Shown piece by piece: positions 1-64,000 of a stretch of 64,000 nt of DNA. This stretch comes from Halorubrum depositum (lineage in GTDB: Archaea > Halobacteriota > Halobacteria > Halobacteriales > Haloferacaceae), in contig NZ_VCNM01000002.1 in the NCBI RefSeq assembly GCF_007671725.1, positions 310,001 through 374,000 on the forward strand, written 5' to 3'. Below the pieces are notes generated by a model, which did no database searches, was not told the origin of the DNA, and saw nothing but the letters and a program-made list of their open reading frames with translations. Made by a program: the position numbers and the translations under genes. Every line of letters starts with the position of its first letter. Within the stretch, counting starts at the first letter, position 1.

Positions 1-143
1 TCGAAGGTCACGCCGTCTATCTCGAAGGTGTCGCCCGCCTCGCCGTACCGATTCCCGCGGTGGAGCTGCGTCACGTCGCCGTCGAGCGCCGCCTGCTTCA
101 CGCGGTCGTTCGGGAGCAGGTCTGCCGGGTCGTTCTCGGACAT
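1..143 (-). CDS. N-terminus of small conserved haloarchaeal protein (ASCH-like?), cut by window edge
   Basis: The minus-strand frame opens at the ATG at 143 and runs off the window, giving 47 residues starting MSENDPADLLPNDRVKQAAL and continuing with a 'VTQLHRGNRYGEAGDTFEIDG' type segment. That pattern (a polar start, then a short basic motif and a beta-rich stretch) resembles small haloarchaeal ASCH-domain proteins thought to bind RNA, but too little is visible to prove it. A TATA-like box about 26 bp upstream fits a leaderless start at this ATG. The gene is divergent from pyrB. Confidence 0.5.
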   Translation of the reverse strand, partial: MSENDPADLLPNDRVKQAALDGDVTQLHRGNRYGEAGDTFEIDGVTF

Positions 144-166
144 GTCCCTCGGTTAGGCGCGGATCG

Positions 167-176
167 GTTTATAAGC
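167..176 (-). promoter_or_regulatory. TATA box (BRE/box A) for the leftmost gene
   Basis: On the minus strand the sequence reads cttataaac, centred about 26-28 bp before the ATG at 143. This is the usual spacing between an archaeal box A and the start of a leaderless transcript, so transcription probably begins at or next to the start codon. Confidence 0.55.
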
Positions 177-330
177 GGTGCCGGCAGTCGTCGAGGGACG
201 AGGCGCGGTGACGCGGACCGCGTTTTGCGATTCTCGAAACAGTCGTTCGCGGCGATCACCACGGACGTGAACACCGCTGTTGGAGCCCAAGCCGAGGGAT
301 TCAAGACCGTGCCAAACCCCTTCTCCGACG

Positions 331-1272
331 ATGCGTCAGGACCACCTCATCACCGCGACGCAGCTCTCGCGGGATGACATCGAGGCGGTGCTCGACCGGG
401 CCCGCGAGGTCGCCGACGACCCCGCCGCCTTCGCGGACCGGCACGCCGGGCGCGTGCTCGCGCTCTGCTTCTTCGAGCCGAGCACCCGCACCCGGATGAG
501 CTTCGACAGCGCGGCCAAACGCCTCGGTATGAACACCGTCGACATGGGCGACGTCGACTCCTCGTCGGTGTCGAAGGGCGAGTCGCTCTCCGACACCGTC
601 CGCGTCATCGAGGGCTACGCGGACGCCTTGGTGCTCCGCCACCCGAGCGAGGGCGCCGCGACGCTGGCCGCCGAGCACGTCTCCGTGCCCGTCGTCAACG
701 CGGGCGACGGCGCCGGGCAACATCCCTCGCAGACCCTCCTCGACCTCCACACGATCCGCGAGAACCACGGGCTCGACGATCTCACGGTCGGGATCATGGG
801 CGACCTGAAGTACGGCCGCACGGTCCACTCGCTGGCGGCGGCGCTCACCGAGTTCGACGCCAACCAACACTTCATCAGCCCGGAGTCGCTGCGGCTCCCG
901 CGCTCGGTCCGGTTCGACCTCCACGAGACCGGCGCGCAGGTGCGCGAGCACACCGACTTGGAGGACGTGCTCGGCGAGCTCGACGTGCTGTACGTCACCC
1001 GGATCCAGAAGGAGCGATTCCCCGACGAGAACGAGTACCACCGCGTCGCCGGCGAGTATCAGATCGACGCCGAGACGCTCGAGGACGCCGCCGACGACCT
1101 CACCGTCATGCACCCGCTCCCGCGCGTCGACGAGATCGCGCCCGACGTCGACGAGACGGACCACGCCCGCTACTTCGAGCAGGCGCACAACGGGATCCCG
1201 GTGCGGATGGCGCTGCTGGACACGCTCATGGAGAACGCCGAGGCCGACGAGGGGGTGGAGGCGGACCGATGA
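331..1272 (+). CDS. pyrB: Aspartate carbamoyltransferase, catalytic subunit
   Basis: A 313-residue protein that condenses carbamoyl phosphate with aspartate, the committed step of pyrimidine synthesis, in the cytoplasm. The carbamoyl-phosphate loop [11 protein letters not shown] (about residues 48-58) is intact, as are HPSQTLLDL (near 133) and the late HPLPRVDEI motif. The open frame extends upstream to 280, but family alignment starts at [13 protein letters not shown], so the ATG at 331 is chosen. Length is normal for the family. The stop overlaps the start of the regulatory subunit gene by 4 bp, so the two subunits are almost certainly co-translated to build the allosteric c6r6 enzyme. Confidence 0.97.
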
Positions 1273-1727
1273 GCGACCACGAGCTCCGCGTCTCGAAGAT
1301 CCGCGACGGCACCGTGATCGACCACGTCGAGGGCGGGCAGGCGCTCAACGTGCTCGCGATCCTCGGCATCGACGGCTCCGAGGGGTTCGGCGTCTCGGTC
1401 GGGATGAACGTCCCCTCGGACCGGCTCGGGCGCAAGGACATCGTAAAAGTCGAGGAACGGGAGCTCTCGCAGTCCGAGGTCGACGTGCTCTCGCTCATCG
1501 CCCCGGAGGCGACGATCAACATCGTCCGGGACTTCGAAGTCGTCGAGAAGAACCGGGTGACGCGTCCCGACTCGGTGACCGGCGTGCTCTCATGTCCGAA
1601 CCGCAACTGTATCACGAACGCGGACGAGCCGGTCGAGACCCGGTTTGACGTCGTCGCCGACGGCGTCCGCTGCGACTACTGCTCGACGATTCTGCGCGCC
1701 GACATCGCCGAACACATCGACGTCTGA
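1269..1727 (+). CDS. pyrI: Aspartate carbamoyltransferase, regulatory subunit
   Basis: A 152-residue regulatory chain that binds nucleotide effectors and bridges catalytic trimers. The N-terminal allosteric domain begins [15 protein letters not shown] and the C-terminal zinc domain carries four cysteines, CPNRNC (near residue 110) and CDYC (near 137), the expected Cys4 zinc site. It overlaps pyrB by an ATGA junction, which indicates translational coupling and a fixed subunit ratio. Confidence 0.97.
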
Positions 1728-1819
1728 GCCGCGCGGAGTCCGGCGTTTTTCGTCTCGCTCGCGTCCCGTGCGTCCGACGCTCCGGTAGGTTTTAGCGCCC
1801 GCCGCTCGATAGGTCGAGC

Positions 1820-1915
1820 ATGAGCAAGAAAGCGAAGCTCGTCGTCGTCCTGTCCCTCGTCGCGCTCGCGTACTTCCTGTTCGCCGGCGACAAGGAGCCG
1901 GTGACCGTCGAGTAG
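1820..1915 (+). CDS. Small single-pass membrane protein, 31 aa
   Basis: A 31-residue frame: a basic start (MSKKAKL), one hydrophobic helix of about 17 residues (VVVLSLVALAYFLF) and a short acidic tail. Very similar tiny proteins are common in haloarchaeal genomes; none has a known role to my knowledge. It lies about 90 bp behind pyrI and may be co-transcribed. Good codon choice and the typical positive-inside layout argue that it is real. Confidence 0.55.
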   Translation: MSKKAKLVVVLSLVALAYFLFAGDKEPVTVE

Positions 1916-2006
1916 CGATCGAGCTCCCGCCGGGCGATTCGCACCGACCGACGACCACCTCCGTTCGTTCGCCTCTCGCGGTCATCCCCGCGGCGGATGC
2001 CCGCCG

Positions 2007-2014
2007 TTTTTATC
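2007..2014 (+). promoter_or_regulatory. TATA box for the gene at 2037
   Basis: The sequence tttttatc lies 23-30 bp before the ATG at 2037, the spacing expected for an archaeal box A driving a leaderless mRNA. Confidence 0.55.
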
Positions 2015-2036
2015 CCGCAGTCGCCTAGCGACGGGT

Positions 2037-2897
2037 ATGTACGGGGTCGTCACGCGCAACGCCGACGAGGTCGAGATGGAGCCGTTCGACCTCGGCTTCT
2101 ACGAGGTGAAAGACGTCACGGGGCGGGCGGCCGCGCCGCTCCCGAACGCGGTGAACATGGTGTCGTGTTTCGGGGACAACGCCGCGGCCGCCGAGAACCC
2201 GGACCTCGTCCCCGTCGACGAGCGCGGCGATCCGGCGACCCGCGACCGCGACTACTTCGACTGGGCGTACATCTGCCCGACCCACCCGGAGTACCGCGAG
2301 GGCCTGCTGGAAATCATCGAGGACTGCGCCGCCGAGAGCGACGACGTGCGGCTCGACGACGTGGGGTTCCCGCGCGAGGGGTTCTGCCGGTGCGACCGCT
2401 GCGAGCGGCTGTTCGCCGAGAGCGATCGCGACCGGTGGGCGGAGTGGCGCGCCGACGTCATCACCGAGTTCGTCGCCGACGCCGCCGAACTGGTCCCCGG
2501 TCGCGTGCTGCTCACGCTGTACCCCGACCCGTACCCCGGTCACCTCCGGGAGCGCGCCGGGCTCGACCTCGACCGCCTCGCCGACCACGTCGACGAGTTC
2601 GTGGTCCCGCTGTACGACACCGAGTACGCGACGACCTACTGGCTGGAGACGATCGCCCGCGGCTTCCGGACGCGGCTCGGCGGCGACTACGACGTCCACG
2701 GCGCGCCGCCGGAGACGCCGTTCTCGCTGGAGCTGTACGCGGTCGACGTCGCCGTCGACGACCTGATCCACGCGACCGAGGTCGCCGAGACGTACGCGAA
2801 GGACGTGTTCTTCGGCTACGACGCCAACAACGCGGCCGCGGCGCTCCGCCGGAAGGACGCCGACGGGCGCGACGGCGAGGTCCACCGGCCGGACTAA
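2037..2897 (+). CDS. Conserved hypothetical protein with possible glycosidase-like TIM barrel
   Basis: A 286-residue soluble acidic protein. Visible landmarks are MYGVVTRNADEVE at the start, WAYICPTHPEYREGLLEII near residues 78-96, a segment reading DDVGFPREGFCRCDRCERLF near 108-127 with a CxxC pair, and a VPLYDTEYATTYWLETI stretch near 200. The repeated beta-strand/acidic loop pattern and the 'pThPeYr' element recall hypothetical glycosyl-hydrolase-like TIM barrels, but I cannot name substrates or catalytic residues with certainty. It stands alone with its own leaderless promoter. Confidence 0.7.
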   Translation: MYGVVTRNADEVEMEPFDLGFYEVKDVTGRAAAPLPNAVNMVSCFGDNAAAAENPDLVPVDERGDPATRDRDYFDWAYICPTHPEYREGLLEIIEDCAAESDDVRLDDVGFPREGFCRCDRCERLFAESDRDRWAEWRADVITEFVADAAELVPGRVLLTLYPDPYPGHLRERAGLDLDRLADHVDEFVVPLYDTEYATTYWLETIARGFRTRLGGDYDVHGAPPETPFSLELYAVDVAVDDLIHATEVAETYAKDVFFGYDANNAAAALRRKDADGRDGEVHRPD

Positions 2898-3105
2898 CGG
2901 TAGGCGGTTCGAGGGCGCCCTGTCGCGGCGGCTTCGTGAACGAGGGTTTATATACGGACGCCGTTGACGTTCATTCGACCGGCCGCCGGCGTGCGACACA
3001 CCGGTCGTCTCGCGTTCGCGCGAGGCGGTCGCCTTTCAACGTCCGCGCCGTAGCGGCGGTCGCCCTACACTCGCGAGCCGCCGGCTCGTCCGAGATCGGG
3101 GCGAC

Positions 3106-4761
3106 TCACCGATCGACCTCGCCCATGATCGTGTCTAAGCTCCCCAGCGAGGCGATCAGGTCCGGGATCGCTTCGCCGTCGGCCATCTCGGGGAGCGCCT
3201 GGAGGTTCGAGAAGGAGGGGCCGCGGATCTTGAAGCGGGCGGGCTTGTCGGTGCCGTCCGCGCGGATGTAGATGCCGAGTTCGCCCTTCGCGGCCTCGAC
3301 CGCGCGATATATCTCCGTGTCGTCGTCCGGGCGGAGCGTGCGGGGCACGTTCGCCTGAATCGTCCGCTCGTCCTCGGGCCAGTCCTCGAGGAGGTCGACG
3401 CACTGCTCGATGATCTTCGCGGACTCCTCGACCTCGCGCATCCGGACGAGCAGGCGGCTGAAGTTGTCGCAGCCGTCCTCGGTGACGACGTCCCAGTCGA
3501 GCTCGTCGTAGTAGCCGTACGGGTCGTCGCGGCGGAGGTCGTAGTCGACGCCCGACCCGCGGAGCACGGGGCCCGTGCAGCCGTACTCCTTCGCGACCTT
3601 CGGGGGGAGAACGCCGGTGTCGACCGTGCGCAACTGGAGGATCTCGTTGCGGGTGAGGAGGTCGTGGTACTCCTCCAGCCGACGCGGGAGTCCGTCGAGG
3701 AACGTCCGCACCGTCGAGAAGAACTCCTCGCGGGGTTCGGGGAGGTCCCAGACGACGCCGCCGAGCCGGAAGTAGTTGAACATCAGCCGCTGGCCCGTCA
3801 GGTCCTCTAAGACGTCTTGGACGCGTTCGCGCTCTTGGATCGCGTACATGAACGTCGCGGTGAAATCGCCGATCACGTCGAGCGCGTACGCCCCCATCGC
3901 CAGCATGTGCGAGAGGATCCGACTGCACTCCGCGGCCATCGTCCGGACGACTTGCGCGTATTCGGGAACCTCGATGTCGGCGAGGTCCTCGGCGGTACGC
4001 GCGTACGCCCACTCGTTGAGCAGGCCGCCGCCGCCCCAGTCCCAGCGGTCGGGGTACGGCATGATCTGGTGTCGGTAGGTACCAGACTGGGCCATCTGCT
4101 CCTCGCAGCGGTGGATGTAGCCGATGTCCGGCTCCACGCCGACGACGTCCTCGCCGTCGAGCGTGACCTGGAGATGGAGCACGCCGTGGGTCGCCGGGTG
4201 GTGCGGCCCGATGTTGAGGAGCATGGTATCGCTCCCGATCGCCGTCGACGACCCCGGTTCGACGGGCTCGTTCTCGGACAGCGCCGCGATCTGCGGGCGG
4301 TCCTGGTCGTAGTCCATCGAGAGGGGATGGCCCTGCCACGTCTCGGGCAGGAGGATCCGCCGGTGGTCGGGGTGGTCGTCGTACCGGATCCCGACGAGGT
4401 CGTACGCCTCCCGCTCGTGCCAGTCGGCGGTGCGGAACACTGGCGCTGCGGACTCCGAGACCGGGTCGTCCTTGTCGGCCGGGACGACGACGCCGACCTC
4501 CCGGGTCGGGTCGTCGAACGAGCGGAGGTGGTAGACCGACTCGTACCGGTTCTCGTACTCCTGGGCGGTGACGCAGGCCAGATGATCGTAGCCGGCCTCC
4601 CGTTTCAGCGTCGAGAGTACCTCCTGAACCGCGTCCGGTCGTATCCGAGCGGCGGGAGCGTTCAGGTGCGTCTCGCGTCCAACGATCAGGTCCGAAATCG
4701 ACGAGAACGGGTCCGGTTTCCCCGCCGCGTCGATCCCGTCCGTCGTCGCGTCGATCGACAT
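3106..4761 (-). CDS. nuoCD: NADH-quinone oxidoreductase-like subunit C/D fusion, orphan copy
   Basis: A 551-residue fusion. The N-terminal about 150 residues are the 30-kDa subunit (NuoC) ending in the diagnostic DWHEREAYDLVGI and RRILLPETWQGHPL elements; the remainder is the 49-kDa subunit (NuoD), with GPHHPATHGVLHL near residue 185 (quinone-site His region), HRCEEQM, and a standard C-terminus SLGSLDTIMGEVDR. In haloarchaea this chain normally sits in the nuo operon encoding the membrane-bound respiratory complex I-like enzyme. Here no other nuo gene is nearby. Some normally conserved places are altered (WDWGGGGLLNEW), which suggests a divergent paralogue rather than the main copy. The frame is intact. 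Confidence 0.93.
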   Translation of the reverse strand: MSIDATTDGIDAAGKPDPFSSISDLIVGRETHLNAPAARIRPDAVQEVLSTLKREAGYDHLACVTAQEYENRYESVYHLRSFDDPTREVGVVVPADKDDPVSESAAPVFRTADWHEREAYDLVGIRYDDHPDHRRILLPETWQGHPLSMDYDQDRPQIAALSENEPVEPGSSTAIGSDTMLLNIGPHHPATHGVLHLQVTLDGEDVVGVEPDIGYIHRCEEQMAQSGTYRHQIMPYPDRWDWGGGGLLNEWAYARTAEDLADIEVPEYAQVVRTMAAECSRILSHMLAMGAYALDVIGDFTATFMYAIQERERVQDVLEDLTGQRLMFNYFRLGGVVWDLPEPREEFFSTVRTFLDGLPRRLEEYHDLLTRNEILQLRTVDTGVLPPKVAKEYGCTGPVLRGSGVDYDLRRDDPYGYYDELDWDVVTEDGCDNFSRLLVRMREVEESAKIIEQCVDLLEDWPEDERTIQANVPRTLRPDDDTEIYRAVEAAKGELGIYIRADGTDKPARFKIRGPSFSNLQALPEMADGEAIPDLIASLGSLDTIMGEVDR

Positions 4762-4812
4762 ACGCGAACCGACGCGCCCGGACCTCCCGTGTCTTCTGCC
4801 GGATCACGACGG

Positions 4813-4821
4813 GTATTTATA
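4813..4821 (+). promoter_or_regulatory. TATA box for the HTH gene at 4846
   Basis: Sequence tatttataa ends 25 bp before the GTG at 4846. The spacing supports leaderless transcription starting at the GTG and helps fix that start codon. The same short region also separates this gene from the divergent nuoCD start. Confidence 0.6.
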
Positions 4822-4845
4822 ACGGACCCGTGGACACTGCTCGGC

Positions 4846-5514
4846 GTGAAGTACCTCCGAGTCGAGCTCCGGTTTCCGCCGGACCTCATGCATCCGATAC
4901 ACCGGCTCATCGACGAGTCCGACGCGATCGAGCGCGACGTGCTCGTCCAGGGGACGATCCTTGACGAACCGGACGACACCTTCCTGTTCTACGTGGAGGG
5001 AGACATCGACGTGTACACCGACGCGCTCCGGTCGGTCGACCGGATTCGAGAGTTCGACGTGACTCGGATCGACGAGACCGGTCACTACGTCTTTCTCACG
5101 CAGCGACGGGACGCGGTCGACGACGCGATGTTCGGCCCGCTCCAGCGGACCGGCGTGGTCGTCGTTCCCCCGGTCGACTTCCGCTCGAACGGGATCGCTC
5201 GACTGACGATCGTCGGGGATCACGGCCCGCTGCGCGACGCGCTCGCGGAGCTCCCGGACCGGATCGATACCACCGTCCTCCGGATCGGCGAGTACGACTG
5301 GCGGCAGCACCTCTTCGATCCGGCACTGACCGACCGGCAGTTCGACGCGCTCGCGGCCGCCGTCGAGAGCGGGTACTACGAGTCCCCGCGAGCGGCGACC
5401 GTCGAGGAGGTCGCCGAGCGGATCGGCGCCTCCCCGAGCACCGCCTCGGAGCACCTTCGGAAGGCCGAGTCGGCGGTGATGACCGCGTTCATGGAACTTC
5501 GCGACGTGCCGTGA
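4846..5514 (+). CDS. Bat-type helix-turn-helix transcription regulator (HTH_10 family)
   Basis: A 222-residue cytoplasmic regulator. The N-terminal about 150 residues form a haloarchaea-specific sensor-like domain starting (V/M)KYLRVELRFPPDLMHPIHR, and residues about 165-215 form the bacterio-opsin-activator type HTH, with LTDRQFDALAAAVESGYYE followed by ATVEEVAERIGASPSTASEHLRKAE. The frame is open far upstream but only as antisense to nuoCD; the conserved KYLRVELRF start and the TATA spacing support the GTG at 4846. It is divergent from nuoCD, so control of that gene is a reasonable guess, not shown. Confidence 0.85.
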   Translation: MKYLRVELRFPPDLMHPIHRLIDESDAIERDVLVQGTILDEPDDTFLFYVEGDIDVYTDALRSVDRIREFDVTRIDETGHYVFLTQRRDAVDDAMFGPLQRTGVVVVPPVDFRSNGIARLTIVGDHGPLRDALAELPDRIDTTVLRIGEYDWRQHLFDPALTDRQFDALAAAVESGYYESPRAATVEEVAERIGASPSTASEHLRKAESAVMTAFMELRDVP

Positions 5515-5544
5515 GTCCGCGAGTGACCGGTCGGGGAACCGCCG

Positions 5545-6288
5545 CTAGTGGACCGTCCGATCGTCGCTCGTGTCGATCTCTTCGATCGGGTCGGCGTTGC
5601 CGAAGTCGGGCGTCGGCCCGTCGCCCGGCGTCGCCCAGTCGACCGCGTTCCGGAGCACCTGTCGGATATCCTCGTTGTAGTAGACCGGGTACGTCTCGTG
5701 GCCCGGCCGGAAGTAGAACACCTTCCCGTTGCCGCGGCGGTAACAGCAGCCGGAGCGGAACGTCTCGCCGCCGGCGAACCAGGAGTTGAAGACGAGCGTG
5801 TCCGGTGCGGGAACGTCGAACCGCTCGCCGTACATCTCCGCCTCCTCGACCTCGATGTACTCGCCGACCCCGTCGGCGATGGGGTGGCTCGGCTCGATCG
5901 CCCAGAGCCGCTCCGTCTCGGCGGCCTCCCGCCACTTCAGCGAGCAGCTCGTGCCCATGAGCTTCTTGAAAATCTTCGAGTAGTGCGCGGAGTGGAGCAC
6001 GAGGAGACCCATCCCGTCGAGCACGCGCTCGTGGACGCGGTCGACGACCGCGTCGCGCACCTCGTCGTGGGCGGCGTGGCCCCACCAGGTGAGCACGTCG
6101 GTGTCGTCGAGGACCTCCTCGGTGAGCCCGTGCTCCGGTCCCTCGTCGAGCGTGGCGGTGCGGACGTCGTGGCCCGCCTCCTCGAAGACTTCCGCGAGGA
6201 CCGCGTGGATCCCGTCGGGGTAGACGTCGGCGACGACGTCGCTGTCGCGCTCGTGGCGGTACTCGTTCCAGACCGTGACGCGTGCCAT
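5545..6288 (-). CDS. ThuA-domain protein (trehalose-utilization family)
   Basis: A 247-residue protein of the ThuA class-I glutamine amidotransferase-like fold. Supporting segments are [24 protein letters not shown] near residue 70, [19 protein letters not shown] near 95, and a late [26 protein letters not shown] element. Members act in sugar metabolism in some bacteria, often with oxidoreductases, but the reaction is not established for the haloarchaeal branch. The frame extends to 6459, but the conserved start is [10 protein letters not shown] at 6288. Confidence 0.85.
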
Positions 6289-6339
6289 ACGCGCCTTCGC
6301 CGCCGGACCGACTTGTACGATCGTATCCGGAACGAAAGC

Positions 6340-6590
6340 GATCGATGCGGTGGCGCGTGCCTGCGAGCTCCCCTTGGGCGCGAGCAGCACGCGCGAGGGA
6401 CGCGGTGAGCGCTCGCAGAGCGCGAACCGCGAGGCTGGGGAGGTGTGAGGTGCGGTCACGGTGCAGGGTGGGACTCAAAGGGGCAGCCGCGAGGGCGAAG
6501 CACGCTGCAGCAAGCACCACAGGAAGCGAACGAAGTGAGCGACCGAGGAGCGCAGCAAAGCGCGCGAGCCGTCGCGGCTGGGGCTTTGAG
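6340..6590. repeat. Halorubrum-type intergenic repeat with imperfect terminal inverted repeat
   Basis: The gap between two genes holds a low-complexity purine-rich stretch rich in 'gcgag/agcga' words. Its right part is bounded by ctcaaaggggcagccgcga (6474-6492) and tcgcggctggggctttgag (6572-6590), which pair over 16 of 19 positions with a three-base central mismatch, enclosing 117 bp. I recognise a very similar motif as recurring between genes in Halorubrum genomes, but cannot count copies here. It has no credible protein. It may be a mobile non-coding repeat or a structured transcript. Confidence 0.6.
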
Positions 6591-6683
6591 GGTGTTCTGC
6601 ATCGATCAGCTGTCTGTTTATAAGTGGACACCAGTGGCCCTGACAGCAGTCACTGATCTGCAATATAAATAACTGACAGTCGA

Positions 6684-7136
6684 TTATCCCGAGAACTCCG
6701 ACTCGCTCACCCGGACGATAACCGTCTCGTCGACGTCGCGGAGGTCGTACTCGGGGGTCTCGCCCTGTTTCCGCCGGACGTACAGCGGCTCGACGGGCCG
6801 CCCGTCGACGAGGCCGAACACCTTCAGACGCTGGTCGGTTTCCTCGGGCGGGACCGCGCCGTCGCGCACCTCGCGGGCGAGGTCCCGCGAGAGCCACTCG
6901 TCGGTCGAGACCGACGGCTCGCGCACGAGCGCCTCGTCGACGAAGCGAACGAGGTACCAGTTGAGATCGTTTAAGAGGGACACAGCGGCGCCGAGGCTCA
7001 CGGTGTCGACGGCGAGGCTGTTCGCGTACGGCTCCTCGATGTCGTACGTCGCGAGCGCGTCCCGCGCGGTCTCGCGGGACAGCAGCTCGTAGGTGAGGTT
7101 GACGTCCGGATCGCCGAGGAGACACACCCGCGTCAC
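6684..7136 (-). CDS. Haloarchaeal conserved protein, DUF5804-like
   Basis: A 150-residue acidic protein beginning MTRVCLLGDPDVNLTYELLS with a central TVSLGAAVSLLNDLNWYLVR segment and ending in a beta-rich DETVIVRVSESEF. This matches my memory of the DUF5804 family, restricted to haloarchaea and without a known function. It has no signal peptide or membrane segment. The family start is the ATG used here. Confidence 0.7.
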   Translation of the reverse strand: MTRVCLLGDPDVNLTYELLSRETARDALATYDIEEPYANSLAVDTVSLGAAVSLLNDLNWYLVRFVDEALVREPSVSTDEWLSRDLAREVRDGAVPPEETDQRLKVFGLVDGRPVEPLYVRRKQGETPEYDLRDVDETVIVRVSESEFSG

Positions 7137-7229
7137 ACGCTATCGGATTCGCCCGCTCCCCAAATCGGTTGCGGTCGTTCGGTCGTCGACGAGACCGGCG
7201 ATCCGCCCGGCGACCCGTCCGCCGGCGAC

Positions 7230-8432
7230 TCAGAACGTCGAGACGTCGCCGTCGATGACGCTGCGGGTCACGTCGGTGACGTCGGCCAGCTCGCGGTCGA
7301 CGATCTCGAGGACCTCCGGCTCGATGTCGCCGATCGCGACGCCCTCCTCGGTGACGAGCTGCGCGTCGGCGACGTGGGGCTCGTCGATCGGGCGGCCGAT
7401 CTGCGACAGCAGGCGGACCTGCAGGTCGCGGATCCCGTCGACCTCGTCGGTGACCGACTCGGCGATCCGGGTCGACAGGAGGTTGTAGATCTTCCCGATG
7501 TGGTTGACCGGATTCTTCCCGGAGGTCGCCTCCATCGACATCGGTCGGTTCGGCGTGATGAGGCCGTTCGCGCGGTTCCCGCGGCCGACCGAGCCGTCGT
7601 CGCCCTGCTCGGCGGAGGTGCCGGTGACGGTGAGGTACACCGACCCCTCGTCGTAGTCGTCGGCGGTGTTGACGTCGACGTGGACCTCCCGGTCGGTGTG
7701 GTCCTGAGCGAGCCCGGTGACGAACTCGCGCACGTTCGCGACCGCGTCGTCGTACTCGTCGAGGCCGTCGACGTAGGCGTCGACCATCGCGGCCGCGACG
7801 GTGATGTCGATGCGGTCTCCCTCCCGCTTCCCCATGATCTTCACGTCGGGGCCGAGCTCGGGGTGGTCGTCGTGGTACCGGCCGTTGAGCGCGCTCTCGG
7901 CCTCGTGAACGATCGTCTCCGTCTCGGTGAGGGGGGCGTGGCCGACGCCGAAGGAGGTGTCGTTCGCCATCGGCACCTGCTGGGTCTCCTCGCCGAAGAC
8001 GTCCTGCAGGTCGCCGGAGCCCTCGCCGAGCTTGGCGTCGACGACGACGTCGGTGCCGTACTCCAGCTCCGGGATCGCCTCGGCGAGGTAGTCGCGGGCG
8101 GCCGCCAGCGCGGTCGAGTCGACCGGGAGCTGCTCGCCGTCGTACTCCTTCGTGGCGCGACCGACGATGAGCACGTAGATGGGTTCGACGACTTCGCCGC
8201 CCCCGTAGGCGGGCGCGGCGCGGCCGGCGACGAGCTGCGTCTCGTCCGTGTTGTAGTGGAGCACCTTCCCGACGCGGTCCAAGTAGAGCTGCGAGAGCGC
8301 CCGCGACACCGACTCCGCGATTCCGTCGCAGATCGAGTCAGGGTGTCCGATACCCTTCCGCTCGACGATCTCGACCTCCTGGTCCTCGACCGCTCGCCGG
8401 TCGAGGCGGCTGACCTGAATGTTCCGGTCCAT
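7230..8432 (-). CDS. mat: Methionine adenosyltransferase, archaeal type
   Basis: A 400-residue S-adenosylmethionine synthetase of the archaeal family, distinct from bacterial MetK. It makes SAM from methionine and ATP. Diagnostic segments are [20 protein letters not shown] near residue 25, and [19 protein letters not shown] followed by [14 protein letters not shown] in the last third. Length and ends are normal for the family. It is a single-gene unit; a SAM-using methyltransferase (trmI) lies 2.4 kb away but is not linked. Confidence 0.97.
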
Positions 8433-8558
8433 TACCTCTCGGTACTCCGTCGGTCGCAGTATAACTTGCGGAAACCTCTCGCGGCCGGGTAATGTCCTGG
8501 GGTTATCGGGCGGCAGAAATTGACGCTACGTTGCGGCCGGACGGGCGACCGTCCGCGC

Positions 8559-9680
8559 TCAGCGGACCGCCGCGTACGCCTCGCCCATCACGTCCAGCGC
8601 CTCACGGAGCTCGCTCTCGTCGGTCGCGTACGAGATCCGGGCGTGTCCCCGCCCGTGCTCGCCGAACGCCTCGCCCGGGACGACGATCACACCGCGGTCG
8701 ATACACTCGTCGACGAACCCATCCGGCACGCGGGGCATCGCGTAGAAGGCGCCCTGGGGCGTGGGGCAGTCGAGGCCAATCTCGTCGAACCCCTCCAGGA
8801 GCAGGTCGCGGCGGCGCTCGAAGGAGGCCGTCATCTCGTCGACGATCCCGCGGTCGCCCCGGAGGGCGCCCTCGGCCGCGTACTGGGCCGGGGCCGACGC
8901 GCAGGCCTGCGCGTACTGGTGGACGCGCAGCATGCGCTCGACGCGCTCGTCGGAGCCGTACACCCAGCCGAGCCGCCACCCGGTCATCGAGAACAGCTTC
9001 GAGGCGGAGTTGACGACGACGACGCTGTCGGTCTCCGCGAACTCCATCGGCGAGTAGTGCTCGCCGTCGAAGACGGTGTACTCGTACACCTCGTCGGAGA
9101 CGCAGAGCACGTCGTGCTCGTCGGCGATCCGCGCGAACTCCCGGATGTCCGCCTCGGAGGAGACCGCCCCGGTGGGGTTGCCGGGGGAGTTCACCACGAA
9201 CGCCGCGGTGTCCTCCGTGATGGCGTCCTCGACCGCGGCCGGGTCGATCGTGAGGTCGTCGCGGAGCGGGGCGGGCACGGGCTCGCCGCCCGCGAGCTTC
9301 GTCAGGGCGTCGTAGGAGACGAACCCCGGGTCCGGGATCACGACCTCGTCGCCCGCGCTCACGTGCGCCTCCAGCGCGACGTGGAGCGCCTCGCTCCCGC
9401 CCGCGGTGGCGATCACGTTCGCGGGGTCGAGGTCGACCCCCTGGTCCGCCCGGTGCTTCTCCGCGATCGCCTCCCGGAGCGACAGAATCCCCTTGTTCTC
9501 GGTGTAGGCGTCCGCCTTCCCGTCTTCGATCGCGTCGACGGCGGCCCGGCGCGCGTGTTCCGGCGTCGGGAAGTCGGGCTGTCCGAGCCCGAGGTTGATC
9601 GCGTCGTCGCCGGCCGCCTCGAACACCTCGCGGATCCCGCTGATGGAGATCCGCTCGACCCTGTCGGAGAAGTTCGGCAT
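8559..9680 (-). CDS. Class I/II pyridoxal-phosphate aminotransferase (aspartate aminotransferase-like)
   Basis: A 373-residue fold-type I PLP enzyme starting MPNFSDRVERISISGIREVFEAA. Landmarks are LGLGQPDFPTPEH, TENKGILSLREAIAEKH, the NSPGNPTGAV motif, SDEVYEYTVFDG, and SASKLFSMTGWRLGWV with the Schiff-base lysine. Members interconvert aspartate or aromatic amino acids with 2-oxoglutarate; the exact substrate cannot be set from sequence. An open frame continues upstream to 10628 but is antisense-like noise over the next gene. Confidence 0.93.
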   Translation of the reverse strand: MPNFSDRVERISISGIREVFEAAGDDAINLGLGQPDFPTPEHARRAAVDAIEDGKADAYTENKGILSLREAIAEKHRADQGVDLDPANVIATAGGSEALHVALEAHVSAGDEVVIPDPGFVSYDALTKLAGGEPVPAPLRDDLTIDPAAVEDAITEDTAAFVVNSPGNPTGAVSSEADIREFARIADEHDVLCVSDEVYEYTVFDGEHYSPMEFAETDSVVVVNSASKLFSMTGWRLGWVYGSDERVERMLRVHQYAQACASAPAQYAAEGALRGDRGIVDEMTASFERRRDLLLEGFDEIGLDCPTPQGAFYAMPRVPDGFVDECIDRGVIVVPGEAFGEHGRGHARISYATDESELREALDVMGEAYAAVR

Positions 9681-9787
9681 ACCCGTTCGGGGGCGCCGCC
9701 GGGAGTTAGTTCTTGTCACGTCGGCACGCTCGGTAGAGGAGGAGTAACCGCCGACAGCCGCCGACGCCGACAGCCGCCGACGCCCGC

Positions 9788-10840
9788 TCACCGCCGCCGG
9801 TCCCACACCGGCCGACGCCCCTCGCCGCCGGGGCCTCGGCGGAGCGTTCCGTCCTCGTCGACCGGGAGCGCGAACCGCCCGCGGAGCACGCTGAACACCT
9901 CGGTCGGCTCCGCCCGGAGCAGCGCCTCGTCGACCGCCCGGAGCCGGAACTGGGGTCGCCCCGGTCCCATCGGTACCTTGATCGACTCGATCAGCTCCCG
10001 GCCCACGAGGGCGCGTCGGTCGGCCGTGAGCTCCTGCCCGGGCGCGATCGCGACGCGGTCGGCGGGGTTCCCCTCGCCCCTCTCGCTCTCCTCGCCACCC
10101 TCGCTCCCCTCGCCGTCGACCCACCGCCGGAGGTCCCGGAACAGGTGGTCGTGCCGGGCGGCCAGCGCGATCAGCAGAGTCCGGTCGGTGACGGTCCCCG
10201 TCCGCCCGACCGCACCGTAGTCGAGGGCGTCGAGGACCGCGGCCACGTCGTCCGCGAACCGGTCGTCGAGGACCTCGCGCGCCGCGGCGAGCAGGCGGGT
10301 GCGCGAGGGCATCCCGACGGTCGCGGGCGTCGCGGCCTCGAACCGCGTCGTCACTGCACGGAGTGCCGCAGCAGTCCGCTCGCCCCCCGTCTCCGAGACG
10401 AGCGTTCGGTCCGCGCGCGGGCCGGCGACAGCGTCGACGCGGTCGGGCGTCGCGAACGCGAGCGAGCGCCCCGCGGCATCGGTCGGCAGGAGGCCGTCGG
10501 AGTCTCTCTCGCCCGCGATCACCCGGAGCTCGATCGACCCCTCCGCGACCGCCTCGGCGACGGCGGTTCCGAGGACGAACGCCCGTTCGAGCGCGTCGAC
10601 GGCGCTGGGCGGGCAGGCGACCCGCCACGGCGCGTCGTCGTCGGTCCGCTCGCGAGCCGCGAGGACGGACGGGAGCAGCCCGAGCGGGACGCCGACGGCG
10701 ACGACGCCGGACCGCCCCGCGAGCGCCGACTCGACCGCGTCGGCGAGCCCCTCGCCGTACTCGTCGATCGCGACGGCGACCTCCGAGGGCTCGATCGGAG
10801 GCTCGTCGGCGCCGTCACCGCCGCCCGTCGGGGGAACCAT
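9788..10840 (-). CDS. TbsP-like (DUF5821) haloarchaeal transcription regulator
   Basis: A 350-residue acidic protein. The N-terminal two thirds look like an alpha/beta sensor-like domain (VVAVGVPLGLLPSVLAARE near 45-63). The C-terminus has the layout of DUF5821/TbsP proteins: a helix run with LLIALAARHDHLFRDLRRWV, then a winged-helix-like ALVGRELIESIKVPMGPGRPQFRLR. TbsP is a regulator of sugar-metabolism genes in Haloferax, so DNA binding is likely. The HTH is interrupted by a low-complexity insert (GEGSEGGEESERGEG). Assignment is from remembered family features. Confidence 0.55.
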   Translation of the reverse strand: MVPPTGGGDGADEPPIEPSEVAVAIDEYGEGLADAVESALAGRSGVVAVGVPLGLLPSVLAARERTDDDAPWRVACPPSAVDALERAFVLGTAVAEAVAEGSIELRVIAGERDSDGLLPTDAAGRSLAFATPDRVDAVAGPRADRTLVSETGGERTAAALRAVTTRFEAATPATVGMPSRTRLLAAAREVLDDRFADDVAAVLDALDYGAVGRTGTVTDRTLLIALAARHDHLFRDLRRWVDGEGSEGGEESERGEGNPADRVAIAPGQELTADRRALVGRELIESIKVPMGPGRPQFRLRAVDEALLRAEPTEVFSVLRGRFALPVDEDGTLRRGPGGEGRRPVWDRRR

Positions 10841-10881
10841 ACGCTTCGTGGCGGCGGGATCGGAAAGAACGTTGCGCCGCC

Positions 10882-11622
10882 TCAGGGCGCCCGCGCGAAG
10901 ACAAGGTACCCGGTGTGGCCGACGCCCGCGGTGGAGGGGCGGGAGCCGCGCTCCGAGAACTCCATCTCGCGCTGGATCGTCTCCAGCGTCTCGATCCCGT
11001 CGAGGCCGGCCTCGCGGGCGGCGAGGACCGCCTCGCGGGTGCCCTCGACGAACGGGGAGTAGACGGCGAGACAGCCGCCCGAGACGAGCAGTTCGTCGGC
11101 GCGCTCGACGACGGCCGGCGCGTCGCCGGTGTCGAGCGTGAGGGCGTCGAACGGATCGCCCTCGGCGAGCGCGTCCAGCTCCTCGGTGAGGTCGCCGGTG
11201 CGGACCTCGACGCGGTCGGAAACCCCGGCGGTTTCCATGTTGGCGCGGGCGACGTCGGCGAACTCGGCGTCGACCTCGTAGGTCGTCACGTCGGCGCCGG
11301 CCCGGCCGAGGTAGGCGGCGAGGATCCCCGTGCCGGTGCCGGCGTCGAGGACGCGGTCGCCGCCCGACGCGCCTGTGTGGCCCATCACGAGCCCCACGTC
11401 GCGGGGCATCATCGGGGCTCCGGTGCGTTCGAGGTGGTTGAACAGGTCCGGGCCGCGGAGCTCGCGGACCGCGAAGGCGGTCCCGAGGTGCGTCTCGACC
11501 GTGTCGCCGCCCGCGACGTCCTCGGGGACCTCGAGCACGCCGAGGTCGGTGCCGAACTCCTCGCCCGGCCCCAGCAGGTACTCCCGGTCGTCGTGGACGA
11601 GCAGGTACGCGGCGTCGGTCAC
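10882..11622 (-). CDS. trmI: tRNA (adenine-N1)-methyltransferase, TrmI family
   Basis: A 246-residue SAM-dependent enzyme of the TrmI/Trm61 family, which in archaea methylates A57/A58 of tRNA. It has a short N-terminal beta domain (YLLVHDDREYLLGPGEEFGTDLG), GAPMMPRDVGLVMGHTG, then the Rossmann motif VLDAGTGTGILAAYLGRAG near residue 95 and the acidic motif post-I TTYEVDAEF. The D(A/P)LTLDTGD element near 145 is the family's active-site region. The start lies 10 bp behind the NAC gene stop, so the two form a translation-related operon. Confidence 0.93.
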   Translation of the reverse strand: MTDAAYLLVHDDREYLLGPGEEFGTDLGVLEVPEDVAGGDTVETHLGTAFAVRELRGPDLFNHLERTGAPMMPRDVGLVMGHTGASGGDRVLDAGTGTGILAAYLGRAGADVTTYEVDAEFADVARANMETAGVSDRVEVRTGDLTEELDALAEGDPFDALTLDTGDAPAVVERADELLVSGGCLAVYSPFVEGTREAVLAAREAGLDGIETLETIQREMEFSERGSRPSTAGVGHTGYLVFARAP

Positions 11623-11632
11623 GCCGGACCGG

Positions 11633-12043
11633 TCACTCCAGGGCCGCGATGGCGGCCGCGAGGTCGCCGTCGGCGTTCTCCAGGGCCTCGCGGGCCGTCG
11701 ACTGCGGGACGCCGGCGCGCTCGGCGACCAACGCCACGTCCTCGTCCGGGATCGCGTCGGTCACGCCCGCGTCGCGCTCCGTCGCGTCGACCGAGCCGTC
11801 GTCGCCCTCGACCGCCGAGGGGCCGCCGGCGCCCGCGTCGGCGACCTCTTCCGGGGAGCCGACGATCTGGTAGGTCTCCTGGCCCTGCGCGTCCATCTTG
11901 GTGACCTGGGCGCCGTCGAAGACGAGGTCGCCGTCGGCCGTCTCGATGACGACCCGCTCGGCGTCGAGCTCCTCGACGTCGATCCCCATCTGTTTCATCA
12001 TCTGTTTCATCTTCCGCGGGTTCATGCCGCCTCCTCCGAACAT
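11633..12043 (-). CDS. nac: Nascent polypeptide-associated complex protein (archaeal NAC alpha)
   Basis: A 136-residue ribosome-associated chaperone that shields emerging chains. It starts MFGGGGMNPRKMKQMMKQMG, the basic ribosome-binding start of archaeal NAC, followed by the NAC beta-barrel (ERVVIETADGDLVFDGAQVTKMDAQGQETYQIVG). The C-terminal about 45 residues form a UBA domain (DVALVAERAGVPQSTAREAL). The linker is acidic, as is usual in haloarchaea. An open frame continues to 12784 but is antisense to the next gene. Confidence 0.95.
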   Translation of the reverse strand: MFGGGGMNPRKMKQMMKQMGIDVEELDAERVVIETADGDLVFDGAQVTKMDAQGQETYQIVGSPEEVADAGAGGPSAVEGDDGSVDATERDAGVTDAIPDEDVALVAERAGVPQSTAREALENADGDLAAAIAALE

Positions 12044-12196
12044 ACCAGCGAGTTCGGCCGGACGACACAAAAAGGGTGGCGACACGGGACGACGCCCTCC
12101 TCGAGCGGCGGACGGAGGCGCCGCGACGGGCGAGCACGAGACGGCGAACGGCGCCGGGACGGCTGGGTTCATACGTCCCGAACCCCACCTGCCGGT

Positions 12197-12982
12197 ATGT
12201 ACCTCGCCGACCACACGTGGCCGGAGCTCGCAGAGCGGCTGTCGGAGGAGTCGATCGCGCTCGTCCCCCTCGGCTCCACCGAACAGCACGGCCCGCACCT
12301 CCCGCTGGCGACCGACCACCTCATCGCCGAGGCGCTCGCGAGCGCGGCCGCCGAGGAGACCGGCGTCGTCCGCACGCCGACGATCGACGTCGGGGTCAGC
12401 CCCCACCACCGCCAGTTCCCGGGGACGATGTGGGTCGACCCGCCCGAGTTCCGAGACTACGTGGAGGGGTTCACCCGCAACCTCGCGTACCACGGGATCG
12501 ACCGCGTCGTCTACGTGAACGCCCACGGCGGCAACGTCCAGCACCTCCGCGAGGTCGGCCGGCGGCTGCATCAGGACGGCACGACCTACGCGTTGGAGTG
12601 GATGTGGGACGAGTCGATCCCGGGGCTCGTCGACGAGCTGTTCGAGCACAACGGCCCCCACGCGGGCCCGAAGGAGACGGCGATGATCACCCACATCGCC
12701 CCGGAGCTCGTCCGCGAGGACCAGTTCGAGAACGCCCGCGACGACGGCCTGGTCCACCTCGACGACTCCGACGCGGTCGTCCACGGCGCCCGGACGTTCT
12801 ACGACTCGGTCGACAACTCCGCGAACGGCGCCTTCGGCGATCCGACCGACGTGACCCCCGAGAAGGCGGAGCGGCTGTTCGAGGCCGCGACCGACCAGCT
12901 CGTGCAGTTGGTGGGGTGGCTGGAGGCGCGCGACTCAGAGGAGCTGTTGCCGAAGGCGCGCGTCGAGTCGTCGCCGTACTGA
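12197..12982 (+). CDS. arfB: Creatininase-family amidohydrolase, ArfB-type
   Basis: A 261-residue metal-dependent hydrolase. Metal-binding segments are PLGSTEQHGPHLPLATDH (residues about 27-44), the NAHGGN motif near 112 and an EWMW segment with GPHAGPKETAMI near 155. In archaea the ArfB branch deformylates the first GTP-derived intermediate (FAPy) on the way to riboflavin and F420. Its closeness to mptE and folP suggests a pterin/deazaflavin neighbourhood. Related creatininases such as MftE share the fold, so ArfB activity is inferred. The start is the ATG at 12197, which opens the family's MYLADHTWPEL start. Confidence 0.8.
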   Translation: MYLADHTWPELAERLSEESIALVPLGSTEQHGPHLPLATDHLIAEALASAAAEETGVVRTPTIDVGVSPHHRQFPGTMWVDPPEFRDYVEGFTRNLAYHGIDRVVYVNAHGGNVQHLREVGRRLHQDGTTYALEWMWDESIPGLVDELFEHNGPHAGPKETAMITHIAPELVREDQFENARDDGLVHLDDSDAVVHGARTFYDSVDNSANGAFGDPTDVTPEKAERLFEAATDQLVQLVGWLEARDSEELLPKARVESSPY

Positions 12983-13001
12983 TCGCCGCCGAACCGTCGC
13001 C

Positions 13002-13709
13002 TCACTGATCGCCGCCCGACAGAATCGGGTCGAGCGCCGCGTCCGCACCCTCTCGCCGTCCGTCGAGGATCCCGAACCGCTCGCCGCGACGGCGCTCGAG
13101 CCACCGCAGCAGGCGGGCGGCCCAGTCGAGCTTCTTCGCCTTCGTCGGGCCGACGTCGGGATCGTCGAACTCCCATCCCGGAAACACCAGTCGCCCGGCG
13201 CCGACGTGGTCGGCGAGGAAGGCCGCGCGGTCGCCGTCGGTGAACCCGCCGGTGTTGACGACGGGCCCCGCCGGCGCCGCCTGCGTCGTTGCCAGCGTCC
13301 ACTCGCCGGCGAACCGCGGGAGCCACTCGCGGACCGCGGGGACGTTGTCGCCGTGGGCGTGGGCCGCGACCGGGACGCCCTCTCGCGTCAGCGCGGCCGC
13401 CGTCCCCGGGTTCTTGTCGAGGTCGGTCACCATGCAGTCCACTTCGACCCCCCGGTCGCGGAGGACGTCGGCGGCGGTCGACGCGGCGATGACGACGTCG
13501 GCGTCGCGGGCGAGGTCGACGTCGGCGGCGAGTCGCGGCGCGGCGCCCGCGACCGCGACGGTCGCGCCGCGCCAGTCGCCGAACCGGTCGAGCGGGAAGG
13601 GGGTCGCCAGCTCGGCGGCGACGTCCCGGGCGCGCTCGTCGGCCGCCCGCTCGAAGCCGAAGTCGGAGAGGATCGCCTCGTACGCCGGTTCGAACGCCTC
13701 GAAGTTCAC
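13002..13709 (-). CDS. mptE: Archaeal 6-hydroxymethylpterin pyrophosphokinase, MptE-type
   Basis: A 235-residue protein of the DUF115/MptE family, unrelated to bacterial FolK, that pyrophosphorylates 6-hydroxymethyl-7,8-dihydropterin. Visible elements are VAVAGAAPRL near residue 50, CMVTDLDKNPGTAAALTREG near 92 (the diagnostic 'vtDLD' segment), AHAHGDN near 117 and GGFTDGDRAAF near 153. It sits directly downstream of folP on the same strand with a 174-bp gap, so it supplies the substrate of the next enzyme. Confidence 0.88.
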   Translation of the reverse strand: MNFEAFEPAYEAILSDFGFERAADERARDVAAELATPFPLDRFGDWRGATVAVAGAAPRLAADVDLARDADVVIAASTAADVLRDRGVEVDCMVTDLDKNPGTAAALTREGVPVAAHAHGDNVPAVREWLPRFAGEWTLATTQAAPAGPVVNTGGFTDGDRAAFLADHVGAGRLVFPGWEFDDPDVGPTKAKKLDWAARLLRWLERRRGERFGILDGRREGADAALDPILSGGDQ

Positions 13710-13883
13710 ACCGTCTCACCCGGACTCGGGCGGCCGGATCGGTCTGCCCACCGCGGCGCCGCGCGGCGCCGCCGCTCGCGGTGTGGAATATGGTATGGGC
13801 CGGAGTAGCACAGAGTACCCCTACCCGCGTGCCCCTCCGGCGTCCGGTCGATGGGTTGTCTACACGACGGCATAAACTTTCTC

Positions 13884-15125
13884 TTACTTCCGGCCGGCGT
13901 CCGTCGTTTCGAGCGCGGCGTCGAGCGCGGCGGACGCGCCGGAAACCGCGGCCGTGAGCGCTGAGAGCCCGGACGGCGTACAGACCAGGATCCCCGCGGA
14001 GCCGGTCCCGTCGGCGCCGGACACGCCGCCGTCGGTCGCGGAGGGCGGGTCGGTGACCGCCGCGGTCGCCTCGTCGGCCCCCCCCGCGAGGGCGAACGCC
14101 GCGCCGTCGACGCCCGCTGTCTCGGCGGTCGCGGCCCGAAGCGCGCCGACGGCCGGCTCCGTGAGGCCGGTGAGCTCGTAGGTGCGAACGGCCGCGCTCC
14201 CGGAGACGTCGCGGTCGGCGCCGAGCCGGTCGAGGTGACGTTCCGCCTCCCGCGCGGTCGTCACGTCGAGCTCCTCGACGGCGACGTCGCCCGCGTCGCG
14301 GCCCGATCGGACTCGGTCGCGGGCGAACTCGGCGCCGACGAGCGCAGCGTCGCGGGTCTCCGCGACGTCGTGGGTGCGGATCACGTGGGCACCGCGCTCG
14401 ACCGCCATCGACGTGGCGGCCAGCGAGACGGGCAGCGCCTCCTCGGTGGTCCGCCCGGCGATCGTCTTGAGGAAGCTCTTGCGGTTGATCGAGACGAGCA
14501 GCGGCCGGCCGTACCCCCGGAACTCCCGGAGGCGGCGGAGCGTCTCCCGGTCGTCGGCGTGGGTCTTCGCCTCGGACCAGCCGCCGAAGGCGGGGTCGAG
14601 GATCGTCTTGTCGGTGAACCCGTTCATCGAGAGCGCCTCGTAGATGTCGTTTACGTCCTCGATGGCGCCCGGGCGCTCCAGATCGGGCGGCGAGGCCATC
14701 TTCGAGACGGCGGCGTCGTGTTCGCGGCAGACGCGGGGCATCTCGGGGTCCGCGAACCCGCAGATGTCGTTGACCATGTCGAAGCCGCGCGAGAGCGCCT
14801 CGTCGGCGACCTCATGGTAGCGGGTCTCGATCGACCAGACGGCGTCCCCCGAGGTCGACTCCAGCGCCTCGACCGCGGTGTCGAGGCGGTCCAGCTCCTG
14901 CTCGGCCGAGAGCACGTCGAGGTCCTTGTTGGCCGATTCGAGCCCGACGTCGACGACGTCGGCGCCCTCGCCGATCAGCTCCTCGTCGACGTACTCGGCG
15001 GCCTCGCCGGGGTCGTCGTACACGCTCGGGTCGTACGGCGACTCCGCGGAGACGTTGAGCACGCCCATGATCCGGGGCGGGTGGTCGTCGCCGATCCCGA
15101 GCCCCGCGGCGTCCACGTTTCGCAT
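13884..15125 (-). CDS. folP: Dihydropteroate synthase, divergent archaeal type with C-terminal extension
   Basis: A 413-residue protein with a TIM-barrel DHPS core: IMGVLNVSAESPYDPSVY near residue 19, NDICGF near 140, and RKSFLKTIAGR plus IRTHDVAETRDA late in the core. The usual GGESTRPG pterin/pyrophosphate loop is replaced by GLESANKDLDVL, as in archaeal DHPS-like proteins. Residues after about 285 form an extra Ala/Thr-rich domain absent from bacterial FolP. It joins the pterin pyrophosphate made by MptE to an arylamine. The upstream open frame to 16280 is not coding here; the conserved start is MRNVDAAGLGIGDDHPPRIM. Confidence 0.88.
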   Translation of the reverse strand: MRNVDAAGLGIGDDHPPRIMGVLNVSAESPYDPSVYDDPGEAAEYVDEELIGEGADVVDVGLESANKDLDVLSAEQELDRLDTAVEALESTSGDAVWSIETRYHEVADEALSRGFDMVNDICGFADPEMPRVCREHDAAVSKMASPPDLERPGAIEDVNDIYEALSMNGFTDKTILDPAFGGWSEAKTHADDRETLRRLREFRGYGRPLLVSINRKSFLKTIAGRTTEEALPVSLAATSMAVERGAHVIRTHDVAETRDAALVGAEFARDRVRSGRDAGDVAVEELDVTTAREAERHLDRLGADRDVSGSAAVRTYELTGLTEPAVGALRAATAETAGVDGAAFALAGGADEATAAVTDPPSATDGGVSGADGTGSAGILVCTPSGLSALTAAVSGASAALDAALETTDAGRK

Positions 15126-15299
15126 ACGTTCGCCACGGGCGCGAGCGACATAAACGGGGCGAGTACCCGACGCCCTCGCCGGGGAACGGCCAGGATCGGG
15201 ACGGGGGACCACCGCGGGCGAGTGCGATGAACCGCCGCGCCCCCGGTCGGACTCGGATGCGGGATTATACAACGCTGCACCGCGCAGGCAGAGACGTCG

Positions 15300-16151
15300 A
15301 TGTTCGAGCTCACCGACGCGTTCGTCCGTCTCGCCGGGACCTCCCCCGTGATACAGGCGCTCGCGGGGGGCGTCGTCATCGCCCTGATGAACCTCTTCGG
15401 GGCGTCGCTCGTCCTCGTCTGGCGGAACCCCTCCGAGCGGGCGCTCAACGGAATGCTCGGCTTCGCCGCCGGCGTCATGCTCGCCGCGGCGTTCACCAGC
15501 CTCATCATCCCCGGTATCGAGGAATACTCCGGCGGCAACCCGGTCCCGACGCTCGTCGGAGTGGGCCTCGGCGCGCTGTTCTTGGACCGGGCGGACGCGT
15601 TGGTCCCGCACGCCCACTACCTCCTGACCGGGACGCGACGGACGGACGCGGCGAAACCGAACGAGACGCTCCCCGTCAGCGATGAGCGACTGGCCGGGGT
15701 GGTCCTGTTCGTCCTGGCCATCACGCTGCACAACATGCCCGAGGGGCTGGCCGTCGGCGTCGGGTTCGGCGCGGCCGCGGGCGATCCGGCGCGGTTGGGG
15801 AGCGCGCTGTCGCTGATGCTCGCGATCGGGCTTCAGAACGTCCCCGAGGGGCTGGCCGTCTCCGTGGCGGCGATAAACGCCGGGCTCGATCGGCGGCTCT
15901 ACGCCGCGATCGCCGGGATCCGGGCCGGCGTCGTCGAGATCCCGCTGGCGGTGCTGGGCGCCGTCGCCGTGGGGACGGTCAGGCCGCTGCTGCCGTACAC
16001 GATGGGGTTCGCCGCGGGCGCGATGCTGTTCGTGATCTCCGACGAGATCATCCCCGAGACGCACAGGAGCGGCTACGAGCGCGTGTCGACGCTCGGGCTC
16101 ATGGCCGGCGTCGTCATCATGCTCTACCTGGACATCGCGTTGGCCGGGTAA
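15300..16151 (+). CDS. ZIP-family divalent metal transporter
   Basis: A 283-residue membrane protein with about eight hydrophobic helices. The two metal-site helices are intact: ITLHNMPEGLAVGVGFG near residue 140 and IGLQNVPEGLAVSV near 180, the HNxPEG and QNxPEG signatures of the ZIP/GufA/ZupT family. It imports zinc or similar ions into the cell. The first helix pair contains MNLFGASLVLVWRNPSERALNGMLGFAAG. Its 5' end is divergent from folP. Confidence 0.93.
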   Translation: MFELTDAFVRLAGTSPVIQALAGGVVIALMNLFGASLVLVWRNPSERALNGMLGFAAGVMLAAAFTSLIIPGIEEYSGGNPVPTLVGVGLGALFLDRADALVPHAHYLLTGTRRTDAAKPNETLPVSDERLAGVVLFVLAITLHNMPEGLAVGVGFGAAAGDPARLGSALSLMLAIGLQNVPEGLAVSVAAINAGLDRRLYAAIAGIRAGVVEIPLAVLGAVAVGTVRPLLPYTMGFAAGAMLFVISDEIIPETHRSGYERVSTLGLMAGVVIMLYLDIALAG

Positions 16152-16225
16152 CTCGGCCGGTCGACCGACCCGCGAGGTCTCCCCCCGCGACCGGATCGAA
16201 CCGCCCCCGTCCCGGCGTCGGTCCC

Positions 16226-16828
16226 CTACAGGTCGAACGCCAGTGAGTCGCCGACGGTGACCGCGTGCCGATCCGTCCACTCGTAGGGCACCTCAAGCAC
16301 GTAGCGGCCGGACCCCGGGTACCGCTGCTCGCTCCCGTCCTCTCCGGGACCGGGCGCCGGCGCGTTGTGGATCTCGACGATCGTCCCCTCGGCGTCGGCG
16401 TAGACGATGTCGATCCCGAACGCCATCTCGCGCATGACGAACGTCAGGTCGTCGCGGGACGACGGGAAGACGAACAGCATCCCGGCGTCCTCGGGGAGCC
16501 GCTCGGCGTCGCTGAGCCCGAGGAATCGCTGGTCGCCGGTCTCCGCGATCGCGGCGGTCACCGTTCCGAGGCGGTCGCCGTCGGGAGTGCGGGCCTCGAC
16601 GGCGGTCGCGTCGTAGTCGGCGTACGGACCCGACGGCCAGTCGTCCGCGGGGTCCGCGTCGCCGGCCCCGCCGCTATGGCTTCCGTCGTCACCGGTCCCG
16701 CCGCTATCGCTTCCTCCGTCGCCGTCGTCACCGGCCTCGTCGGTCGCGCTCGGTCCGACGCCCGCACAGCCGGCGAGGAGACCGATCGAGCCGACGCCGA
16801 ACGCGGTCAACAGTTCCCGGCGTCGCAT
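16226..16828 (-). CDS. DUF192 lipoprotein
   Basis: A 200-residue exported protein. It starts MRRRELLTAFGVG with a twin-arginine-like signal and a lipobox LLAGC, followed by a Gly/Asp/Ser-rich linker (about residues 24-65) typical of haloarchaeal lipoproteins. The C-terminal about 125 residues are DUF192: AETGDQRFLGLSDAERLPED, GMLFVFPSSRDDLTFVMREM and a final YVLEVPYEW. DUF192 proteins have no proven activity. It would be anchored on the outer face of the membrane. Confidence 0.92.
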   Translation of the reverse strand: MRRRELLTAFGVGSIGLLAGCAGVGPSATDEAGDDGDGGSDSGGTGDDGSHSGGAGDADPADDWPSGPYADYDATAVEARTPDGDRLGTVTAAIAETGDQRFLGLSDAERLPEDAGMLFVFPSSRDDLTFVMREMAFGIDIVYADAEGTIVEIHNAPAPGPGEDGSEQRYPGSGRYVLEVPYEWTDRHAVTVGDSLAFDL

Positions 16829-16927
16829 CGGCGGAGTTACGGGTCGCTCGCGTATATGCCCCCCGACCGGATCGCGGCGAGCCCTTCGAATCGAAACGCA
16901 CTTTGAACCGGTGCGCGCCGTTCCGGT

Positions 16928-18226
16928 GTGAGCAACGTGGACGCGAGGAACGGGGCGAGCCGATCGCAGTTCTGGGCGCTCTACCTCACGCGGTTCGCCG
17001 AGGGGTTCGGGTTCATCACCCTGATCACGCTGCTCGGACCGTACATCAACGCGCTCGACCCGCAGGCGACGACGGTGCTGGGCGTCTCCATCTCCGCGGG
17101 GTTCGTCATCGGGATGTACACCACGGGGTTCACCCTCGCCCAGACCGTCGCCGTGGTCCCGCTGGCGTGGGCCGGCGACCGGTTCGACAAGCGGACCGTC
17201 CTGCTCGGCACCCTCGCGGTCGGAGCCGGCGTCTACGCGCTGTTCCCGCTGGTGGACTCCTCCGCCTCGTTCGTCGCCGTGCGGGCCCTGCAGGGGTTCG
17301 TCGTCACCGGCGCGGGGCTGATGACGCTGTCGCTGGTCGGCCAGATCGCCGACGTGGGAACGCGGGCCGACAGGATCGGGAAGGCGAACGCCGCCGCCTT
17401 CGCCGCCTCGATCGTCGGGTCGCTGTCGGCGGGCGCGATCTACGACGCGGTCGGATTCGGCCCGATCTTCGCGATCATCTCCGGGCTGATGGTCGCCGCC
17501 TGGGCCGTCACGTGGCTCGTCTTAGACGAGGATGACACCCGCGTCGAGGGGTTCCCCTTCTCCGATCTGGCCGTCAACCGGAAGATCCTCACGATCACGG
17601 GGTTCCGCGCCCAGTACGCCTTCGCCGTGACCATGGTCCGAACCTGGGTCCCGATCTACGCTGGCACGTCGATGGCCGGCGGCGGCCTCGGCGTCGCCGG
17701 CGTCGCCATCGCGGTGACGGTCACCGCCGAGAAGGCGACCAACATGGTCGGCCAGCTGTTCACCGGTCGGCTCTCGGACGGGTACGGCCGGTCGCTGTTC
17801 GTCTTCGCCGGCGGCGGCGCGTACGGACTGATCGCGATGGGGATCCCCTTCTCCGCGGCGATCGGGACCGCGTTGGGCGCCGGGGTGACGCTCCCGTTCC
17901 TCGGCGAGCTGCCGCCCGCGTACCTCCCCCTCGTCGCCTTCTCCGGGCTGCTCGGCGTCGCCGACTCCTTCCGTGAGCCGGCGAGCATGGCGCTGTTCGC
18001 GGACGAGGGGACCGACGACGGCGGCGTGGCCGCCAGCTTCGGGATCCGGGAACTGGTCTGGCGCCCCGGTTCGGTGGCCGGCCCGCTGATCGCGGGGTGG
18101 CTGATGGTCGAGGTGAGCATGGCGTCCGTCTTCTACGTCGGCGGCGCGTTCGCGGTCACCGGCGTGCTCGCCTTCCTCGCCGTTCTCGTGCACGACCACG
18201 GGCGGGCAGCGCTGACGACGTGGTAG
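16928..18226 (+). CDS. MFS transporter
   Basis: A 432-residue membrane protein with about twelve hydrophobic helices. The loop between helices 2 and 3 carries the MFS signature as WAGDRFDKRTVLLG; the matching loop in the second half reads GRLSDGYGRSLF. Substrate is unknown; drug or metabolite export is common for this arrangement. The start is a GTG at 16928 (M/VSNVDARNG). It stands alone, followed by a convergent methyltransferase gene. Confidence 0.9.
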   Translation: MSNVDARNGASRSQFWALYLTRFAEGFGFITLITLLGPYINALDPQATTVLGVSISAGFVIGMYTTGFTLAQTVAVVPLAWAGDRFDKRTVLLGTLAVGAGVYALFPLVDSSASFVAVRALQGFVVTGAGLMTLSLVGQIADVGTRADRIGKANAAAFAASIVGSLSAGAIYDAVGFGPIFAIISGLMVAAWAVTWLVLDEDDTRVEGFPFSDLAVNRKILTITGFRAQYAFAVTMVRTWVPIYAGTSMAGGGLGVAGVAIAVTVTAEKATNMVGQLFTGRLSDGYGRSLFVFAGGGAYGLIAMGIPFSAAIGTALGAGVTLPFLGELPPAYLPLVAFSGLLGVADSFREPASMALFADEGTDDGGVAASFGIRELVWRPGSVAGPLIAGWLMVEVSMASVFYVGGAFAVTGVLAFLAVLVHDHGRAALTTW

Positions 18227-18274
18227 GGCGAGTCCCGCGACTGAAACCGGTGGACAGGAGGGGAGACGAGCGCT

Positions 18275-19006
18275 CTACTCGCCGCCGCGCTTCCGCAGCG
18301 CGGCGCGGTAGTGGTACTCGTTGCCCTCCTCGCCGCGGACCACCTCCGCGATCTCCCAGTCCGTTCCCACGGCGGCCTCCCGGAGCCTGGCCGGGCTGAA
18401 CAGCCGAAGCTGGAGGATCGGGTTCGTCTCGCTCTCGTACTCGAAGAACATGACGCGGTGCGCGAGCCCCGGCGTCGGGTCGTCCCGGTAGCCGACGAGG
18501 TCGGCCGTCGCCGGATGGGTCGGGTCGTAGCAGTCGACGACCGCGGTCGCGTCCGGCGTCGTCACGTGTGCGAGGTCGCCGAGGAACTCGGTGAGCCCCC
18601 GCATCGACCCGGCGAGTCCGATCTGGGTCCCGTTCGCGAGCGCGGAGCCGAACCGGTCGCGGGGGAACGCCTCGCGCAGCGCGAACATGTCTCCCTCGCG
18701 GGCGTCGTCGACGCCGCGCTCGCGCATCGTCTCGACGAGCGCGGGGCTCGGCTCGACCGCGACCGTCTCGAACCGCTCCTGGAAGTACAGCGCGTGCCGC
18801 CCGGTCCCGGCGCCGAGGTCGACGAGCGGCCCCTGCAGCCGGGACGCCAGCCACTCGTGAGACGGGTCCTCGTCGGGGTCGAAGTCGGCGAAGTAGAACG
18901 CCTCGATCGGGTGTTCGACCGTCTCGCCGCCGTCTCGGTGCAGGAGGGGCTCGCCCCGCTCGCCGCGGAAGTGATCGCGGATCGCTCGGCCGAAGGCGTC
19001 GGACAT
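18275..19006 (-). CDS. SAM-dependent class I methyltransferase
   Basis: A 243-residue protein with the Rossmann SAM site LVDLGAGTGRHALYFQERF near residue 60, an acidic post-I loop AVEPSPALV and a D-containing motif IV (VVDCYDPTHPAT). The N-terminus (SDAFGRAIRDHFRGE) matches haloarchaeal methyltransferases of unknown substrate. The frame opens at 19246, but the conserved start at 19006 is preferred. Small-molecule substrates are likely. Confidence 0.87.
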   Translation of the reverse strand: MSDAFGRAIRDHFRGERGEPLLHRDGGETVEHPIEAFYFADFDPDEDPSHEWLASRLQGPLVDLGAGTGRHALYFQERFETVAVEPSPALVETMRERGVDDAREGDMFALREAFPRDRFGSALANGTQIGLAGSMRGLTEFLGDLAHVTTPDATAVVDCYDPTHPATADLVGYRDDPTPGLAHRVMFFEYESETNPILQLRLFSPARLREAAVGTDWEIAEVVRGEEGNEYHYRAALRKRGGE

Positions 19007-19124
19007 ACCGAAACCGCCGGCGTCGACGGTGAAAAAGTCGCGTGAGGGGCGGTACCGTGCTCCGAAGTCGGGGTATCGCCCGCCGTCGGTCGATCGAGGA
19101 GGCGACCGACGGCTCGGCCCCGGA

Positions 19125-20297
19125 TCAGGCCTCGTACCCCTGCTCGGCGAGCGCGTCCTCCAGCGCGGCGAGCAGGTACTCGACGTTCTTCTTGCGGGCG
19201 GAGCGGCCCATGCAGCCGATCCGCCAGATGTCCCCCTCGAGGTCACCGAGGCCGGAGGCGATCTCGAGGTCGTACTCGTCGAGGAGGCGCTCGATGACGG
19301 CGCCGTCGTCGACCCCGTCGGGGACGCGCACGGCGTTCAGGCTCGGCAGCCAGTAGTCGTCGGCGGCGTTCATCTCGAGGCCGAGGTCCTGCAGCCCCGC
19401 CTTCAGCTCGCCGGCGACGGCGCGGTGGCGGGCCCACCGCTCCTCGATCCCCTCCTCGGCGATCAGCCGGAGCGCCTCGCGGAGCGCGTACACGTTCGTG
19501 ATCGGCGCGGTGTGGTGGTACGCGCGGTCGTCGCCCCAGTACCCCTCCAAGAGGGAGAGGTCGAGGTACCACGACCGCGGTTCCTCCTCACGGTCGAGCA
19601 CCTTGTCCATCGCGCGGTCGTTGAGCGTCAGGGGGCTCGCGCCGGGCGGACAGGAGAGGCACTTCTGCGGCCCGGAGTAGGCGACGTCGACGTCCCACTC
19701 GTCGACGCGCAGCTCAACGCCCCCGAGCGACGTGACGCAGTCGGCGATCACGTACGCGTCGTGGGCGTGTGCGATCTCGGTCAGCGCGGGCACGTCGGGC
19801 TGGCGGACGCCGGTGCTCGTCTCGGCGTGGACGAAGCCGAACACGTCCGGCTGGTGCTCGTCGAACGCGCGCTCGACGTCGACGGGGTCGAGGGGCTCGC
19901 CCCACGGCGCAGACACCTCGACGACCTCGCCGCCCGCGCGCTCGGCCATCGACCTCATCCGCCCGCCGAAGTAGCCGTTCGTCGGGACCAGCATCGTGTC
20001 GCCCGGTTCGACGAGGTTCCCGATCGCGGCCTCCATCGACGCGGAGCCGGTCCCGGACACCGGAATGGTCCACTGGTTGTCGGTCCTGAAGGTGTACCGG
20101 AGCAGCTCCTGGACCTCGTCCATGATCTCGACGAACGAGGGGTCGAGGTGGCCGACGAGCGGCGTGCTCATCGCCCTCAACACCCGCGGGTCGACGTCGC
20201 TCGGCCCGGGGCCCATCAGCGTGCGGTCGGGCGGCGTCAGCTCCCCCACGTCGGGGGCGTCGTCGACTGCGCTGCGTGCCAGCGGCGTGTCGCTCAT
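19125..20297 (-). CDS. Class V aminotransferase (alanine-glyoxylate/serine-pyruvate type)
   Basis: A 390-residue PLP enzyme. The family start is DRTLMGPGPSDVDPRVLRAM; other marks are VSGTGSASMEAAIGNL near 78, the HAETSTGVRQPDV element, VIADCVTSLGGVEL with the PLP-binding aspartate, and YSGPQKCLSCPPGASPL with the Schiff-base lysine. Related enzymes swap amino groups between alanine, serine and glyoxylate or pyruvate. An in-frame ATG nine codons upstream exists, but MSDTPLARSA at 20297 is the likelier start. Confidence 0.92.
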   Translation of the reverse strand: MSDTPLARSAVDDAPDVGELTPPDRTLMGPGPSDVDPRVLRAMSTPLVGHLDPSFVEIMDEVQELLRYTFRTDNQWTIPVSGTGSASMEAAIGNLVEPGDTMLVPTNGYFGGRMRSMAERAGGEVVEVSAPWGEPLDPVDVERAFDEHQPDVFGFVHAETSTGVRQPDVPALTEIAHAHDAYVIADCVTSLGGVELRVDEWDVDVAYSGPQKCLSCPPGASPLTLNDRAMDKVLDREEEPRSWYLDLSLLEGYWGDDRAYHHTAPITNVYALREALRLIAEEGIEERWARHRAVAGELKAGLQDLGLEMNAADDYWLPSLNAVRVPDGVDDGAVIERLLDEYDLEIASGLGDLEGDIWRIGCMGRSARKKNVEYLLAALEDALAEQGYEA

Positions 20298-20403
20298 ACA
20301 AGAGTTCGCGGCGGTGAGCGTCAAAAACGCGGCGGAACGCGTCCGAGAGCTGAGGCGGCGACGGGGGGTCGCCTTCGCGTCGCTCTCGCCGCTTACGCGC
20401 CGC

Positions 20404-22353
20404 CTACGCCGCGTCGACGAAGTCCGGTTCCGTCCGCTTCTCGTCGCGCTCCTCGACGAGGTGGTCGACGAAGGCGTCGAGATCGACGTCGCCGCGCTGG
20501 TTCTCGAAGCGGTCGCGCACCGAGACGGTGCCGGCCTCCTGCTCGTCGTCGCCGACGATGACCATGTACGGGAGCCGGTCGTCGTGCCCGGCGCGGATCT
20601 TGCGGCCGACCGTCCAGTCGCGGTCCTCGACCTCGACGCGGAAGCCGGCGTCCTCGAGATCGTTTTTGACGCGGTGCGCGTAGCCGAGCGTCCCGTCGGA
20701 GACGGGGAGGATCCGGACCTGTTCGGGCGCGAGCCACAGCGGGAAGTCGCCGTCGAAGTGCTCGATGAGCACCATGAAGAAGCGCTCGTAGCTCCCGTAC
20801 AGCGCTCGGTGGATCATCACCGGCTGGTGGTCCTCGTTGTCCTCGCCGGTGTACGTCAGGTCGAACCGGTCGGGCATGTTGAAGTCGAGCTGGACGGTGG
20901 GGCCGTCCCAGACGCGGCCGAGCGCGTCCTCGAAGCCGAAGTCGATCTTCGGGCCGTAGAAGGCGCCGTCGCCGGGCTCGACGTCGTAGTCGTAGCCGCC
21001 GGACTCCAGCACGTCGCGGAGCTGCTCCTCGGCGGACTCCCAGATCTCGTCGCCGCCGACCGACTTCTCCGGGCGGGTCGCCAGCGCGACCTCGACGTCC
21101 AGGTCGAGCGTCTCGACGACCTCGAAGATCATCTCGATGACGGACTCGATCTCCTGACGGATCTGGTCGGGGCGGACGAACAGGTGGCCGTCGTCGATGG
21201 TGAACGACCAGACGCGCGAGAGCCCGGAGAGCTCACCGCGCTGCTCCTTCCGGTACACCTTCCCGTTCTCGAAGTAGCGCTGCGGGAGGTCCCGGTACGA
21301 CCACGACTGCTGGTCGAAGATGGTCGCGTGGCCCGGGCAGTTCATCGGCTTGAGCCCGTACTCCTCGTCGTTGACGTCGAGGAGGAACATGTCGTCCTTG
21401 TAGTTCTCGTAGTGGCCGGACTTCTTCCACAGCTCCGTGCGGAACACGTGAGGAGTCTCGACCTCCTCGTAGCCGTTCTCGCGGTTGAGCTCGTTCGCGA
21501 AATTCGAGAGCTCGCGGAGCACGGTCTTGCCCGGCGGGTGGTACAGCGGGAGCCCCGGCCCGGACACCGTCGGGATCGAGAAGAGGTTCATCTCCTGGCC
21601 GATCTTCCGGTGATCGCGCTCTAACGCCTCCTCGCGCAGTTCGAGGTGCTCCTCGAGGTCGGACTCGGAGGCGAAGGCGGTGCCGTAGACGCGCGTGAGC
21701 GTGTCGTTCTCCTCGTCGCCGCGCCAGTAGGCGGCGGAGACCTCCAATAGGGCCGCCGCGCCGATCTCGCCCGTCGACTCGACGTGCGGACCCTGACAGA
21801 GGTCCCGCCAGTCGTCTTGCGCGTAGAAGGTAACCTCCTCGTCGTCGGCCTCCTCGTCGAGGATCTGGAGCTTGTACTCGTTGTCGGCGTAGATCTCTTT
21901 CGCCTCCTCGCGGGACCGGACCTCGCGCTCGATGTCGTAGTCGGCCTCGATGATCGCCTCCATCTCCTCCTCGATGGCGGCGAGGTCGTCCTCGTCGAGG
22001 TCGACGTCGGTCACGTCGTAGTAGAACCCGTCGTCGGTCGGGGGGCCGATAGTCAGGGTCGCCTCGGGGTGGAGCCGCTGGAGGGCCTGCGCGAAGACGT
22101 GGGCGGCCGAGTGGCGCAGCACCGTGAGGTACTCGTCGGACTGGTCGGTGACGATCTCGATCCGCGCGCCGTCGTGGACCGTCGCGTGCTTCTCGACGAG
22201 CTCGCCGTCGATCTTCCCCGCGACGGTGTCGCGACCGAGCCCGGGGCCGATCTCGAAGGCGACGTCCTCGACTGTCGCCCCCGCCGGAACGTCCAGCTCT
22301 GATCCGTCCGGAAGGACGACCGTCACGTCGGCCTGCGCATCGGTCTCGCTCAT
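20404..22353 (-). CDS. thrS: Threonyl-tRNA synthetase
   Basis: A 649-residue class II aminoacyl-tRNA synthetase charging tRNA-Thr. Domains in order: TGS (residues about 8-70), the editing domain with [12 protein letters not shown] near 80 (HxxxH zinc/editing motif) and a second CQGPHV element near 185, the catalytic core with [12 protein letters not shown] and motif 2 [17 protein letters not shown], motif 3 near 515, and the anticodon-binding domain ([12 protein letters not shown]) at the C-terminus. It is the bacterial-like type, with the HxxxH editing module, that is usual in haloarchaea. The open frame runs to 23025, antisense to the next gene. Confidence 0.97.
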
Positions 22354-22570
22354 ATCTCTTCGGAACCGGACGAGGGGCATAAGTTTGTTCGATCCCCGGC
22401 ACGGGCTCGCGCGCTTCGAGGCGGCGGTCGTTCGCTCCGAGCCCCCGGCAACGCCCGCCGTCGACGCGGTGGGCACCGCGGTCGTCGGCAACGCCCGCCG
22501 CCGACGACGACAGAGGGCGGCCCGAGCGGCCATGGAAACACGCAAAAGGGGCGGCACCGACTGCGGAGAC

Positions 22571-23551
22571 ATGACGACCCATCGGGAGCCCCTGTCGTCG
22601 GTGCTGGAGACGATCGGGGAGACGCCGCTCGTCCGGGTGCACGACTCGCCGGACGCGGTGCCGGTGTACGCGAAGCTGGAGTCGTTCAACCCCGGCGCGA
22701 GCGTCAAAGACCGGATCGGGAAGTACATGCTCGAACGCATGCGCGAGCGCGGCGACGTCGGCGAGGGCGGCACCGTCGTCGAGCCGACCGCCGGCAACAC
22801 CGGGATCGGGTTGGCGGTCGCGGCGAGACAGCTCGGGCTGAACGCCGTGTTCGTCGTCCCCGAGCGGTTCTCGGTGGAGAAACAGCAGCTCATGCGCGCG
22901 CTCGGCGCGGAGGTGGTCAACACCCCGAGCGAGGACGGGATGGGGTTCGCCATCGACCGCGCCCACGAGATCGCCGACGAGCTCGACGACGCCGTCGTCC
23001 CCCAGCAGTTCTCGAACCCGCTCAACGCCGAGGCCCACTACGAGACCACCGCCCCCGAGATCGACGAGGCGCTCGACGGCGAGGTCGGGGCCGTGGTCGT
23101 CGGCTGCGGCACGGGCGGGACGCTGATGGGGATGGCCCGCTACTTCCGCGAGCGCGACCCCGAGACGCACGTCGTCGCGGTCGAGCCCGCCGGCTCAGCG
23201 TACCGCGAATTCCTCGGCGAGGCGGTCGAGCACGAGGCGTACAAGACGGAAGGGATCGGCACCCACGACATCGAGACCAACGAGCTGTTCGACCCCGCGC
23301 TCGTCGACGACATCCGACCGATCCCCGACCGCGAGGTCCACGAGGAGATGGCTCGGCTCGCGAGCGAGGAGGGCCACCTCGTCGCCTCCTCCGCGGCCGC
23401 GAACGCGATCGCGGCCAAGCGGGTCGCCCGCGGGATCCGCGACGGCGACGTCGACGCGCCACACGACGCGGTCGTCACCGTGTTCCCAGACTCCTCCGAA
23501 CGCTACCTCTCGAAGGGCGTGTATCGGTCGTTCGAGGAGTGGGAGGGGTAG
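22571..23551 (+). CDS. cysK: Cysteine synthase family PLP enzyme
   Basis: A 326-residue beta-family PLP enzyme that makes cysteine from an activated serine and sulfide. The PLP lysine lies in [18 protein letters not shown] (near residue 45), the substrate loop is [13 protein letters not shown] near 77, and the phosphate-binding glycine loop is [17 protein letters not shown] near 178. O-acetylserine is the usual substrate, but O-phosphoserine or cystathionine-type activity is also seen in this group. It is divergent from thrS. Confidence 0.92.
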
Positions 23552-23577
23552 GGCCCCGATCGGATCCGACCCGCGCC

Positions 23578-24000
23578 TCACCCGCGGAGGCGGCCGTGTT
23601 CGACCTTCATACAGCGGTCCTGTACCACCTCGATCCCGTCGGCCTCCGCGGCGGCGGCCGCCTCGTCGTGGCTGATCCCGAGTTGGAGCCACGCCGCGCC
23701 CGCGTCGCCGCGCGCCGCGTGGCGCTCGCGCACCTCCTCGAGGACCTCCGGTATCGTCTCGCTCGGCCGGAACACGTTCACGAGGTCGATTTCGGCGTCG
23801 ACGTCCGCGAGCGCGTCGAAGGCGGGTTCGCCGATGACCTCGTCGGCGAAGGGGTTCACCGGAACGATCCGATAGCCGTGCCGCTGGAGGTACGCTGGCA
23901 CGTCGTGCGCGGCCTTTCCGGGGGTTCGCGAGCAGCCGATCACGGCGATCGTGTCGGCGTCGAGCAGCCGGTCGAGTTCCTCGTCGTCGGTGACGGGCAT
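23578..24000 (-). CDS. CoA-binding domain protein (CoA_binding_2)
   Basis: A 140-residue Rossmann-fold protein of the YccU-like family. Characteristic segments: TIAVIGCSRTPGKAAHDVPAYLQ near residue 17, HGYRIVPVNPFADEVIGE near 40, EIDLVNVFRPSETIPEV near 70, and WLQLGISHDEAA with DRCMKVEHGRL at the end. It probably binds CoA or a related nucleotide; no enzyme activity is established. Confidence 0.9.
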   Translation of the reverse strand: MPVTDDEELDRLLDADTIAVIGCSRTPGKAAHDVPAYLQRHGYRIVPVNPFADEVIGEPAFDALADVDAEIDLVNVFRPSETIPEVLEEVRERHAARGDAGAAWLQLGISHDEAAAAAEADGIEVVQDRCMKVEHGRLRG

Positions 24001-24083
24001 AGCTGAACGTTCGCGGCGGCGGCGATTAAGTCCATCACTCGAACTCGAGGTCAGCCGGACCGGCAGAGGCCGGATCGACCGAC

Positions 24084-24686
24084 TCAGGCCAGCCGGATCT
24101 CGGGCTCGCCGTCCTCGGAGAGCGTGACAACGCCGTCGAAGAGCTGTTTGAGGGTGTTCATCGCCTGGTCGTCGTGGGAGGTCGAGTCGATGCTGAACAG
24201 CCCCAGCCCGTTCACGCTCTGGATGCGCCCGGTGAACACGTGAAGGAACCGGAACACCGTCTGGAGGTCCGAGTACATCAGCAGCGTCGACAGCGAGTGG
24301 ACCATCACGCGGTTCTGGTCGATGCCGCGGTCGCCGAACGCCTGCAGGAACTCCGAGAGCTTGATACCGATGCCGGTCATGTCCACCGGCGAGGAGGCGT
24401 ACTTGATCCGGTCCGACTCGCGGGCGTCGTTGACGCCCTGTTGGCGCGTGACACAGTCGACGACGGCGACGGGCTTCCCCTCGTACGGCGTCCGCTTCTC
24501 GTAATCCTTCAGCACGCGGTCGGCGCCGTCCTTCGTGGTGACGACGATCGCGCCGTCGCCGCGCTCGGTGCCGGCGGCCAACACGTCCATCATCATGGAC
24601 CGCTTGCCGGTCAGCGGTGGACCGGCGAAGAGGAGGTTCGTCCCGGGGTCGACAGCCTCCTCGAAGTGCGGCCTCAGGTCATACAT
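24084..24686 (-). CDS. RecA/KaiC-superfamily ATPase (RAD55-like)
   Basis: A 200-residue single-domain P-loop ATPase. The Walker A reads FAGPPLTGKRSMMMDV near residue 20, the second strand VAVVDCVTRQQG near 72 carries the Walker B-like aspartate, and a VMVHSLSTLLMYSD segment near 128 has the RecA sensor-like serines. Haloarchaea carry many such HTR-like or DUF835-type RAD55 relatives thought to act in signalling. The final TLSEDGEPEIRLA is typical. The start is the ATG at 24686 (MYDLRPHFEEAV). Confidence 0.8.
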   Translation of the reverse strand: MYDLRPHFEEAVDPGTNLLFAGPPLTGKRSMMMDVLAAGTERGDGAIVVTTKDGADRVLKDYEKRTPYEGKPVAVVDCVTRQQGVNDARESDRIKYASSPVDMTGIGIKLSEFLQAFGDRGIDQNRVMVHSLSTLLMYSDLQTVFRFLHVFTGRIQSVNGLGLFSIDSTSHDDQAMNTLKQLFDGVVTLSEDGEPEIRLA

Positions 24687-24895
24687 GGAGGTACCTCGAC
24701 GGCGGGACAGACCCGGGCCACTCGTTCGGCTGGGAGGCCGTACGACCAAGACACATCTACTAGGGGGAACATACCCAGTCCCGATAATATTCTTTTTGAT
24801 CGCTCGCGGGAGCGAACTCGACCGCCGTCGGCGACGACTTCCGGACGCTTCCGAACCGCGGGAGTTAAAACGTCCAGCGAGATAGCAAAGGGTAC

Positions 24896-24970
24896 GGGCG
24901 CTTAGCTCAGTCTGGATAGAGTGCTTGGCTTCGGACCAAGTTGCCGCGGGTTCAAATCCTGCAGCGCCCA
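24896..24970 (+). tRNA. tRNA-Arg (anticodon TCG)
   Basis: A 75-nt cloverleaf: acceptor stem GGGCGCT/AGCGCCC, anticodon stem CTTGG/CCAAG around the loop cttcgga (anticodon TCG), and a T arm with loop TTCAAAT, discriminator A. No CCA is encoded. Its last bases are the integration target of the element that follows: the 19 bp at 24953-24971 recur at 55578-55596. The tRNA is left complete at this junction, so the integrant restores a functional 3' end. Confidence 0.95.
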
Positions 24971-24971
24971 T
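24953..24971. repeat. Left attachment site (attL), in tRNA-Arg 3' end
   Basis: The 19-bp sequence caaatcctgcagcgcccat covers the T-loop to acceptor end of the tRNA and is repeated exactly at 55578-55596. Direct orientation, tRNA location and a tyrosine integrase beside the other copy define it as an attachment site. Confidence 0.9.
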
Positions 24972-25151
24972 CCTGCTGCAACGCACCGCACCGCCAAACT
25001 GAACCCGAAGGATAGGCTCTTACTTCGGGGTTCTGGCGTTTTCTGTCAGTTGGGTGGTTGGTGATCCCAAGTTGTGGCAACACGCAGGGTATCGGTGTAT
25101 GGGAGTTTTCGAGAGCCAAATCTGTAAGTGCTCCGGGCGAGAGTGCGGAGT

Positions 25152-25349
25152 ATGGTTCTATCCAGAGACGACCTCAAAGAGAAGCTGTCGGAAGCGATGG
25201 GTATCCACGATCCAAGCGATGCTGAGACCGAGATAGCCGAAGAACAATTCCTACACGGCTTCTCTTATGCTGTCCGGCACGTCGAAGATGATGAGGAGCG
25301 GGAACGGTTAGAGGAACTCTTCGAAGAACAGCGGGAAGAGCTACAGTAG
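25152..25349 (+). CDS. Hypothetical 65-aa acidic helical protein
   Basis: A short acidic protein, MVLSRDDLKEKLSEAMG then a C-terminal charged helix (DDEERERLEELFEEQREEL). No family recognised. The frame opens at 25128, but MVLSRDDL follows directly on a natural start region and suits codon usage better. It is the first gene inside the left end of the integrated element. Confidence 0.5.
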   Translation: MVLSRDDLKEKLSEAMGIHDPSDAETEIAEEQFLHGFSYAVRHVEDDEERERLEELFEEQREELQ

Positions 25350-25431
25350 TTATCACTGCGGGTTTTCGAGCGCAAATATATGCAGCAATTAAGTGGTAAC
25401 CAGCCCAATATCTGAGTGAGGTTTTCAGCTA

Positions 25432-25716
25432 ATGAGTGAAGCACCTGATGGGAGCGACAGCCATAGCTCCAGCGACGGTCGAGAAGAGAGTATTGATGTA
25501 GAGACTGACGAGGGTGTAAATCGTCGGACGCACCCCGAAGAGGTCGAAATCAAGGCATACGACTTGAGTGTCCGCCTGAAGTCTGAGGAAAAGGAGCTAG
25601 GGGATATGGTAGACATGGCCTCTGACGAGATGGAGGCGCTAATGCGTCACAGTCTACGGGGCGAAATGGAGGCAATAGAGGAAGAGCAACTGTCGATTTT
25701 CGGGCTGGGTGAGTAA
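25432..25716 (+). CDS. Hypothetical 94-aa acidic protein, first gene of an overlapping operon
   Basis: An acidic, serine-rich N-terminal half (about residues 1-35), probably disordered, is followed by a structured part VEIKAYDLSVRLKSEEKELG and an amphipathic helix with MEALMRHSLRGEMEAIEEEQ. No family recognised. The next gene starts 2 bp behind its stop, and a chain of short overlapping genes follows to 26690, so they are one transcript. Both this gene and its neighbour have a short 'strand-signalling' sentence of the form VxIxxxxLSVxxxxxE, hinting at paired products. Confidence 0.55.
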   Translation: MSEAPDGSDSHSSSDGREESIDVETDEGVNRRTHPEEVEIKAYDLSVRLKSEEKELGDMVDMASDEMEALMRHSLRGEMEAIEEEQLSIFGLGE

Positions 25717-25718
25717 CG

Positions 25719-25958
25719 ATGTCTGGACATCCTTCCACCGATGAAGATGGTGCTGAGGATGGCGAGGACGGGGGCAAGGAGACAGAACGGACGAAGATTG
25801 ACGTGAGTATCGGGAACCTCTCGATTTCGGTAGAGAACCACGATAGAGAGGCGTGTGAGGAACAGTTCTATCGTATCTATGATTTCGTATTGAGGGATGT
25901 CGATGAGTGGAGCCGGGCGATGGATTCGGTCGTCACGCAGGAAGGGGGGTTCAGATAA
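25719..25958 (+). CDS. Hypothetical 79-aa acidic protein
   Basis: An acidic start (about residues 1-25) precedes TKIDVSIGNLSISVENHDREAC and a helical C-terminus with EEQFYRIYDFVLRDVDEWSR. The 'VSIGNLSISVE' strand pair resembles the 'IKAYDLSVRLKSEE' of the preceding gene and the pair may be distantly related. No known function. The stop overlaps the next start as TAATG, so translation is coupled. Confidence 0.55.
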   Translation: MSGHPSTDEDGAEDGEDGGKETERTKIDVSIGNLSISVENHDREACEEQFYRIYDFVLRDVDEWSRAMDSVVTQEGGFR

Positions 25959-26137
25959 TGGCCGAGGAATGTGTCTTCTGCGGGGAGTGGTCAAGAGGGG
26001 TTGAGCTACGCTGTTGTGAGACGTTCGTCTGCAATGATTGCGTGGCCGGAGAGGGGTTCCGCTCTAAAGGTGGGGGATTCATCGGAGGGGCAAGTCAGAT
26101 AATGTGCCCAGCGGATGGGGTTTGGGTTGACGTATGA
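25958..26137 (+). CDS. Small zinc-ribbon-like protein, 59 aa
   Basis: Seven cysteines stand out: CVFC near residue 5, a CC pair at about 18, a CNDC pattern near 24 and a single C near 50. Spacing is like two joined zinc knuckles in very small adaptor proteins. Its start overlaps the previous stop by one base and its stop overlaps the next start (ATGA), which places it in the chain of coupled genes. No specific family recognised. Confidence 0.55.
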   Translation: MAEECVFCGEWSRGVELRCCETFVCNDCVAGEGFRSKGGGFIGGASQIMCPADGVWVDV

Positions 26138-26232
26138 TTCCGGGACGTATCGTGGCGTTTGCGTTGGCTTTCGGTCTTGGTCTGGGTCTCCTGAGTCTCG
26201 TTATGTATGGGGTGGTGATGGTCCTAACATGA
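26134..26232 (+). CDS. Tiny single-helix membrane protein, 32 aa
   Basis: MIPGRIVAFALAFGLGLGLL then SLVMYGVVMVLT, one continuous hydrophobic helix. It overlaps the genes on either side with ATGA junctions at 26134-26137 and 26229-26232. Because overlap on both sides is unlikely by chance, I treat it as a true small gene, perhaps a membrane anchor for the exported next protein. Confidence 0.55.
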   Translation: MIPGRIVAFALAFGLGLGLLSLVMYGVVMVLT

Positions 26233-26690
26233 TTCGTCGCCGGTTTCTCGAAATGGCTGGAACATCGGCTCTTAGTCCGCTTTTTGCGGACGCTGTTCCT
26301 AACAGGGTGAGAACAGAGCGGTACTCCGTTAGCAGAGAGGGAGTCTACGACCTGCGATTGTATCAGGAGGGCTCGGGACGAGTTCACATTCAGTTTCTGG
26401 AATTGCGTGCGGCTGTGAGCGTTAAATCGTGGGATGATGCGTACAGAGTCGCACAGTACATTGATGACGTCGTCACCGACTTCTCGGCCGAATTGCAAGG
26501 AGAATCTGTATATCGGTTTCAAATCAGGGGGCGAGATGCGGTACTGCATCTAGACCGGTGGATGATAGTCTATAGGGGCACGGCTTGGTCAATCGGTTCT
26601 AAGAAGTTCGTGGCTGACATCTTTGATTTTCCAGTTCCGGTTGAAGTGGATACGGAGAGTGAGCTACTGCGAGGCTTGGAGTTGTTCTGA
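26229..26690 (+). CDS. Tat-exported hypothetical protein, 153 aa
   Basis: The N-terminus MIRRRFLEMAGTSALSPLFA is a twin-arginine signal (RRRFLEMAG) leading to a likely cleavage near residue 22 (ADAVPN). The mature part is beta-rich (YDLRLYQEGSGRVHIQFLE, VYRFQIRGRDAVLHLDRWM) and ends VEVDTESELLRGLELF. No family recognised. It closes a chain of five coupled small genes (25432 onward), which suggests a small secreted or surface complex. Confidence 0.6.
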   Translation: MIRRRFLEMAGTSALSPLFADAVPNRVRTERYSVSREGVYDLRLYQEGSGRVHIQFLELRAAVSVKSWDDAYRVAQYIDDVVTDFSAELQGESVYRFQIRGRDAVLHLDRWMIVYRGTAWSIGSKKFVADIFDFPVPVEVDTESELLRGLELF

Positions 26691-26785
26691 TTCTATTGAG
26701 GTTGGCTCATAGACCCTCTTTATGTATCATCACACGACGACACAGCCCAATCTATTTCAGTATTCTATGACAACTCCTCCTCATT

Positions 26786-28687
26786 ATGCCGGTCGAGGCA
26801 ACTCCGGAGACGGAGAGTGTTCGTGATATACTTCCACGGTTGAATAATTCGCTTTTCATCCCATGCCTCCAGCGGGATTACTGCTGGAAACAAAAACAGA
26901 TCAAGATGCTATGGGACTCTTTGCTCCGAGGCCTGCCGTTGGGTTCTCTCCTCATCTGGGAAGACGAGGGTGACGGAGTGCGGACAGAACCCGCATACTC
27001 ATTTATTCAACACTATGTCGATGAACGAGCATATTCGTGGGACGATGGTCCACAACGGTACAGCCAGCGATTCAACTTCGAAGAACTCCCCGACTCTTAT
27101 TCGCTGGTGCTCGACGGCCAACAGCGGCTCACATCCTTCTATCTGAGTCTGATGGGGAGCTTCACGACTCGCAAACACGGCGGATGGAAGAGCAATCGAG
27201 GAGCGTGGAATCAACGGGAATTGCACTTTGATCTGTTGTCGGGCGATAAGACCGAAGACCACGACCGAGATCTCGTGTATGACTTTGATTTCCGAAAAGG
27301 GAGAGGGCTGAGCGAGTCCGGTGATAGTTACTGGTTCCCAGTCAATGAGCTTGTGACTGATTCGGATTCTCTGACTTCTGAGTCGTTTGTCGAGAAAGAG
27401 ACGCTACTGGAAGAGAAGCTCCCCGAGATACAGAGCAAAGTCGAAGCAGATGCAGTTCCGAAGGTCGAAAAGAACTTAGAACGTCTCTGGTGGGGCGTCA
27501 ATCAGCGTGAGGCAATTCTCTACGAGACGACTCACACAGACGAAAGAACAGCCCGTGAGCTATTCATACGTCGAAACAAAGCGGGAAAAGTTCTGAGCGG
27601 GGTGGATATTCTTCTCGCTCTTCTTACTGGCTACTGGGAGCGAGTAGATGACGAGAGCAAACCAACGGATGCAAAAAAGCAGATTGAGAGGTTCACCGAG
27701 AAACTCTCGGCAAATGAGGAACTATCCGACTACGGGTTCACGTTCGGGAAGAACTTCGTACTCCGGACTCTCCTACTGTTCGCCGACGAACGCCCGGCAT
27801 TTCGTAAGGATGGACGATATGACGGTGACCGACTGAGAGAGGCTGAAAACATCTTCCAAGACGAGGAGTTTGAGCAGGCGATCATTGACACCTTCCAGCT
27901 TTCATCGGAAATTGGATTCCACAGCGGAGCGCTTTCCAGTAAAAACGTTGTGACACCAGTCATCCAGTACCTCTACGAAAAGGATACGCCTGCTACATCA
28001 CAGGATCGCCAGTCGATCCACTACTGGTTAACTACGACTGTCCTGAATAGCGTATTTGGAAACATCGGGTCTGAGAGGGTGCTGAAGACTGCCCGAGGAC
28101 ACATACGGGAATCGGGAACTGATAGCTTCCCGGCGACCGAGATATTGAACGACCTTCGAGGAAGTGGCGCAGTCATACGATTGGATAACGAGGTACTGGA
28201 CGAGCTACTGGACGAGGTAGATTATCGGTCAGGGTCTCGCCGGAACGTACTCCTCACCCACCTCTACGATGACCGTCGAGCAGGGTACAAGAGATACGAG
28301 GTTGACCATATCTTCCCACGAGGCAAATTAGGTGACGAGGAGTTCCTCCTTGACCAAGGGGTAGATCCGGAACAGATTGATTGGTACAAGGAGAATAGAG
28401 ATCACCTCGCTAATCTCCAACTCCTTAGTGCCGAAAACGGGGAGAATCAGTCAAAGAGTGATCGAGATTTGACTGACTGGCTAGACCGACTCGATGAAGA
28501 TAAGGTAGATTCCGTTGCAAGCAGAGAGGACTACTTCAATCAGCACCGGGTCCCATCTGATCCGAGTCTACACGAGTACGAGAATTATCCAGAGTTTCTG
28601 AACAAGCGCCTCGAATTGATTAGAGAACGATTAGAGGAAGAACTCCCAGTTAAAGAGGTAGAAGAGCCGGCGACAGTCTCTATGTGA
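26786..28687 (+). CDS. GmrSD-type type IV restriction-like protein (DUF262 + DUF1524)
   Basis: A 633-residue single-chain protein. The N-terminal DUF262 domain has FIPCLQRDYCWKQKQIKMLW near residue 25 and the nucleotide-binding DGQQRLTSFYL motif at about 110-120. The C-terminal DUF1524 domain has the HNH-like YEVDHIFPRGKL near 505-516 and NLQLLSAENGENQSKSD near 547. In GmrSD such domains restrict phage DNA carrying modified (glucosylated) cytosines, powered by NTP hydrolysis. Fused single chains are common in defence islands. Target in this host is unknown. Confidence 0.92.
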   Translation: MPVEATPETESVRDILPRLNNSLFIPCLQRDYCWKQKQIKMLWDSLLRGLPLGSLLIWEDEGDGVRTEPAYSFIQHYVDERAYSWDDGPQRYSQRFNFEELPDSYSLVLDGQQRLTSFYLSLMGSFTTRKHGGWKSNRGAWNQRELHFDLLSGDKTEDHDRDLVYDFDFRKGRGLSESGDSYWFPVNELVTDSDSLTSESFVEKETLLEEKLPEIQSKVEADAVPKVEKNLERLWWGVNQREAILYETTHTDERTARELFIRRNKAGKVLSGVDILLALLTGYWERVDDESKPTDAKKQIERFTEKLSANEELSDYGFTFGKNFVLRTLLLFADERPAFRKDGRYDGDRLREAENIFQDEEFEQAIIDTFQLSSEIGFHSGALSSKNVVTPVIQYLYEKDTPATSQDRQSIHYWLTTTVLNSVFGNIGSERVLKTARGHIRESGTDSFPATEILNDLRGSGAVIRLDNEVLDELLDEVDYRSGSRRNVLLTHLYDDRRAGYKRYEVDHIFPRGKLGDEEFLLDQGVDPEQIDWYKENRDHLANLQLLSAENGENQSKSDRDLTDWLDRLDEDKVDSVASREDYFNQHRVPSDPSLHEYENYPEFLNKRLELIRERLEEELPVKEVEEPATVSM

Positions 28688-28747
28688 GACAAAGAGGTAT
28701 CAGTCTAGAAAGACCGTTTTATCATCGCTCGTGTGGAGGCCTACCAT

Positions 28748-28981
28748 ATGCCGGCATTCAGGATGACGATTGAGTTAGCTGGAATGGCCGATATTGATCC
28801 TATCGAAGAAATCGATTCGGACCCTGATGATGATTCTGTAGAACTAATCATCGAACGAGGAGATGATTCGATTCTGATGGAAACCGATTTTGAGACTGCA
28901 CGGGATGTTCTGGATAAATTAGAAGAGATGGGCCTTAGCAATCACGAGGAATTGAAAGATTACGAGTATTCTGGAGAGTGA
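28748..28981 (+). CDS. Hypothetical 77-aa acidic protein, converging on the TIR gene
   Basis: MPAFRMTIELAGMADIDPIE then a beta hairpin (DDDSVELIIERGDDSILMETDF) and a helix (ARDVLDKLEEMGLSNHEELKDY). The last part looks like a small domain, perhaps a partner or antagonist of a neighbour. The start with atg at 28748 is preferred over the 28733 one because it opens an intact strand. It stops 4 bp from the converging stop of the TIR gene. No known family. Confidence 0.55.
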   Translation: MPAFRMTIELAGMADIDPIEEIDSDPDDDSVELIIERGDDSILMETDFETARDVLDKLEEMGLSNHEELKDYEYSGE

Positions 28982-28985
28982 AGAA

Positions 28986-29801
28986 CTACCCAACGAGTCC
29001 AGACTTGTAATCATCTGGGTCATCAGAAAGCTCATTTAATCGTGTCTGTGGAATGCGCAGAGAGAACTCCGTATTGCCGGCTGATTTCTCAGAAATCCCC
29101 GAGACATAACCTTCCAGCGGCTCATCTTTGACGACTCTGGTAGTCCCGACAAAATTCGCACCAGAATACGTAAGCCCGTTATCTTCGACCGTCATTTCCA
29201 CGGCTCTAATCCCTCTGTCATGTGGAGTGCCTTCTGTTCTCCATTCTTTGACGGTCACCTTTGACCCCTTAGAAATATCTGCTAGATCGTCCAAGGTAAC
29301 GCCAACATCGACTCTTTTGGCGTTATCAGATTCATTGGATAAGGTTCCTCCCGTGTTGGTGCCGGCGGAATCAATCGAAGAAAAGATTTCAGCGGTAACT
29401 TCATCCACATTGTCTTCTGTAATCTGAATGCCGATAGTTCCTGCCAAAGTAGGACTCTCTTCTCTCAATTCCTCGAAGCTCATTTTGTGTAAAACCGGAA
29501 TGAGAACATTATCATCGGAGTTGTTGTGCATCTGAACCACCCCACCTAATTCAAACTGGGACATTCCCTCGAAATACGAGGGAGAGATGATAAGCACGGC
29601 GTGGTCGGACTCGCTCAATGCTTTGTCGATAGATTCTCGAATATCATCCCCAAGGTCGAGTTCTACATCGTCATACCAGACCTCAAGACCATATGCAGTC
29701 AGTTCTTGATATAGCTCCTCTGCGATGCTCTTAGAGTCGGCGTGAGCATAGGAGATCATAACATCCGGACTTGATTCAGATCTGTCTGTGTCGGGAGCCA
29801 T
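28986..29801 (-). CDS. TIR-domain protein with beta-rich C-terminal domain
   Basis: A 271-residue protein. The TIR domain spans about residues 12-130: DVMISYAHADSKSIAEEL, GLEVWYDDVELDLGDDIRE, AVLIISPSYFEGM and the SQFELGG segment whose glutamate (E84) is in the position of the catalytic NADase glutamate. After a linker (about 135-155), a beta-rich domain (VTLDDLADISKGSKVTVKEW and onward) has no family I recognise. Bacterial and archaeal TIR proteins deplete NAD or make signal nucleotides during infection. No ThsA-like partner is nearby. Confidence 0.85.
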   Translation of the reverse strand: MAPDTDRSESSPDVMISYAHADSKSIAEELYQELTAYGLEVWYDDVELDLGDDIRESIDKALSESDHAVLIISPSYFEGMSQFELGGVVQMHNNSDDNVLIPVLHKMSFEELREESPTLAGTIGIQITEDNVDEVTAEIFSSIDSAGTNTGGTLSNESDNAKRVDVGVTLDDLADISKGSKVTVKEWRTEGTPHDRGIRAVEMTVEDNGLTYSGANFVGTTRVVKDEPLEGYVSGISEKSAGNTEFSLRIPQTRLNELSDDPDDYKSGLVG

Positions 29802-29982
29802 TTACGACGATGTGGAGACTCAACTGAGTTAAGTACCATCCACTCTCTATTATCTGAACTCGGCTCAATCTGTTGGAAGCCTACGTTCGAAAACTTACTC
29901 GTGCAAAACAGTCGGCGGGTGAGGACTGTGACTTTCGCACCGGGGGAGCACCTTTGGGGTAGTACATCATCATATAAACTAC

Positions 29983-30177
29983 ATGTCTAAATGTAATACC
30001 GACTTTGAGCGAGTTACGCTCTACACCCGTAGCAAAGAGGAATTTCAGCGTACAATCAAACGGCTAGAGTTAGAAAACATCGTCGTTGAAGAAGCCGAAA
30101 GAAGAGAAATACACGAGGCGATACTGAAAGAGGCGAGAGAAAATCCAGAAAACTGGATACAGCACCTTTCGTCATAA
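29983..30177 (+). CDS. Hypothetical 64-aa protein
   Basis: MSKCNTDFERVTLYTRSKEE and a helical rest (TIKRLELENIVVEEAERREI). The length suits a small helical adaptor, and the frame has element-like AT-rich codon use. No family recognised. It converges on the large helicase gene. Confidence 0.4.
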   Translation: MSKCNTDFERVTLYTRSKEEFQRTIKRLELENIVVEEAERREIHEAILKEARENPENWIQHLSS

Positions 30178-30237
30178 TCTGGGCAGTCAATCCAATCTCT
30201 GTTAGCAATCAGATTGGCATCGACACAGACTCTGGAA

Positions 30238-33200
30238 TCAGATATTGCCCCACACCTCTTCGACCTGATCCAGATCGGTGATTGCTATGACTCTATACCC
30301 CATTCGCTTGAGCTTCGTTCGCTTGTGTTCGTCATCTTCTTTGACGTAATCCTTCTCGTGAGCAGGCCCATCGACGAATACTGCTATAGAGCTGCCGGGC
30401 CGTTCATAGAAGAAATCCGGCTTTGTGACCGGCTCGTCGCCGTCATAGATGACCTTTTGAGCTTCATCGGGAAGCTCGAAGCCTTGATCTCGAATAGCGT
30501 GAAGCACCTCACTCTCGAAGCTGGATTCGCAGGCTTCCAGTAGCTCATCAAAGTTCTCGCCACCCCCATTTTCACTCGGACCAGCCACTTCCGTCAGGGT
30601 CGCAGTTTCCATATTTCCTAACCACGAATCAACGAGCGTTCTGTCGAGGAACTCGTGCTCCGGCTGGTTGTAGAAGGATAGGAGACATTCATAACACGCT
30701 CGCTCACAACCATCGTCATCGGGATCCCCGTGTAGGACGGTCTGTGCCTCCCGAACTGCTTTTCTGAAGCGTGCTTCGTCCATTAGCGAATGAAGCACAC
30801 CTGCGCCACCCTCACTGGTTTCGTAGATTACGATGGTGACCTGTCCGTGTTCCCCTGTCGCTGGTTTCACGAACGTGTCGATCTCTTCCTCGTCCAGATC
30901 GAACGCAACCAGAATTCCCTGATAGACGGTCTCCTTTAGGGTTCGATAGAATTCTTCAGTCTGCTCAGGCTCAAGATCGCTGGGGAGTGGCGTTGTCAGT
31001 GTCACCGTGTCGTGCTGTCCCTCAGAGAACAACTCTATCTCACGCTTGATCGCTTCCTCTGACGCATTAGCATAGCAATCAGGATCGTCTTCGTCGACGT
31101 GACTCTCGATTTGGTCCTCGCTAGTCAGCCAGCGGTTACACTCCATACAGAGGGCGAATCCGTTGAGGTCGTCTTCGTCAGCATCTCGAAGCCCGCTATT
31201 GACCAAGACAATATTCGCACTTCCCTCGTAGGTGACTCGGGCCTCAATCCCATTACCTTCTAACTCGTATGCTTGGGGATCAGACCGTTCGTAGTAGCTA
31301 TTGATGTCGTAGCCCTGTCGACGGCGTTCCTCCTCGTCGCTGGTGATGTACTCTTCTGGTCGAGCGTGTTGGTTCGGGAGTTCCATCGCATTCGGATTCG
31401 GATGGGTCCCATCGAAGGCTGTCTCACAGGAGGGACACGCTGCGGCCTCCTGAGCATCCTCTCCCATCAGGATGGTCTCGCACTCCGGACAGACACGGAG
31501 ATGTCGAGTGACTGGCTCCGAATCCTTCGTCCGGGGACGGGCATACCGAACAGCAAACCGCTCTCCAGCGTAGTAAACGTGATTTCCGGGGGCGAATTCG
31601 CTGATAGCCCGTGTCTGATCCCGCTGAATATCGTCCTCTCGGGAAGTGAACGTCAGAGTCGTACTTTGTCTGGGGAATCCGTAGTTCGGCAGGAATCCCT
31701 GTGAGCGGAGGTACTGATAAGTGTAGAAGCGTTTCTTCCCCGAACGCATATCCTCAAGCCGGTCTTCGATAGCGTTGCGCTCGATCCGGTCCTGATACGA
31801 TCCTCCTTCTGTGGCGAGGAGTTGGTTCAAGCGCCGCAATTCACGGCTCAGGCGGGTGTACTCACGTCGCCACGGTTCGAACGCTTCATCGAGATTCTCG
31901 ACGAAGTTGTCCACCTGGCGCTCGATGAAGGCGTCGGTGAACCACTCCCCGACGGTATCCTGCTCACGCTCACGGGCGAACGCTTGCTTCACCGCTTGAA
32001 TGATCTTCTGTCTGTTGTTCTTGACGGCATTCTCCAGATCTGCCCGATAATCGGGCATAATCTCGTAGTCGCTTCCCTCCTCGATGACCAGCATCTGGCG
32101 GGGCTTGCTTTGGAATTTCAGTTCGATCTGTTCGAGAACGAGAGCGTTGATATGCGCCTCAACCAGATCCTGATTGTTGAGCAGGAACGTCGGCGGGCTG
32201 ATCTCCCCAGCGATAATCCGTTCCGGATTTCGGTAGAAATACTGGTCGTGGGAGCCACGTCCGAACCCACGGCCACAGAACGTCGTGACGAGTGACGGCT
32301 GGTTTTGTCGCCCGGCTCGCCCGGAACGTTGGGCGTAGTTACTCGGGTTCGGCGGGACGTTTCGCATATAGACGTTCGAGAGGTCACCGATGTCGATCCC
32401 GAGTTCCATCGTCGGCGTCGAGACGATGGTGTTCACCTTCTCGCCTTCTCGGAAGTCCGACTCCAGTTGCTTCCGTTTCTCGTTCTCAACCTGACCGCTG
32501 TGTTCGCCGGCGATGATGTCGACGGCGTCGTCGAACGACTCGGTATAGAGATCGTAGAAGTAGGACGATTCGAGATCCGTCTCCTCGGGCGTGATCGAGT
32601 CGCAGCTGTAGTTCAGACAGACGTCGAGTTCATCCCGAGTCGTCGGTGTTCCACACTTCGGGCAGACTCGCACGTCCTCGGGATCGGCGTGCGTGACCCG
32701 AATCGCACTGTGGTTGAGCATATACACCTTCCCGGTGTACTTCAGCGACTCCTGCGTCAACAGCTTGAGTACCTCGTCGTCGCTGATGAGGTCGATGACG
32801 CTGTTGATGATCGCTTTCGCAGTATCGGTGTCGACGTCTAACGCACGGGCTGTCCAACGGACGTGTCGAGAGCGGGGGTGTGTGAGTCGACGGACACGGT
32901 GTCTCCCACTAGTACTTGCCGTGTCGCTGTAGCCAACCGGGAAGTTGAAGAACTCCTGCCCGTGGAAATGGACCTCTTCGTCGAGTTGGTTGATGACATT
33001 CCGCTTGAAGTCGGCGAAGTTCGTGGTGCTCTCGTGGTCTATCGCAATACTCCGGCGGAAGATGTCCAAGAAGCCGTGAACGTACTCCTCCCGCACCGTC
33101 GGATCTGCATTCGAAAGCACGGGGATCGAGTCCCAGACATCGTCGACGTCCGCAAGCTTATCGAGGTTCTCGTATTCGACATCGATCAGCCCGACGTCTT

Positions 33201-35541
33201 CGAGGCTCTGCTGGGTGCGTTGCTGTTCACGACCGAGTTCGAGAATGACGTTGAAAAGCAGGTAGTCGCTGTAGTTCTGACGGTCCTCTGCCGATGGCCC
33301 GAACATTCCCGTGTCGATGGCTGGCGGAAGGGCTTCCTCGTCACCGAGGAGGTCGAAGACGTCGTTCCCGAGCGTGGTGAGGCTAACGTCGTCGCCCTCT
33401 GCGAGGGTATGATACAGCGAGCGTCTGAATCGAACCCGCTGGTAGAGGTTATTCAAGTGAGCCGCCTGTAACGCAGTATCCTGTCGATTGTCAGAGAAGG
33501 CGATAGTCTTCTGCTGGTTATCGGGCAGATTCCGCATCGTGTTTCCGATGAGAACGTCCGTCGCCGTCGAACGACCGACCGTCCCGAACGTGAACAGCTT
33601 GTTGAACTCGTTCTTGACCCGACGAGTGTAATGAACCCCGCAGTTCGGGCAGAACAGGAACGGCTGGTTGACTCGCATCACCTCGACGCCTTGCGCAGCG
33701 AAGCATCCACATTCGAGCTGCCCCTGTTCCACTCGTCCGGGGGTAAGCTGGTCGCACTCCGGGCAGTAGGTAGCTGGTCGGGGTTCAGCCTCGACATAGG
33801 TGTCTCGAAGCTGCCCGTTGTCATTCAGCCACTCATCGGGGAGTGGAGCGGTTTCTCGGTCCCAATCGCCCCGCATCAGGTACGCCTCCTCTTCGTCTTC
33901 CTCCGTGTCTACGAAGGTACTCAGCGCACCCTGTGTGACAGTGTTCTCTTGATCGACGACCGTGGTGTAGTACTCCTGACCGCATCCCCGACAGAACGAG
34001 AGCGGGTAGGCAGTCCGGGTACGGTCGTGTTCTTGGGCGCACGTACGACACTCGATGTCGCCGGCGTCACTCAGATGAGGATCGTCGTCCTCGAAGGACT
34101 CCTCGGTGAGACAGGAGACGAGACCACTCCCCTGACTGAAGAAGGTGTGGAGCTTCGGGATGAAGATCGGCTGTTCTTCACCCTGTATCTCGGTCGTTCC
34201 AACCGTTCCAACGAGCAGAGCAGCCTGTAGTTCCTGCTCGATGTCGTACCGAGATGCGTCGGGCCGGTACTGTTCCTGATAGCTACTGACGAGGTCCTTC
34301 CCGTCTTCGCTTTCGTCATCCTCACCGGCGAAGATCTGCTGGCTCTGAGAGCTAAGCTCTTCGTCGAGGAACTTGATCGTGGGGTGATCCTCCAGCGCAT
34401 TCCCGAGTGCCGACGCATCGGTCGTCTCGGCTGGCATCAGATCCCGGTCGAGGAGCTTCTCGGTAAGGTCCTGTGCGGCTTCGAGACTCCCGTCGAAGGT
34501 TACGATGTCCTCCTCGATGACCTCGATGTCGTTCGGGAGCGGTTCGTCGTCGGAGAGGGGTAGCGGATAGTGAGACTCTCGAACGACGTTGTCAGCGTCG
34601 ACCTCCTCGCCGAATATCTTCCCGGTGAACTCGGCGATCTCGTCGTTGGCATTGATTCCCTCGTCGCTCTGGACCGTCGCAGAGGTACCTACACAGACGA
34701 GTTCTTCTCCGGCGTCGGTATTCTGCTTCAGTCGGCGGACGAGTGCGGCGACATCGGCTCCCTGATGACCGGTGTAGGTGTGAATCTCGTCGAGGACCAG
34801 ATACTGTAATACTCCCTCGTGCATCTCTGGGAAGAGCTTCTTGTCGTCATGCCTGGTAAGGATGAGGTCGAGCATGACGTAGTTCGTCATCAGGATGTCC
34901 GGCGGATCGTTCTGCATCTCCTCCCGAGAGACGACTTCGGAGTCGAAGGCCTCCTCACGGCCGAATTGCCGGAGGAACTCAGGTGCTTCGTCAGGGTTGT
35001 GTGGCGTGTCGCCCGTGTAGAGTCCCAGCCGGAGGCCCGTCTCGTCGAGCCGCTCTGCGAAGTCCTCGTACTGGGAGTTCGCCAGAGCGTTCATCGGATA
35101 GATGATGACCGCCTTGATCCCGTCCTCACCCTGCTCTTTGGCTTCGAGACAATGGCTGACGATTGGAATCCCGAATGCGAAGCTCTTCCCTGATCCCGTA
35201 CCCGTGGAGACGATGGTGTTGTTCCCAGCTTGGATAGACTGAATTGCTTCGGTCTGGTGTTTGTACGGTTCGATGGGATCGCCGCCAGCCCCGGTGAACA
35301 CGTCCAGAATACCCTCGTGGAGCTTATCGTCCGCAACGAACTCTTCGAGGGTATCACCGTACTGGAAGCGCTGATTCAGTTGGACGAACGGCTCCTTCCA
35401 CAGTACCTTCCCCGTCTCAATGCGGTTCTCGATCCAAGCGTTGATCGTCTCGTCGTCGACGTTCTGGAACGTCTCGACGTAGGAGCGATAGGAGGATTGG
35501 ACGTTATCGAGGGCGTCGAAAGGATTGAGACGAGTGGCCAT
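30238..35541 (-). CDS. Giant DEAD/DEAH helicase with DUF1998 and nuclease-like C-terminus (DrmA/DrmB- or DruE-like)
   Basis: A 1767-residue protein. Walker A is TGTGSGKS (113-120), motif II DEIH (251-254), motif III GTSAT near 284, and motif VI YAQRSGRAGR near 1110. Several CxxC zinc knuckles lie between the lobes (CRTCAQEHD, CPECDQLTPG, CPNCGVHYTRR, CPKCGTPT). The DUF1998 domain near 1585-1680 has YETSEGGAGVLHSLM and CERACYECLLSFYNQPEHEFLD. The final about 75 residues (KPDFFYE, AVFVDGPAHEKDYV, GYRVIAI) look like a PD-(D/E)xK/Vsr-type fold. In DISARM, DrmA and DrmB carry these helicase and DUF1998 parts on two chains; Druantia DruE is one chain. The role is DNA translocation on invading DNA. 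Confidence 0.88.
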   Translation of the reverse strand: MATRLNPFDALDNVQSSYRSYVETFQNVDDETINAWIENRIETGKVLWKEPFVQLNQRFQYGDTLEEFVADDKLHEGILDVFTGAGGDPIEPYKHQTEAIQSIQAGNNTIVSTGTGSGKSFAFGIPIVSHCLEAKEQGEDGIKAVIIYPMNALANSQYEDFAERLDETGLRLGLYTGDTPHNPDEAPEFLRQFGREEAFDSEVVSREEMQNDPPDILMTNYVMLDLILTRHDDKKLFPEMHEGVLQYLVLDEIHTYTGHQGADVAALVRRLKQNTDAGEELVCVGTSATVQSDEGINANDEIAEFTGKIFGEEVDADNVVRESHYPLPLSDDEPLPNDIEVIEEDIVTFDGSLEAAQDLTEKLLDRDLMPAETTDASALGNALEDHPTIKFLDEELSSQSQQIFAGEDDESEDGKDLVSSYQEQYRPDASRYDIEQELQAALLVGTVGTTEIQGEEQPIFIPKLHTFFSQGSGLVSCLTEESFEDDDPHLSDAGDIECRTCAQEHDRTRTAYPLSFCRGCGQEYYTTVVDQENTVTQGALSTFVDTEEDEEEAYLMRGDWDRETAPLPDEWLNDNGQLRDTYVEAEPRPATYCPECDQLTPGRVEQGQLECGCFAAQGVEVMRVNQPFLFCPNCGVHYTRRVKNEFNKLFTFGTVGRSTATDVLIGNTMRNLPDNQQKTIAFSDNRQDTALQAAHLNNLYQRVRFRRSLYHTLAEGDDVSLTTLGNDVFDLLGDEEALPPAIDTGMFGPSAEDRQNYSDYLLFNVILELGREQQRTQQSLEDVGLIDVEYENLDKLADVDDVWDSIPVLSNADPTVREEYVHGFLDIFRRSIAIDHESTTNFADFKRNVINQLDEEVHFHGQEFFNFPVGYSDTASTSGRHRVRRLTHPRSRHVRWTARALDVDTDTAKAIINSVIDLISDDEVLKLLTQESLKYTGKVYMLNHSAIRVTHADPEDVRVCPKCGTPTTRDELDVCLNYSCDSITPEETDLESSYFYDLYTESFDDAVDIIAGEHSGQVENEKRKQLESDFREGEKVNTIVSTPTMELGIDIGDLSNVYMRNVPPNPSNYAQRSGRAGRQNQPSLVTTFCGRGFGRGSHDQYFYRNPERIIAGEISPPTFLLNNQDLVEAHINALVLEQIELKFQSKPRQMLVIEEGSDYEIMPDYRADLENAVKNNRQKIIQAVKQAFAREREQDTVGEWFTDAFIERQVDNFVENLDEAFEPWRREYTRLSRELRRLNQLLATEGGSYQDRIERNAIEDRLEDMRSGKKRFYTYQYLRSQGFLPNYGFPRQSTTLTFTSREDDIQRDQTRAISEFAPGNHVYYAGERFAVRYARPRTKDSEPVTRHLRVCPECETILMGEDAQEAAACPSCETAFDGTHPNPNAMELPNQHARPEEYITSDEEERRRQGYDINSYYERSDPQAYELEGNGIEARVTYEGSANIVLVNSGLRDADEDDLNGFALCMECNRWLTSEDQIESHVDEDDPDCYANASEEAIKREIELFSEGQHDTVTLTTPLPSDLEPEQTEEFYRTLKETVYQGILVAFDLDEEEIDTFVKPATGEHGQVTIVIYETSEGGAGVLHSLMDEARFRKAVREAQTVLHGDPDDDGCERACYECLLSFYNQPEHEFLDRTLVDSWLGNMETATLTEVAGPSENGGGENFDELLEACESSFESEVLHAIRDQGFELPDEAQKVIYDGDEPVTKPDFFYERPGSSIAVFVDGPAHEKDYVKEDDEHKRTKLKRMGYRVIAITDLDQVEEVWGNI

Positions 35542-35584
35542 TACATTGTCAGATGGCCAAGTGCGACAAAATGCTTGTGCTGAA

Positions 35585-36148
35585 TTAGTCTCTAAATCCC
35601 CATTCTGCTAACTTCGCTATGAAATCCTGAAATGACTTATTTGCTGCCTCAATTGTGGTAACTCCCATAATAACTACTTTCCCACTAGCGAAGACAAGAG
35701 AGACCGATTCAGAATCCTTACCTCTATAAATTAATCCCGGAAATTGCTCAGGTTCATATTCAACCTGTTCAAGACCTGCAGCAATCGCTAAGTGTGTTAA
35801 ATCCAACTGGTGGTCTAATTCACCAACACACACTATATTCTTAATTTCGAGCGTAGGGGGTTCTCGGATTGCCGGCCTCATAGCATCTTTAACAAGCTCT
35901 ACAAGTTGGTCTAATCGCTCAAATGAGCTACAACCAACCAATGCACAGGATCCAGATCGGTAGAAAGCTACGTATTTTGAATCCCCACTAAATTCAAATT
36001 TAGTTTGGAGCCAATGGTTTTCCTCGGGGGAGTAATTTACTTCAAGCACCTTGTTAGACGATTCTAACAAATCGCAGACAGCGGCCAAGTCTAGTTCCCT
36101 ATGGAAATCGAGTATCCCGACAATATTCGCTATCTCAACATCAGTCAC
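35585..36148 (-). CDS. Divergent TATA-binding protein paralogue 1, upstream of the giant helicase
   Basis: A 187-residue protein with the two-repeat TBP saddle. Repeat 2 (about residues 97-187) is clear: LEIKNIVCVGELDHQLDLTH, VEYEPEQFPGLIYR, SLVFASGKVVIMG. Repeat 1 has the same layout (VEIANIVGILDFHRELDLAA, SPEENHWLQ, VAFYRSGSCALVG), but the two positions where TBP inserts phenylalanines between base steps read N and Y. Both phenylalanines of repeat 2 remain. Starts with GTG at 36148. The stop is 43 bp before the helicase start, same strand, so it looks like the first gene of that unit. Confidence 0.82.
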   Translation of the reverse strand: MTDVEIANIVGILDFHRELDLAAVCDLLESSNKVLEVNYSPEENHWLQTKFEFSGDSKYVAFYRSGSCALVGCSSFERLDQLVELVKDAMRPAIREPPTLEIKNIVCVGELDHQLDLTHLAIAAGLEQVEYEPEQFPGLIYRGKDSESVSLVFASGKVVIMGVTTIEAANKSFQDFIAKLAEWGFRD

Positions 36149-36396
36149 GTACTTATTGTCTATTACGAATCCAGGAGTAATTGATGTTGCTTCTTCTCGA
36201 CAGGGGAACTACCTGTTCGATGATCTCCCAAGTACCTCTATTGACGACTGGTAATCAAAATCTTCGCAATACAAAAGAGTCAGGTCACTCCGTCCTAAAT
36301 GGGATACAACTAATGGATCCGGGGGCTGATGAAACTTGCCAAGTAAACGGTGTGGTTTATCGAGCCCATTTATGTATATATAAGTGTATTGTCCAG
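36149..36396. promoter_or_regulatory. Divergent control region between TBP genes 1 and 2
   Basis: An AT-rich gap of 248 bp between the divergent starts at 36148 and 36397. It includes tttatgtatatataa (36369-36383), a strong TATA-like run just upstream of the TBP-2 start and close to leaderless spacing. A plus-strand frame is open through this gap from 36181 but has no TBP-like content before 36397, so I treat the gap as regulatory. Confidence 0.5.
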
Positions 36397-36897
36397 ATGG
36401 ATCCAACAACATTAGAGAAGCTTGATGGTTTTGAACGGAACCAGTCCGGTTATAAATTTGTCCCGGAGGATACAAACGTCCGTCTAACCCTGCTCGGGAA
36501 TGATTGGTCTGAAAAGCGAATTCTAGTATATGGTACTAACTCCTCTGAAACGGCAATCGAGTATGTTGAAACTTTGATCCAAAGAGTCAGGGAGATAGGT
36601 CATGATGCCAAACTAATAGGAGATATAGAAATCTCGAATATATCTGTTAACGGGGATTTTGGAGAACCTCTCCGATTAGAGCGAGCTGTACAAGACCTAC
36701 GAAAAGAAGAGATAGATGTTCAGTATGAACCGGAGCAATTCCCAGCAATAATTGTCAAACTAGAAAACCCCGCAACCACATTTCTATTGTTCTCAAACGG
36801 AAAGTTCTCTATACAAGGGCTCAAGAAAAGAGAATGTATCGAGCCAAGAATTATCGAACTTAAAGAAATATTGGAACAAACTTCGACCAATCTATAA
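36397..36897 (+). CDS. Divergent TATA-binding protein paralogue 2
   Basis: 166 residues. Repeat 2 is recognisable: DIEISNISVNGDFGEPLRLE, VQYEPEQFPAIIVKL, FLLFSNGKFSIQG, with both intercalating phenylalanines present. Repeat 1 is short and degenerate: its first strand is missing, the EQFPG place reads RNQSG, and the second Phe place reads L (TLLGND). It begins at the ATG at 36397 behind a TATA-like run; the open frame from 36181 has no TBP similarity. It is divergent from TBP-1 and followed 106 bp later by TBP-3. Confidence 0.75.
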   Translation: MDPTTLEKLDGFERNQSGYKFVPEDTNVRLTLLGNDWSEKRILVYGTNSSETAIEYVETLIQRVREIGHDAKLIGDIEISNISVNGDFGEPLRLERAVQDLRKEEIDVQYEPEQFPAIIVKLENPATTFLLFSNGKFSIQGLKKRECIEPRIIELKEILEQTSTNL

Positions 36898-37003
36898 TGT
36901 ATCTACTTAATAGAAATTTGTCCGGTGACCTTAGAACTATCCTGAGTAAAAGTCAGTCGTTTAAGCAGGATATGTTTTATACCGAGATCAAATCTGGTAC
37001 CCA

Positions 37004-37552
37004 ATGATCGAGATCGTTAATGTTGTTGGAGGCGGCGGTTTCAAAATAGATCTAGATCTTCATAAAATCGCATCTAAGTCCTCTCTTATCGATATGGATT
37101 ATGAACCGGAAATACATTCGGGGTTTAAATTCAAGTTTGATGAAGATGGTCCAACAGTTATGTTATTCAGTTCTGGCAATTTCCATATTACTGGTGCTAA
37201 ATCTGTTGAAGAATTATACCAAACACATACGGAGCTAAAAACATATATAGAGGGCATTAGTGACGAGAACGATTTAGATTATCAGGCTGATTGTGAAGTC
37301 CGAAATATTGTAGCTGTGAATGAGTATTCATCTAAACTAGACTTAGAGACATTATCAGATGCGCTTGAAGAGTCCGATTATAACCCAGAAGATATGCCTG
37401 CTATTCGTTTTTCAATTGGACCAAACTATGGCACTTTTCTAATATATAGAACCGGGAAAGTGATTTACACAGGGGACTCTGATCTGAAGAATATTTCTAG
37501 TGCGTTTGATGATTTATTCAAAATATTTGATGAATTATTCAATAGTACTTAG
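37004..37552 (+). CDS. Divergent TATA-binding protein paralogue 3
   Basis: 182 residues with both TBP repeats: MIEIVNVVGGGGFKIDLDLH, DYEPEIHSGFKF, VMLFSSGNFHITGAK, then CEVRNIVAVNEYSSKLDLE, YNPEDMPAIRF, FLIYRTGKVIYTG. Three of the four DNA-kinking phenylalanine places are changed (H, M and Y); only LFSSG keeps its Phe. ttttata at 36974-36980 lies 24-30 bp before the ATG, fitting leaderless transcription. The last 18 bp overlap the 3' end of the methyltransferase gene on the other strand. Confidence 0.8.
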   Translation: MIEIVNVVGGGGFKIDLDLHKIASKSSLIDMDYEPEIHSGFKFKFDEDGPTVMLFSSGNFHITGAKSVEELYQTHTELKTYIEGISDENDLDYQADCEVRNIVAVNEYSSKLDLETLSDALEESDYNPEDMPAIRFSIGPNYGTFLIYRTGKVIYTGDSDLKNISSAFDDLFKIFDELFNST

Positions 37553-40500
37553 TTTATCAAATTCTCTGAGACAATTCTTCTTACTTCGGAATTCACCGAA
37601 TTCGTCCGATTCTTTATCTTTGAGAACTCTGAATTCGTTCAGGATGAATTCAAACTCACCACTGGATAAGCCATAGATCTTGGCAATAGCTGCATCAATC
37701 TCTGCACGGTGCTGACGTCGCTCTTCATCATCCCAAATGAAAGGACCTTCAAAGTTGGTTTCTTGTCCAAGGGAATCAAGACTGTGGGAGGTCCAGGTGA
37801 GCTTTACACCTCTCTCGTAGAGATAGTCCCAAGTGTTGATTTTCTCCCCCTCTTTCTCCAGTGTGGTGTTTTTAACCGTTTCAGGAGAGGGCATGGGGAG
37901 CTGTTTGAGGATGTATAAGTTTAGATTTGCACCGCCAATGGACTGGCGTAAAGTGAAATCAAAAGCAAAAGATGTGAAAAGTGATGTAAATACCATAGCT
38001 TTCTCTACTGAGGGATCATCGAAGGTGAGAACGGGGGCGCTGTTGCCACAGGGGTAACAGGGAATGATTGTTCCAACGGATGTTCTGAAGTCTGTATGGG
38101 AACGGGCAACATTTCTGAAGGCAAATATCCAATCTTGTTCCCACTCAATGTTTTCTAATTCTTGATTAAATTCTTCCTTGTTCAACCAATATCGTGGAAA
38201 TGTCTCTACATGCGGATCCTTCTTCTCTTCTGCCAACAATTTTCTAGTTTCGGCCTTTGTTCCAAACCTGTTTTCTTTGTCAACCCCATCGAAGCTACCG
38301 AATCGGTGATCAAATTGGTTAAATAGCTTCCCTTCAAAAAACGGAAGATATTCTTCACCTTCGCCAACAAAATGATTTAATTCATTTAGATTAAAGTCTT
38401 GCTTTAGAGTTTCTAAAGTATTGTCTTCAAATAGCTCAGAATCAAGGGTCATATCAAATAATCTATGGTAGGTGATCCCCCAAGGATTGGAATTTTCAGA
38501 CTCATTAATCAGAACTGGTAGCCCAGTATACATTTCTATAGCTATATCTTTGACCAGAGTATTCCGAAAAGTAGGACATGTTTTGGTGTTAGGATTTATA
38601 CGAATTATCTCATCAGGAGACAAATAATATCGCCGTTCAGAATCACGTACCATCTCTACATTTTTATTGAAAAACGAAAATCTAACCTTATCTACCGATA
38701 TCTGACTACCAACAAGGGTGAGAAGACAGAAGCGCTCATTCTTCTCGACATCGGCGAAAATACCCTCCGTATTTTCGAAGTCAAATAGAGAATCGATCCG
38801 ATTATTTTCGATTAAGTAGGAAAAGAAATCGGCATTCCCCTTGTCTGTCGCAACTCCTGTCTTGACAACCATACCCATTCTACCCTTCGGATCCAATATA
38901 TCGACACCTGCTAATTCGGTGAAAATTGGATACGTATTTAATTCACCAGAACCAGACAAGGGATATCTTCCCGAACTTCGGATGAATTCAGAGGTACTGG
39001 ATATAGATTTCTTATAATTTTCCCATTTAGTATAGAGATCCTCATCAGTATCTTCTAATTCGTTTATGAGTCGACTTCTACTACGCTTTGCATCTGTAGT
39101 GGCAATTTTCTCATTTTTCCCGGCAAACCACTGTTTCTCTTCTGGTTTTATTTTATCCCAGGGGGGATTACCGAGCACGCAGTCAAACCCGGATTCAGAG
39201 TTGTAAAATATCTCCGGGAACTCAAGTTCCCAGTGGAAGAACCGTTGCTGTTCTGCGATCTTCGTAGCTCGTTCTATCAGATCCTGAAGTGCGCCATCAT
39301 TCGGATTCGGATTCCGGCGAACCTTTTCGATGGTGGATGGAGATGGATATTCTTTCGTAGAGCCATCCATAGGCCAGTAAAACGCTGCTGTCCAGATATC
39401 GTACGCTAGCTTCTCTTGTTGGTACGCTTCTGACTGTTGGAGTTCGTTGTACAGCTCCCTCTTTTTCTCGATATCTTCAGTATCCTCCTCATCAATCTCA
39501 TCGAGTCGTTCGGCGATATCCACGTACTCCTCTTTGCCCGCACCCCATTGTTGTAGCGACGACTCGGAGGAACCCTTAGACCGTTCCTTGTTTTCGTTCC
39601 TGACCCGCTTCCGGATCTCGTTTCCGACGTGCCAGTCACGCCCACCGGACGTTTCATAGGCATCCACGGGGAATTCCCCTTCGAGAAGTTCCGAATTGGT
39701 TCCGATCAGGGAATTTCCGCATTTGATGTGATGGTCGAGGAAATTCAGCGGTTTATCCTCCACGGCGGAGTTGATCCACAGACTAACCTTTGCCAGTTCA
39801 ACGGCCATCGGATTGAGGTCAACGGCATAGATGCAATGCTGCAGGACATCTCGCCGTGCCTCACGTATCTGGTCTTCAGGGGGATAGTCGCTGTCAGATC
39901 GAATGCGTGCGAGTCGCTGTGCGAGGAAGTTGTTGGCGGCGATCAGGAACGCACCGCTCCCACTCGCTGGGTCACAGACTCTGATGTCGAGGAGAGCGTC
40001 TTCCTGCTCCTCAGTCTTGGTAGCGTCTTCGAGACGATCCTCGACGACAGGGTTGAGCGCACTTTGAACGAGTTCTCGAACCAGTCCCGGATCCGTGTAG
40101 TAGCTCCCTGTCTCCTTCCGATCGGTTCCACGGTCGTCGAGATAGAACTCTCCCCGGGAAACTGTCCGATTCTCTAGCTCAATTACTTCGGTCGCTAGTT
40201 TGGGTGTGAATTCTAACAGACTCTCGTAGACGGAGCCAATCTCCTCGACACCGAGATCGGCGTACGAGATGCGCTGGCGAGTTCCTTCGTGTTCAATGAG
40301 GGTCAGGTCCTCGATTGCGTCCAAGAGATCGTCGTTAAAACATTCACTCTCAGACACCCATTCGAGCCGATCTGAGTCGAAGAGCATCCCATTGTAGCAG
40401 GGGACACCAAGCTCTTCGTCACCCTTCTCGACGAGGCGGAAGGTGGACTGCAAGCCGTGCCAGAGATCGGTGTTCCGGTCACTCCCGCTTCGGCGTGTTT

Positions 40501-41587
40501 CGGCTTTCTCCCGAAGGTTCGTGATGCTGTACTCGTCGGTGTACAGGCTATCACGGGAAGCCATCATCCCCCGCTGTTCCGCATACATGAGGAAAAGTAG
40601 GCGATACACTAAGAGGAGAACTTCCTGATAGTACTCCTTGGCCTTCTCTTCACCGCCTTCTTCGAGGTATTCCCGAATTTCTTGATTGAGTAGTCCGGTT
40701 CCCAGCGTCTCGATGGCACTTACGACGTTGGACTGGAGGTCTTGACCGACCTTGACTCCAGTAGACAGAGCGACCTGATACAGCTGCTCCAGCGGGGTCT
40801 CGATGTCATCTTCTTCTTCGTCGGCTACGACCGGCTCGATGAACCGTGTAGCGTGGCAGAGCCGGTAGAGTGCCCGGAAGTCCCCATAGTTCCGGCTCGT
40901 GAACATATTCTCCAGATCGAACTCCACGTACCCACGGGTGTACGTGTGGTAGAAATCTCGAAGGACCCGGAGCGTCAGCCCGTTGGTTACGACGGCCCAG
41001 TCGTGTTCGTCGCTGGCGTTCAGGAACTCCTGGAGCGTATCGTGCGGACTCTTCGTTCCACGGGGAGCATTCTCCGGCTTCTCGTCCAGCTTCTGTTCTG
41101 GTTCGACGGTATGAATAATCGGAGCCGTCCGCCCCTCCATCTCACCGTAGCTTTCGATCTCCCCGTCGGGCCACCCCTTGTGTGAGAGGTTCGCCTCGAT
41201 GCCGCCCGCTTCGAGATTCTCCCGCTGGAAGACCGGTTCGAACCCTATATTCTGGAACAGCTTGAGGATCCACTTCACACGAGCGTCCGAAACGTCCATA
41301 TGGAACAGCGTCTCGTCCATCGTGAGCTCGTCCCACCGCTCTCGAAGCGTGTCCCACGTATCCCCGATCTCCGCTTCGATGTCGGCCTCTTCGGGCGGCT
41401 CTTTGTTCGGTAACGCAAAGGTCTCCGGTCGGACGGCGGACTCCCCGCAATGACGCTGGCGGAGCTTGCTCACCAGTTCGTCCGTGAGCAAACCGCCGCT
41501 GGTGTTGATGAACGTCGTCGATCCGGTTCGTGGCGTACTGGAACTCGATTCGGCTTCGGCGTCGGTAGAGGGTGTATCGATACTCAT
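37535..41587 (-). CDS. drmMI: Eco57I-type adenine DNA methyltransferase (DISARM DrmMI / type IIG-like)
   Basis: A 1350-residue protein. The SAM-binding motif I is VCDPASGSGAFLIAANNFLA near residue 535 and the catalytic motif IV is LGNPPWDKI near 805, defining an N6-adenine methyltransferase of the gamma class. The N-terminal about 480 residues are a long helical part without a PD-(D/E)xK signature I can point to, and the C-terminal about 350 residues match the TaqI-like target-recognition region (WIFAFRNVARSHTDFRTSVG). In class 1 DISARM this protein marks self DNA. It starts 2 bp behind the SNF2 gene stop, so the two are one operon. Confidence 0.85.
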   Translation of the reverse strand: MSIDTPSTDAEAESSSSTPRTGSTTFINTSGGLLTDELVSKLRQRHCGESAVRPETFALPNKEPPEEADIEAEIGDTWDTLRERWDELTMDETLFHMDVSDARVKWILKLFQNIGFEPVFQRENLEAGGIEANLSHKGWPDGEIESYGEMEGRTAPIIHTVEPEQKLDEKPENAPRGTKSPHDTLQEFLNASDEHDWAVVTNGLTLRVLRDFYHTYTRGYVEFDLENMFTSRNYGDFRALYRLCHATRFIEPVVADEEEDDIETPLEQLYQVALSTGVKVGQDLQSNVVSAIETLGTGLLNQEIREYLEEGGEEKAKEYYQEVLLLVYRLLFLMYAEQRGMMASRDSLYTDEYSITNLREKAETRRSGSDRNTDLWHGLQSTFRLVEKGDEELGVPCYNGMLFDSDRLEWVSESECFNDDLLDAIEDLTLIEHEGTRQRISYADLGVEEIGSVYESLLEFTPKLATEVIELENRTVSRGEFYLDDRGTDRKETGSYYTDPGLVRELVQSALNPVVEDRLEDATKTEEQEDALLDIRVCDPASGSGAFLIAANNFLAQRLARIRSDSDYPPEDQIREARRDVLQHCIYAVDLNPMAVELAKVSLWINSAVEDKPLNFLDHHIKCGNSLIGTNSELLEGEFPVDAYETSGGRDWHVGNEIRKRVRNENKERSKGSSESSLQQWGAGKEEYVDIAERLDEIDEEDTEDIEKKRELYNELQQSEAYQQEKLAYDIWTAAFYWPMDGSTKEYPSPSTIEKVRRNPNPNDGALQDLIERATKIAEQQRFFHWELEFPEIFYNSESGFDCVLGNPPWDKIKPEEKQWFAGKNEKIATTDAKRSRSRLINELEDTDEDLYTKWENYKKSISSTSEFIRSSGRYPLSGSGELNTYPIFTELAGVDILDPKGRMGMVVKTGVATDKGNADFFSYLIENNRIDSLFDFENTEGIFADVEKNERFCLLTLVGSQISVDKVRFSFFNKNVEMVRDSERRYYLSPDEIIRINPNTKTCPTFRNTLVKDIAIEMYTGLPVLINESENSNPWGITYHRLFDMTLDSELFEDNTLETLKQDFNLNELNHFVGEGEEYLPFFEGKLFNQFDHRFGSFDGVDKENRFGTKAETRKLLAEEKKDPHVETFPRYWLNKEEFNQELENIEWEQDWIFAFRNVARSHTDFRTSVGTIIPCYPCGNSAPVLTFDDPSVEKAMVFTSLFTSFAFDFTLRQSIGGANLNLYILKQLPMPSPETVKNTTLEKEGEKINTWDYLYERGVKLTWTSHSLDSLGQETNFEGPFIWDDEERRQHRAEIDAAIAKIYGLSSGEFEFILNEFRVLKDKESDEFGEFRSKKNCLREFDKLSTIE

Positions 41588-41589
41588 CG

Positions 41590-44466
41590 TTAGTTGCTCC
41601 CGTAGTAGACGGTGATAGTCAGCAGATCTTTACTCGCAATCTCGACGTCGTCAATCCCGGACAACCAGCTTCCACTTCCGGACTTCTCAAGCTCCGCTCG
41701 CATCTCCGTCCGCTGTTCGACGATCTTGTCACGCCGCTGTTCTGCTCGCTGTTGTAGCGTCTGTTCGAACGCCTCGTGTCCGAGAGCGTCTTTGAGATCG
41801 TCTTCCTTCTCCATCGAAGTACGCTGAACCGGTTTGGCTTCGCTCTCCTCCAGCGCCTCGACGAGATCCTGATCGAGCGGCTCATCCCCGTAGATCGGCA
41901 ATCCGACCTGTACCAACTCCTCCATAATCGTCGGGTCGGGCTTGGTGTCTGCCACGTATCGAACCAGTGCTGTATACACTGCTGTCGGCTCGCTCACTTC
42001 ATTCGTTCCCCGTATGGCTGTCCGCCCGTAACGATCCTCGTCGGTCAAGGCAGTTTCCTTGACGGCTTCGATGAGCCGTTGTACGAGCGGATGGGCGATG
42101 TCGAGCATCTCCGTATCCGAGGACTGGGATGCCTCGTTCGGATCGAACGTCACGTCCTCGTACTCTCGCTTGATGTCTGGCCCTTGAAGCCGATCAGCAG
42201 TGATTTTGATGTCGAGATGACCTTGGACGTTCATCTCGTACGAGCAACTGAACAGGTCCAGAGCGCTCTTGACGAACTGCTCCAAGGTTCCCTGACCGCC
42301 GATCCGCTGGTGCGTCTCTTCTTGACGCTTCTGAACCTCTTGCAGTCCGACTTCGGTGTGTCCGTAGAAGGACTCGGACTTGATCCGGTCGAGCGTCTGG
42401 TCGTCGAAGACGCTTGCACTCTCACGCTCTGCTGGTGCGGAACCGCCACCGAACTCTTCGAGGGTTGCCTGTGGAACGCCGGCGTCGATCCCCTCGTCTT
42501 TGAGGAGTTCGAGGATCCCCTCGTCGTCACCGAAGTACGGCGGTGAGAAACCGTACTCTTGTCTGATGTTGTTCGCTTTTTGGACCAGCTTTTCGAGGAT
42601 GGCGACGTCCATCTGGTCCTCGACCACCATTGTCCGGATGACGACCTCGTCGTTCTTTTGCCCGTACCGGTCGATTCGACCGTTCCGTTGCTCCAGCCGG
42701 TTCGGGTTCCACGGCAGCTCGTAGTGGATGATCTGGTTTGCGGCGTGCTGGAGGTTCATCCCCTCGCTGATGACGTCGGTAGCGATGAGAACGCCCCGTG
42801 TAGAGTCCTCGAACTCCTTGAACCGCTCTTTCCGTTGGGCTTCGTTCAGAGACCCGTGAAGCGTGAAGACATCGGTCTCGTCGCTCTGCGAGTCCTTGAT
42901 CTGCTCTTCGAGGTACTCCAGCGTGTCCACGTATTTTGTGAAGATGATGACACGGGGGTACTGGAACCGATTGGGGAGTGTTTCGTCGAGGAGTCGCTGG
43001 AGCTTTGCGTCACGGGTTTTTGTGACCCGTTCTGCCTTCTCTGCGACGTCTTCGAGAACGTCCAGTTCCTGTTCGATGGCGGCTTTGTCACCCGTGACGA
43101 CTCGCTCGACTCGTTCTCCGACTTCCTCCTCGCTGTACTCCTCTCCGGGATCGTCGTCGAGCGCATTCGCCTGTGCCATCGATTCGGAGATCCCGGCTGT
43201 TTCCTCGATTACGGTCTGGGTGTCTTCTTCGTCAAGATCCTCTAACCGACCTTCGAGTTTGTCTTGACGATTCTTCAGAGATCGCCGGAGGGCTTCTGGA
43301 CTGCTCAATGCTCGCTTGAGGAAGTGAATAACGGACCAACGTGCCAGCGTCTGGCTCTTGGAACTGGAACGCTTGGCCGATGACATCAGCAGTTCGCCGT
43401 ACTCTCGGACGGCGTCGTACGTTTCTTGTTCGTACTCTGTGGGGGTAACTCGTACCTCGTCCTGATCACGTTCTGGGAAGGGACTCTTCCCGTCGACATC
43501 GGAGAACCATTTCTTGACGTCGTCTCGCCGCCGCTGAACGACGTGCTTTCGAGCAACATCCCGATGAATAGTGGGATCGTGACGGGGGCCGGTGACGGCG
43601 TCGACGTCGAGCATTCGGATCAGACTGGCGAAGGAATCCGTGTACCCGTTGTGAGGCGTAGCCGTCAGGAGGAGACAGTGTTCGGCGTGGTCGGTGATCT
43701 CGGTCGCAAAGTCCCAGCGCTGCATATCGACCGTTTCGTTCGCCCCGGATTCGTGGGGTTTCGCCGCTTGGTGTGCCTCGTCGATGATGACGAGATCCCA
43801 GTCTTGGTCCAGAATCTCGTGTCGAACGCTATTCTGCTTCGCATAGTCGATACTGACGATGAGCTTCGAGAAGTGTTCCCACGGACTGGTTCCCGGCGGG
43901 ATCTCCTTTTCCATCGCCTTCCGGTGGCGACGGCTGATGATGTCCGCATCGATGTGGAAGAAGTAGTTGAACGCTTCACGCCATTGTTCTCGGAGATTCG
44001 CAGGTGTGATGATGAGAATTCGTTCAGCCTTGTTGCGAGCGATAAGCTCGCTGGTGATAAGACCCGCCTCGATGGTTTTCCCGAGACCGACGTCATCCGC
44101 CAGTAGCATCCGGACCCGAGGCATATCGAGGGCCATCACGACCGGGGTAAGCTGGTACTCCGTTGGGATCACCCGAGATCGCTGAAGACTTACGAGCGGG
44201 GCAGTCCCGTGTAGCATCGAGAGGCGATAGGCCCGATTCAACAAGCGCTGAAACTCTGGGTTGCCAAGCTTCTTCGGGTCTGGTGGTTCGAGACTTCCCT
44301 CTTCGATATTTTCGACAGGCGTATAGAATCGGTGTCTGTCAGCCGTGTTCCCATCGAGAGGAGTTGCGGTGACTACATTTCCGTCAACAGCGTCAACTCT
44401 CCAGAGTCGATTGCGATTTTCTACCACAGAACCGGGTTGGATATTTGATGGAAGTTGTGAACTCAT
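41590..44466 (-). CDS. drmD: SNF2-family helicase, DISARM DrmD-like
   Basis: A 958-residue protein. It opens with NIQPGSVVENRNRLWRVDAV, a small beta domain typical of DrmD, then the SNF2 core: ADDVGLGKT (123-131), IIDEAH (227-232), LLLTATPHNG near 262, VIIFTKYVDTLEYLEEQ near 500 and QRNGRIDRYGQ near 600. A C-terminal part of about 250 residues follows. The layout and partnership with an Eco57I methyltransferase and a DUF1998 helicase are those of class 1 DISARM, which restricts unmethylated phage DNA. It is the first gene of the drmD-drmMI operon. Confidence 0.87.
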   Translation of the reverse strand: MSSQLPSNIQPGSVVENRNRLWRVDAVDGNVVTATPLDGNTADRHRFYTPVENIEEGSLEPPDPKKLGNPEFQRLLNRAYRLSMLHGTAPLVSLQRSRVIPTEYQLTPVVMALDMPRVRMLLADDVGLGKTIEAGLITSELIARNKAERILIITPANLREQWREAFNYFFHIDADIISRRHRKAMEKEIPPGTSPWEHFSKLIVSIDYAKQNSVRHEILDQDWDLVIIDEAHQAAKPHESGANETVDMQRWDFATEITDHAEHCLLLTATPHNGYTDSFASLIRMLDVDAVTGPRHDPTIHRDVARKHVVQRRRDDVKKWFSDVDGKSPFPERDQDEVRVTPTEYEQETYDAVREYGELLMSSAKRSSSKSQTLARWSVIHFLKRALSSPEALRRSLKNRQDKLEGRLEDLDEEDTQTVIEETAGISESMAQANALDDDPGEEYSEEEVGERVERVVTGDKAAIEQELDVLEDVAEKAERVTKTRDAKLQRLLDETLPNRFQYPRVIIFTKYVDTLEYLEEQIKDSQSDETDVFTLHGSLNEAQRKERFKEFEDSTRGVLIATDVISEGMNLQHAANQIIHYELPWNPNRLEQRNGRIDRYGQKNDEVVIRTMVVEDQMDVAILEKLVQKANNIRQEYGFSPPYFGDDEGILELLKDEGIDAGVPQATLEEFGGGSAPAERESASVFDDQTLDRIKSESFYGHTEVGLQEVQKRQEETHQRIGGQGTLEQFVKSALDLFSCSYEMNVQGHLDIKITADRLQGPDIKREYEDVTFDPNEASQSSDTEMLDIAHPLVQRLIEAVKETALTDEDRYGRTAIRGTNEVSEPTAVYTALVRYVADTKPDPTIMEELVQVGLPIYGDEPLDQDLVEALEESEAKPVQRTSMEKEDDLKDALGHEAFEQTLQQRAEQRRDKIVEQRTEMRAELEKSGSGSWLSGIDDVEIASKDLLTITVYYGSN

Positions 44467-44602
44467 TTGTTGGAGGTTAAGATGGTCCTACGTTGGCTGC
44501 TGAAGATACTAATAACCTGCAAAGAGAACGCACTTATCTCTACCGGGGCAGCGGTACACAATCCGATCTTTTGTTTATTCCTCCTCCGTTCTGGAGAGGA
44601 TC

Positions 44603-45625
44603 CTACCTGATCTCTGCTACGTACGATTCTGTCTTGATACGCCCATTTTTGTCACGGATCATATCTTCTTCAATCCGTAGTTGGACCTCTTCATTCGGTT
44701 CCAGATCAGCAAGACGTTCACGGACATCCTTCGGAGTATCTGGATGGTTAATATCAAGCACATACGTTTCGTCCGGCTGTCCAACCTCGTGAGTAACAAC
44801 CACTATTTCACCAAACTCGTTGACACTCTCGGTAACAATCACTCTTCGTGTATTTTCTGCCTGTCTAATCTCCTCTTCCCTTCGTGCCTCTTCTTCTCGC
44901 AGGCCATGCTCATTCTCAAGGGAATCTTTGTCCCGCTCCAAGTCCATCACGTCAGCTATTGTTTCGACTAAACCCCGAGAGACAGTTTCCTCATCAGAAA
45001 GTTCCTCTAAGTCTTGTCGCAATTCACTAACGTCGTCATTTAACGACTCCTGTCTTCGATCAAGACCAAATGAATAATTCTGTGGAGAATCTTCTATGTA
45101 CTCTAATCTTCTCTTCCCGACTTGGACTAGTGCTTCCGTTGCCGTTAGTGATTCTTGATGTCTTTCGTATTCCTCTGAGACTTCGTTTATCCACTCACGC
45201 CACTCAGGTGCCAGTTCACGGGATTTCTCCAAAATATCTCTTGGTGGCGTTTCTGTGAAGTCGTGAGATACGTTGTTTCTAATCTCATTCACACTTTCTA
45301 TAGCAGTATTGTACTCACCCGGTATCTCGATGTCATCTAACGCATCAAGACGAGATTTTGTTTTCTTCCATTGGTGTTTGATACCCATCTCAAGGTCTCT
45401 CTGCCAAAAATCAAGAGAGTCTTTATTCTCTGCGAAAACCCCTCCATAGTAATCATTCAGCGCATAGACTGCCAACCTCCGTTCTTTTGGATTACCCAAA
45501 TCGAGTGTGTCGAAAACCGTGAGTGAATGTTCTGGATCTTCCCCTTTCATACGTATTCGAATGTACTTTAGGCAATAAAATTCGACCGGAGGCGTTCCGT
45601 CGATCTTCTCCGCCTTTATTTGCAC
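44603..45625 (-). CDS. Coiled-coil protein with an RNxxxH (HEPN-like) motif
   Basis: A 340-residue protein with helices in the N-terminal half and a motif NEIRNNVSHDF in which R116-N117 and H121 match the R-(polar)-x3-H catalytic pattern of HEPN ribonucleases. A long charged coiled coil follows (about 165-265), then a beta-rich end (REVIVTE to YVAEIR). The GTG at 45625 gives the full open frame; an internal ATG at 45550 is an alternative. It lies 136 bp upstream of the SNF2 gene on the same strand, so it may belong to the same defence operon. HEPN identity is an inference from one motif. Confidence 0.55.
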   Translation of the reverse strand: MQIKAEKIDGTPPVEFYCLKYIRIRMKGEDPEHSLTVFDTLDLGNPKERRLAVYALNDYYGGVFAENKDSLDFWQRDLEMGIKHQWKKTKSRLDALDDIEIPGEYNTAIESVNEIRNNVSHDFTETPPRDILEKSRELAPEWREWINEVSEEYERHQESLTATEALVQVGKRRLEYIEDSPQNYSFGLDRRQESLNDDVSELRQDLEELSDEETVSRGLVETIADVMDLERDKDSLENEHGLREEEARREEEIRQAENTRRVIVTESVNEFGEIVVVTHEVGQPDETYVLDINHPDTPKDVRERLADLEPNEEVQLRIEEDMIRDKNGRIKTESYVAEIR

Positions 45626-45780
45626 GGACTGGCCATTGACTCGATCTGCCAGCTATACATCAGTTGTTAATTTTGGTTGTGAGTCCTTGTTTCATTCTAA
45701 TCGCAAGACAACGGAGGATCACAAAACTCCATACAGTACAAAGCGGAAGTTTAGAGTCTAAATCTTAAGTCCTATTTTCG

Positions 45781-45798
45781 TTAAATATATAAATAATT
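45781..45798 (+). promoter_or_regulatory. TATA-like region for the gene at 45819
   Basis: ttaaatatataaataatt lies 21-38 bp before the ATG at 45819. Archaeal box A placement fits a start close to the ATG. The gap between the HEPN-like gene and this gene is AT-rich and bidirectional, so it probably drives both. Confidence 0.5.
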
Positions 45799-45818
45799 AC
45801 TTCGTTTTTCTAAACGCA

Positions 45819-46931
45819 ATGGAGCTACAAAATGACCTGCGTTCGAGTCTTCGTGCGGATGAAGACATCGTCAAGAACTGTGTTGTATTGGAACCAAACT
45901 GCCACGCTGATAATGTTGAACTGCTGGTGTCAATCGACGAGGATGGCGGGCACCAAACAATCCTTGGTATTATTGAAATCCAACTGTGGGAGTCTCACGA
46001 GGTACGGTTTGTTCGAACTCAACTCCTTGGAACACAGGACGGTTCAAAACTGGTCACTGAAACAGAAGAGCAGACTTCCCACGAATGTGACAGCGTTGAA
46101 GAAATAGTTGACCAAGTTGCCAGTATTGTAAGCGATGCTGGACACCTTCCTGATGTGATGTCCCTAACGGATTTTGTATCCGTACTCTCGTACTGCGGCG
46201 CTAGAGTCGTTACAGCGATGCCATCCGTAATCAACGATGGTCTGTTGCTCGAAGCCCACGTCGACCGAGGGTGGGTCAAATCATTCGACCTCCTCGCCGA
46301 CCAGATTGAGTTTGTAGAGCTTGAGAAAAAGTATCCCTTTGACCTGCTTGCCAGCCCAGACCTCTCGCCAACCCTTGGAAACGAGGTTCTCTACTCGCAG
46401 GTTGAAACCCCCTCTCTACAGCCGGTACTTCCATCGGAGGGGGTAGACGCCTTTGCCGACCAGTTCCAGGGTGTCCTCGAAGAGCCTTCAGAAGAGCCGA
46501 ACTTCCCTTCACTCAGAGAGATGTTGACTGAAAAGCGAGCCTTCGGTAATACGGTCTCGCAAGGGGTCTGTGAAGATGCTATCAGTAGCTTGGGTGAAAA
46601 CATGGTCATCGCTCTCGCTTCGGACCCCAAACCCAATCACCAACGAACGGGAGTGGCTTCGGACAATTGGTTACTGCTTTCGCTACATGGAGACAGTATA
46701 CTCGTTCAATATCTCCCATCTCAGGATGGGTTCTTCTTCGAATTGGACGATGAGTACCGGTTCAAGGATGCCTTCGACTTGGTCAATGCTTCTGTCAAGG
46801 CTGGTTTCACCCTCCACCAAGGCAAAGAAGCTCTCAAGCGCCTCCAGCGGAAGGTGTCTGGGAGAGACGTGGGTGCAATCGATTGGCTACTGACAGAGCA
46901 ACCCGCTGGTGAGAACTATGAGCAAGTATGA
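45819..46931 (+). CDS. Hypothetical 370-aa protein, two-gene operon
   Basis: A soluble acidic protein with alternating strands and helices: MELQNDLRSSLRADEDIVKN, LGIIEIQLWESHEVRFVRTQ near residue 50, VEEIVDQVASIVSDAGHLPD near 92, and a late AFDLVNASVKAGFTLHQGKE. I recognise no family or catalytic motif. It overlaps the following gene by 4 bp (ATGA at 46928), so the two products probably act together. The position beside the HEPN-like gene suggests a defence-related accessory, but this is unproved. Confidence 0.6.
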   Translation: MELQNDLRSSLRADEDIVKNCVVLEPNCHADNVELLVSIDEDGGHQTILGIIEIQLWESHEVRFVRTQLLGTQDGSKLVTETEEQTSHECDSVEEIVDQVASIVSDAGHLPDVMSLTDFVSVLSYCGARVVTAMPSVINDGLLLEAHVDRGWVKSFDLLADQIEFVELEKKYPFDLLASPDLSPTLGNEVLYSQVETPSLQPVLPSEGVDAFADQFQGVLEEPSEEPNFPSLREMLTEKRAFGNTVSQGVCEDAISSLGENMVIALASDPKPNHQRTGVASDNWLLLSLHGDSILVQYLPSQDGFFFELDDEYRFKDAFDLVNASVKAGFTLHQGKEALKRLQRKVSGRDVGAIDWLLTEQPAGENYEQV

Positions 46932-47341
46932 GCGTGCCAGCCTCTCCGAAGGTGGTCGGTATGAGTAGCGATTGTACCCCTCTTCGTAATGCTGATTTCC
47001 GCATCGAAGCTGGTGAATTCCACAGGCAGGGCGACCAGTTGATACGGGCGCTAATTGGGTGGTTTCAGCGAGCAGGCTACAATGTTACTGATGCTTCCAT
47101 TTCGACGGGGTGGAAGCACTCTTTGGCCGCCTCGATAACGGGTGAGCTTCACGATACAGAAGTGCGTCTTGAAATTGAGAGCGATGACATTGATTCCTCA
47201 CCCCAACTGGACATCAAGGTTCACGAGGCAGGCAAGCAAAAACACCAGAGCCCGTGGTCCTTCACAAACATCGAAGATGCGCTACAGCAGATTACACGAA
47301 TCGCAGAGGAGAACGGGGGAGAAAATGGTGAGTCGCCCTGA
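46928..47341 (+). CDS. Hypothetical 137-aa protein coupled to the previous gene
   Basis: A small alpha/beta protein (LIRALIGWFQRAGYNVTDASI, VRLEIESDDIDSSPQLDIKV, then a helical end EDALQQITRIAEENG). No family recognised. Its start overlaps the stop of the 370-aa gene by an ATGA, so translation is coupled; the in-frame MSSDCTPLR 11 codons later is an alternative start. Confidence 0.55.
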   Translation: MSVPASPKVVGMSSDCTPLRNADFRIEAGEFHRQGDQLIRALIGWFQRAGYNVTDASISTGWKHSLAASITGELHDTEVRLEIESDDIDSSPQLDIKVHEAGKQKHQSPWSFTNIEDALQQITRIAEENGGENGESP

Positions 47342-47451
47342 CCAGCTGATAATAACACATCCGCCTCATCGGGAGGGTTCTCCAAGCACCGTTCAATCAA
47401 TACTAGCCGGATACCGATCTGCGAAGGATCGTCCGGCCTTCAGAGGAAACC

Positions 47452-47499
47452 GAGGTCGATTCTGGTGAATCACGGAGGGTTCGATTCCCTCCCGACCTC
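47452..47499 (+). ncRNA. tRNA-like fold without D arm (mini tRNA-like element or tRNA fragment)
   Basis: Three nested hairpins in 48 nt: gaggtcg (47452-47458) pairs with cgacctc (47493-47499); gattc-tggt-gaatc (47458-47471) forms a short arm; and gaggg-ttcgatt-ccctc (47475-47491) is a perfect T arm with the conserved TTCRANT-type loop. A T-run follows at 47501-47505, as after an archaeal RNA gene. There is no D arm or standard anticodon arm. It may be a tRNA mimic, a tRNA-derived relic, or a remnant attachment site from an earlier insertion. Confidence 0.45.
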
Positions 47500-47571
47500 C
47501 TTTTTATAGATCCCTGAATTTCCACTATCAGGCTGGGAACCTCGGTGTAGCATCACAGCTTGGATAACCAC

Positions 47572-47656
47572 ACACGCTGTATCAGAAACTGGCCAACCGA
47601 TTGAAGACCTCATAGATGACCTGTTTGAGTACAAGGTTGTAGGACTACTACGATGA
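47572..47656 (+). pseudogene. Remnant of a gene C-terminus (HAVSETGQPIEDLIDDLFEY...)
   Basis: In the frame ending at the tga at 47654 the reading is HAVSETGQPIEDLIDDLFEY then KVVGLLR and a stop, a regular helical tail with no start codon in reach. The stop overlaps the next gene's ATG, so a truncated gene once translationally coupled to it is a fair reading. The upstream edge is a guess. Confidence 0.3.
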
Positions 47657-47883
47657 CTGAACCAATTCAGATCGGAGATCGAGTTCGAGTTGATATTCCA
47701 AATGAGGCGGATCCTGACTATGAATACCATGGAGAACATGGCGAGGTGGTAGAGATTATTGATGACGACGCAGGACGGGAAACGGGCGATTCACGGGATT
47801 CTCAGATTTACCGACTCCGATTAGAATCAGGAGAAGCAGTAGATCTCCGATGGCGTGACATCAGGCCCCCATTTCAGGAGTAG
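47653..47883 (+). CDS. Small SH3/KOW-like protein, 76 aa
   Basis: MTEPIQIGDRVRVDIPNEAD then YHGEHGEVVEIIDDDAG and YRLRLESGEAVDLRWRDIRP. The alternating strands with 'GDRVRVDIP' and 'HGEVVxI' match a compact SH3-like barrel common in haloarchaea and often found near mobile genes. It starts by ATGA overlap with the preceding remnant. Nucleic-acid or protein binding is possible; function unknown. Confidence 0.6.
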   Translation: MTEPIQIGDRVRVDIPNEADPDYEYHGEHGEVVEIIDDDAGRETGDSRDSQIYRLRLESGEAVDLRWRDIRPPFQE

Positions 47884-48395
47884 CTATCAACCTCATACAC
47901 GCACACACAGGCATTTTCACTACCAATCCGTAGATAGTACCCCGATCCACCGAGATATACAATATAGCCCCCTCTCTCCGCCTGCTAAACAGTCTGGGAT
48001 GTCTCAGGTTCAGATTCGCCCATAATGACCCGGTATCGATAGCCCGTCTTATATCTTCCACTCATTCGAGAATAAGCCTCTATTCAAGATTGAGCGGGAA
48101 AACAATACACCGCCAGCTGCCACCATCGTAAACACCAATTTATCTTCACATCTTTCGAATCGTGTACTATATCTACATGGAAAGAGGCGCATCACACCCC
48201 CATATGTGGTCACCTCTTTCTATAGACCAGATCCCGGATTCCACTTGGTGCATCGCATAGGGGGTCCAATGGGGACCCTGTCGTATCGGGGTTTACTATA
48301 TGAACTTTAGGGGAGGGTATTTGATAGTCCTTGAATATCAACACTTGAATATCAAGAGACACAAGAAAAGTATAAAAAAATTGGGCAAAGAAGCC
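47884..48395. other. 512-bp gap with a hairpin and 14-bp tandem repeats
   Basis: I see no convincing gene. A hairpin gggtcc-aatgg-ggaccc lies at 48262-48278, and a 14-bp unit (cttgaatatcaaca, then cttgaatatcaaga) is tandem at 48330-48357. Each unit holds a near-palindrome ttgaatatcaa. Together with an AT-rich context at the 3' side of the 419-aa gene, these are plausible iteron or operator sites, but an origin is not proved. Confidence 0.4.
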
Positions 48396-49655
48396 TTACC
48401 ACTCAATCATAGTCTGTTTTTCAATTGCCTGCCGTATTCGTGTCGTCATCCCATTAGTTGTCTGGTGTTCCTCTTGGTGTTCCGTGATTTCTTGAACAAG
48501 CTTATCCTCCCGCTCCGCATTCCACCATTCAAATTCAGTTTCCTCAATCAACCGAGCCGCAAATATCTTGGCACAATCCATCTTAGCCGTAGTGGTGCCG
48601 GTTGCTCCTTCTTCAAGAGCCAGACCGAAGTTGTGAATGAGGTCGTCCATCATATCACCTTCCGACTTGTACGACTCCTTCATACCAATATCCTGCAACG
48701 CTTTGAACTCCGAAGTATCTGGCAGGTCCCACTCATACTCTACCCCGATGTCGACCTCATCCAGTACCTTATTTACGTACTTTTCCTTCGATTGTTCCGA
48801 AGCGTCGAAGAAGACATTCTCGGCTATTTCTTCGACCGATTCACGATCCCACACACCGGCTGATTTTGAGCGGAGAACTGCACGAAGAACGCCCACGGGA
48901 TTCTTTCCGTTTTGAGTTAGTTCTCTATGCTTCCACGCCTCCCGTGCTTCCTCTTCTTCAATCTCAACCTCATCATCAACCGAGACCTCCGAGATGTCGA
49001 ACGTTGCGGAACCATCTTCGGAGAACAATGCCTCCCACTCTTCGTGGTAGTCTCCGTCGGACTCCTTCCTGATTCCGAGCATCCGTCGCTCAACCCACTC
49101 CGTCGCCTCCTCTTCCGAGACCTCCTCACCTTCAGCTACGGCCTGCATCTGCTGAAGACTGACGAGATTATTAAACATCCCATCAAACGGGTTATCTAAC
49201 CACACTACAATGGCAACTTGTGCGACATACCCGACACGCCCCGGATACTTCTTCAACGCCTCCCACATATCCACGTTCGTGTTCGGGAAAATAGTGGTGT
49301 CATCCTTATCTAGGTGCTTCCATTCTTTATACGAAGTGACATCATACACCTGATTGAACGATTTCTCCCCATCCAGTACAGAATTATTTTTTTGCGTCAC
49401 CTCAGACCTGCTGTGTGGCGGGAGCGTTACACCACGACTCTCTAACTGTTCTTCGGCCAACTCAATAGACCGGGACAAATCACCCGCATTAACGAAATGT
49501 GCCAACGCCTCATTTACTAAATTCGCCATTGTGAAGCCCTCTGCCTCTGAATATGCCTCACCAAAACGGTCATACACATCGGGGTGCATCTTGATTGGTT
49601 TCTCGACTAACTTTTCATTGTTTTTACCACGACTCTGGAATCCTATTGTGTCCAT
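48396..49655 (-). CDS. Hypothetical 419-aa protein with RHH-like N-terminus
   Basis: The N-terminal 75 residues (KPIKMHPDVYDRFGEAYSEA then FTMANLVNEALAHFVNAG) have the strand-helix-helix layout of a ribbon-helix-helix DNA-binding domain, fused to about 340 residues without a family I know (acidic linker EIEEEEAREAWKH near 235; helical end). Two inverted repeats lie directly upstream (49699-49749), as expected for an autoregulator. It may be a replication or partition protein of the element, or a regulator. No motif for a nuclease, polymerase or ATPase was seen. Confidence 0.6.
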   Translation of the reverse strand: MDTIGFQSRGKNNEKLVEKPIKMHPDVYDRFGEAYSEAEGFTMANLVNEALAHFVNAGDLSRSIELAEEQLESRGVTLPPHSRSEVTQKNNSVLDGEKSFNQVYDVTSYKEWKHLDKDDTTIFPNTNVDMWEALKKYPGRVGYVAQVAIVVWLDNPFDGMFNNLVSLQQMQAVAEGEEVSEEEATEWVERRMLGIRKESDGDYHEEWEALFSEDGSATFDISEVSVDDEVEIEEEEAREAWKHRELTQNGKNPVGVLRAVLRSKSAGVWDRESVEEIAENVFFDASEQSKEKYVNKVLDEVDIGVEYEWDLPDTSEFKALQDIGMKESYKSEGDMMDDLIHNFGLALEEGATGTTTAKMDCAKIFAARLIEETEFEWWNAEREDKLVQEITEHQEEHQTTNGMTTRIRQAIEKQTMIEW

Positions 49656-49698
49656 ATATGTACTAAAGATAACATTGCCTATAAGTGTTGGGCGTAAA

Positions 49699-49749
49699 TA
49701 AGGGTGCCAACCTTACTTATGTTATATAAATAAGGTCATATTACCTTAT
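49699..49749. promoter_or_regulatory. Inverted repeats upstream of the 419-aa gene
   Basis: Two AT-rich dyads stand 44 bp upstream of the start at 49655: taagg-N7-cctta (49699-49715) and ataagg-N8-ccttat (49730-49749). Same half-site, repeated: an operator for the adjacent RHH-like protein is likely. Confidence 0.45.
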
Positions 49750-50086
49750 CTAGTAATATAGTATAGTAGTATGTGGGGGGTGTGAGTGGAATTGCCACAG
49801 AAGAGCTTACACCGCTACAACCACAGAGGGGCGAAGCCCCTATAACCCATCGTAACCTGTTGTGACTGACGAAATCCAGCGTTTCGGGGATTATCATAAA
49901 AGCGAGCGAAGCGAGCATATAGAAGTGTTCTCGTGAGCAAAATTCGGAAGAGGCTCAAAAAATATATTCTCGGAGGAAGCCACATCGTAACTCTCACTCT
50001 CCATATCGGGTGGCTGTCCCTTCACCACTCCTTGTGGAGTTCAAAGTTGGTTGGAAGAAAAAAAGGAGTTATTCTACGGCCACACT
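49750..50086. other. Gap without a gene, with a small hairpin
   Basis: No credible coding frame. A tight hairpin aggggc-gaa-gcccct lies at 49827-49841. The adjacent 'gcgagcgaagcgagca' (49901-49918) is a low-complexity haloarchaeal repeat word. Confidence 0.35.
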
Positions 50087-50284
50087 TCAGGGTTCGAATT
50101 CTGTGAATACTTCTTCGAGAGGGCGGAGGTCGTCGTGGTCGACTATCTTTTTTTATTTGTCGTCGTGTTTCTCCACGAGCGCCTTGGAAGGTGTCGGCTT
50201 GAAGGACTTTCTCACGGGTTTCGTAGCCGGTTATTTGGACTTCTTCGCCGTTCTTAGGGTGCCTGTATGGTTATATCGGCGCAT
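50087..50284 (-). pseudogene. Degenerate short gene, frameshifted
   Basis: On the minus strand the frames give MRRYNHTGT at 50284, then in a second frame PKNGEEVQITGYETREKVLQ, and in a third frame VDHDDLRPLEEVFTEFEP ending at 50087. The three pieces together read as one conserved-looking small domain with at least two frameshifts or a stop. Reading as a decayed gene is inferred; no protein product is claimed. Confidence 0.35.
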
Positions 50285-50365
50285 TTTGTCCCCGTTTCTG
50301 GCTGTCTGATCGATTAGGTCTGTCTTCAATTCTTGGCCACTCCACATCTACGGTGAGCTAATCAT

Positions 50366-50671
50366 CTAAAATGATCTCTCGTAGTTGAGTGTCCACCAGA
50401 GGAGAACCCAGAGCGCAAGTATGACATTCAGGAAGAAAATGAGGGCGTTCCATGGCGTGATCGGCGGGATCCACAAAGGAATAAGCGTCTCAATATACAT
50501 CTCCACGACTACGGGAAGCGTTTCTGTACGCTGTGGTACCCCCGAAAAGACATCTAACCAAAGGAGTAGCAGCTGACCAGCAGTTGTGACGCCCCCAGCG
50601 ATCCCGTACGCATAAATTGCCTGCCGACTGAACAGACTTCCAAGGAAGTAGTTGATGCTTCGATTCCTCAT
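50366..50671 (-). CDS. Three-helix membrane protein, 101 aa
   Basis: MRNRSINYFLGSLFSRQAIY followed by about three hydrophobic helices (AYGIAGGVTTAGQLLLLWLD, a central VVVEMYIETLIPLWIPP, and FFLNVILALWVLLWW). No family recognised. It is divergent from the winged-helix membrane protein at 50877, so the two may be a linked pair. Confidence 0.6.
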   Translation of the reverse strand: MRNRSINYFLGSLFSRQAIYAYGIAGGVTTAGQLLLLWLDVFSGVPQRTETLPVVVEMYIETLIPLWIPPITPWNALIFFLNVILALWVLLWWTLNYERSF

Positions 50672-50876
50672 ATTTCTTGAACATCATCTCTGGTCGCTAG
50701 CAGGTTCGTTAACCAACCCGTTGCTTGTTGGAACATCGGCAATGAGACGTAGAGAGCACATAAATATAAAAACGATAGACAGTTCATTTTATTTATGTTT
50801 TACAGGAGGGTCTGCAAATCCAAATTCACGATTGCCTCTCTTTACAGACGCACCTGCACATCCCAATCACTGAAAT

Positions 50877-51485
50877 ATGCCTGACCGATTAGCCGACCTC
50901 CGGAATCAGTTCAATCGAGCCGATCAAGAGAAGAAACGTCAGATCGGCGAATATCTATATTCCCGTCCCGCTCGATGGGTTTCGAGACAGGAGATCGTAG
51001 GTGCATTCGATATTGATGAGAGTGGCGTGAGTCGTCACATCGACGGTCTTCACGAAGCAGGCTATCTACAAACCAAATATATCGACGACCAGCGGTACGT
51101 ACAGTGGGACGGTCGTGGCGCAGGAGGAATTCGATACTGGGTACGTGAAGCTACCCCTCCTCAGTTGTGGGCAGCAGGAAGTGAACTTCGACCGCTGTTC
51201 TCGCTTGATTCGCTTGGTGGAGCGTATGTGCCGACGTTGCTGTTCGGGATTTTGATTCTGATCGGATTCTTCTCCGGGATTGTTACTGTCGTAGTGGTTT
51301 ATCTCCCGTCGAACTCTGCGCTTGGTGTAACAGCTACTGATATGGTGTTTTTGACGGGGATTGTCACAATGATGGCGGCTGTCTTTCTACTTATCATTCC
51401 CGTTGCTCGCTTGCTTGATATTGCGCTACAAAAGATAGTAGTATGGTCTCTTAGGCTCGTTAAAGAGGAGAATAAAGAGAAGTAG
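50877..51485 (+). CDS. Winged-helix protein with two C-terminal membrane helices
   Basis: 202 residues. A winged helix-turn-helix occupies residues about 15-85: EKKRQIGEYLYSRPARWVSR, then IVGAFDIDESGVSRHIDGLH (recognition helix) and YLQTKYIDDQRYVQWDG. Two hydrophobic segments follow: TLLFGILILIGFFSGIVTVV (about 120-140) and MVFLTGIVTMMAAVFLLIIP (about 155-175). A DNA-binding domain tied to the membrane is common in archaeal sensors. Target genes are unknown; its divergent 3-helix neighbour is a candidate. Confidence 0.7.
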   Translation: MPDRLADLRNQFNRADQEKKRQIGEYLYSRPARWVSRQEIVGAFDIDESGVSRHIDGLHEAGYLQTKYIDDQRYVQWDGRGAGGIRYWVREATPPQLWAAGSELRPLFSLDSLGGAYVPTLLFGILILIGFFSGIVTVVVVYLPSNSALGVTATDMVFLTGIVTMMAAVFLLIIPVARLLDIALQKIVVWSLRLVKEENKEK

Positions 51486-51537
51486 AACTGATCCTGTTGA
51501 GGCTCACGTTGGTCCCCTTAGGGAGTCTGATTCCGCA

Positions 51538-52458
51538 TTACTCAGATTCAGCAATCCCCTCAACGTCGTACACTGGTTCATTCTGTATTGTGCCCTGAAT
51601 TGGAGACTCAATGCCGAGTTTGAAATCACTATTCGGGGAAGTGGTTTCCACAAATATCGGGCCGAATAGAGTTGTTCTCTCTTCTCTTTTGAGCTGTAAT
51701 GTGTAATAGGTAGATACGACTGAGGAGATATATTCACTCCTATCGCCTTTGCCCAAGACTCTGTCATTCGCTTCTTCGAGCAGTGCCATCATCTCCCCGT
51801 TAGTTATGTAATCTAACGTATGCGGGACGAGTATTTGGAGAATACAATTCTGGTTCTCCCCTTGGTAGAACTCATCTCGAAATTTACCACTCGTGGCTGC
51901 TTTATCGATGTCATCTTGAATATCGGCCCTACTGGGATTATCCTTCGACTCTGCCCGCTTACATTCGATAAAAGTCGTATTTCCGTTGTGTTTGAGCAAA
52001 ATGTCGGGTCGCTTCTTCGGAGAATCCATTCGGCTCTTTTCGATCTCGGCGATCAGCCCTACGGAATCCACATTGAGGGGCAGTTGTGATGCGAACTCTA
52101 ACTCGCTCAGTATATCGATACTTCGTTCTGGAGATGCTGTGTCGGCAATATAGTCTATAGTATCGATGTTGAGTTCCTGCCCGTCAACGTCGACTACGGA
52201 CACTTTATCGATACAGTACTTGAGACATTGTGCGTGGTATCCTGATCTGATCAGCCAAAGCGGACGAGCGATTCCTTGTTGGAGATACCGGCGCATTTCC
52301 CAGTATTCGATGTAGAGAGCGTTTCTTGGGAACACGCTATGGTCTTTAACCGATTTATCGAAATTCTCGATATTCTCCTTCCCTCCGAGTAACTTCTCGA
52401 AGTATGGGAGCATCGTCTTGATGAGTTTATCCGGAGGAGAGAAGCGATCATTAGTCAT
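51538..52458 (-). CDS. PD-(D/E)xK-fold nuclease-like protein
   Basis: A 306-residue protein with KKRPDILLKHNGNTTFIECK at residues 148-167: an aspartate (D152), a 12-residue gap and E165-x-K167, the PD-(D/E)xK nuclease core. Further upstream E119 in LSELEFASQL could be the helix-borne acidic residue. Whether it cuts DNA is unknown, but its place near the integrated element's end and other nuclease-like genes suits restriction. No partner subunit was seen beside it. Confidence 0.65.
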   Translation of the reverse strand: MTNDRFSPPDKLIKTMLPYFEKLLGGKENIENFDKSVKDHSVFPRNALYIEYWEMRRYLQQGIARPLWLIRSGYHAQCLKYCIDKVSVVDVDGQELNIDTIDYIADTASPERSIDILSELEFASQLPLNVDSVGLIAEIEKSRMDSPKKRPDILLKHNGNTTFIECKRAESKDNPSRADIQDDIDKAATSGKFRDEFYQGENQNCILQILVPHTLDYITNGEMMALLEEANDRVLGKGDRSEYISSVVSTYYTLQLKREERTTLFGPIFVETTSPNSDFKLGIESPIQGTIQNEPVYDVEGIAESE

Positions 52459-52591
52459 TGTCGTCGATTGGAGTATTTCTACAAGTGTTTGCAGTACACT
52501 TGGCTCTTCACCTCGGGAAGGGGACGTTACAGCCGCTAAGGAAGAAGAGGATAGGGTCAGAGTGAATTCAGCTAATCATCCGAGTTTGTTG

Positions 52592-52771
52592 CTATCCCTT
52601 ATTTTGTATCCACTCCTTTCCTTTTCCCATAAACACGGACGGCTTCTCTACCTCATCGTCGAAGAAGAATTTCTCTGCGGAACGTCCAACTGCGTAGGTT
52701 CCTGCCCCAGCAACAGCCCCCGAGACCGCTTGACCAAAGCCGGGGACAAATTGGATGATACCTCTCGCCAT
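52592..52771 (-). pseudogene. Detached C-terminal tail of the interrupted GTPase
   Basis: The frame reads (MARG)IIQFVPGFGQAV then SGAVAGAGTYAVGRSAEKFF with a short polar end, the expected last part of a YcjF/DUF697-like tail of a dynamin-like GTPase. It resumes exactly after the second copy of the 9-bp duplication gcgagaggt (encoding Ala-Arg-Gly), where the GTPase gene at 53231 stops matching. The ATG at 52771 comes from the mini-element's inverted repeat edge and may by chance allow restart of a 59-residue tail. Confidence 0.8.
52760..52768. repeat. Target-site duplication, left copy
   Basis: acctctcgc; the second copy is at 53291-53299. It borders the mini-element at 52769-53290. Confidence 0.85.
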
Positions 52772-52896
52772 TCGTCTTTAGTTAAGAGCGAAATCGCGGT
52801 ACAGCGACGGGATCAGTTAGCAGAGAGCAGTTTTCTATTCGCCTAAGGAGGTGGCGATATTAATACAGTCAATTTGTGATTTCGAATAACGCTCTA

Positions 52897-52927
52897 AGAA
52901 GTCCGTGCACTTGGTGCACGGACTTCT
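52897..52927. promoter_or_regulatory. Perfect 14-bp-stem hairpin at the end of the RHH gene
   Basis: agaagtccgtgcac-ttg-gtgcacggacttct, ending next to the stop codon at 52928. It contains gtgcacttggtgcac (52905-52919), the reverse complement of the site upstream of the gene at 53156-53170. It may end transcription and bind the RHH protein. Confidence 0.6.
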
Positions 52928-53131
52928 CTACGAGTTAGATCGTTTCCGATTGCGGATAACCAGCTCTCGGGTCTTTTCTATTCTCTCTTCATCATTCTGC
53001 AAATATGCTGTGAGGATCGCTTCAACGATCTCGGAGCGGCTTGCTCCGAGATCTGAGCACTCATCGACGAGTGTATCGAGTTCTTCGACGAGTTCAGTTC
53101 GGACGGAGACACCCATTTTGGTTCGAGTCAT
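52928..53131 (-). CDS. Ribbon-helix-helix DNA-binding protein of the mini-element
   Basis: 67 residues: a beta strand TRTKMGVSVRTELVEELDTL, helix 1 (VEELDTLVDEC) and helix 2 (SRSEIVEAILTAYLQN), the CopG-type RHH pattern, then a basic tail (RNRKRSNS). The frame opens at 53170 but MTRTKMGVSV at 53131 is the natural RHH start. It is the sole gene inside the 522-bp element and lies between two copies of one 15-bp palindromic site, suggesting autoregulation or a DNA-bridging role at the element ends. Confidence 0.75.
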   Translation of the reverse strand: MTRTKMGVSVRTELVEELDTLVDECSDLGASRSEIVEAILTAYLQNDEERIEKTRELVIRNRKRSNS

Positions 53132-53155
53132 AATCTTAGACGCTCTTAGAAACAT

Positions 53156-53170
53156 GTGCACCAAGTGCAC
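53156..53170. promoter_or_regulatory. Palindromic operator upstream of the RHH gene
   Basis: gtgcac-caa-gtgcac, 25 bp upstream of the start at 53131, the same site as in the downstream hairpin at 52905-52919 but in the opposite orientation. The spacing is that of a promoter-proximal operator. Confidence 0.6.
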
Positions 53171-53230
53171 GGTAAGCTTATCGGCTTATCGTAATTCAGA
53201 TCAAAATATTATCATAATAGATCTCAGCCG

Positions 53231-54379
53231 CTACTTGCACAGCAAAGTAATCGTCCTGCTGTCTTGCGATTTCTTAACTAAAGACGAATGACCTCTCGCT
53301 AATCCTCGAAAGCCGACAGCTGCGAGGGTCGTACCGCCCATAGAAGATAGATAATCTTCTACGGTTTCTCTCTCGATCTCTCGGCAGGAGAATCCGCCAA
53401 TCATCCCGACGAGCAGCAACTGCATTGCGGTTAATGGTGGAAAGTCTGCCAGCGATGTGGGGTAAGCACCTACTCCAGCACTGATCCCAGCGAAGCGTTT
53501 GGTGAGATCTCTGGACATATCTCTCATCAATTCGTCCCGTTGTTGAGCCTGTATGAACTGGAGCCGTGCGTCAGTCGGCAAAAAATCGCCGATTAGCCAA
53601 GACAGCGTCTCAACATTCCAGTACTCACCCTCCTCTTGCAGATACGCTGGGACGACTCCGATGTGTTCATCAGAATCAAATTTGTAGCCGTGGAGCGGAC
53701 GGTTGTCATCAAAGGCGGTCTTCTCGTCTTCACCGAGGATTCGGGCGACAAAGTCTAAGTTGCTCTTGATGTCTCCTGCCAGAGATTCATGTTCGTCCGG
53801 TGGCCACTCGCCGGGACTGGCATGCATATCTACCTTGTTGAGACAGTAGACAATTGGGGGGAATAGATCTCCAAGTTCGCTCCGGAGGGTTTGAACAGTT
53901 TCAAAGTCCTCTTCACCCGCTCGAACCTGATCAGGAGTCATAACGTGGATTAGAATATCGGGTCGGTATTCCTCCAGATCCTCCTTCATAAACTCGACAG
54001 TATCCGCAGGTACGTCGCCATCCGGTGAAACACTCTCAAATAACCCCCGTGAATCAACAATATCCCAGCTAGCGTAGCGATCTGGGAACTCGACGTGGTA
54101 CATTTCGGACTCGACGGTAGTGGGTTCTACCGTACCGACATCAGCTACCTCTTTGTTAGCAAGAGCGTTGATCAAGGACGACTTCCCTGCGCCGGAACGT
54201 CCGAAGACATAGAGTCTGGGTGGCCGAGAGTCATCGACCAATTCCTCTGTTTCCCTAAGCGCATCTCCAAAAGCGGTATCCATGATAGATTTGTTGAAGT
54301 CCTCGCTGCCGGGAGCCATCTCGATGATTTCATCTAAGTTCTCTCTGAACTCCCTGAACTTCTCAGGATCTAAGGCCAT
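53231..54379 (-). CDS. Dynamin-like/YcjF-type GTPase, C-terminus replaced by mini-element sequence
   Basis: 382 residues: G1 loop GRSGAGKSS (60-68), switch region VEPTTVESEMY, G3 DSRG near 109 and G4 CLNKVD near 173. The C-terminal half contains hydrophobic helices (LTAMQLLLVGMIGGFS) like DUF697. Codons up to GFRGLARG belong to the gene; the last 19 residues (HSSLVKKSQ onward) come from the inserted element, and the real tail continues at 52592-52768. The product would be truncated by about 56 residues, so function is doubtful. Such GTPases are thought to shape or attach to membranes. Confidence 0.82.
   Translation of the reverse strand: MALDPEKFREFRENLDEIIEMAPGSEDFNKSIMDTAFGDALRETEELVDDSRPPRLYVFGRSGAGKSSLINALANKEVADVGTVEPTTVESEMYHVEFPDRYASWDIVDSRGLFESVSPDGDVPADTVEFMKEDLEEYRPDILIHVMTPDQVRAGEEDFETVQTLRSELGDLFPPIVYCLNKVDMHASPGEWPPDEHESLAGDIKSNLDFVARILGEDEKTAFDDNRPLHGYKFDSDEHIGVVPAYLQEEGEYWNVETLSWLIGDFLPTDARLQFIQAQQRDELMRDMSRDLTKRFAGISAGVGAYPTSLADFPPLTAMQLLLVGMIGGFSCREIERETVEDYLSSMGGTTLAAVGFRGLARGHSSLVKKSQDSRTITLLCK
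53291..53299. repeat. Target-site duplication, right copy
   Basis: acctctcgc, the second copy of the 9-bp duplication that borders the mini-element. Confidence 0.85.
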
Positions 54380-54458
54380 GATATGTTCCTGATAGCCGAC
54401 CCATATGAATTTGAGTACTGATAGAGGTGGCTACAAAGCGAATCAAATCCTCCTTCAA

Positions 54459-55475
54459 TCAGGAAGAGTCGAAGTATTGCCTTCGTTGTTTCATTTTTTG
54501 AATTTCTGTCCGCTCATCGTAGTGTTGTTCAATAACCTCTTCCGATGAGTTAACCCTGTCAGAAACGGCTCGTGGCGGAGTATCGTTTTGTAGCCACGAT
54601 GTAATTGCCCCCCGACGGACTGCGTGCGGGGAACGAGAGGACGGACATTGGTATGGTTTGTCGTAGTTATTTGCTTCACAAGTTTCGGGGTCTCGTCCGT
54701 GGGGGCAATCGGCCCCAATGCTGCAAGGTTGCGTGTAGATATACGTCCATTTCCGCAACGTAGTCGTATGCGGTCGCCCGTGTGCTGTTGCTATAAGCGG
54801 GGCTCGCCCGGAGTCGTCGGTTACGTTGTGGCGTTGGTCTTCGATATAGTCGTTCAGCACCGCACAGGTCTCGGATGATAGAGATATGTAGCGTTCACCA
54901 GCTTGTTTGTTCTTCAGCCCGGTTCCGGTTTCGGGACGGTGGCGAGGGTGTATGTACTGGCCCTCTGAATCGTAGTCGTCGACATCTAGTGCGTGGATTG
55001 CTCCAACCCGCATTCCCGTCCGCCACATCAGTATCAGGGTTACGTGCTTGTTGGTGGCGTAATCGTATTTATCGACATATGAGAGAATTTTCTCTGCTAC
55101 TTCTTTGTCCAGCATCTCGTCCTTGCTGTTTTCTTCTTTGGTAATGTTTGGAGAGAGGACGGATTCTGAGAGGTCTTCGGTAACTGCGTCTATCCGTTCG
55201 CAGAATCGAATGAAGACTCTGAGCGTGTCCATCTGGGTCTTGAGGGTTACTTTGTTGATGTCTTCTCCACGCCAGAGTTTGTAGCGGTGAAGGTCCCGAC
55301 CTGTTAGGTCGTTCAGGTTCTGGATTCCTTCGGAGTCGCACCATTCGATGAAGTGTGAGAGTCGGGAGTCGTGGCTATAGACTGTCCATTCGGTGCATTC
55401 TCTACCTTTTTCTTGTAGGTACATTTGCACCGCTGTCTGGGGTTCGATGTTTTCAAGTTCTTTGGTGGTTGACAT
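54459..55475 (-). CDS. Tyrosine recombinase (integrase) of the integrated element
   Basis: A 338-residue tyrosine recombinase. The SAM-like core-binding domain spans about 10-95. The catalytic residues are R156 (WRTGMRVGAIHALD), the H284xxR287 box (SPHAVRRGA), and the nucleophile Y319 (VIEQHYDER). An insertion with four cysteines (CSIGADCPHGRDPETC near 251-266, and C277) may bind zinc. It lies about 100 bp from the right attachment site, oriented so that its stop faces the element's interior, and should catalyse both integration at and excision from the tRNA-Arg gene. Confidence 0.93.
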   Translation of the reverse strand: MSTTKELENIEPQTAVQMYLQEKGRECTEWTVYSHDSRLSHFIEWCDSEGIQNLNDLTGRDLHRYKLWRGEDINKVTLKTQMDTLRVFIRFCERIDAVTEDLSESVLSPNITKEENSKDEMLDKEVAEKILSYVDKYDYATNKHVTLILMWRTGMRVGAIHALDVDDYDSEGQYIHPRHRPETGTGLKNKQAGERYISLSSETCAVLNDYIEDQRHNVTDDSGRAPLIATAHGRPHTTTLRKWTYIYTQPCSIGADCPHGRDPETCEANNYDKPYQCPSSRSPHAVRRGAITSWLQNDTPPRAVSDRVNSSEEVIEQHYDERTEIQKMKQRRQYFDSS

Positions 55476-55577
55476 TTTTGGGTTCCTCTGTCAACCGATA
55501 CCCTGAGCGTTACCCGTGGCGCTTGGTCCCTTTGGGTGGTTTTGGCTTTCGACCTTTCCGTGCGGTCGGGTTCGTTC

Positions 55578-55596
55578 CAAATCCTGCAGCGCCCAT
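55578..55596. repeat. Right attachment site (attR)
   Basis: The 19-bp caaatcctgcagcgcccat repeats the tRNA-Arg 3' end (24953-24971) exactly. It marks the boundary to the right backbone. Confidence 0.9.
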
Positions 55597-55824
55597 TAAT
55601 TGCTGGACGGATAATCGTCGGACAGAGCGACGGTTACCGTCAATCGAACGGGTTTGCCGCTCCGATCGATGCTCAAACGCCAGCTAAGGGAGCGCAGAAC
55701 AGGCAGTACCGAGTTCGGCAGCGGGGATCGTGACGAAATTTTTATACCATTCTCACAAGTCGTTCGTTTCCTCGTCTGGAATTGGCACAACCGTTATCTG
55801 TCGAGAAGACGAACCGGATCCCGC

Positions 55825-55950
55825 ATGCGAACCTCGTCAATCGTCATCGCAGTGGGCGTGGTTGTGTTCGCTCTCCCGCTTCCGGGAACCTTCATCGTCG
55901 GCGGGATCCTCATGCTCGCGGGAATCGTCGCCCGCCTGCTCGGCGCGTGA
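55825..55950 (+). CDS. Small conserved membrane protein, 41 aa
   Basis: MRTSSIVIAVGVVVFALPLP then GTFIVGGILMLAGIVARLLG: two short hydrophobic helices with a 'LPLPGTF' turn. This pattern recurs in haloarchaeal genomes among small hypothetical membrane proteins. The longer open frame upstream (from 55654) has unlike composition, so I start at 55825. Confidence 0.6.
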   Translation: MRTSSIVIAVGVVVFALPLPGTFIVGGILMLAGIVARLLGA

Positions 55951-56161
55951 GAGCCCGCGAGTGAATCGAACTCCGAGCGCCCCGCTCGCTTCCCTCTCCG
56001 CGTCGGCTCTCTGCGAGGGTCCGTGACTCGCGGAGTCGCTCGTCGCAGGCGAGTCCGCGTGTCAGTTCACGTTCCGTGAGCGTCGTCTCCGAGTCGCCGG
56101 TACCCGTTGGGATCCAAGACGGACAGAGTGCGAGGAACCCGTTCCGACGGACGGGTGCAGC

Positions 56162-56365
56162 TCAGTATCCGCCTCCGTCGTCGAAACACCGGCCGCACTT
56201 TGTGACGGTCGTGACGAGATCTCCGGTGGCTACCTGGCGAAGGTGATCGTCTGCGACGTTGTACGTGACACCACAAGGAGTTTCAATTTTCGACGTGCCG
56301 GTCGCCTGTTTGTGCACCGTGTTCGTTACTTCGTTCAGAACACGCACCATGTGATCAATACTCAT
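56162..56365 (-). CDS. Small zinc-binding haloarchaeal protein, 67 aa
   Basis: MSIDHMVRVLNEVTNTVHKQ precedes TPCGVTYNVADDHLRQV and a final TKCGRCFDDGGGY. The last nine residues and the C(x)n CxxC arrangement are recurrent in short haloarchaeal proteins of unknown function, and a zinc ribbon is probable. Confidence 0.65.
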   Translation of the reverse strand: MSIDHMVRVLNEVTNTVHKQATGTSKIETPCGVTYNVADDHLRQVATGDLVTTVTKCGRCFDDGGGY

Positions 56366-57488
56366 GCAAAGCCGATAACTTGATGACTTGGTGAATCAGG
56401 GCTCATAACGGCATCAGACTGAGTGTGCCGACTCTACGCCCGGCGTTCAGTACGGGCCTGCAGTTCCCGGGACGGTGCGGGCGATCCCGGAATGCCCCCC
56501 GACGAATCCGGTGCAACCGAACCGTACGAGGAGCTCGTCCCTCGTGAACTCCTGAATCGAGCGCTCAACGACCTGCGGGCGACCGGCGCCACGAGGGCGT
56601 GGTCGGCGCCGGCGGGGCACGTCCCGACGAGCGGCCCACGCCGCCGACCGATTCGTCCCGAGGAACGGGGCGCCTCCGACGTACCGCACCCGTCGTTCGA
56701 CACCGGTTTTGTGTCTCGTGAGACAGCGCCGTCCCTATCAACGACGGCCGATGTGCGATGACGGGAGCCAAAATTGACGGATTAAAATACTATCTCGATT
56801 TATTATGATTTTGGTTCTTTTTAGGTACAGCCCGCCGTTCACGTCTGGAAGCTCGAGACCGCTCCACGGTCGGAAACTGACTGGAAGGTGACATCGTTGC
56901 TGTCGACGAGACCGCGGCTCGTCTCGACGAGCGGAGGTCTCGGTCCCGCGCCGCCGTCGACCCCGAACCGAACGAGTTGCCACAAGCGGTTTAAATCGGC
57001 TGCGAAAAGCAATGTAACGGTCGGTTATCCGCGACGCTGCGTCACGAACACGACACGCCTGGCGCGACCGCACCCGTCGATAGTGCGATACCGGTCGTCG
57101 ATACCGCGGTGCCACATCAGCGATACTCTGGAGATCGAGTTATCGGTTCGGCATACGAACGACGCGGAACTCGGCAGGCGACACAATATATCTCATTCAA
57201 TATAATAATAAGAAACTATCAGTTATCAGTAATTATTATACCGCGGGAACAGAAACCGCCGACGAGCGATTCTGGTCTGTCGCTTTCGCATGGACGGTTC
57301 GTCCGAACGGTACTCCGGAACCGGTTCGCGAATCTATCCAACCGTGGCGCGTCGGTTCGGACACGTCGTCGAGTGGCGGTCGACGCTCCGCCTCCGTGGC
57401 CGCCGAACGGAACCGCGTGTACAGCAGTTCAACGGAAATCAGTACATGACTCCGTATTTTCATAAGTCATTCCAACGTGTCGGCGGCC
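56366..57488. other. 1.1-kb stretch without a convincing gene
   Basis: Long open frames exist here (for example 56423-56761 on the plus strand and its mirror) but their proteins are arginine/alanine-rich, start inconsistently and match no family I know. AT-rich patches occur at about 56770-56820 and 57185-57240. It may hold promoters or decayed sequence. Confidence 0.4.
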
Positions 57489-58670
57489 ATGAACGTGTCT
57501 CGGCTGGTCGTCGCGTCGCTCGTCGTCGTGTTGCTCGTGGGTTTCACGGCCGCTCCCGTGGCCGCGCAGGACGGCGGCGAAGAGGCGGAGTCGGGTGAGG
57601 GAGGTATCGAGGGACAGATCGAGGGGTTCATCGAAGGGCTCGGGCTGGCGGGCGCCGTGGTCGTTCTCCTCGTCGGTGCCGTCATTCTGACCGTCTGCGT
57701 CGAGAAGCTGATAAGCTATCTCACGAGGGCGGCGCTGGGGTTGCGAGTGTCGCTGTTCACCCTCGCTATCGTCTTCACCGGGATCGAGTTCGACGACACC
57801 GTCCTCGCGCTCGTGTTGTCCGCAGGCGACCTGGAGGGGGCCGCGCTCGGGACGGCGCTCGGCACCGGGTTGGCGATCATCGGCGTCACGCTGGCGCTCG
57901 CCGCGATCATCAGGCCGTTCCCGGTCGACCTCCCGACGGACTACGTCGTGCTCTTCGCGTTGGGGCCGGTGATCCTGGTCCCGTTCGCGCTGGCGGGGAC
58001 CCTGACGACCGTCCACGGGCTGGTGCTTCTCGGGTTCTTCCTCCTGGCGTTCGGGTACATCATCCTCCGCGAGCGCCAGCGCGACACGCCGGTGTTTCGC
58101 AACACCGAGCTCGGCGAGTCGCTCCGGGCCGACGGCGGGGTCGCCGCGCCCCAGTCCCTCTCTGAGATCCCGGAGGACCGGCTCATCGGCGGTCGCTCCG
58201 CGTCCGGGTGGCCCTGGATGGTGCTTTCCGTCCTCGCGCTGGCCGGGATCGTGTTCGCGTCGATGCTGCTCGAGGGGGGTTCGGAGGTCGTCATGGAGGG
58301 GTTCGGCCTCGAACAGACCGTCTTCGGCGCCACCGTGCTGACGGCGATCCTGACGTTCGAGGACGTCATGCTGACGATCGAGCCGGTGCGGCGGGGCGTC
58401 CCAGAGATCGGCGTGGGGAACGTCATCGGGAGCGTTCTCTTCTCGGTGACCGGCAACGTCGGCGTCATCATGCTGCTCAGCGACCTCGAGATCTCCCGGT
58501 CGGTGTTGACGTTCCACCTCCCGTCGGTGATCCTCGTCACGACGCTGGCGGCGTACTTCCTCTACTCGGGGGAGCTCAAGCGCTGGCACGGCTTCCTCCT
58601 CGGCGGGCTCTACGCCGTCTACTGGGTGGTCGCGATCCTCGTCTTCGGTGGCGTTCCGATCGGCGGTTGA
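57489..58670 (+). CDS. CaCA-family cation/calcium exchanger-like membrane protein
   Basis: 393 residues with a signal or first helix (LVVASLVVVLLVGFTAAPVA) followed by about ten hydrophobic helices in two halves. Each half contains an exchanger-type acidic helix: AIVFTGIEFDDTVLALVLSA near residue 93 and TAILTFEDVMLTIEPVRRG near 285, with the paired GTALGTGLAIIGVTLALAAI and IGVGNVIGSVLFSVTGNVGV. This is the alpha-repeat pattern of sodium/calcium exchangers, though the usual GNxxGSNxxN is only partly kept, so the ion is uncertain. An Asp/Glu/Gly-rich external loop follows the first helix. Confidence 0.82.
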   Translation: MNVSRLVVASLVVVLLVGFTAAPVAAQDGGEEAESGEGGIEGQIEGFIEGLGLAGAVVVLLVGAVILTVCVEKLISYLTRAALGLRVSLFTLAIVFTGIEFDDTVLALVLSAGDLEGAALGTALGTGLAIIGVTLALAAIIRPFPVDLPTDYVVLFALGPVILVPFALAGTLTTVHGLVLLGFFLLAFGYIILRERQRDTPVFRNTELGESLRADGGVAAPQSLSEIPEDRLIGGRSASGWPWMVLSVLALAGIVFASMLLEGGSEVVMEGFGLEQTVFGATVLTAILTFEDVMLTIEPVRRGVPEIGVGNVIGSVLFSVTGNVGVIMLLSDLEISRSVLTFHLPSVILVTTLAAYFLYSGELKRWHGFLLGGLYAVYWVVAILVFGGVPIGG

Positions 58671-58742
58671 TCGGCGCCGGTCCATTCGAGTCGGCGACCC
58701 CACCGACGGGGCGGGCGTCCGGCGGTCGCCGAGGCGAGCATT

Positions 58743-58750
58743 TTTATCTC
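58743..58750 (+). promoter_or_regulatory. TATA box for the regulator/transport operon at 58772
   Basis: tttttatc lies 22-29 bp before the ATG at 58772, fitting a leaderless start for the operon 58772-61652. Confidence 0.55.
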
Positions 58751-58771
58751 GGTTCGACGCATACGTGAACG

Positions 58772-60097
58772 ATGGACACGGTCGAACACTGGGTGCTCGA
58801 CGACGACGACCGCGCGCTCGTCGAGCGGCTCGCGGCGGGGCTCGGCCGCGACGCGGCGCGGGTGCTGGCGTACCTCCTCCTGCGCCGCGACAACGACCGG
58901 ATCGAACGGTCCCGGGCGACGTCGATCGAGATCCGCATCGGGACGGGACTGAGCGGGAAGGCAGTCGACGACGCCGTCTCGAGGCTCGAAACGCGGGACC
59001 TGGTCGAGCGAGCGACCCTCGAATCGTCCGGCGGCGGGCGACCGCCGAACGCGTGGCGGCCCGTCCGAGACCGCCGCGAGACCGTCGATCACGTGTACCG
59101 CACCCACTCTGACGCCCTCCTCGAGCGGGCGGCCGCAGTCGCGGACGTCGATCGGGAGCCGGGAGAGAGATCGGGCCCGCGAGGGAGATCGGGCCCGCGA
59201 GACGGAACGGTAGCGGGCTCGGCGCCCGAGCCCGACCGCGAGATCGCCGTCGCGCTCAACTGGCGCCCCAACGCGCTCCACCTCCCGCTGTACGCCGCCC
59301 TCGACGAGGGGGCGTACGAGCGACGGGGGCTCGACGCGAGACTCACCACCCATCGCGGCTCGCACCGAGCGCTCGAAACCGTTCTCGACGGGGAGGCGGA
59401 CGTCGCTCTCGTCGGCGCCGGGTCCGTCGTCCGGGCGCTGGCCGCGGACCGCCCGGTCGCGCCGCTCGCCGTGCTCCACCAGCGGACCGCGACGGTGCTG
59501 TACGCGATCCGCGACCGCTTCGGCGAGCCGTTCGAGAGCGTGGATCAGCTGCGCGGACGGCGGATCCTCACCACGACGGGTTCCGAGACGTGTCTGCTCG
59601 CGAGGCTGTTCCTCTCGCAGGCCGACCTGCTCCGCGACGTCGACCTCGTCGACGCCGACGGCGAGGAGCGCGACGCGCTGCTCGCGGGCGACGCCGACGT
59701 GGCGACGGGGTCGTTCGCCGATCCGCTCGAACTGGAGGCGGCCGATCGGACGGTCGACGTCCTCTCGATCGGCGACCACTTCCCGATCTACGGGCTCACG
59801 CTCGTCGGCCCGGCGGATCTGTTCGATCGAACCGACGACCGCTGGCGGCGGTTCCTCGCGGGAACGGCGGCGGGCTGGGCGACGGCGCGGACCGGCCCCG
59901 ACCCGGCGGCCGCGGCGGTGGCCGCGGAGACGGACGAGCCCGCGAGCGCCGTGAGCGACCGCTTCGCGCGGGCGGTCGAGTCGTTCGGGACGGGCGACGC
60001 GGTTCGCGACGAGGGATGGGGGTGGCACGGGCCGGCGACGTGGAACCGGCTGGAGGCCGCGCTGGAGCAGGGCGATCTGCTCGGTGAGACCCCGTGA
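58772..60097 (+). CDS. Winged-helix regulator fused to an NMT1/THI5-type substrate-binding domain
   Basis: A 441-residue fusion. Residues about 15-95 form a winged HTH (DRALVERLAAGLGRDAARVL and SGKAVDDAVSRLETRDLVER). A linker rich in Arg/Gly follows, then from about 155 an NMT1/THI5-like periplasmic-binding fold: VALNWRPNALHLPLYAALDE, RGLDARLTTHRGSHRALETV, LTTTGSETCLLARLFLSQAD and DEGWGWHGPATWNRLE. No signal peptide, so it acts in the cytoplasm as a regulator that senses the transported compound, probably a thiamine-pyrimidine-like molecule. It overlaps the ATPase gene by 4 bp. Confidence 0.82.
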   Translation: MDTVEHWVLDDDDRALVERLAAGLGRDAARVLAYLLLRRDNDRIERSRATSIEIRIGTGLSGKAVDDAVSRLETRDLVERATLESSGGGRPPNAWRPVRDRRETVDHVYRTHSDALLERAAAVADVDREPGERSGPRGRSGPRDGTVAGSAPEPDREIAVALNWRPNALHLPLYAALDEGAYERRGLDARLTTHRGSHRALETVLDGEADVALVGAGSVVRALAADRPVAPLAVLHQRTATVLYAIRDRFGEPFESVDQLRGRRILTTTGSETCLLARLFLSQADLLRDVDLVDADGEERDALLAGDADVATGSFADPLELEAADRTVDVLSIGDHFPIYGLTLVGPADLFDRTDDRWRRFLAGTAAGWATARTGPDPAAAAVAAETDEPASAVSDRFARAVESFGTGDAVRDEGWGWHGPATWNRLEAALEQGDLLGETP

Positions 60098-60873
60098 TCG
60101 AGCTCGACGGCGTGACCGTCGCGTTCGACGACGTCCGGGCGGTCGAGGACGTCGATCTGACGGTCGAGGAGGGGGAGTTCCTCACGGTGGTCGGCCCCTC
60201 CGGCTGCGGGAAGACCACGCTGTTGCGGACCGTCGGGGGGCTTCAGGAGCCGACCGCGGGTCGCGTCCGCGTGAACGGGCGGACGACGGACGCGGCGCGA
60301 TCGAACGCGGAGCTCGGGTACGTGTTCCAACAGCACACGCTGCTCCCGTGGAAGTCGGCCGTCGACAACGTCGCGTTCCTCCGGGAGATGGCGGGGAAAC
60401 CGGCCGATAGGGAGGGGGCGAGACGGCTCCTCCGCGAGGTAGGGTTAGAGGGGTTCGAGAGCGCTCGCCCGGCGGCGCTGTCGGGCGGGATGAAACAGCG
60501 GGTCGCCATCGCCCGGGCGATCCACCTCGGGGCGGACCTCCTGCTCATGGACGAGCCGTTCGGCGAGCTCGACGAGATAACGCGGGAGCGGCTGGGCGTC
60601 GAGATCCGCGGGCTCTGGCGGGCCGAGCGGAAGACGGTCGTGTTCGTCACCCACAGCGTCCCGGAGGCCGTCTTCCTGGCCGACCGCTGCGTCGTCATGG
60701 AGAGCGACCCCGGCCGGATCGTCGAGACGTTCGACGTCGACCTCCCGCGGCCGCGGACCGACGAGGCGTACAGCAGCGACGCGTTCCAGGAACAGGTCGC
60801 GGCGGTCCGCAGCGTGTTACACGAGGGGCGCTCGGCGTCGTCGACGGCCGGGACGACGCTCACGGGGCCATGA
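60094..60873 (+). CDS. ABC transporter ATP-binding protein (nitrate/sulfonate/pyrimidine type)
   Basis: A 259-residue SsuB/TauB/ThiZ-like ATPase with Walker A VVGPSGCGKTTLLRT (near 33), Q-loop FQQHTLLPW, signature ALSGGMKQRVAIARAI near 130 and Walker B DLLLMDEPFGELDE near 148, then VFVTHSVPEAVFLADR. It energises uptake of the compound bound by the associated substrate-binding protein. It is coupled to the regulator gene (ATGA-type overlap) and to the permease gene (overlap of 4 bp). Confidence 0.93.
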   Translation: MIELDGVTVAFDDVRAVEDVDLTVEEGEFLTVVGPSGCGKTTLLRTVGGLQEPTAGRVRVNGRTTDAARSNAELGYVFQQHTLLPWKSAVDNVAFLREMAGKPADREGARRLLREVGLEGFESARPAALSGGMKQRVAIARAIHLGADLLLMDEPFGELDEITRERLGVEIRGLWRAERKTVVFVTHSVPEAVFLADRCVVMESDPGRIVETFDVDLPRPRTDEAYSSDAFQEQVAAVRSVLHEGRSASSTAGTTLTGP

Positions 60874-61652
60874 ACGGCCGCGTCCGCGAGTCCGGGTCGC
60901 CGGTGACGGCGGCCGACGTGGCCCTCCCGCTCGGCGGCCTCGCGGCGGCGACCGGCGCGTGGTGGGCCCTCGTCGCCGCGCTGGATATCCCTCCGTACCT
61001 CCTCCCACCCCCGGACGCCGTCGCCGCGGTGATCCTCGGGAACCCGGGGCTGTTCGCCCGGAACGCCGCCGCGACCGCGGAGAAGGTCTCTATCGGCGGT
61101 AGCGTCGGGGTCGCCGCCGGGTTCCTCCTCGCGGTGTCGATCTCCCGGCTCCCGTGGCTCCGGCGCGCGGTGTACCCGTACCTGGTCACCGTGCGGGTGC
61201 TCCCGAAGATTGCGATCGCGCCGCTGCTGCTGATATACGTCGGCACCGGCACGGCGACCGCGGTCGTCTTCATCGGACTCATCGCGTTCTTCCCGATGGT
61301 GTTGAGCACGGCGGCGGGGCTCGATCGCGTCCCGGCCGAACAGCGGGACCTGCTGCGGTCGGTGGACGCAAACCCCTTGAACGCGTTCCTGCGGCTCGAA
61401 CTGCCGTACGCCGTCCCGGACCTGTTCGCCGGGCTCAAGCAGTCGGTGACGCTCGCCGTCATCGGCGCCGTCGTCGCCGAGTGGATCGTCGCCGACAGCG
61501 GGCTCGGGTTCATCGTCCTCCTCGCCTCGGAGAACGTCCAGGTGGACCTCATGCTCGCCGCCCTCGCGGTGCTCGTCGCGCTCGGGCTCGCGCTGTACGG
61601 GCTGATAGTCGTCGCGCAACGGCGCCTCGGCTGGACGCCGACCGCCGACTGA
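60870..61652 (+). CDS. ABC transporter permease (first)
   Basis: A 260-residue inner-membrane subunit of the BPD_transp_1 family with about six hydrophobic helices. The EAA-like loop reads RSVDANPLNAFLRLELPYAV near 165-184. It overlaps the ATPase gene by 4 bp. A second, related permease is encoded convergently at 61695-62525, so the transporter may be a heterodimer. Confidence 0.92.
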   Translation: MNGRVRESGSPVTAADVALPLGGLAAATGAWWALVAALDIPPYLLPPPDAVAAVILGNPGLFARNAAATAEKVSIGGSVGVAAGFLLAVSISRLPWLRRAVYPYLVTVRVLPKIAIAPLLLIYVGTGTATAVVFIGLIAFFPMVLSTAAGLDRVPAEQRDLLRSVDANPLNAFLRLELPYAVPDLFAGLKQSVTLAVIGAVVAEWIVADSGLGFIVLLASENVQVDLMLAALAVLVALGLALYGLIVVAQRRLGWTPTAD

Positions 61653-61694
61653 GCCGGTCGCGGGTCGGCTCCGCTGGAGACGGGGAGGGCGGAC

Positions 61695-62525
61695 TCACTC
61701 CGTCCAGACCGCGCGTTCGAGGAGGACGGGAACAAGGTAGAAGGCGACCCCGAGCGCCGACAGCGCGACCAGCGCGGCGTACGTCTCCGCGGTCCGGAGG
61801 CGCTCCGCGGTCACGAACACGCGGTAGCCGATACCGGCCCTGAGCGTGACGAACTCGGCGACGACGGCCCCGACGACCGACAGCGTCGCCGCGAGCTTGA
61901 GCCCGGCGAACACGCTCGGCGCGGCCGCGGGCACCCGCACCCGGAGGAACACGGACGGCTTCGACGCGTCGACGGACCGCGCGAGCGCGAGGTACCGCTC
62001 GGGCGTCGACCGGAGCCCGTCCAGCGTCGCGACGGTCATCGGGAACAGCGCCAGCGTCGCGACCAGCGCCGCGCGGGCGGGGATCCCCCGGCCGAACCAG
62101 AGGAAGACGAGCGGGGCGACCGCGATCAGCGGCGCGATACGGAGCGCGACGACGTACGGTAAGGCGATCCGAGCGGCCGTCCGCGAGTAGGTCATCGCGA
62201 ACGCCAGCGCGACGCCGACGGCGCAGCCGGCCAGCAGACCCGTCGCTGCGGTCGCGCCCGTCACGGCGGCGTCGGCGAGCAGCGTCGCGCCGTTGGCGAC
62301 GAACGCGTCGGCGACCGCGGCGGGCGTCGGCAGGATGATCGCCGGGATCCCGAGCGCGACGACGACGCCGTGCCACGCGAAGACGAGGGCGACGAACAGC
62401 AGCAGCGGCGGGAAGACGCGCTTCGCCGCCGCGAGGAGCCGGGTTCGCACCCGACGCTCTCGACGCTCCCAAGTCGGGAGGACGGAGGGCGTCCGCGACT
62501 CGCGTTGGCGCTCGGGTTCGGCCAT
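61695..62525 (-). CDS. ABC transporter permease (second)
   Basis: A 276-residue membrane protein of the same family. Hydrophobic helices start near FPPLLLFVALVFAWHGVVVA; the EAA-like loop is RSVDASKPSVFLRVRVPAAA near 185-204. It is transcribed with the substrate-binding protein from the right and converges on the first permease. One ATPase and two permeases are typical of this transporter class in haloarchaea. Confidence 0.9.
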   Translation of the reverse strand: MAEPERQRESRTPSVLPTWERRERRVRTRLLAAAKRVFPPLLLFVALVFAWHGVVVALGIPAIILPTPAAVADAFVANGATLLADAAVTGATAATGLLAGCAVGVALAFAMTYSRTAARIALPYVVALRIAPLIAVAPLVFLWFGRGIPARAALVATLALFPMTVATLDGLRSTPERYLALARSVDASKPSVFLRVRVPAAAPSVFAGLKLAATLSVVGAVVAEFVTLRAGIGYRVFVTAERLRTAETYAALVALSALGVAFYLVPVLLERAVWTE

Positions 62526-62566
62526 CGCTCACGGCACCTCCGAGACGGGGGGAGGCGAGACGGGAG

Positions 62567-63736
62567 TCACCGGTCGACGAGGTCGGCGTAGTTAGCGATA
62601 GGTTCGGCGTCCGTGTCGAGGTGCTCGTTCGTCCAGACCGCCTCGGGATCGACGGACCCCTCGAAGAAGTCCCCGGCGTCCAATGTCTCGTAGGTCCGCT
62701 GCCACGGCTCTGGCCGGTTCCACCCCCATCCCTCCTCGCGGACCGCGTCGGAGAGCATGTACTCCGACCGCATCAGGTCCCACTTGTCGCGCTGGCTCTC
62801 CCGGACCTCCGCGAGTTCGCCCTGGGCGTCGACGAGCGCGTCGATCGCCCCCTCCGGGTTCCGGTTGGCCCACACCGCCCCGCGGGCGGTCGCCCGGAGG
62901 AACGCGGCCACGGTCTCCGGGTTCTCTTCGGCGAACGACTCCCCGACGGAGACCACGTGACCGTACGACGGAACGACGTCGTGGACCGACAGCACGTCGA
63001 TCTCGGCGCCCTGGTGGCGCGCGTCGACGACGTCGCCGAAGACGCCCCCCGCGGCGTCGATCTCCCCGGTGAGGAGCTGCTGGACCGTGTCGAATCCGGT
63101 GTCGACGTACTCCACGTCGGTGACGTCGGTGGCCTCGAAGTAACCGCGCATCATCTGTCGGACCATCCCGGGACCGCTCCCCACCGTCGCGCCCGACAGC
63201 TGCGACGCGTCCGTCAGCTCCTCGCCGAACTGCTCGCGCGACGAGAAGACGACGACGGGGCTCCGCTGCATCACGACCCCGACGGCCAGCGGGGAGAGGT
63301 CCCCGGCGTTGATGCCGAGGATCTGGTCGCTGCTGGAGATCCCGAACTCCGTGTTGCCGAGCGCGACCTGCTGGGCGGCGAAGTCGGACCCCTCGCCGCT
63401 CTCGATCGCGACCGACTCGAACCCCTCCTCCTCGTAGAACCCCTGCGACTGCGCGGCGAAGTACGGCGCGTGGAGGCCGCTTATCCGCCAGTTGAGCAGC
63501 AGCGACGGGCTCTCGACGCCGAGTGAGGGATCTCCGTCGTCGTCGCCGCTGTCGCTCCCGCCGTCGCTGTCGCCGTCGCTGCCGTTCGCCGTGTTTCCGC
63601 CGCCGTCCCCGTTCCCCTCGTTCCCTCCGTCGGCGTTGCCGTCACCGCCGAAGCGGCCGGTACATCCCGATACCGCGGCCGTTCCGAGCGTAGCGAGAAC
63701 CGCTCGCCTGGTTCGGATCATCCCGTTCGGTCCCAT
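62567..63736 (-). CDS. NMT1/THI5-type substrate-binding lipoprotein
   Basis: 389 residues. The start MGPNGMIRTRRAVLATLGTA has a Tat-like RTRRAVLATLG and a lipobox VSGC, followed by a long Gly/Asp/Asn/Ser linker (about 28-70). The binding domain includes LLLNWRISGLHAPYFAAQSQ, FAAQQVALGNTEFGISSSDQ, MVRQMMRGYFEATDV and EEGWGWNRPEPWQRTYETLD. It presents a thiamine-pyrimidine-like or sulfonate-like solute to the permeases. The regulator at 58772 carries a homologous domain (compare EGWGW near both C-termini). The start may be MIRTRRA, five codons later. Confidence 0.92.
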   Translation of the reverse strand: MGPNGMIRTRRAVLATLGTAAVSGCTGRFGGDGNADGGNEGNGDGGGNTANGSDGDSDGGSDSGDDDGDPSLGVESPSLLLNWRISGLHAPYFAAQSQGFYEEEGFESVAIESGEGSDFAAQQVALGNTEFGISSSDQILGINAGDLSPLAVGVVMQRSPVVVFSSREQFGEELTDASQLSGATVGSGPGMVRQMMRGYFEATDVTDVEYVDTGFDTVQQLLTGEIDAAGGVFGDVVDARHQGAEIDVLSVHDVVPSYGHVVSVGESFAEENPETVAAFLRATARGAVWANRNPEGAIDALVDAQGELAEVRESQRDKWDLMRSEYMLSDAVREEGWGWNRPEPWQRTYETLDAGDFFEGSVDPEAVWTNEHLDTDAEPIANYADLVDR

Positions 63737-63886
63737 GTGATTGAATATACATAATGGTTTTCCGTAAACATTTATAAGTAACCGGATCCGGTCGTCCCGC
63801 GACGACGATTCGTGGCTCGGACTGATCGGCGGCTCGGGCCGATCGGCGGCCCGGGCCGATCGGCGACCCGATCGCGCGGGGCGCGA
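63737..63886. other. Promoter gap with a short GC repeat
   Basis: tttataagta (63771-63780) is a TATA-like run upstream of the binding-protein gene, about 35-44 bp from its start, so a short untranslated leader is likely. A unit ccgatcggcg is repeated in near-identical form between 63828 and 63870. No gene seen. Confidence 0.45.
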
Positions 63887-64000
63887 TCAGCCTCCCTCGT
63901 CGGCGTCGGTCGCGCTCGCCGCGGCCTCGGGACCGCTCGGGGCGACCGCGTCGAGCGCCCGATCGAAGTGGTCGCCGGTGATCCGGATCCCGTCGGCGTT
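63887..64000 (-). CDS. C-terminus of a possible AAA+ ATPase, cut by window edge
   Basis: The last 37 codons read NADGIRITGDHFDRALDAVA then an acidic Ala/Ser tail ending DADEGG. The 'I(r)xxHFdrALdaVaPS' pattern resembles the C-terminal helix of Cdc48-type AAA+ ATPases (compare 'MRHFrqAle.VrPS'). With only 37 residues visible the family is tentative. Confidence 0.45.
   Translation of the reverse strand, partial: NADGIRITGDHFDRALDAVAPSGPEAAASATDADEGG

Follow-up and report, generated by a model that had tools for sequence, protein, structure and literature searches.

C proteins are small DNA-binding regulators that are carried by a restriction module and are often encoded directly upstream of its restriction gene. 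They have an HTH (Xre-type) fold whereas the proteins studied here have the fold of a general transcription factor, the TATA-binding protein (TBP), and the analogy between them is one of function only. In archaeal as well as eukaryotic TBPs the C-terminal stirrup contacts TFB, and the Phe pair of repeat 2 kinks DNA.

Among antiviral systems the closest description is that of ARMADA Type I (Bell 2025, PMC12458937), which shares with the present locus a BrxHII-like helicase, a PglX-like methyltransferase and a YprA-like helicase in the archaeal order, and of which TBPs are not described as a part. The same paper reports TBPs in TALON, shared with TOTE. There, as here, they are found beside defence genes, in TALON together with an ARMADA-like helicase, but TALON is largely confined to Chloroflexota and has a NERD nuclease, a TPR-CSD protein and RNase H-fold domains, none of which was found here. 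The view, taken when the locus was first read, that no defence system was known to include TBPs is therefore not supported. Becker 2014 (PMC4230888) described the loss of residues in haloarchaeal TbpC, of which the N-terminal Phe pair is lost and the C-terminal pair kept, and left its function open; that paper treats TbpC simply as a paralogue whose function is unknown or has been lost, and mentions neither restriction nor defence. In haloarchaeal BREX-5 a TBP, annotated as TBP-C, is found within the operon (L161, L162 and L165). A search for TBP as a BREX component returned nothing from the searchable literature, although an earlier mention in the original BREX paper is possible, and TBPs go unmentioned in two surveys of haloarchaeal restriction systems and in one of archaeal immunity. 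No prior report of an association between altered TBPs and defence modules was found in the searchable literature. Here we explore such an association, starting from a stretch of 64,000 nucleotides of Halorubrum depositum (contig NZ_VCNM01000002.1), hereafter the window.

A defence cassette in a tRNA-bounded island

The window is a segment of a haloarchaeal chromosome. It contains an island of low GC, about 30.6 kb long (24971-55595), inside which the defence cassette is located. The island is bounded by a tRNA gene and a direct repeat of the 3' end of that gene, and its features are as follows.

24896-24970, + strand: tRNA-Arg(tcg), left island end (attachment site)
26786-28687: GmrSD-like nuclease gene, inside the island
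28986-29801: TIR gene, inside the island
30238-35541, - strand: YprA-like helicase, 1767 aa, DEAD/Helicase_C and MZB/DUF1998 (Pfam); best PADLOC match DruE
35542-35584, - strand: leader of the helicase gene, with ATTTTGT at about -31 to -25
35585-36148, - strand: TBP-1, TbpC-type, 187 aa; Pfam TBP 105.9 bits, 9.7e-31
36313-36897, + strand: TBP-2, 194 aa from ATG 36313, in an ORF of 36181-36897; Pfam TBP 61.7 bits, 5.9e-17
37004-37552, + strand: TBP-3, 182 aa; Pfam TBP 109.6 bits, 6.6e-32
37535-41587, - strand: PglX/DrmMI-type Eco57I adenine methyltransferase, 1350 aa
41590-44466, - strand: BrxHII/DrmD-type SNF2 helicase, 958 aa
53231-54379: GTPase gene, inside the island
54459-55475: integrase gene, adjoining the right-end repeat
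55575-55595, + strand: direct repeat, matching the 3' end of the tRNA in 19 of 21 bases (chance expectation 0.00), right island end

Of ARMADA Type I, DISARM and Druantia, the first fits the cassette best. Its YprA-like helicase and DUF1998/MZB region are in one chain (DEAD, Helicase_C and MZB within 30238-35541), at the C-terminus of which a weak Vsr-like MTES_1575 match (residues 1675-1756, E 0.0017) falls below the Pfam cut-off. The helicase is preceded by BrxHII/RapA-like and PglX-like genes with DrmD and DrmMI matches, which is the archaeal ARMADA order, and the succession of DrmD, methyltransferase and helicase is kept in other haloarchaeal ARMADA loci. DISARM class 1 needs a separate drmB (DUF1998) and drmC (PLD), but here MZB is fused to the helicase, and no PLD gene was found among the scanned cassette genes of the window. 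As for Druantia, the helicase is DruE-like, yet its companions are DrmMI and DrmD rather than Druantia's own genes. TALON was likewise rejected: TBPs are present, but the NERD nuclease, TPR-CSD protein and RNase H-fold helicase are absent from the scanned cassette genes. The original label of a DISARM/Druantia-like locus is thus not supported, the defining companions of both systems being missing, and the cassette is best assigned to ARMADA Type I in the sense of PMC12458937.

Three TBPs at the methyltransferase-helicase junction

The gap between the methyltransferase and the YprA/DUF1998 helicase is filled by three TBP genes. The original observation of three TBP frames within 2 kb was accurate in position and arrangement: all three match Pfam TBP (PF00352) far above its cut-off of 22.9 bits, TBP-1 shares the strand of the helicase and ends 43 bp short of its start, and TBP-3 lies tail to tail with the methyltransferase gene and overlaps its 3' end. 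TBP-2 probably starts at ATG 36313 rather than at 36181, since its orthologue in L031 also starts there. The host genome has three further TBPs outside this trio.

The loss of intercalating residues noted at the outset was also found as described, the canonical F-F-F-F being replaced by N-Y-F-F in TBP-1, Q-W-F-F in TBP-2 and H-F-M-Y in TBP-3. The stirrup YEPEQF is retained in TBP-1 and in TBP-2, the latter having lost the DNA-contact residues of repeat 1. TBP-3 retains the N/V/T DNA-contact residues, and its TFB-contact stirrup is altered to YNPED. Structure prediction, proposed at the outset as a check, gave a two-repeat TBP saddle for both TBP-2 and TBP-3 (AlphaFold2 models, Foldseek to PDB TBPs). 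The TBP-3 model has a pLDDT of 91 and a TM of 0.87 to 1AIS; that of TBP-2 has a pLDDT of 86 and a TM of 0.7-0.8 to solved TBPs, its poorly conserved first repeat being partly guided by the canonical TBPs contained in the model alignments. Repeat 2 of TBP-3 scores 50 bits against canonical repeat 1 and 32 bits against canonical repeat 2, and this is the only clear case among the altered TBPs where repeat 2 resembles canonical repeat 1. It is possible that the repeat order is swapped in TBP-3, of which repeat 1 gives no clear assignment.

At the methyltransferase-helicase junction 16 haloarchaeal ARMADA loci were compared. TBPs are found in the gap in six of these, the window and the five loci listed here.

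L029: TBP-1 orthologue, 74%, same place
L030: degraded TBP-3-like copy in the gap
L031: TBP-2 orthologue, 58%, and one degraded TBP
L035: TBP-2-like, 29%, same gap
L041: TBP in the gap, with a helicase that is just 29% identical to that of the window

The linkage of TBPs with defence genes hence recurs, and the worry that the trio might be a peculiarity of this one genome clearly does not apply. The remaining ten loci have no TBP, so the system does not depend on one; their gap is either 27-67 bp or contains other cargo. In L034 (8076-13319) this cargo is a 348-aa protein, an OLD-like ATPase and a GHKL-like 761-aa protein, and in L036 (11306-13510) it is a 734-aa gene on the opposite strand. 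Since other cargo is found in the same gap, the gap acts as an insertion site within the ARMADA operon. The ARMADA locus of Natronococcus sp. A-GB7 (L049, 2029-9971) carries a tandem pair of methyltransferase genes, which share 46% and 50% identity with that of the window. Stretches examined from the rest of the phylum, with ARMADA-like and other YprA loci, contained no TBP.

Among the closest loci, identity is 92-98% for the helicase and DrmD and 90-97% for most of methyltransferase residues 1-700. The C-terminal specificity half of the methyltransferase has been exchanged between loci, with identity down to roughly 28-65%, and the TBPs sit in the exchanged AT-rich block together with this half. 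In the alignment the helicase leader is conserved in the window, L029 and L031 and not in L028 or L030; its conservation thus follows the TBP-bearing close loci with the exception of L030, whose TBP is degraded.

Altered TBPs and defence genes in haloarchaea

One profile was used to list all TBPs of 59 Halobacteriales genomes. Of these, 73 full-length TBPs, comprising the retrievable secondary copies and some sampled primary copies, were examined together with their genomic surroundings. TBPs that lost at least one intercalating Phe of repeat 1 were classified as altered, and a TBP was considered linked when a restriction, BREX or ARMADA gene was present within 5 kb. Linkage was found for 33 of 37 altered TBPs against 0 of 36 four-Phe TBPs (p = 1.2e-16), in a scan whose reference proteins came partly from TBP-linked loci and were applied equally to both Phe classes. 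Without the window 30 of 34 altered TBPs are linked (p = 8e-16); counted per locus the numbers are 28/31 versus 0/35 (p = 1.3e-15). An independent scan of immediate neighbours with Pfam and PADLOC agrees with the census: in Pfam, N6_Mtase was found for 15 and Eco57I for 11 of 64, and neither is listed among 51 control neighbours.

The settings are diverse. Of 14 TBPs viewed on annotated plasmids 13 are defence-linked, being located for instance beside SprT-HsdR-HsdS-HsdM, inside BREX-5 (L161, L162 and L165) or, in L242, between pglX and pglZ of a different BREX operon. The tbpC gene of Halobacterium NRC-1 (L166), like its counterparts in L163 and L241, is translationally coupled behind a methyltransferase-helicase pair, and 4-bp overlaps occur between TBP and methyltransferase-helicase genes. 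Operon orientation within 100 bp applies to 22 of 43 TBPs, and two or three unlike TBPs are present in several other defence loci. In L151 (9047-9922) a TBP of 291 aa, whose N-terminal extension resembles a winged helix, is encoded between an Eco57I/PglX methyltransferase and PglZ. A by-eye search upstream of linked TBP genes established no shared promoter motif, and the window has a single occurrence of the motif upstream of TBP-1.

A quick maximum-likelihood tree unites 50 defence TBPs in a single group (SH-aLRT 95), to which TBP-1, TBP-3, TbpC and the BREX-5 and viral TBPs belong. TBP-1 groups with TbpC of Halobacterium NRC-1, in accordance with its TbpC-type N-Y-F-F pattern, and TBP-3 keeps a single Phe and has a long row in the tree. 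TBP-2 and its relatives form a separate long branch of unsure placement, though with a TbpC-like residue pattern. Type I restriction loci contain close relatives of TBP-1 (support 99) as well as of TBP-2 (support 95), and over the tree the linked system, of which there are five types, switches at least 14 times. No significance could be attained in a test on phylogenetically independent pairs, since the altered TBPs belong for the most part to a single clade. The best-conserved stretch of the defence TBPs is the stirrup EYEPEQFP of repeat 2, which is kept in 89-100%, the Phe positions of repeat 1 being kept in 2% and 18%.

A search with TBP-3 against viral contigs gave no match; viral TBPs were recovered by a later profile search. 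In halovirus HRTV-9 the TBP follows a Type IIG enzyme, in HJTV-2 it is beside an N4 methyltransferase and Eco29kI, and those of IMG/VR contigs L229 and L236 likewise neighbour restriction genes. The TBP of viral contig L236 (5707-12246) is four-Phe-like and abuts a PglX/Eco57I methyltransferase and a DrmD-like helicase. Methyltransferase or restriction neighbours were found for none of 20 TBPs from methanogens and other non-haloarchaea, all of which are four-Phe, and the altered defence-linked TBPs are a haloarchaeal phenomenon in the sample examined. Methanogens and relatives (L248-L252, L254, L255, L258, L260) have a second four-Phe TBP near the gene of an Lhr-type helicase; in the cases read the two genes are arranged tail to tail, and the pairing is conserved across several families.

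Proposed module-borne transcription factors and other readings

The suggestion that the trio consists of specialised, repurposed TBPs is supported, as is the recurrence of their linkage with defence genes. On balance we think it likely that they are members of a family of haloarchaeal TBPs linked to defence, comprising the TbpC-like proteins and the TBP-2 branch, that serve as dedicated transcription factors carried by RM, BREX and ARMADA modules. The stirrup and the Phe pair of repeat 2 are kept among partners that have little more than DNA modification in common, which argues for a role in transcription rather than for one protein partner and favours a module-borne controller. Among the functions first proposed, regulation of the defence operon would fit the retained TFB-contact surface best. 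Each defence TBP would bind TFB and the host RNA polymerase and then direct, time or limit transcription of the linked genes, thereby taking the role that C proteins have in bacterial restriction systems. In the window, the divergent TBPs separate the helicase-nuclease from the methyltransferase and set it behind TBP-1. TBP-1 and the helicase-nuclease would form one transcription unit apart from the methyltransferase, an arrangement that resembles a C-R operon whose M gene stands alone. TBP-2, with its TFB contact, and TBP-3, with its DNA contacts, could be partial antagonists that tune TBP-1 or host TBP, the least certain step of the model. It is quite possible, if less likely than not, that each mobile restriction or antiviral module has a private TBP, here a logic set of three, which reprogrammes host TFB and RNA polymerase onto the module's promoters and so allows timed expression upon entering a new cell. 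Deletion of tbpC in Halobacterium resulted in no apparent phenotype under standard conditions (Coker and DasSarma, PMC2121645), and tbpC transcripts are cited in PMC4230888 as undetected in PHH1; both count against a controller. The operon position described above would equally be expected of a protein subunit.

Such a subunit might sense DNA: it would recognise promoters, or invader DNA that is bent or AT-rich, and recruit the methyltransferase or helicase. The precedent of TOTE and TALON, where in the latter TBPs occur with an ARMADA-like helicase (PMC12458937), points this way, as do the overlapping genes and the exchangeable block shared with the methyltransferase specificity half. We nevertheless regard it as rather unlikely, given that the TBP is missing from most ARMADA loci, that the best-kept surface is the TFB stirrup and that the partners (HsdMSR, BREX, IIG, ARMADA) are unrelated and repeatedly switched. 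The narrower idea that the TBPs mark DNA specifically for the window helicase is weakened by the presence of the clade at Type I restriction, Type IIG and BREX systems without a helicase of this type.

A role directed at virus or host seems less probable still. TBPs of half function that titrate TFB, occupy promoters so that viral or even all transcription is slowed, or monitor viral TBPs would agree with the complementary losses in TBP-2, which retains the TFB contact but not the DNA contacts, and TBP-3, in which the opposite is seen, and with the TBPs that haloviruses carry; the viral TBPs are, however, themselves restriction-linked and placed among the defence TBPs, and it would be left unexplained why modification and restriction genes are the ones linked. 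Finally, surplus paralogues may simply decay in mobile islands where defence genes gather, islands and plasmids being rich in both and degraded copies being present in L030, L031 and L140. This is very improbable in view of dN/dS values of 0.06-0.19 across non-saturated pairs, indicating purifying selection (0.15 for TBP-1, with constraint on both repeats), of a divergent clade with a stable residue pattern, and of the four-Phe TBPs, many of them secondary paralogues, none of which is near RM genes.

Dedicated transcription factors carried by defence modules would offer an explanation for the many TBPs of haloarchaea, and for TbpC, half of whose DNA-bending residues are gone, whose deletion has no phenotype and which is seemingly silent in the laboratory. 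If true, archaea would own a general-transcription-factor counterpart of restriction controller proteins, and this type of TBP would be a marker for finding archaeal defence loci; both consequences are testable in tractable strains such as Halobacterium NRC-1 and Haloferax.
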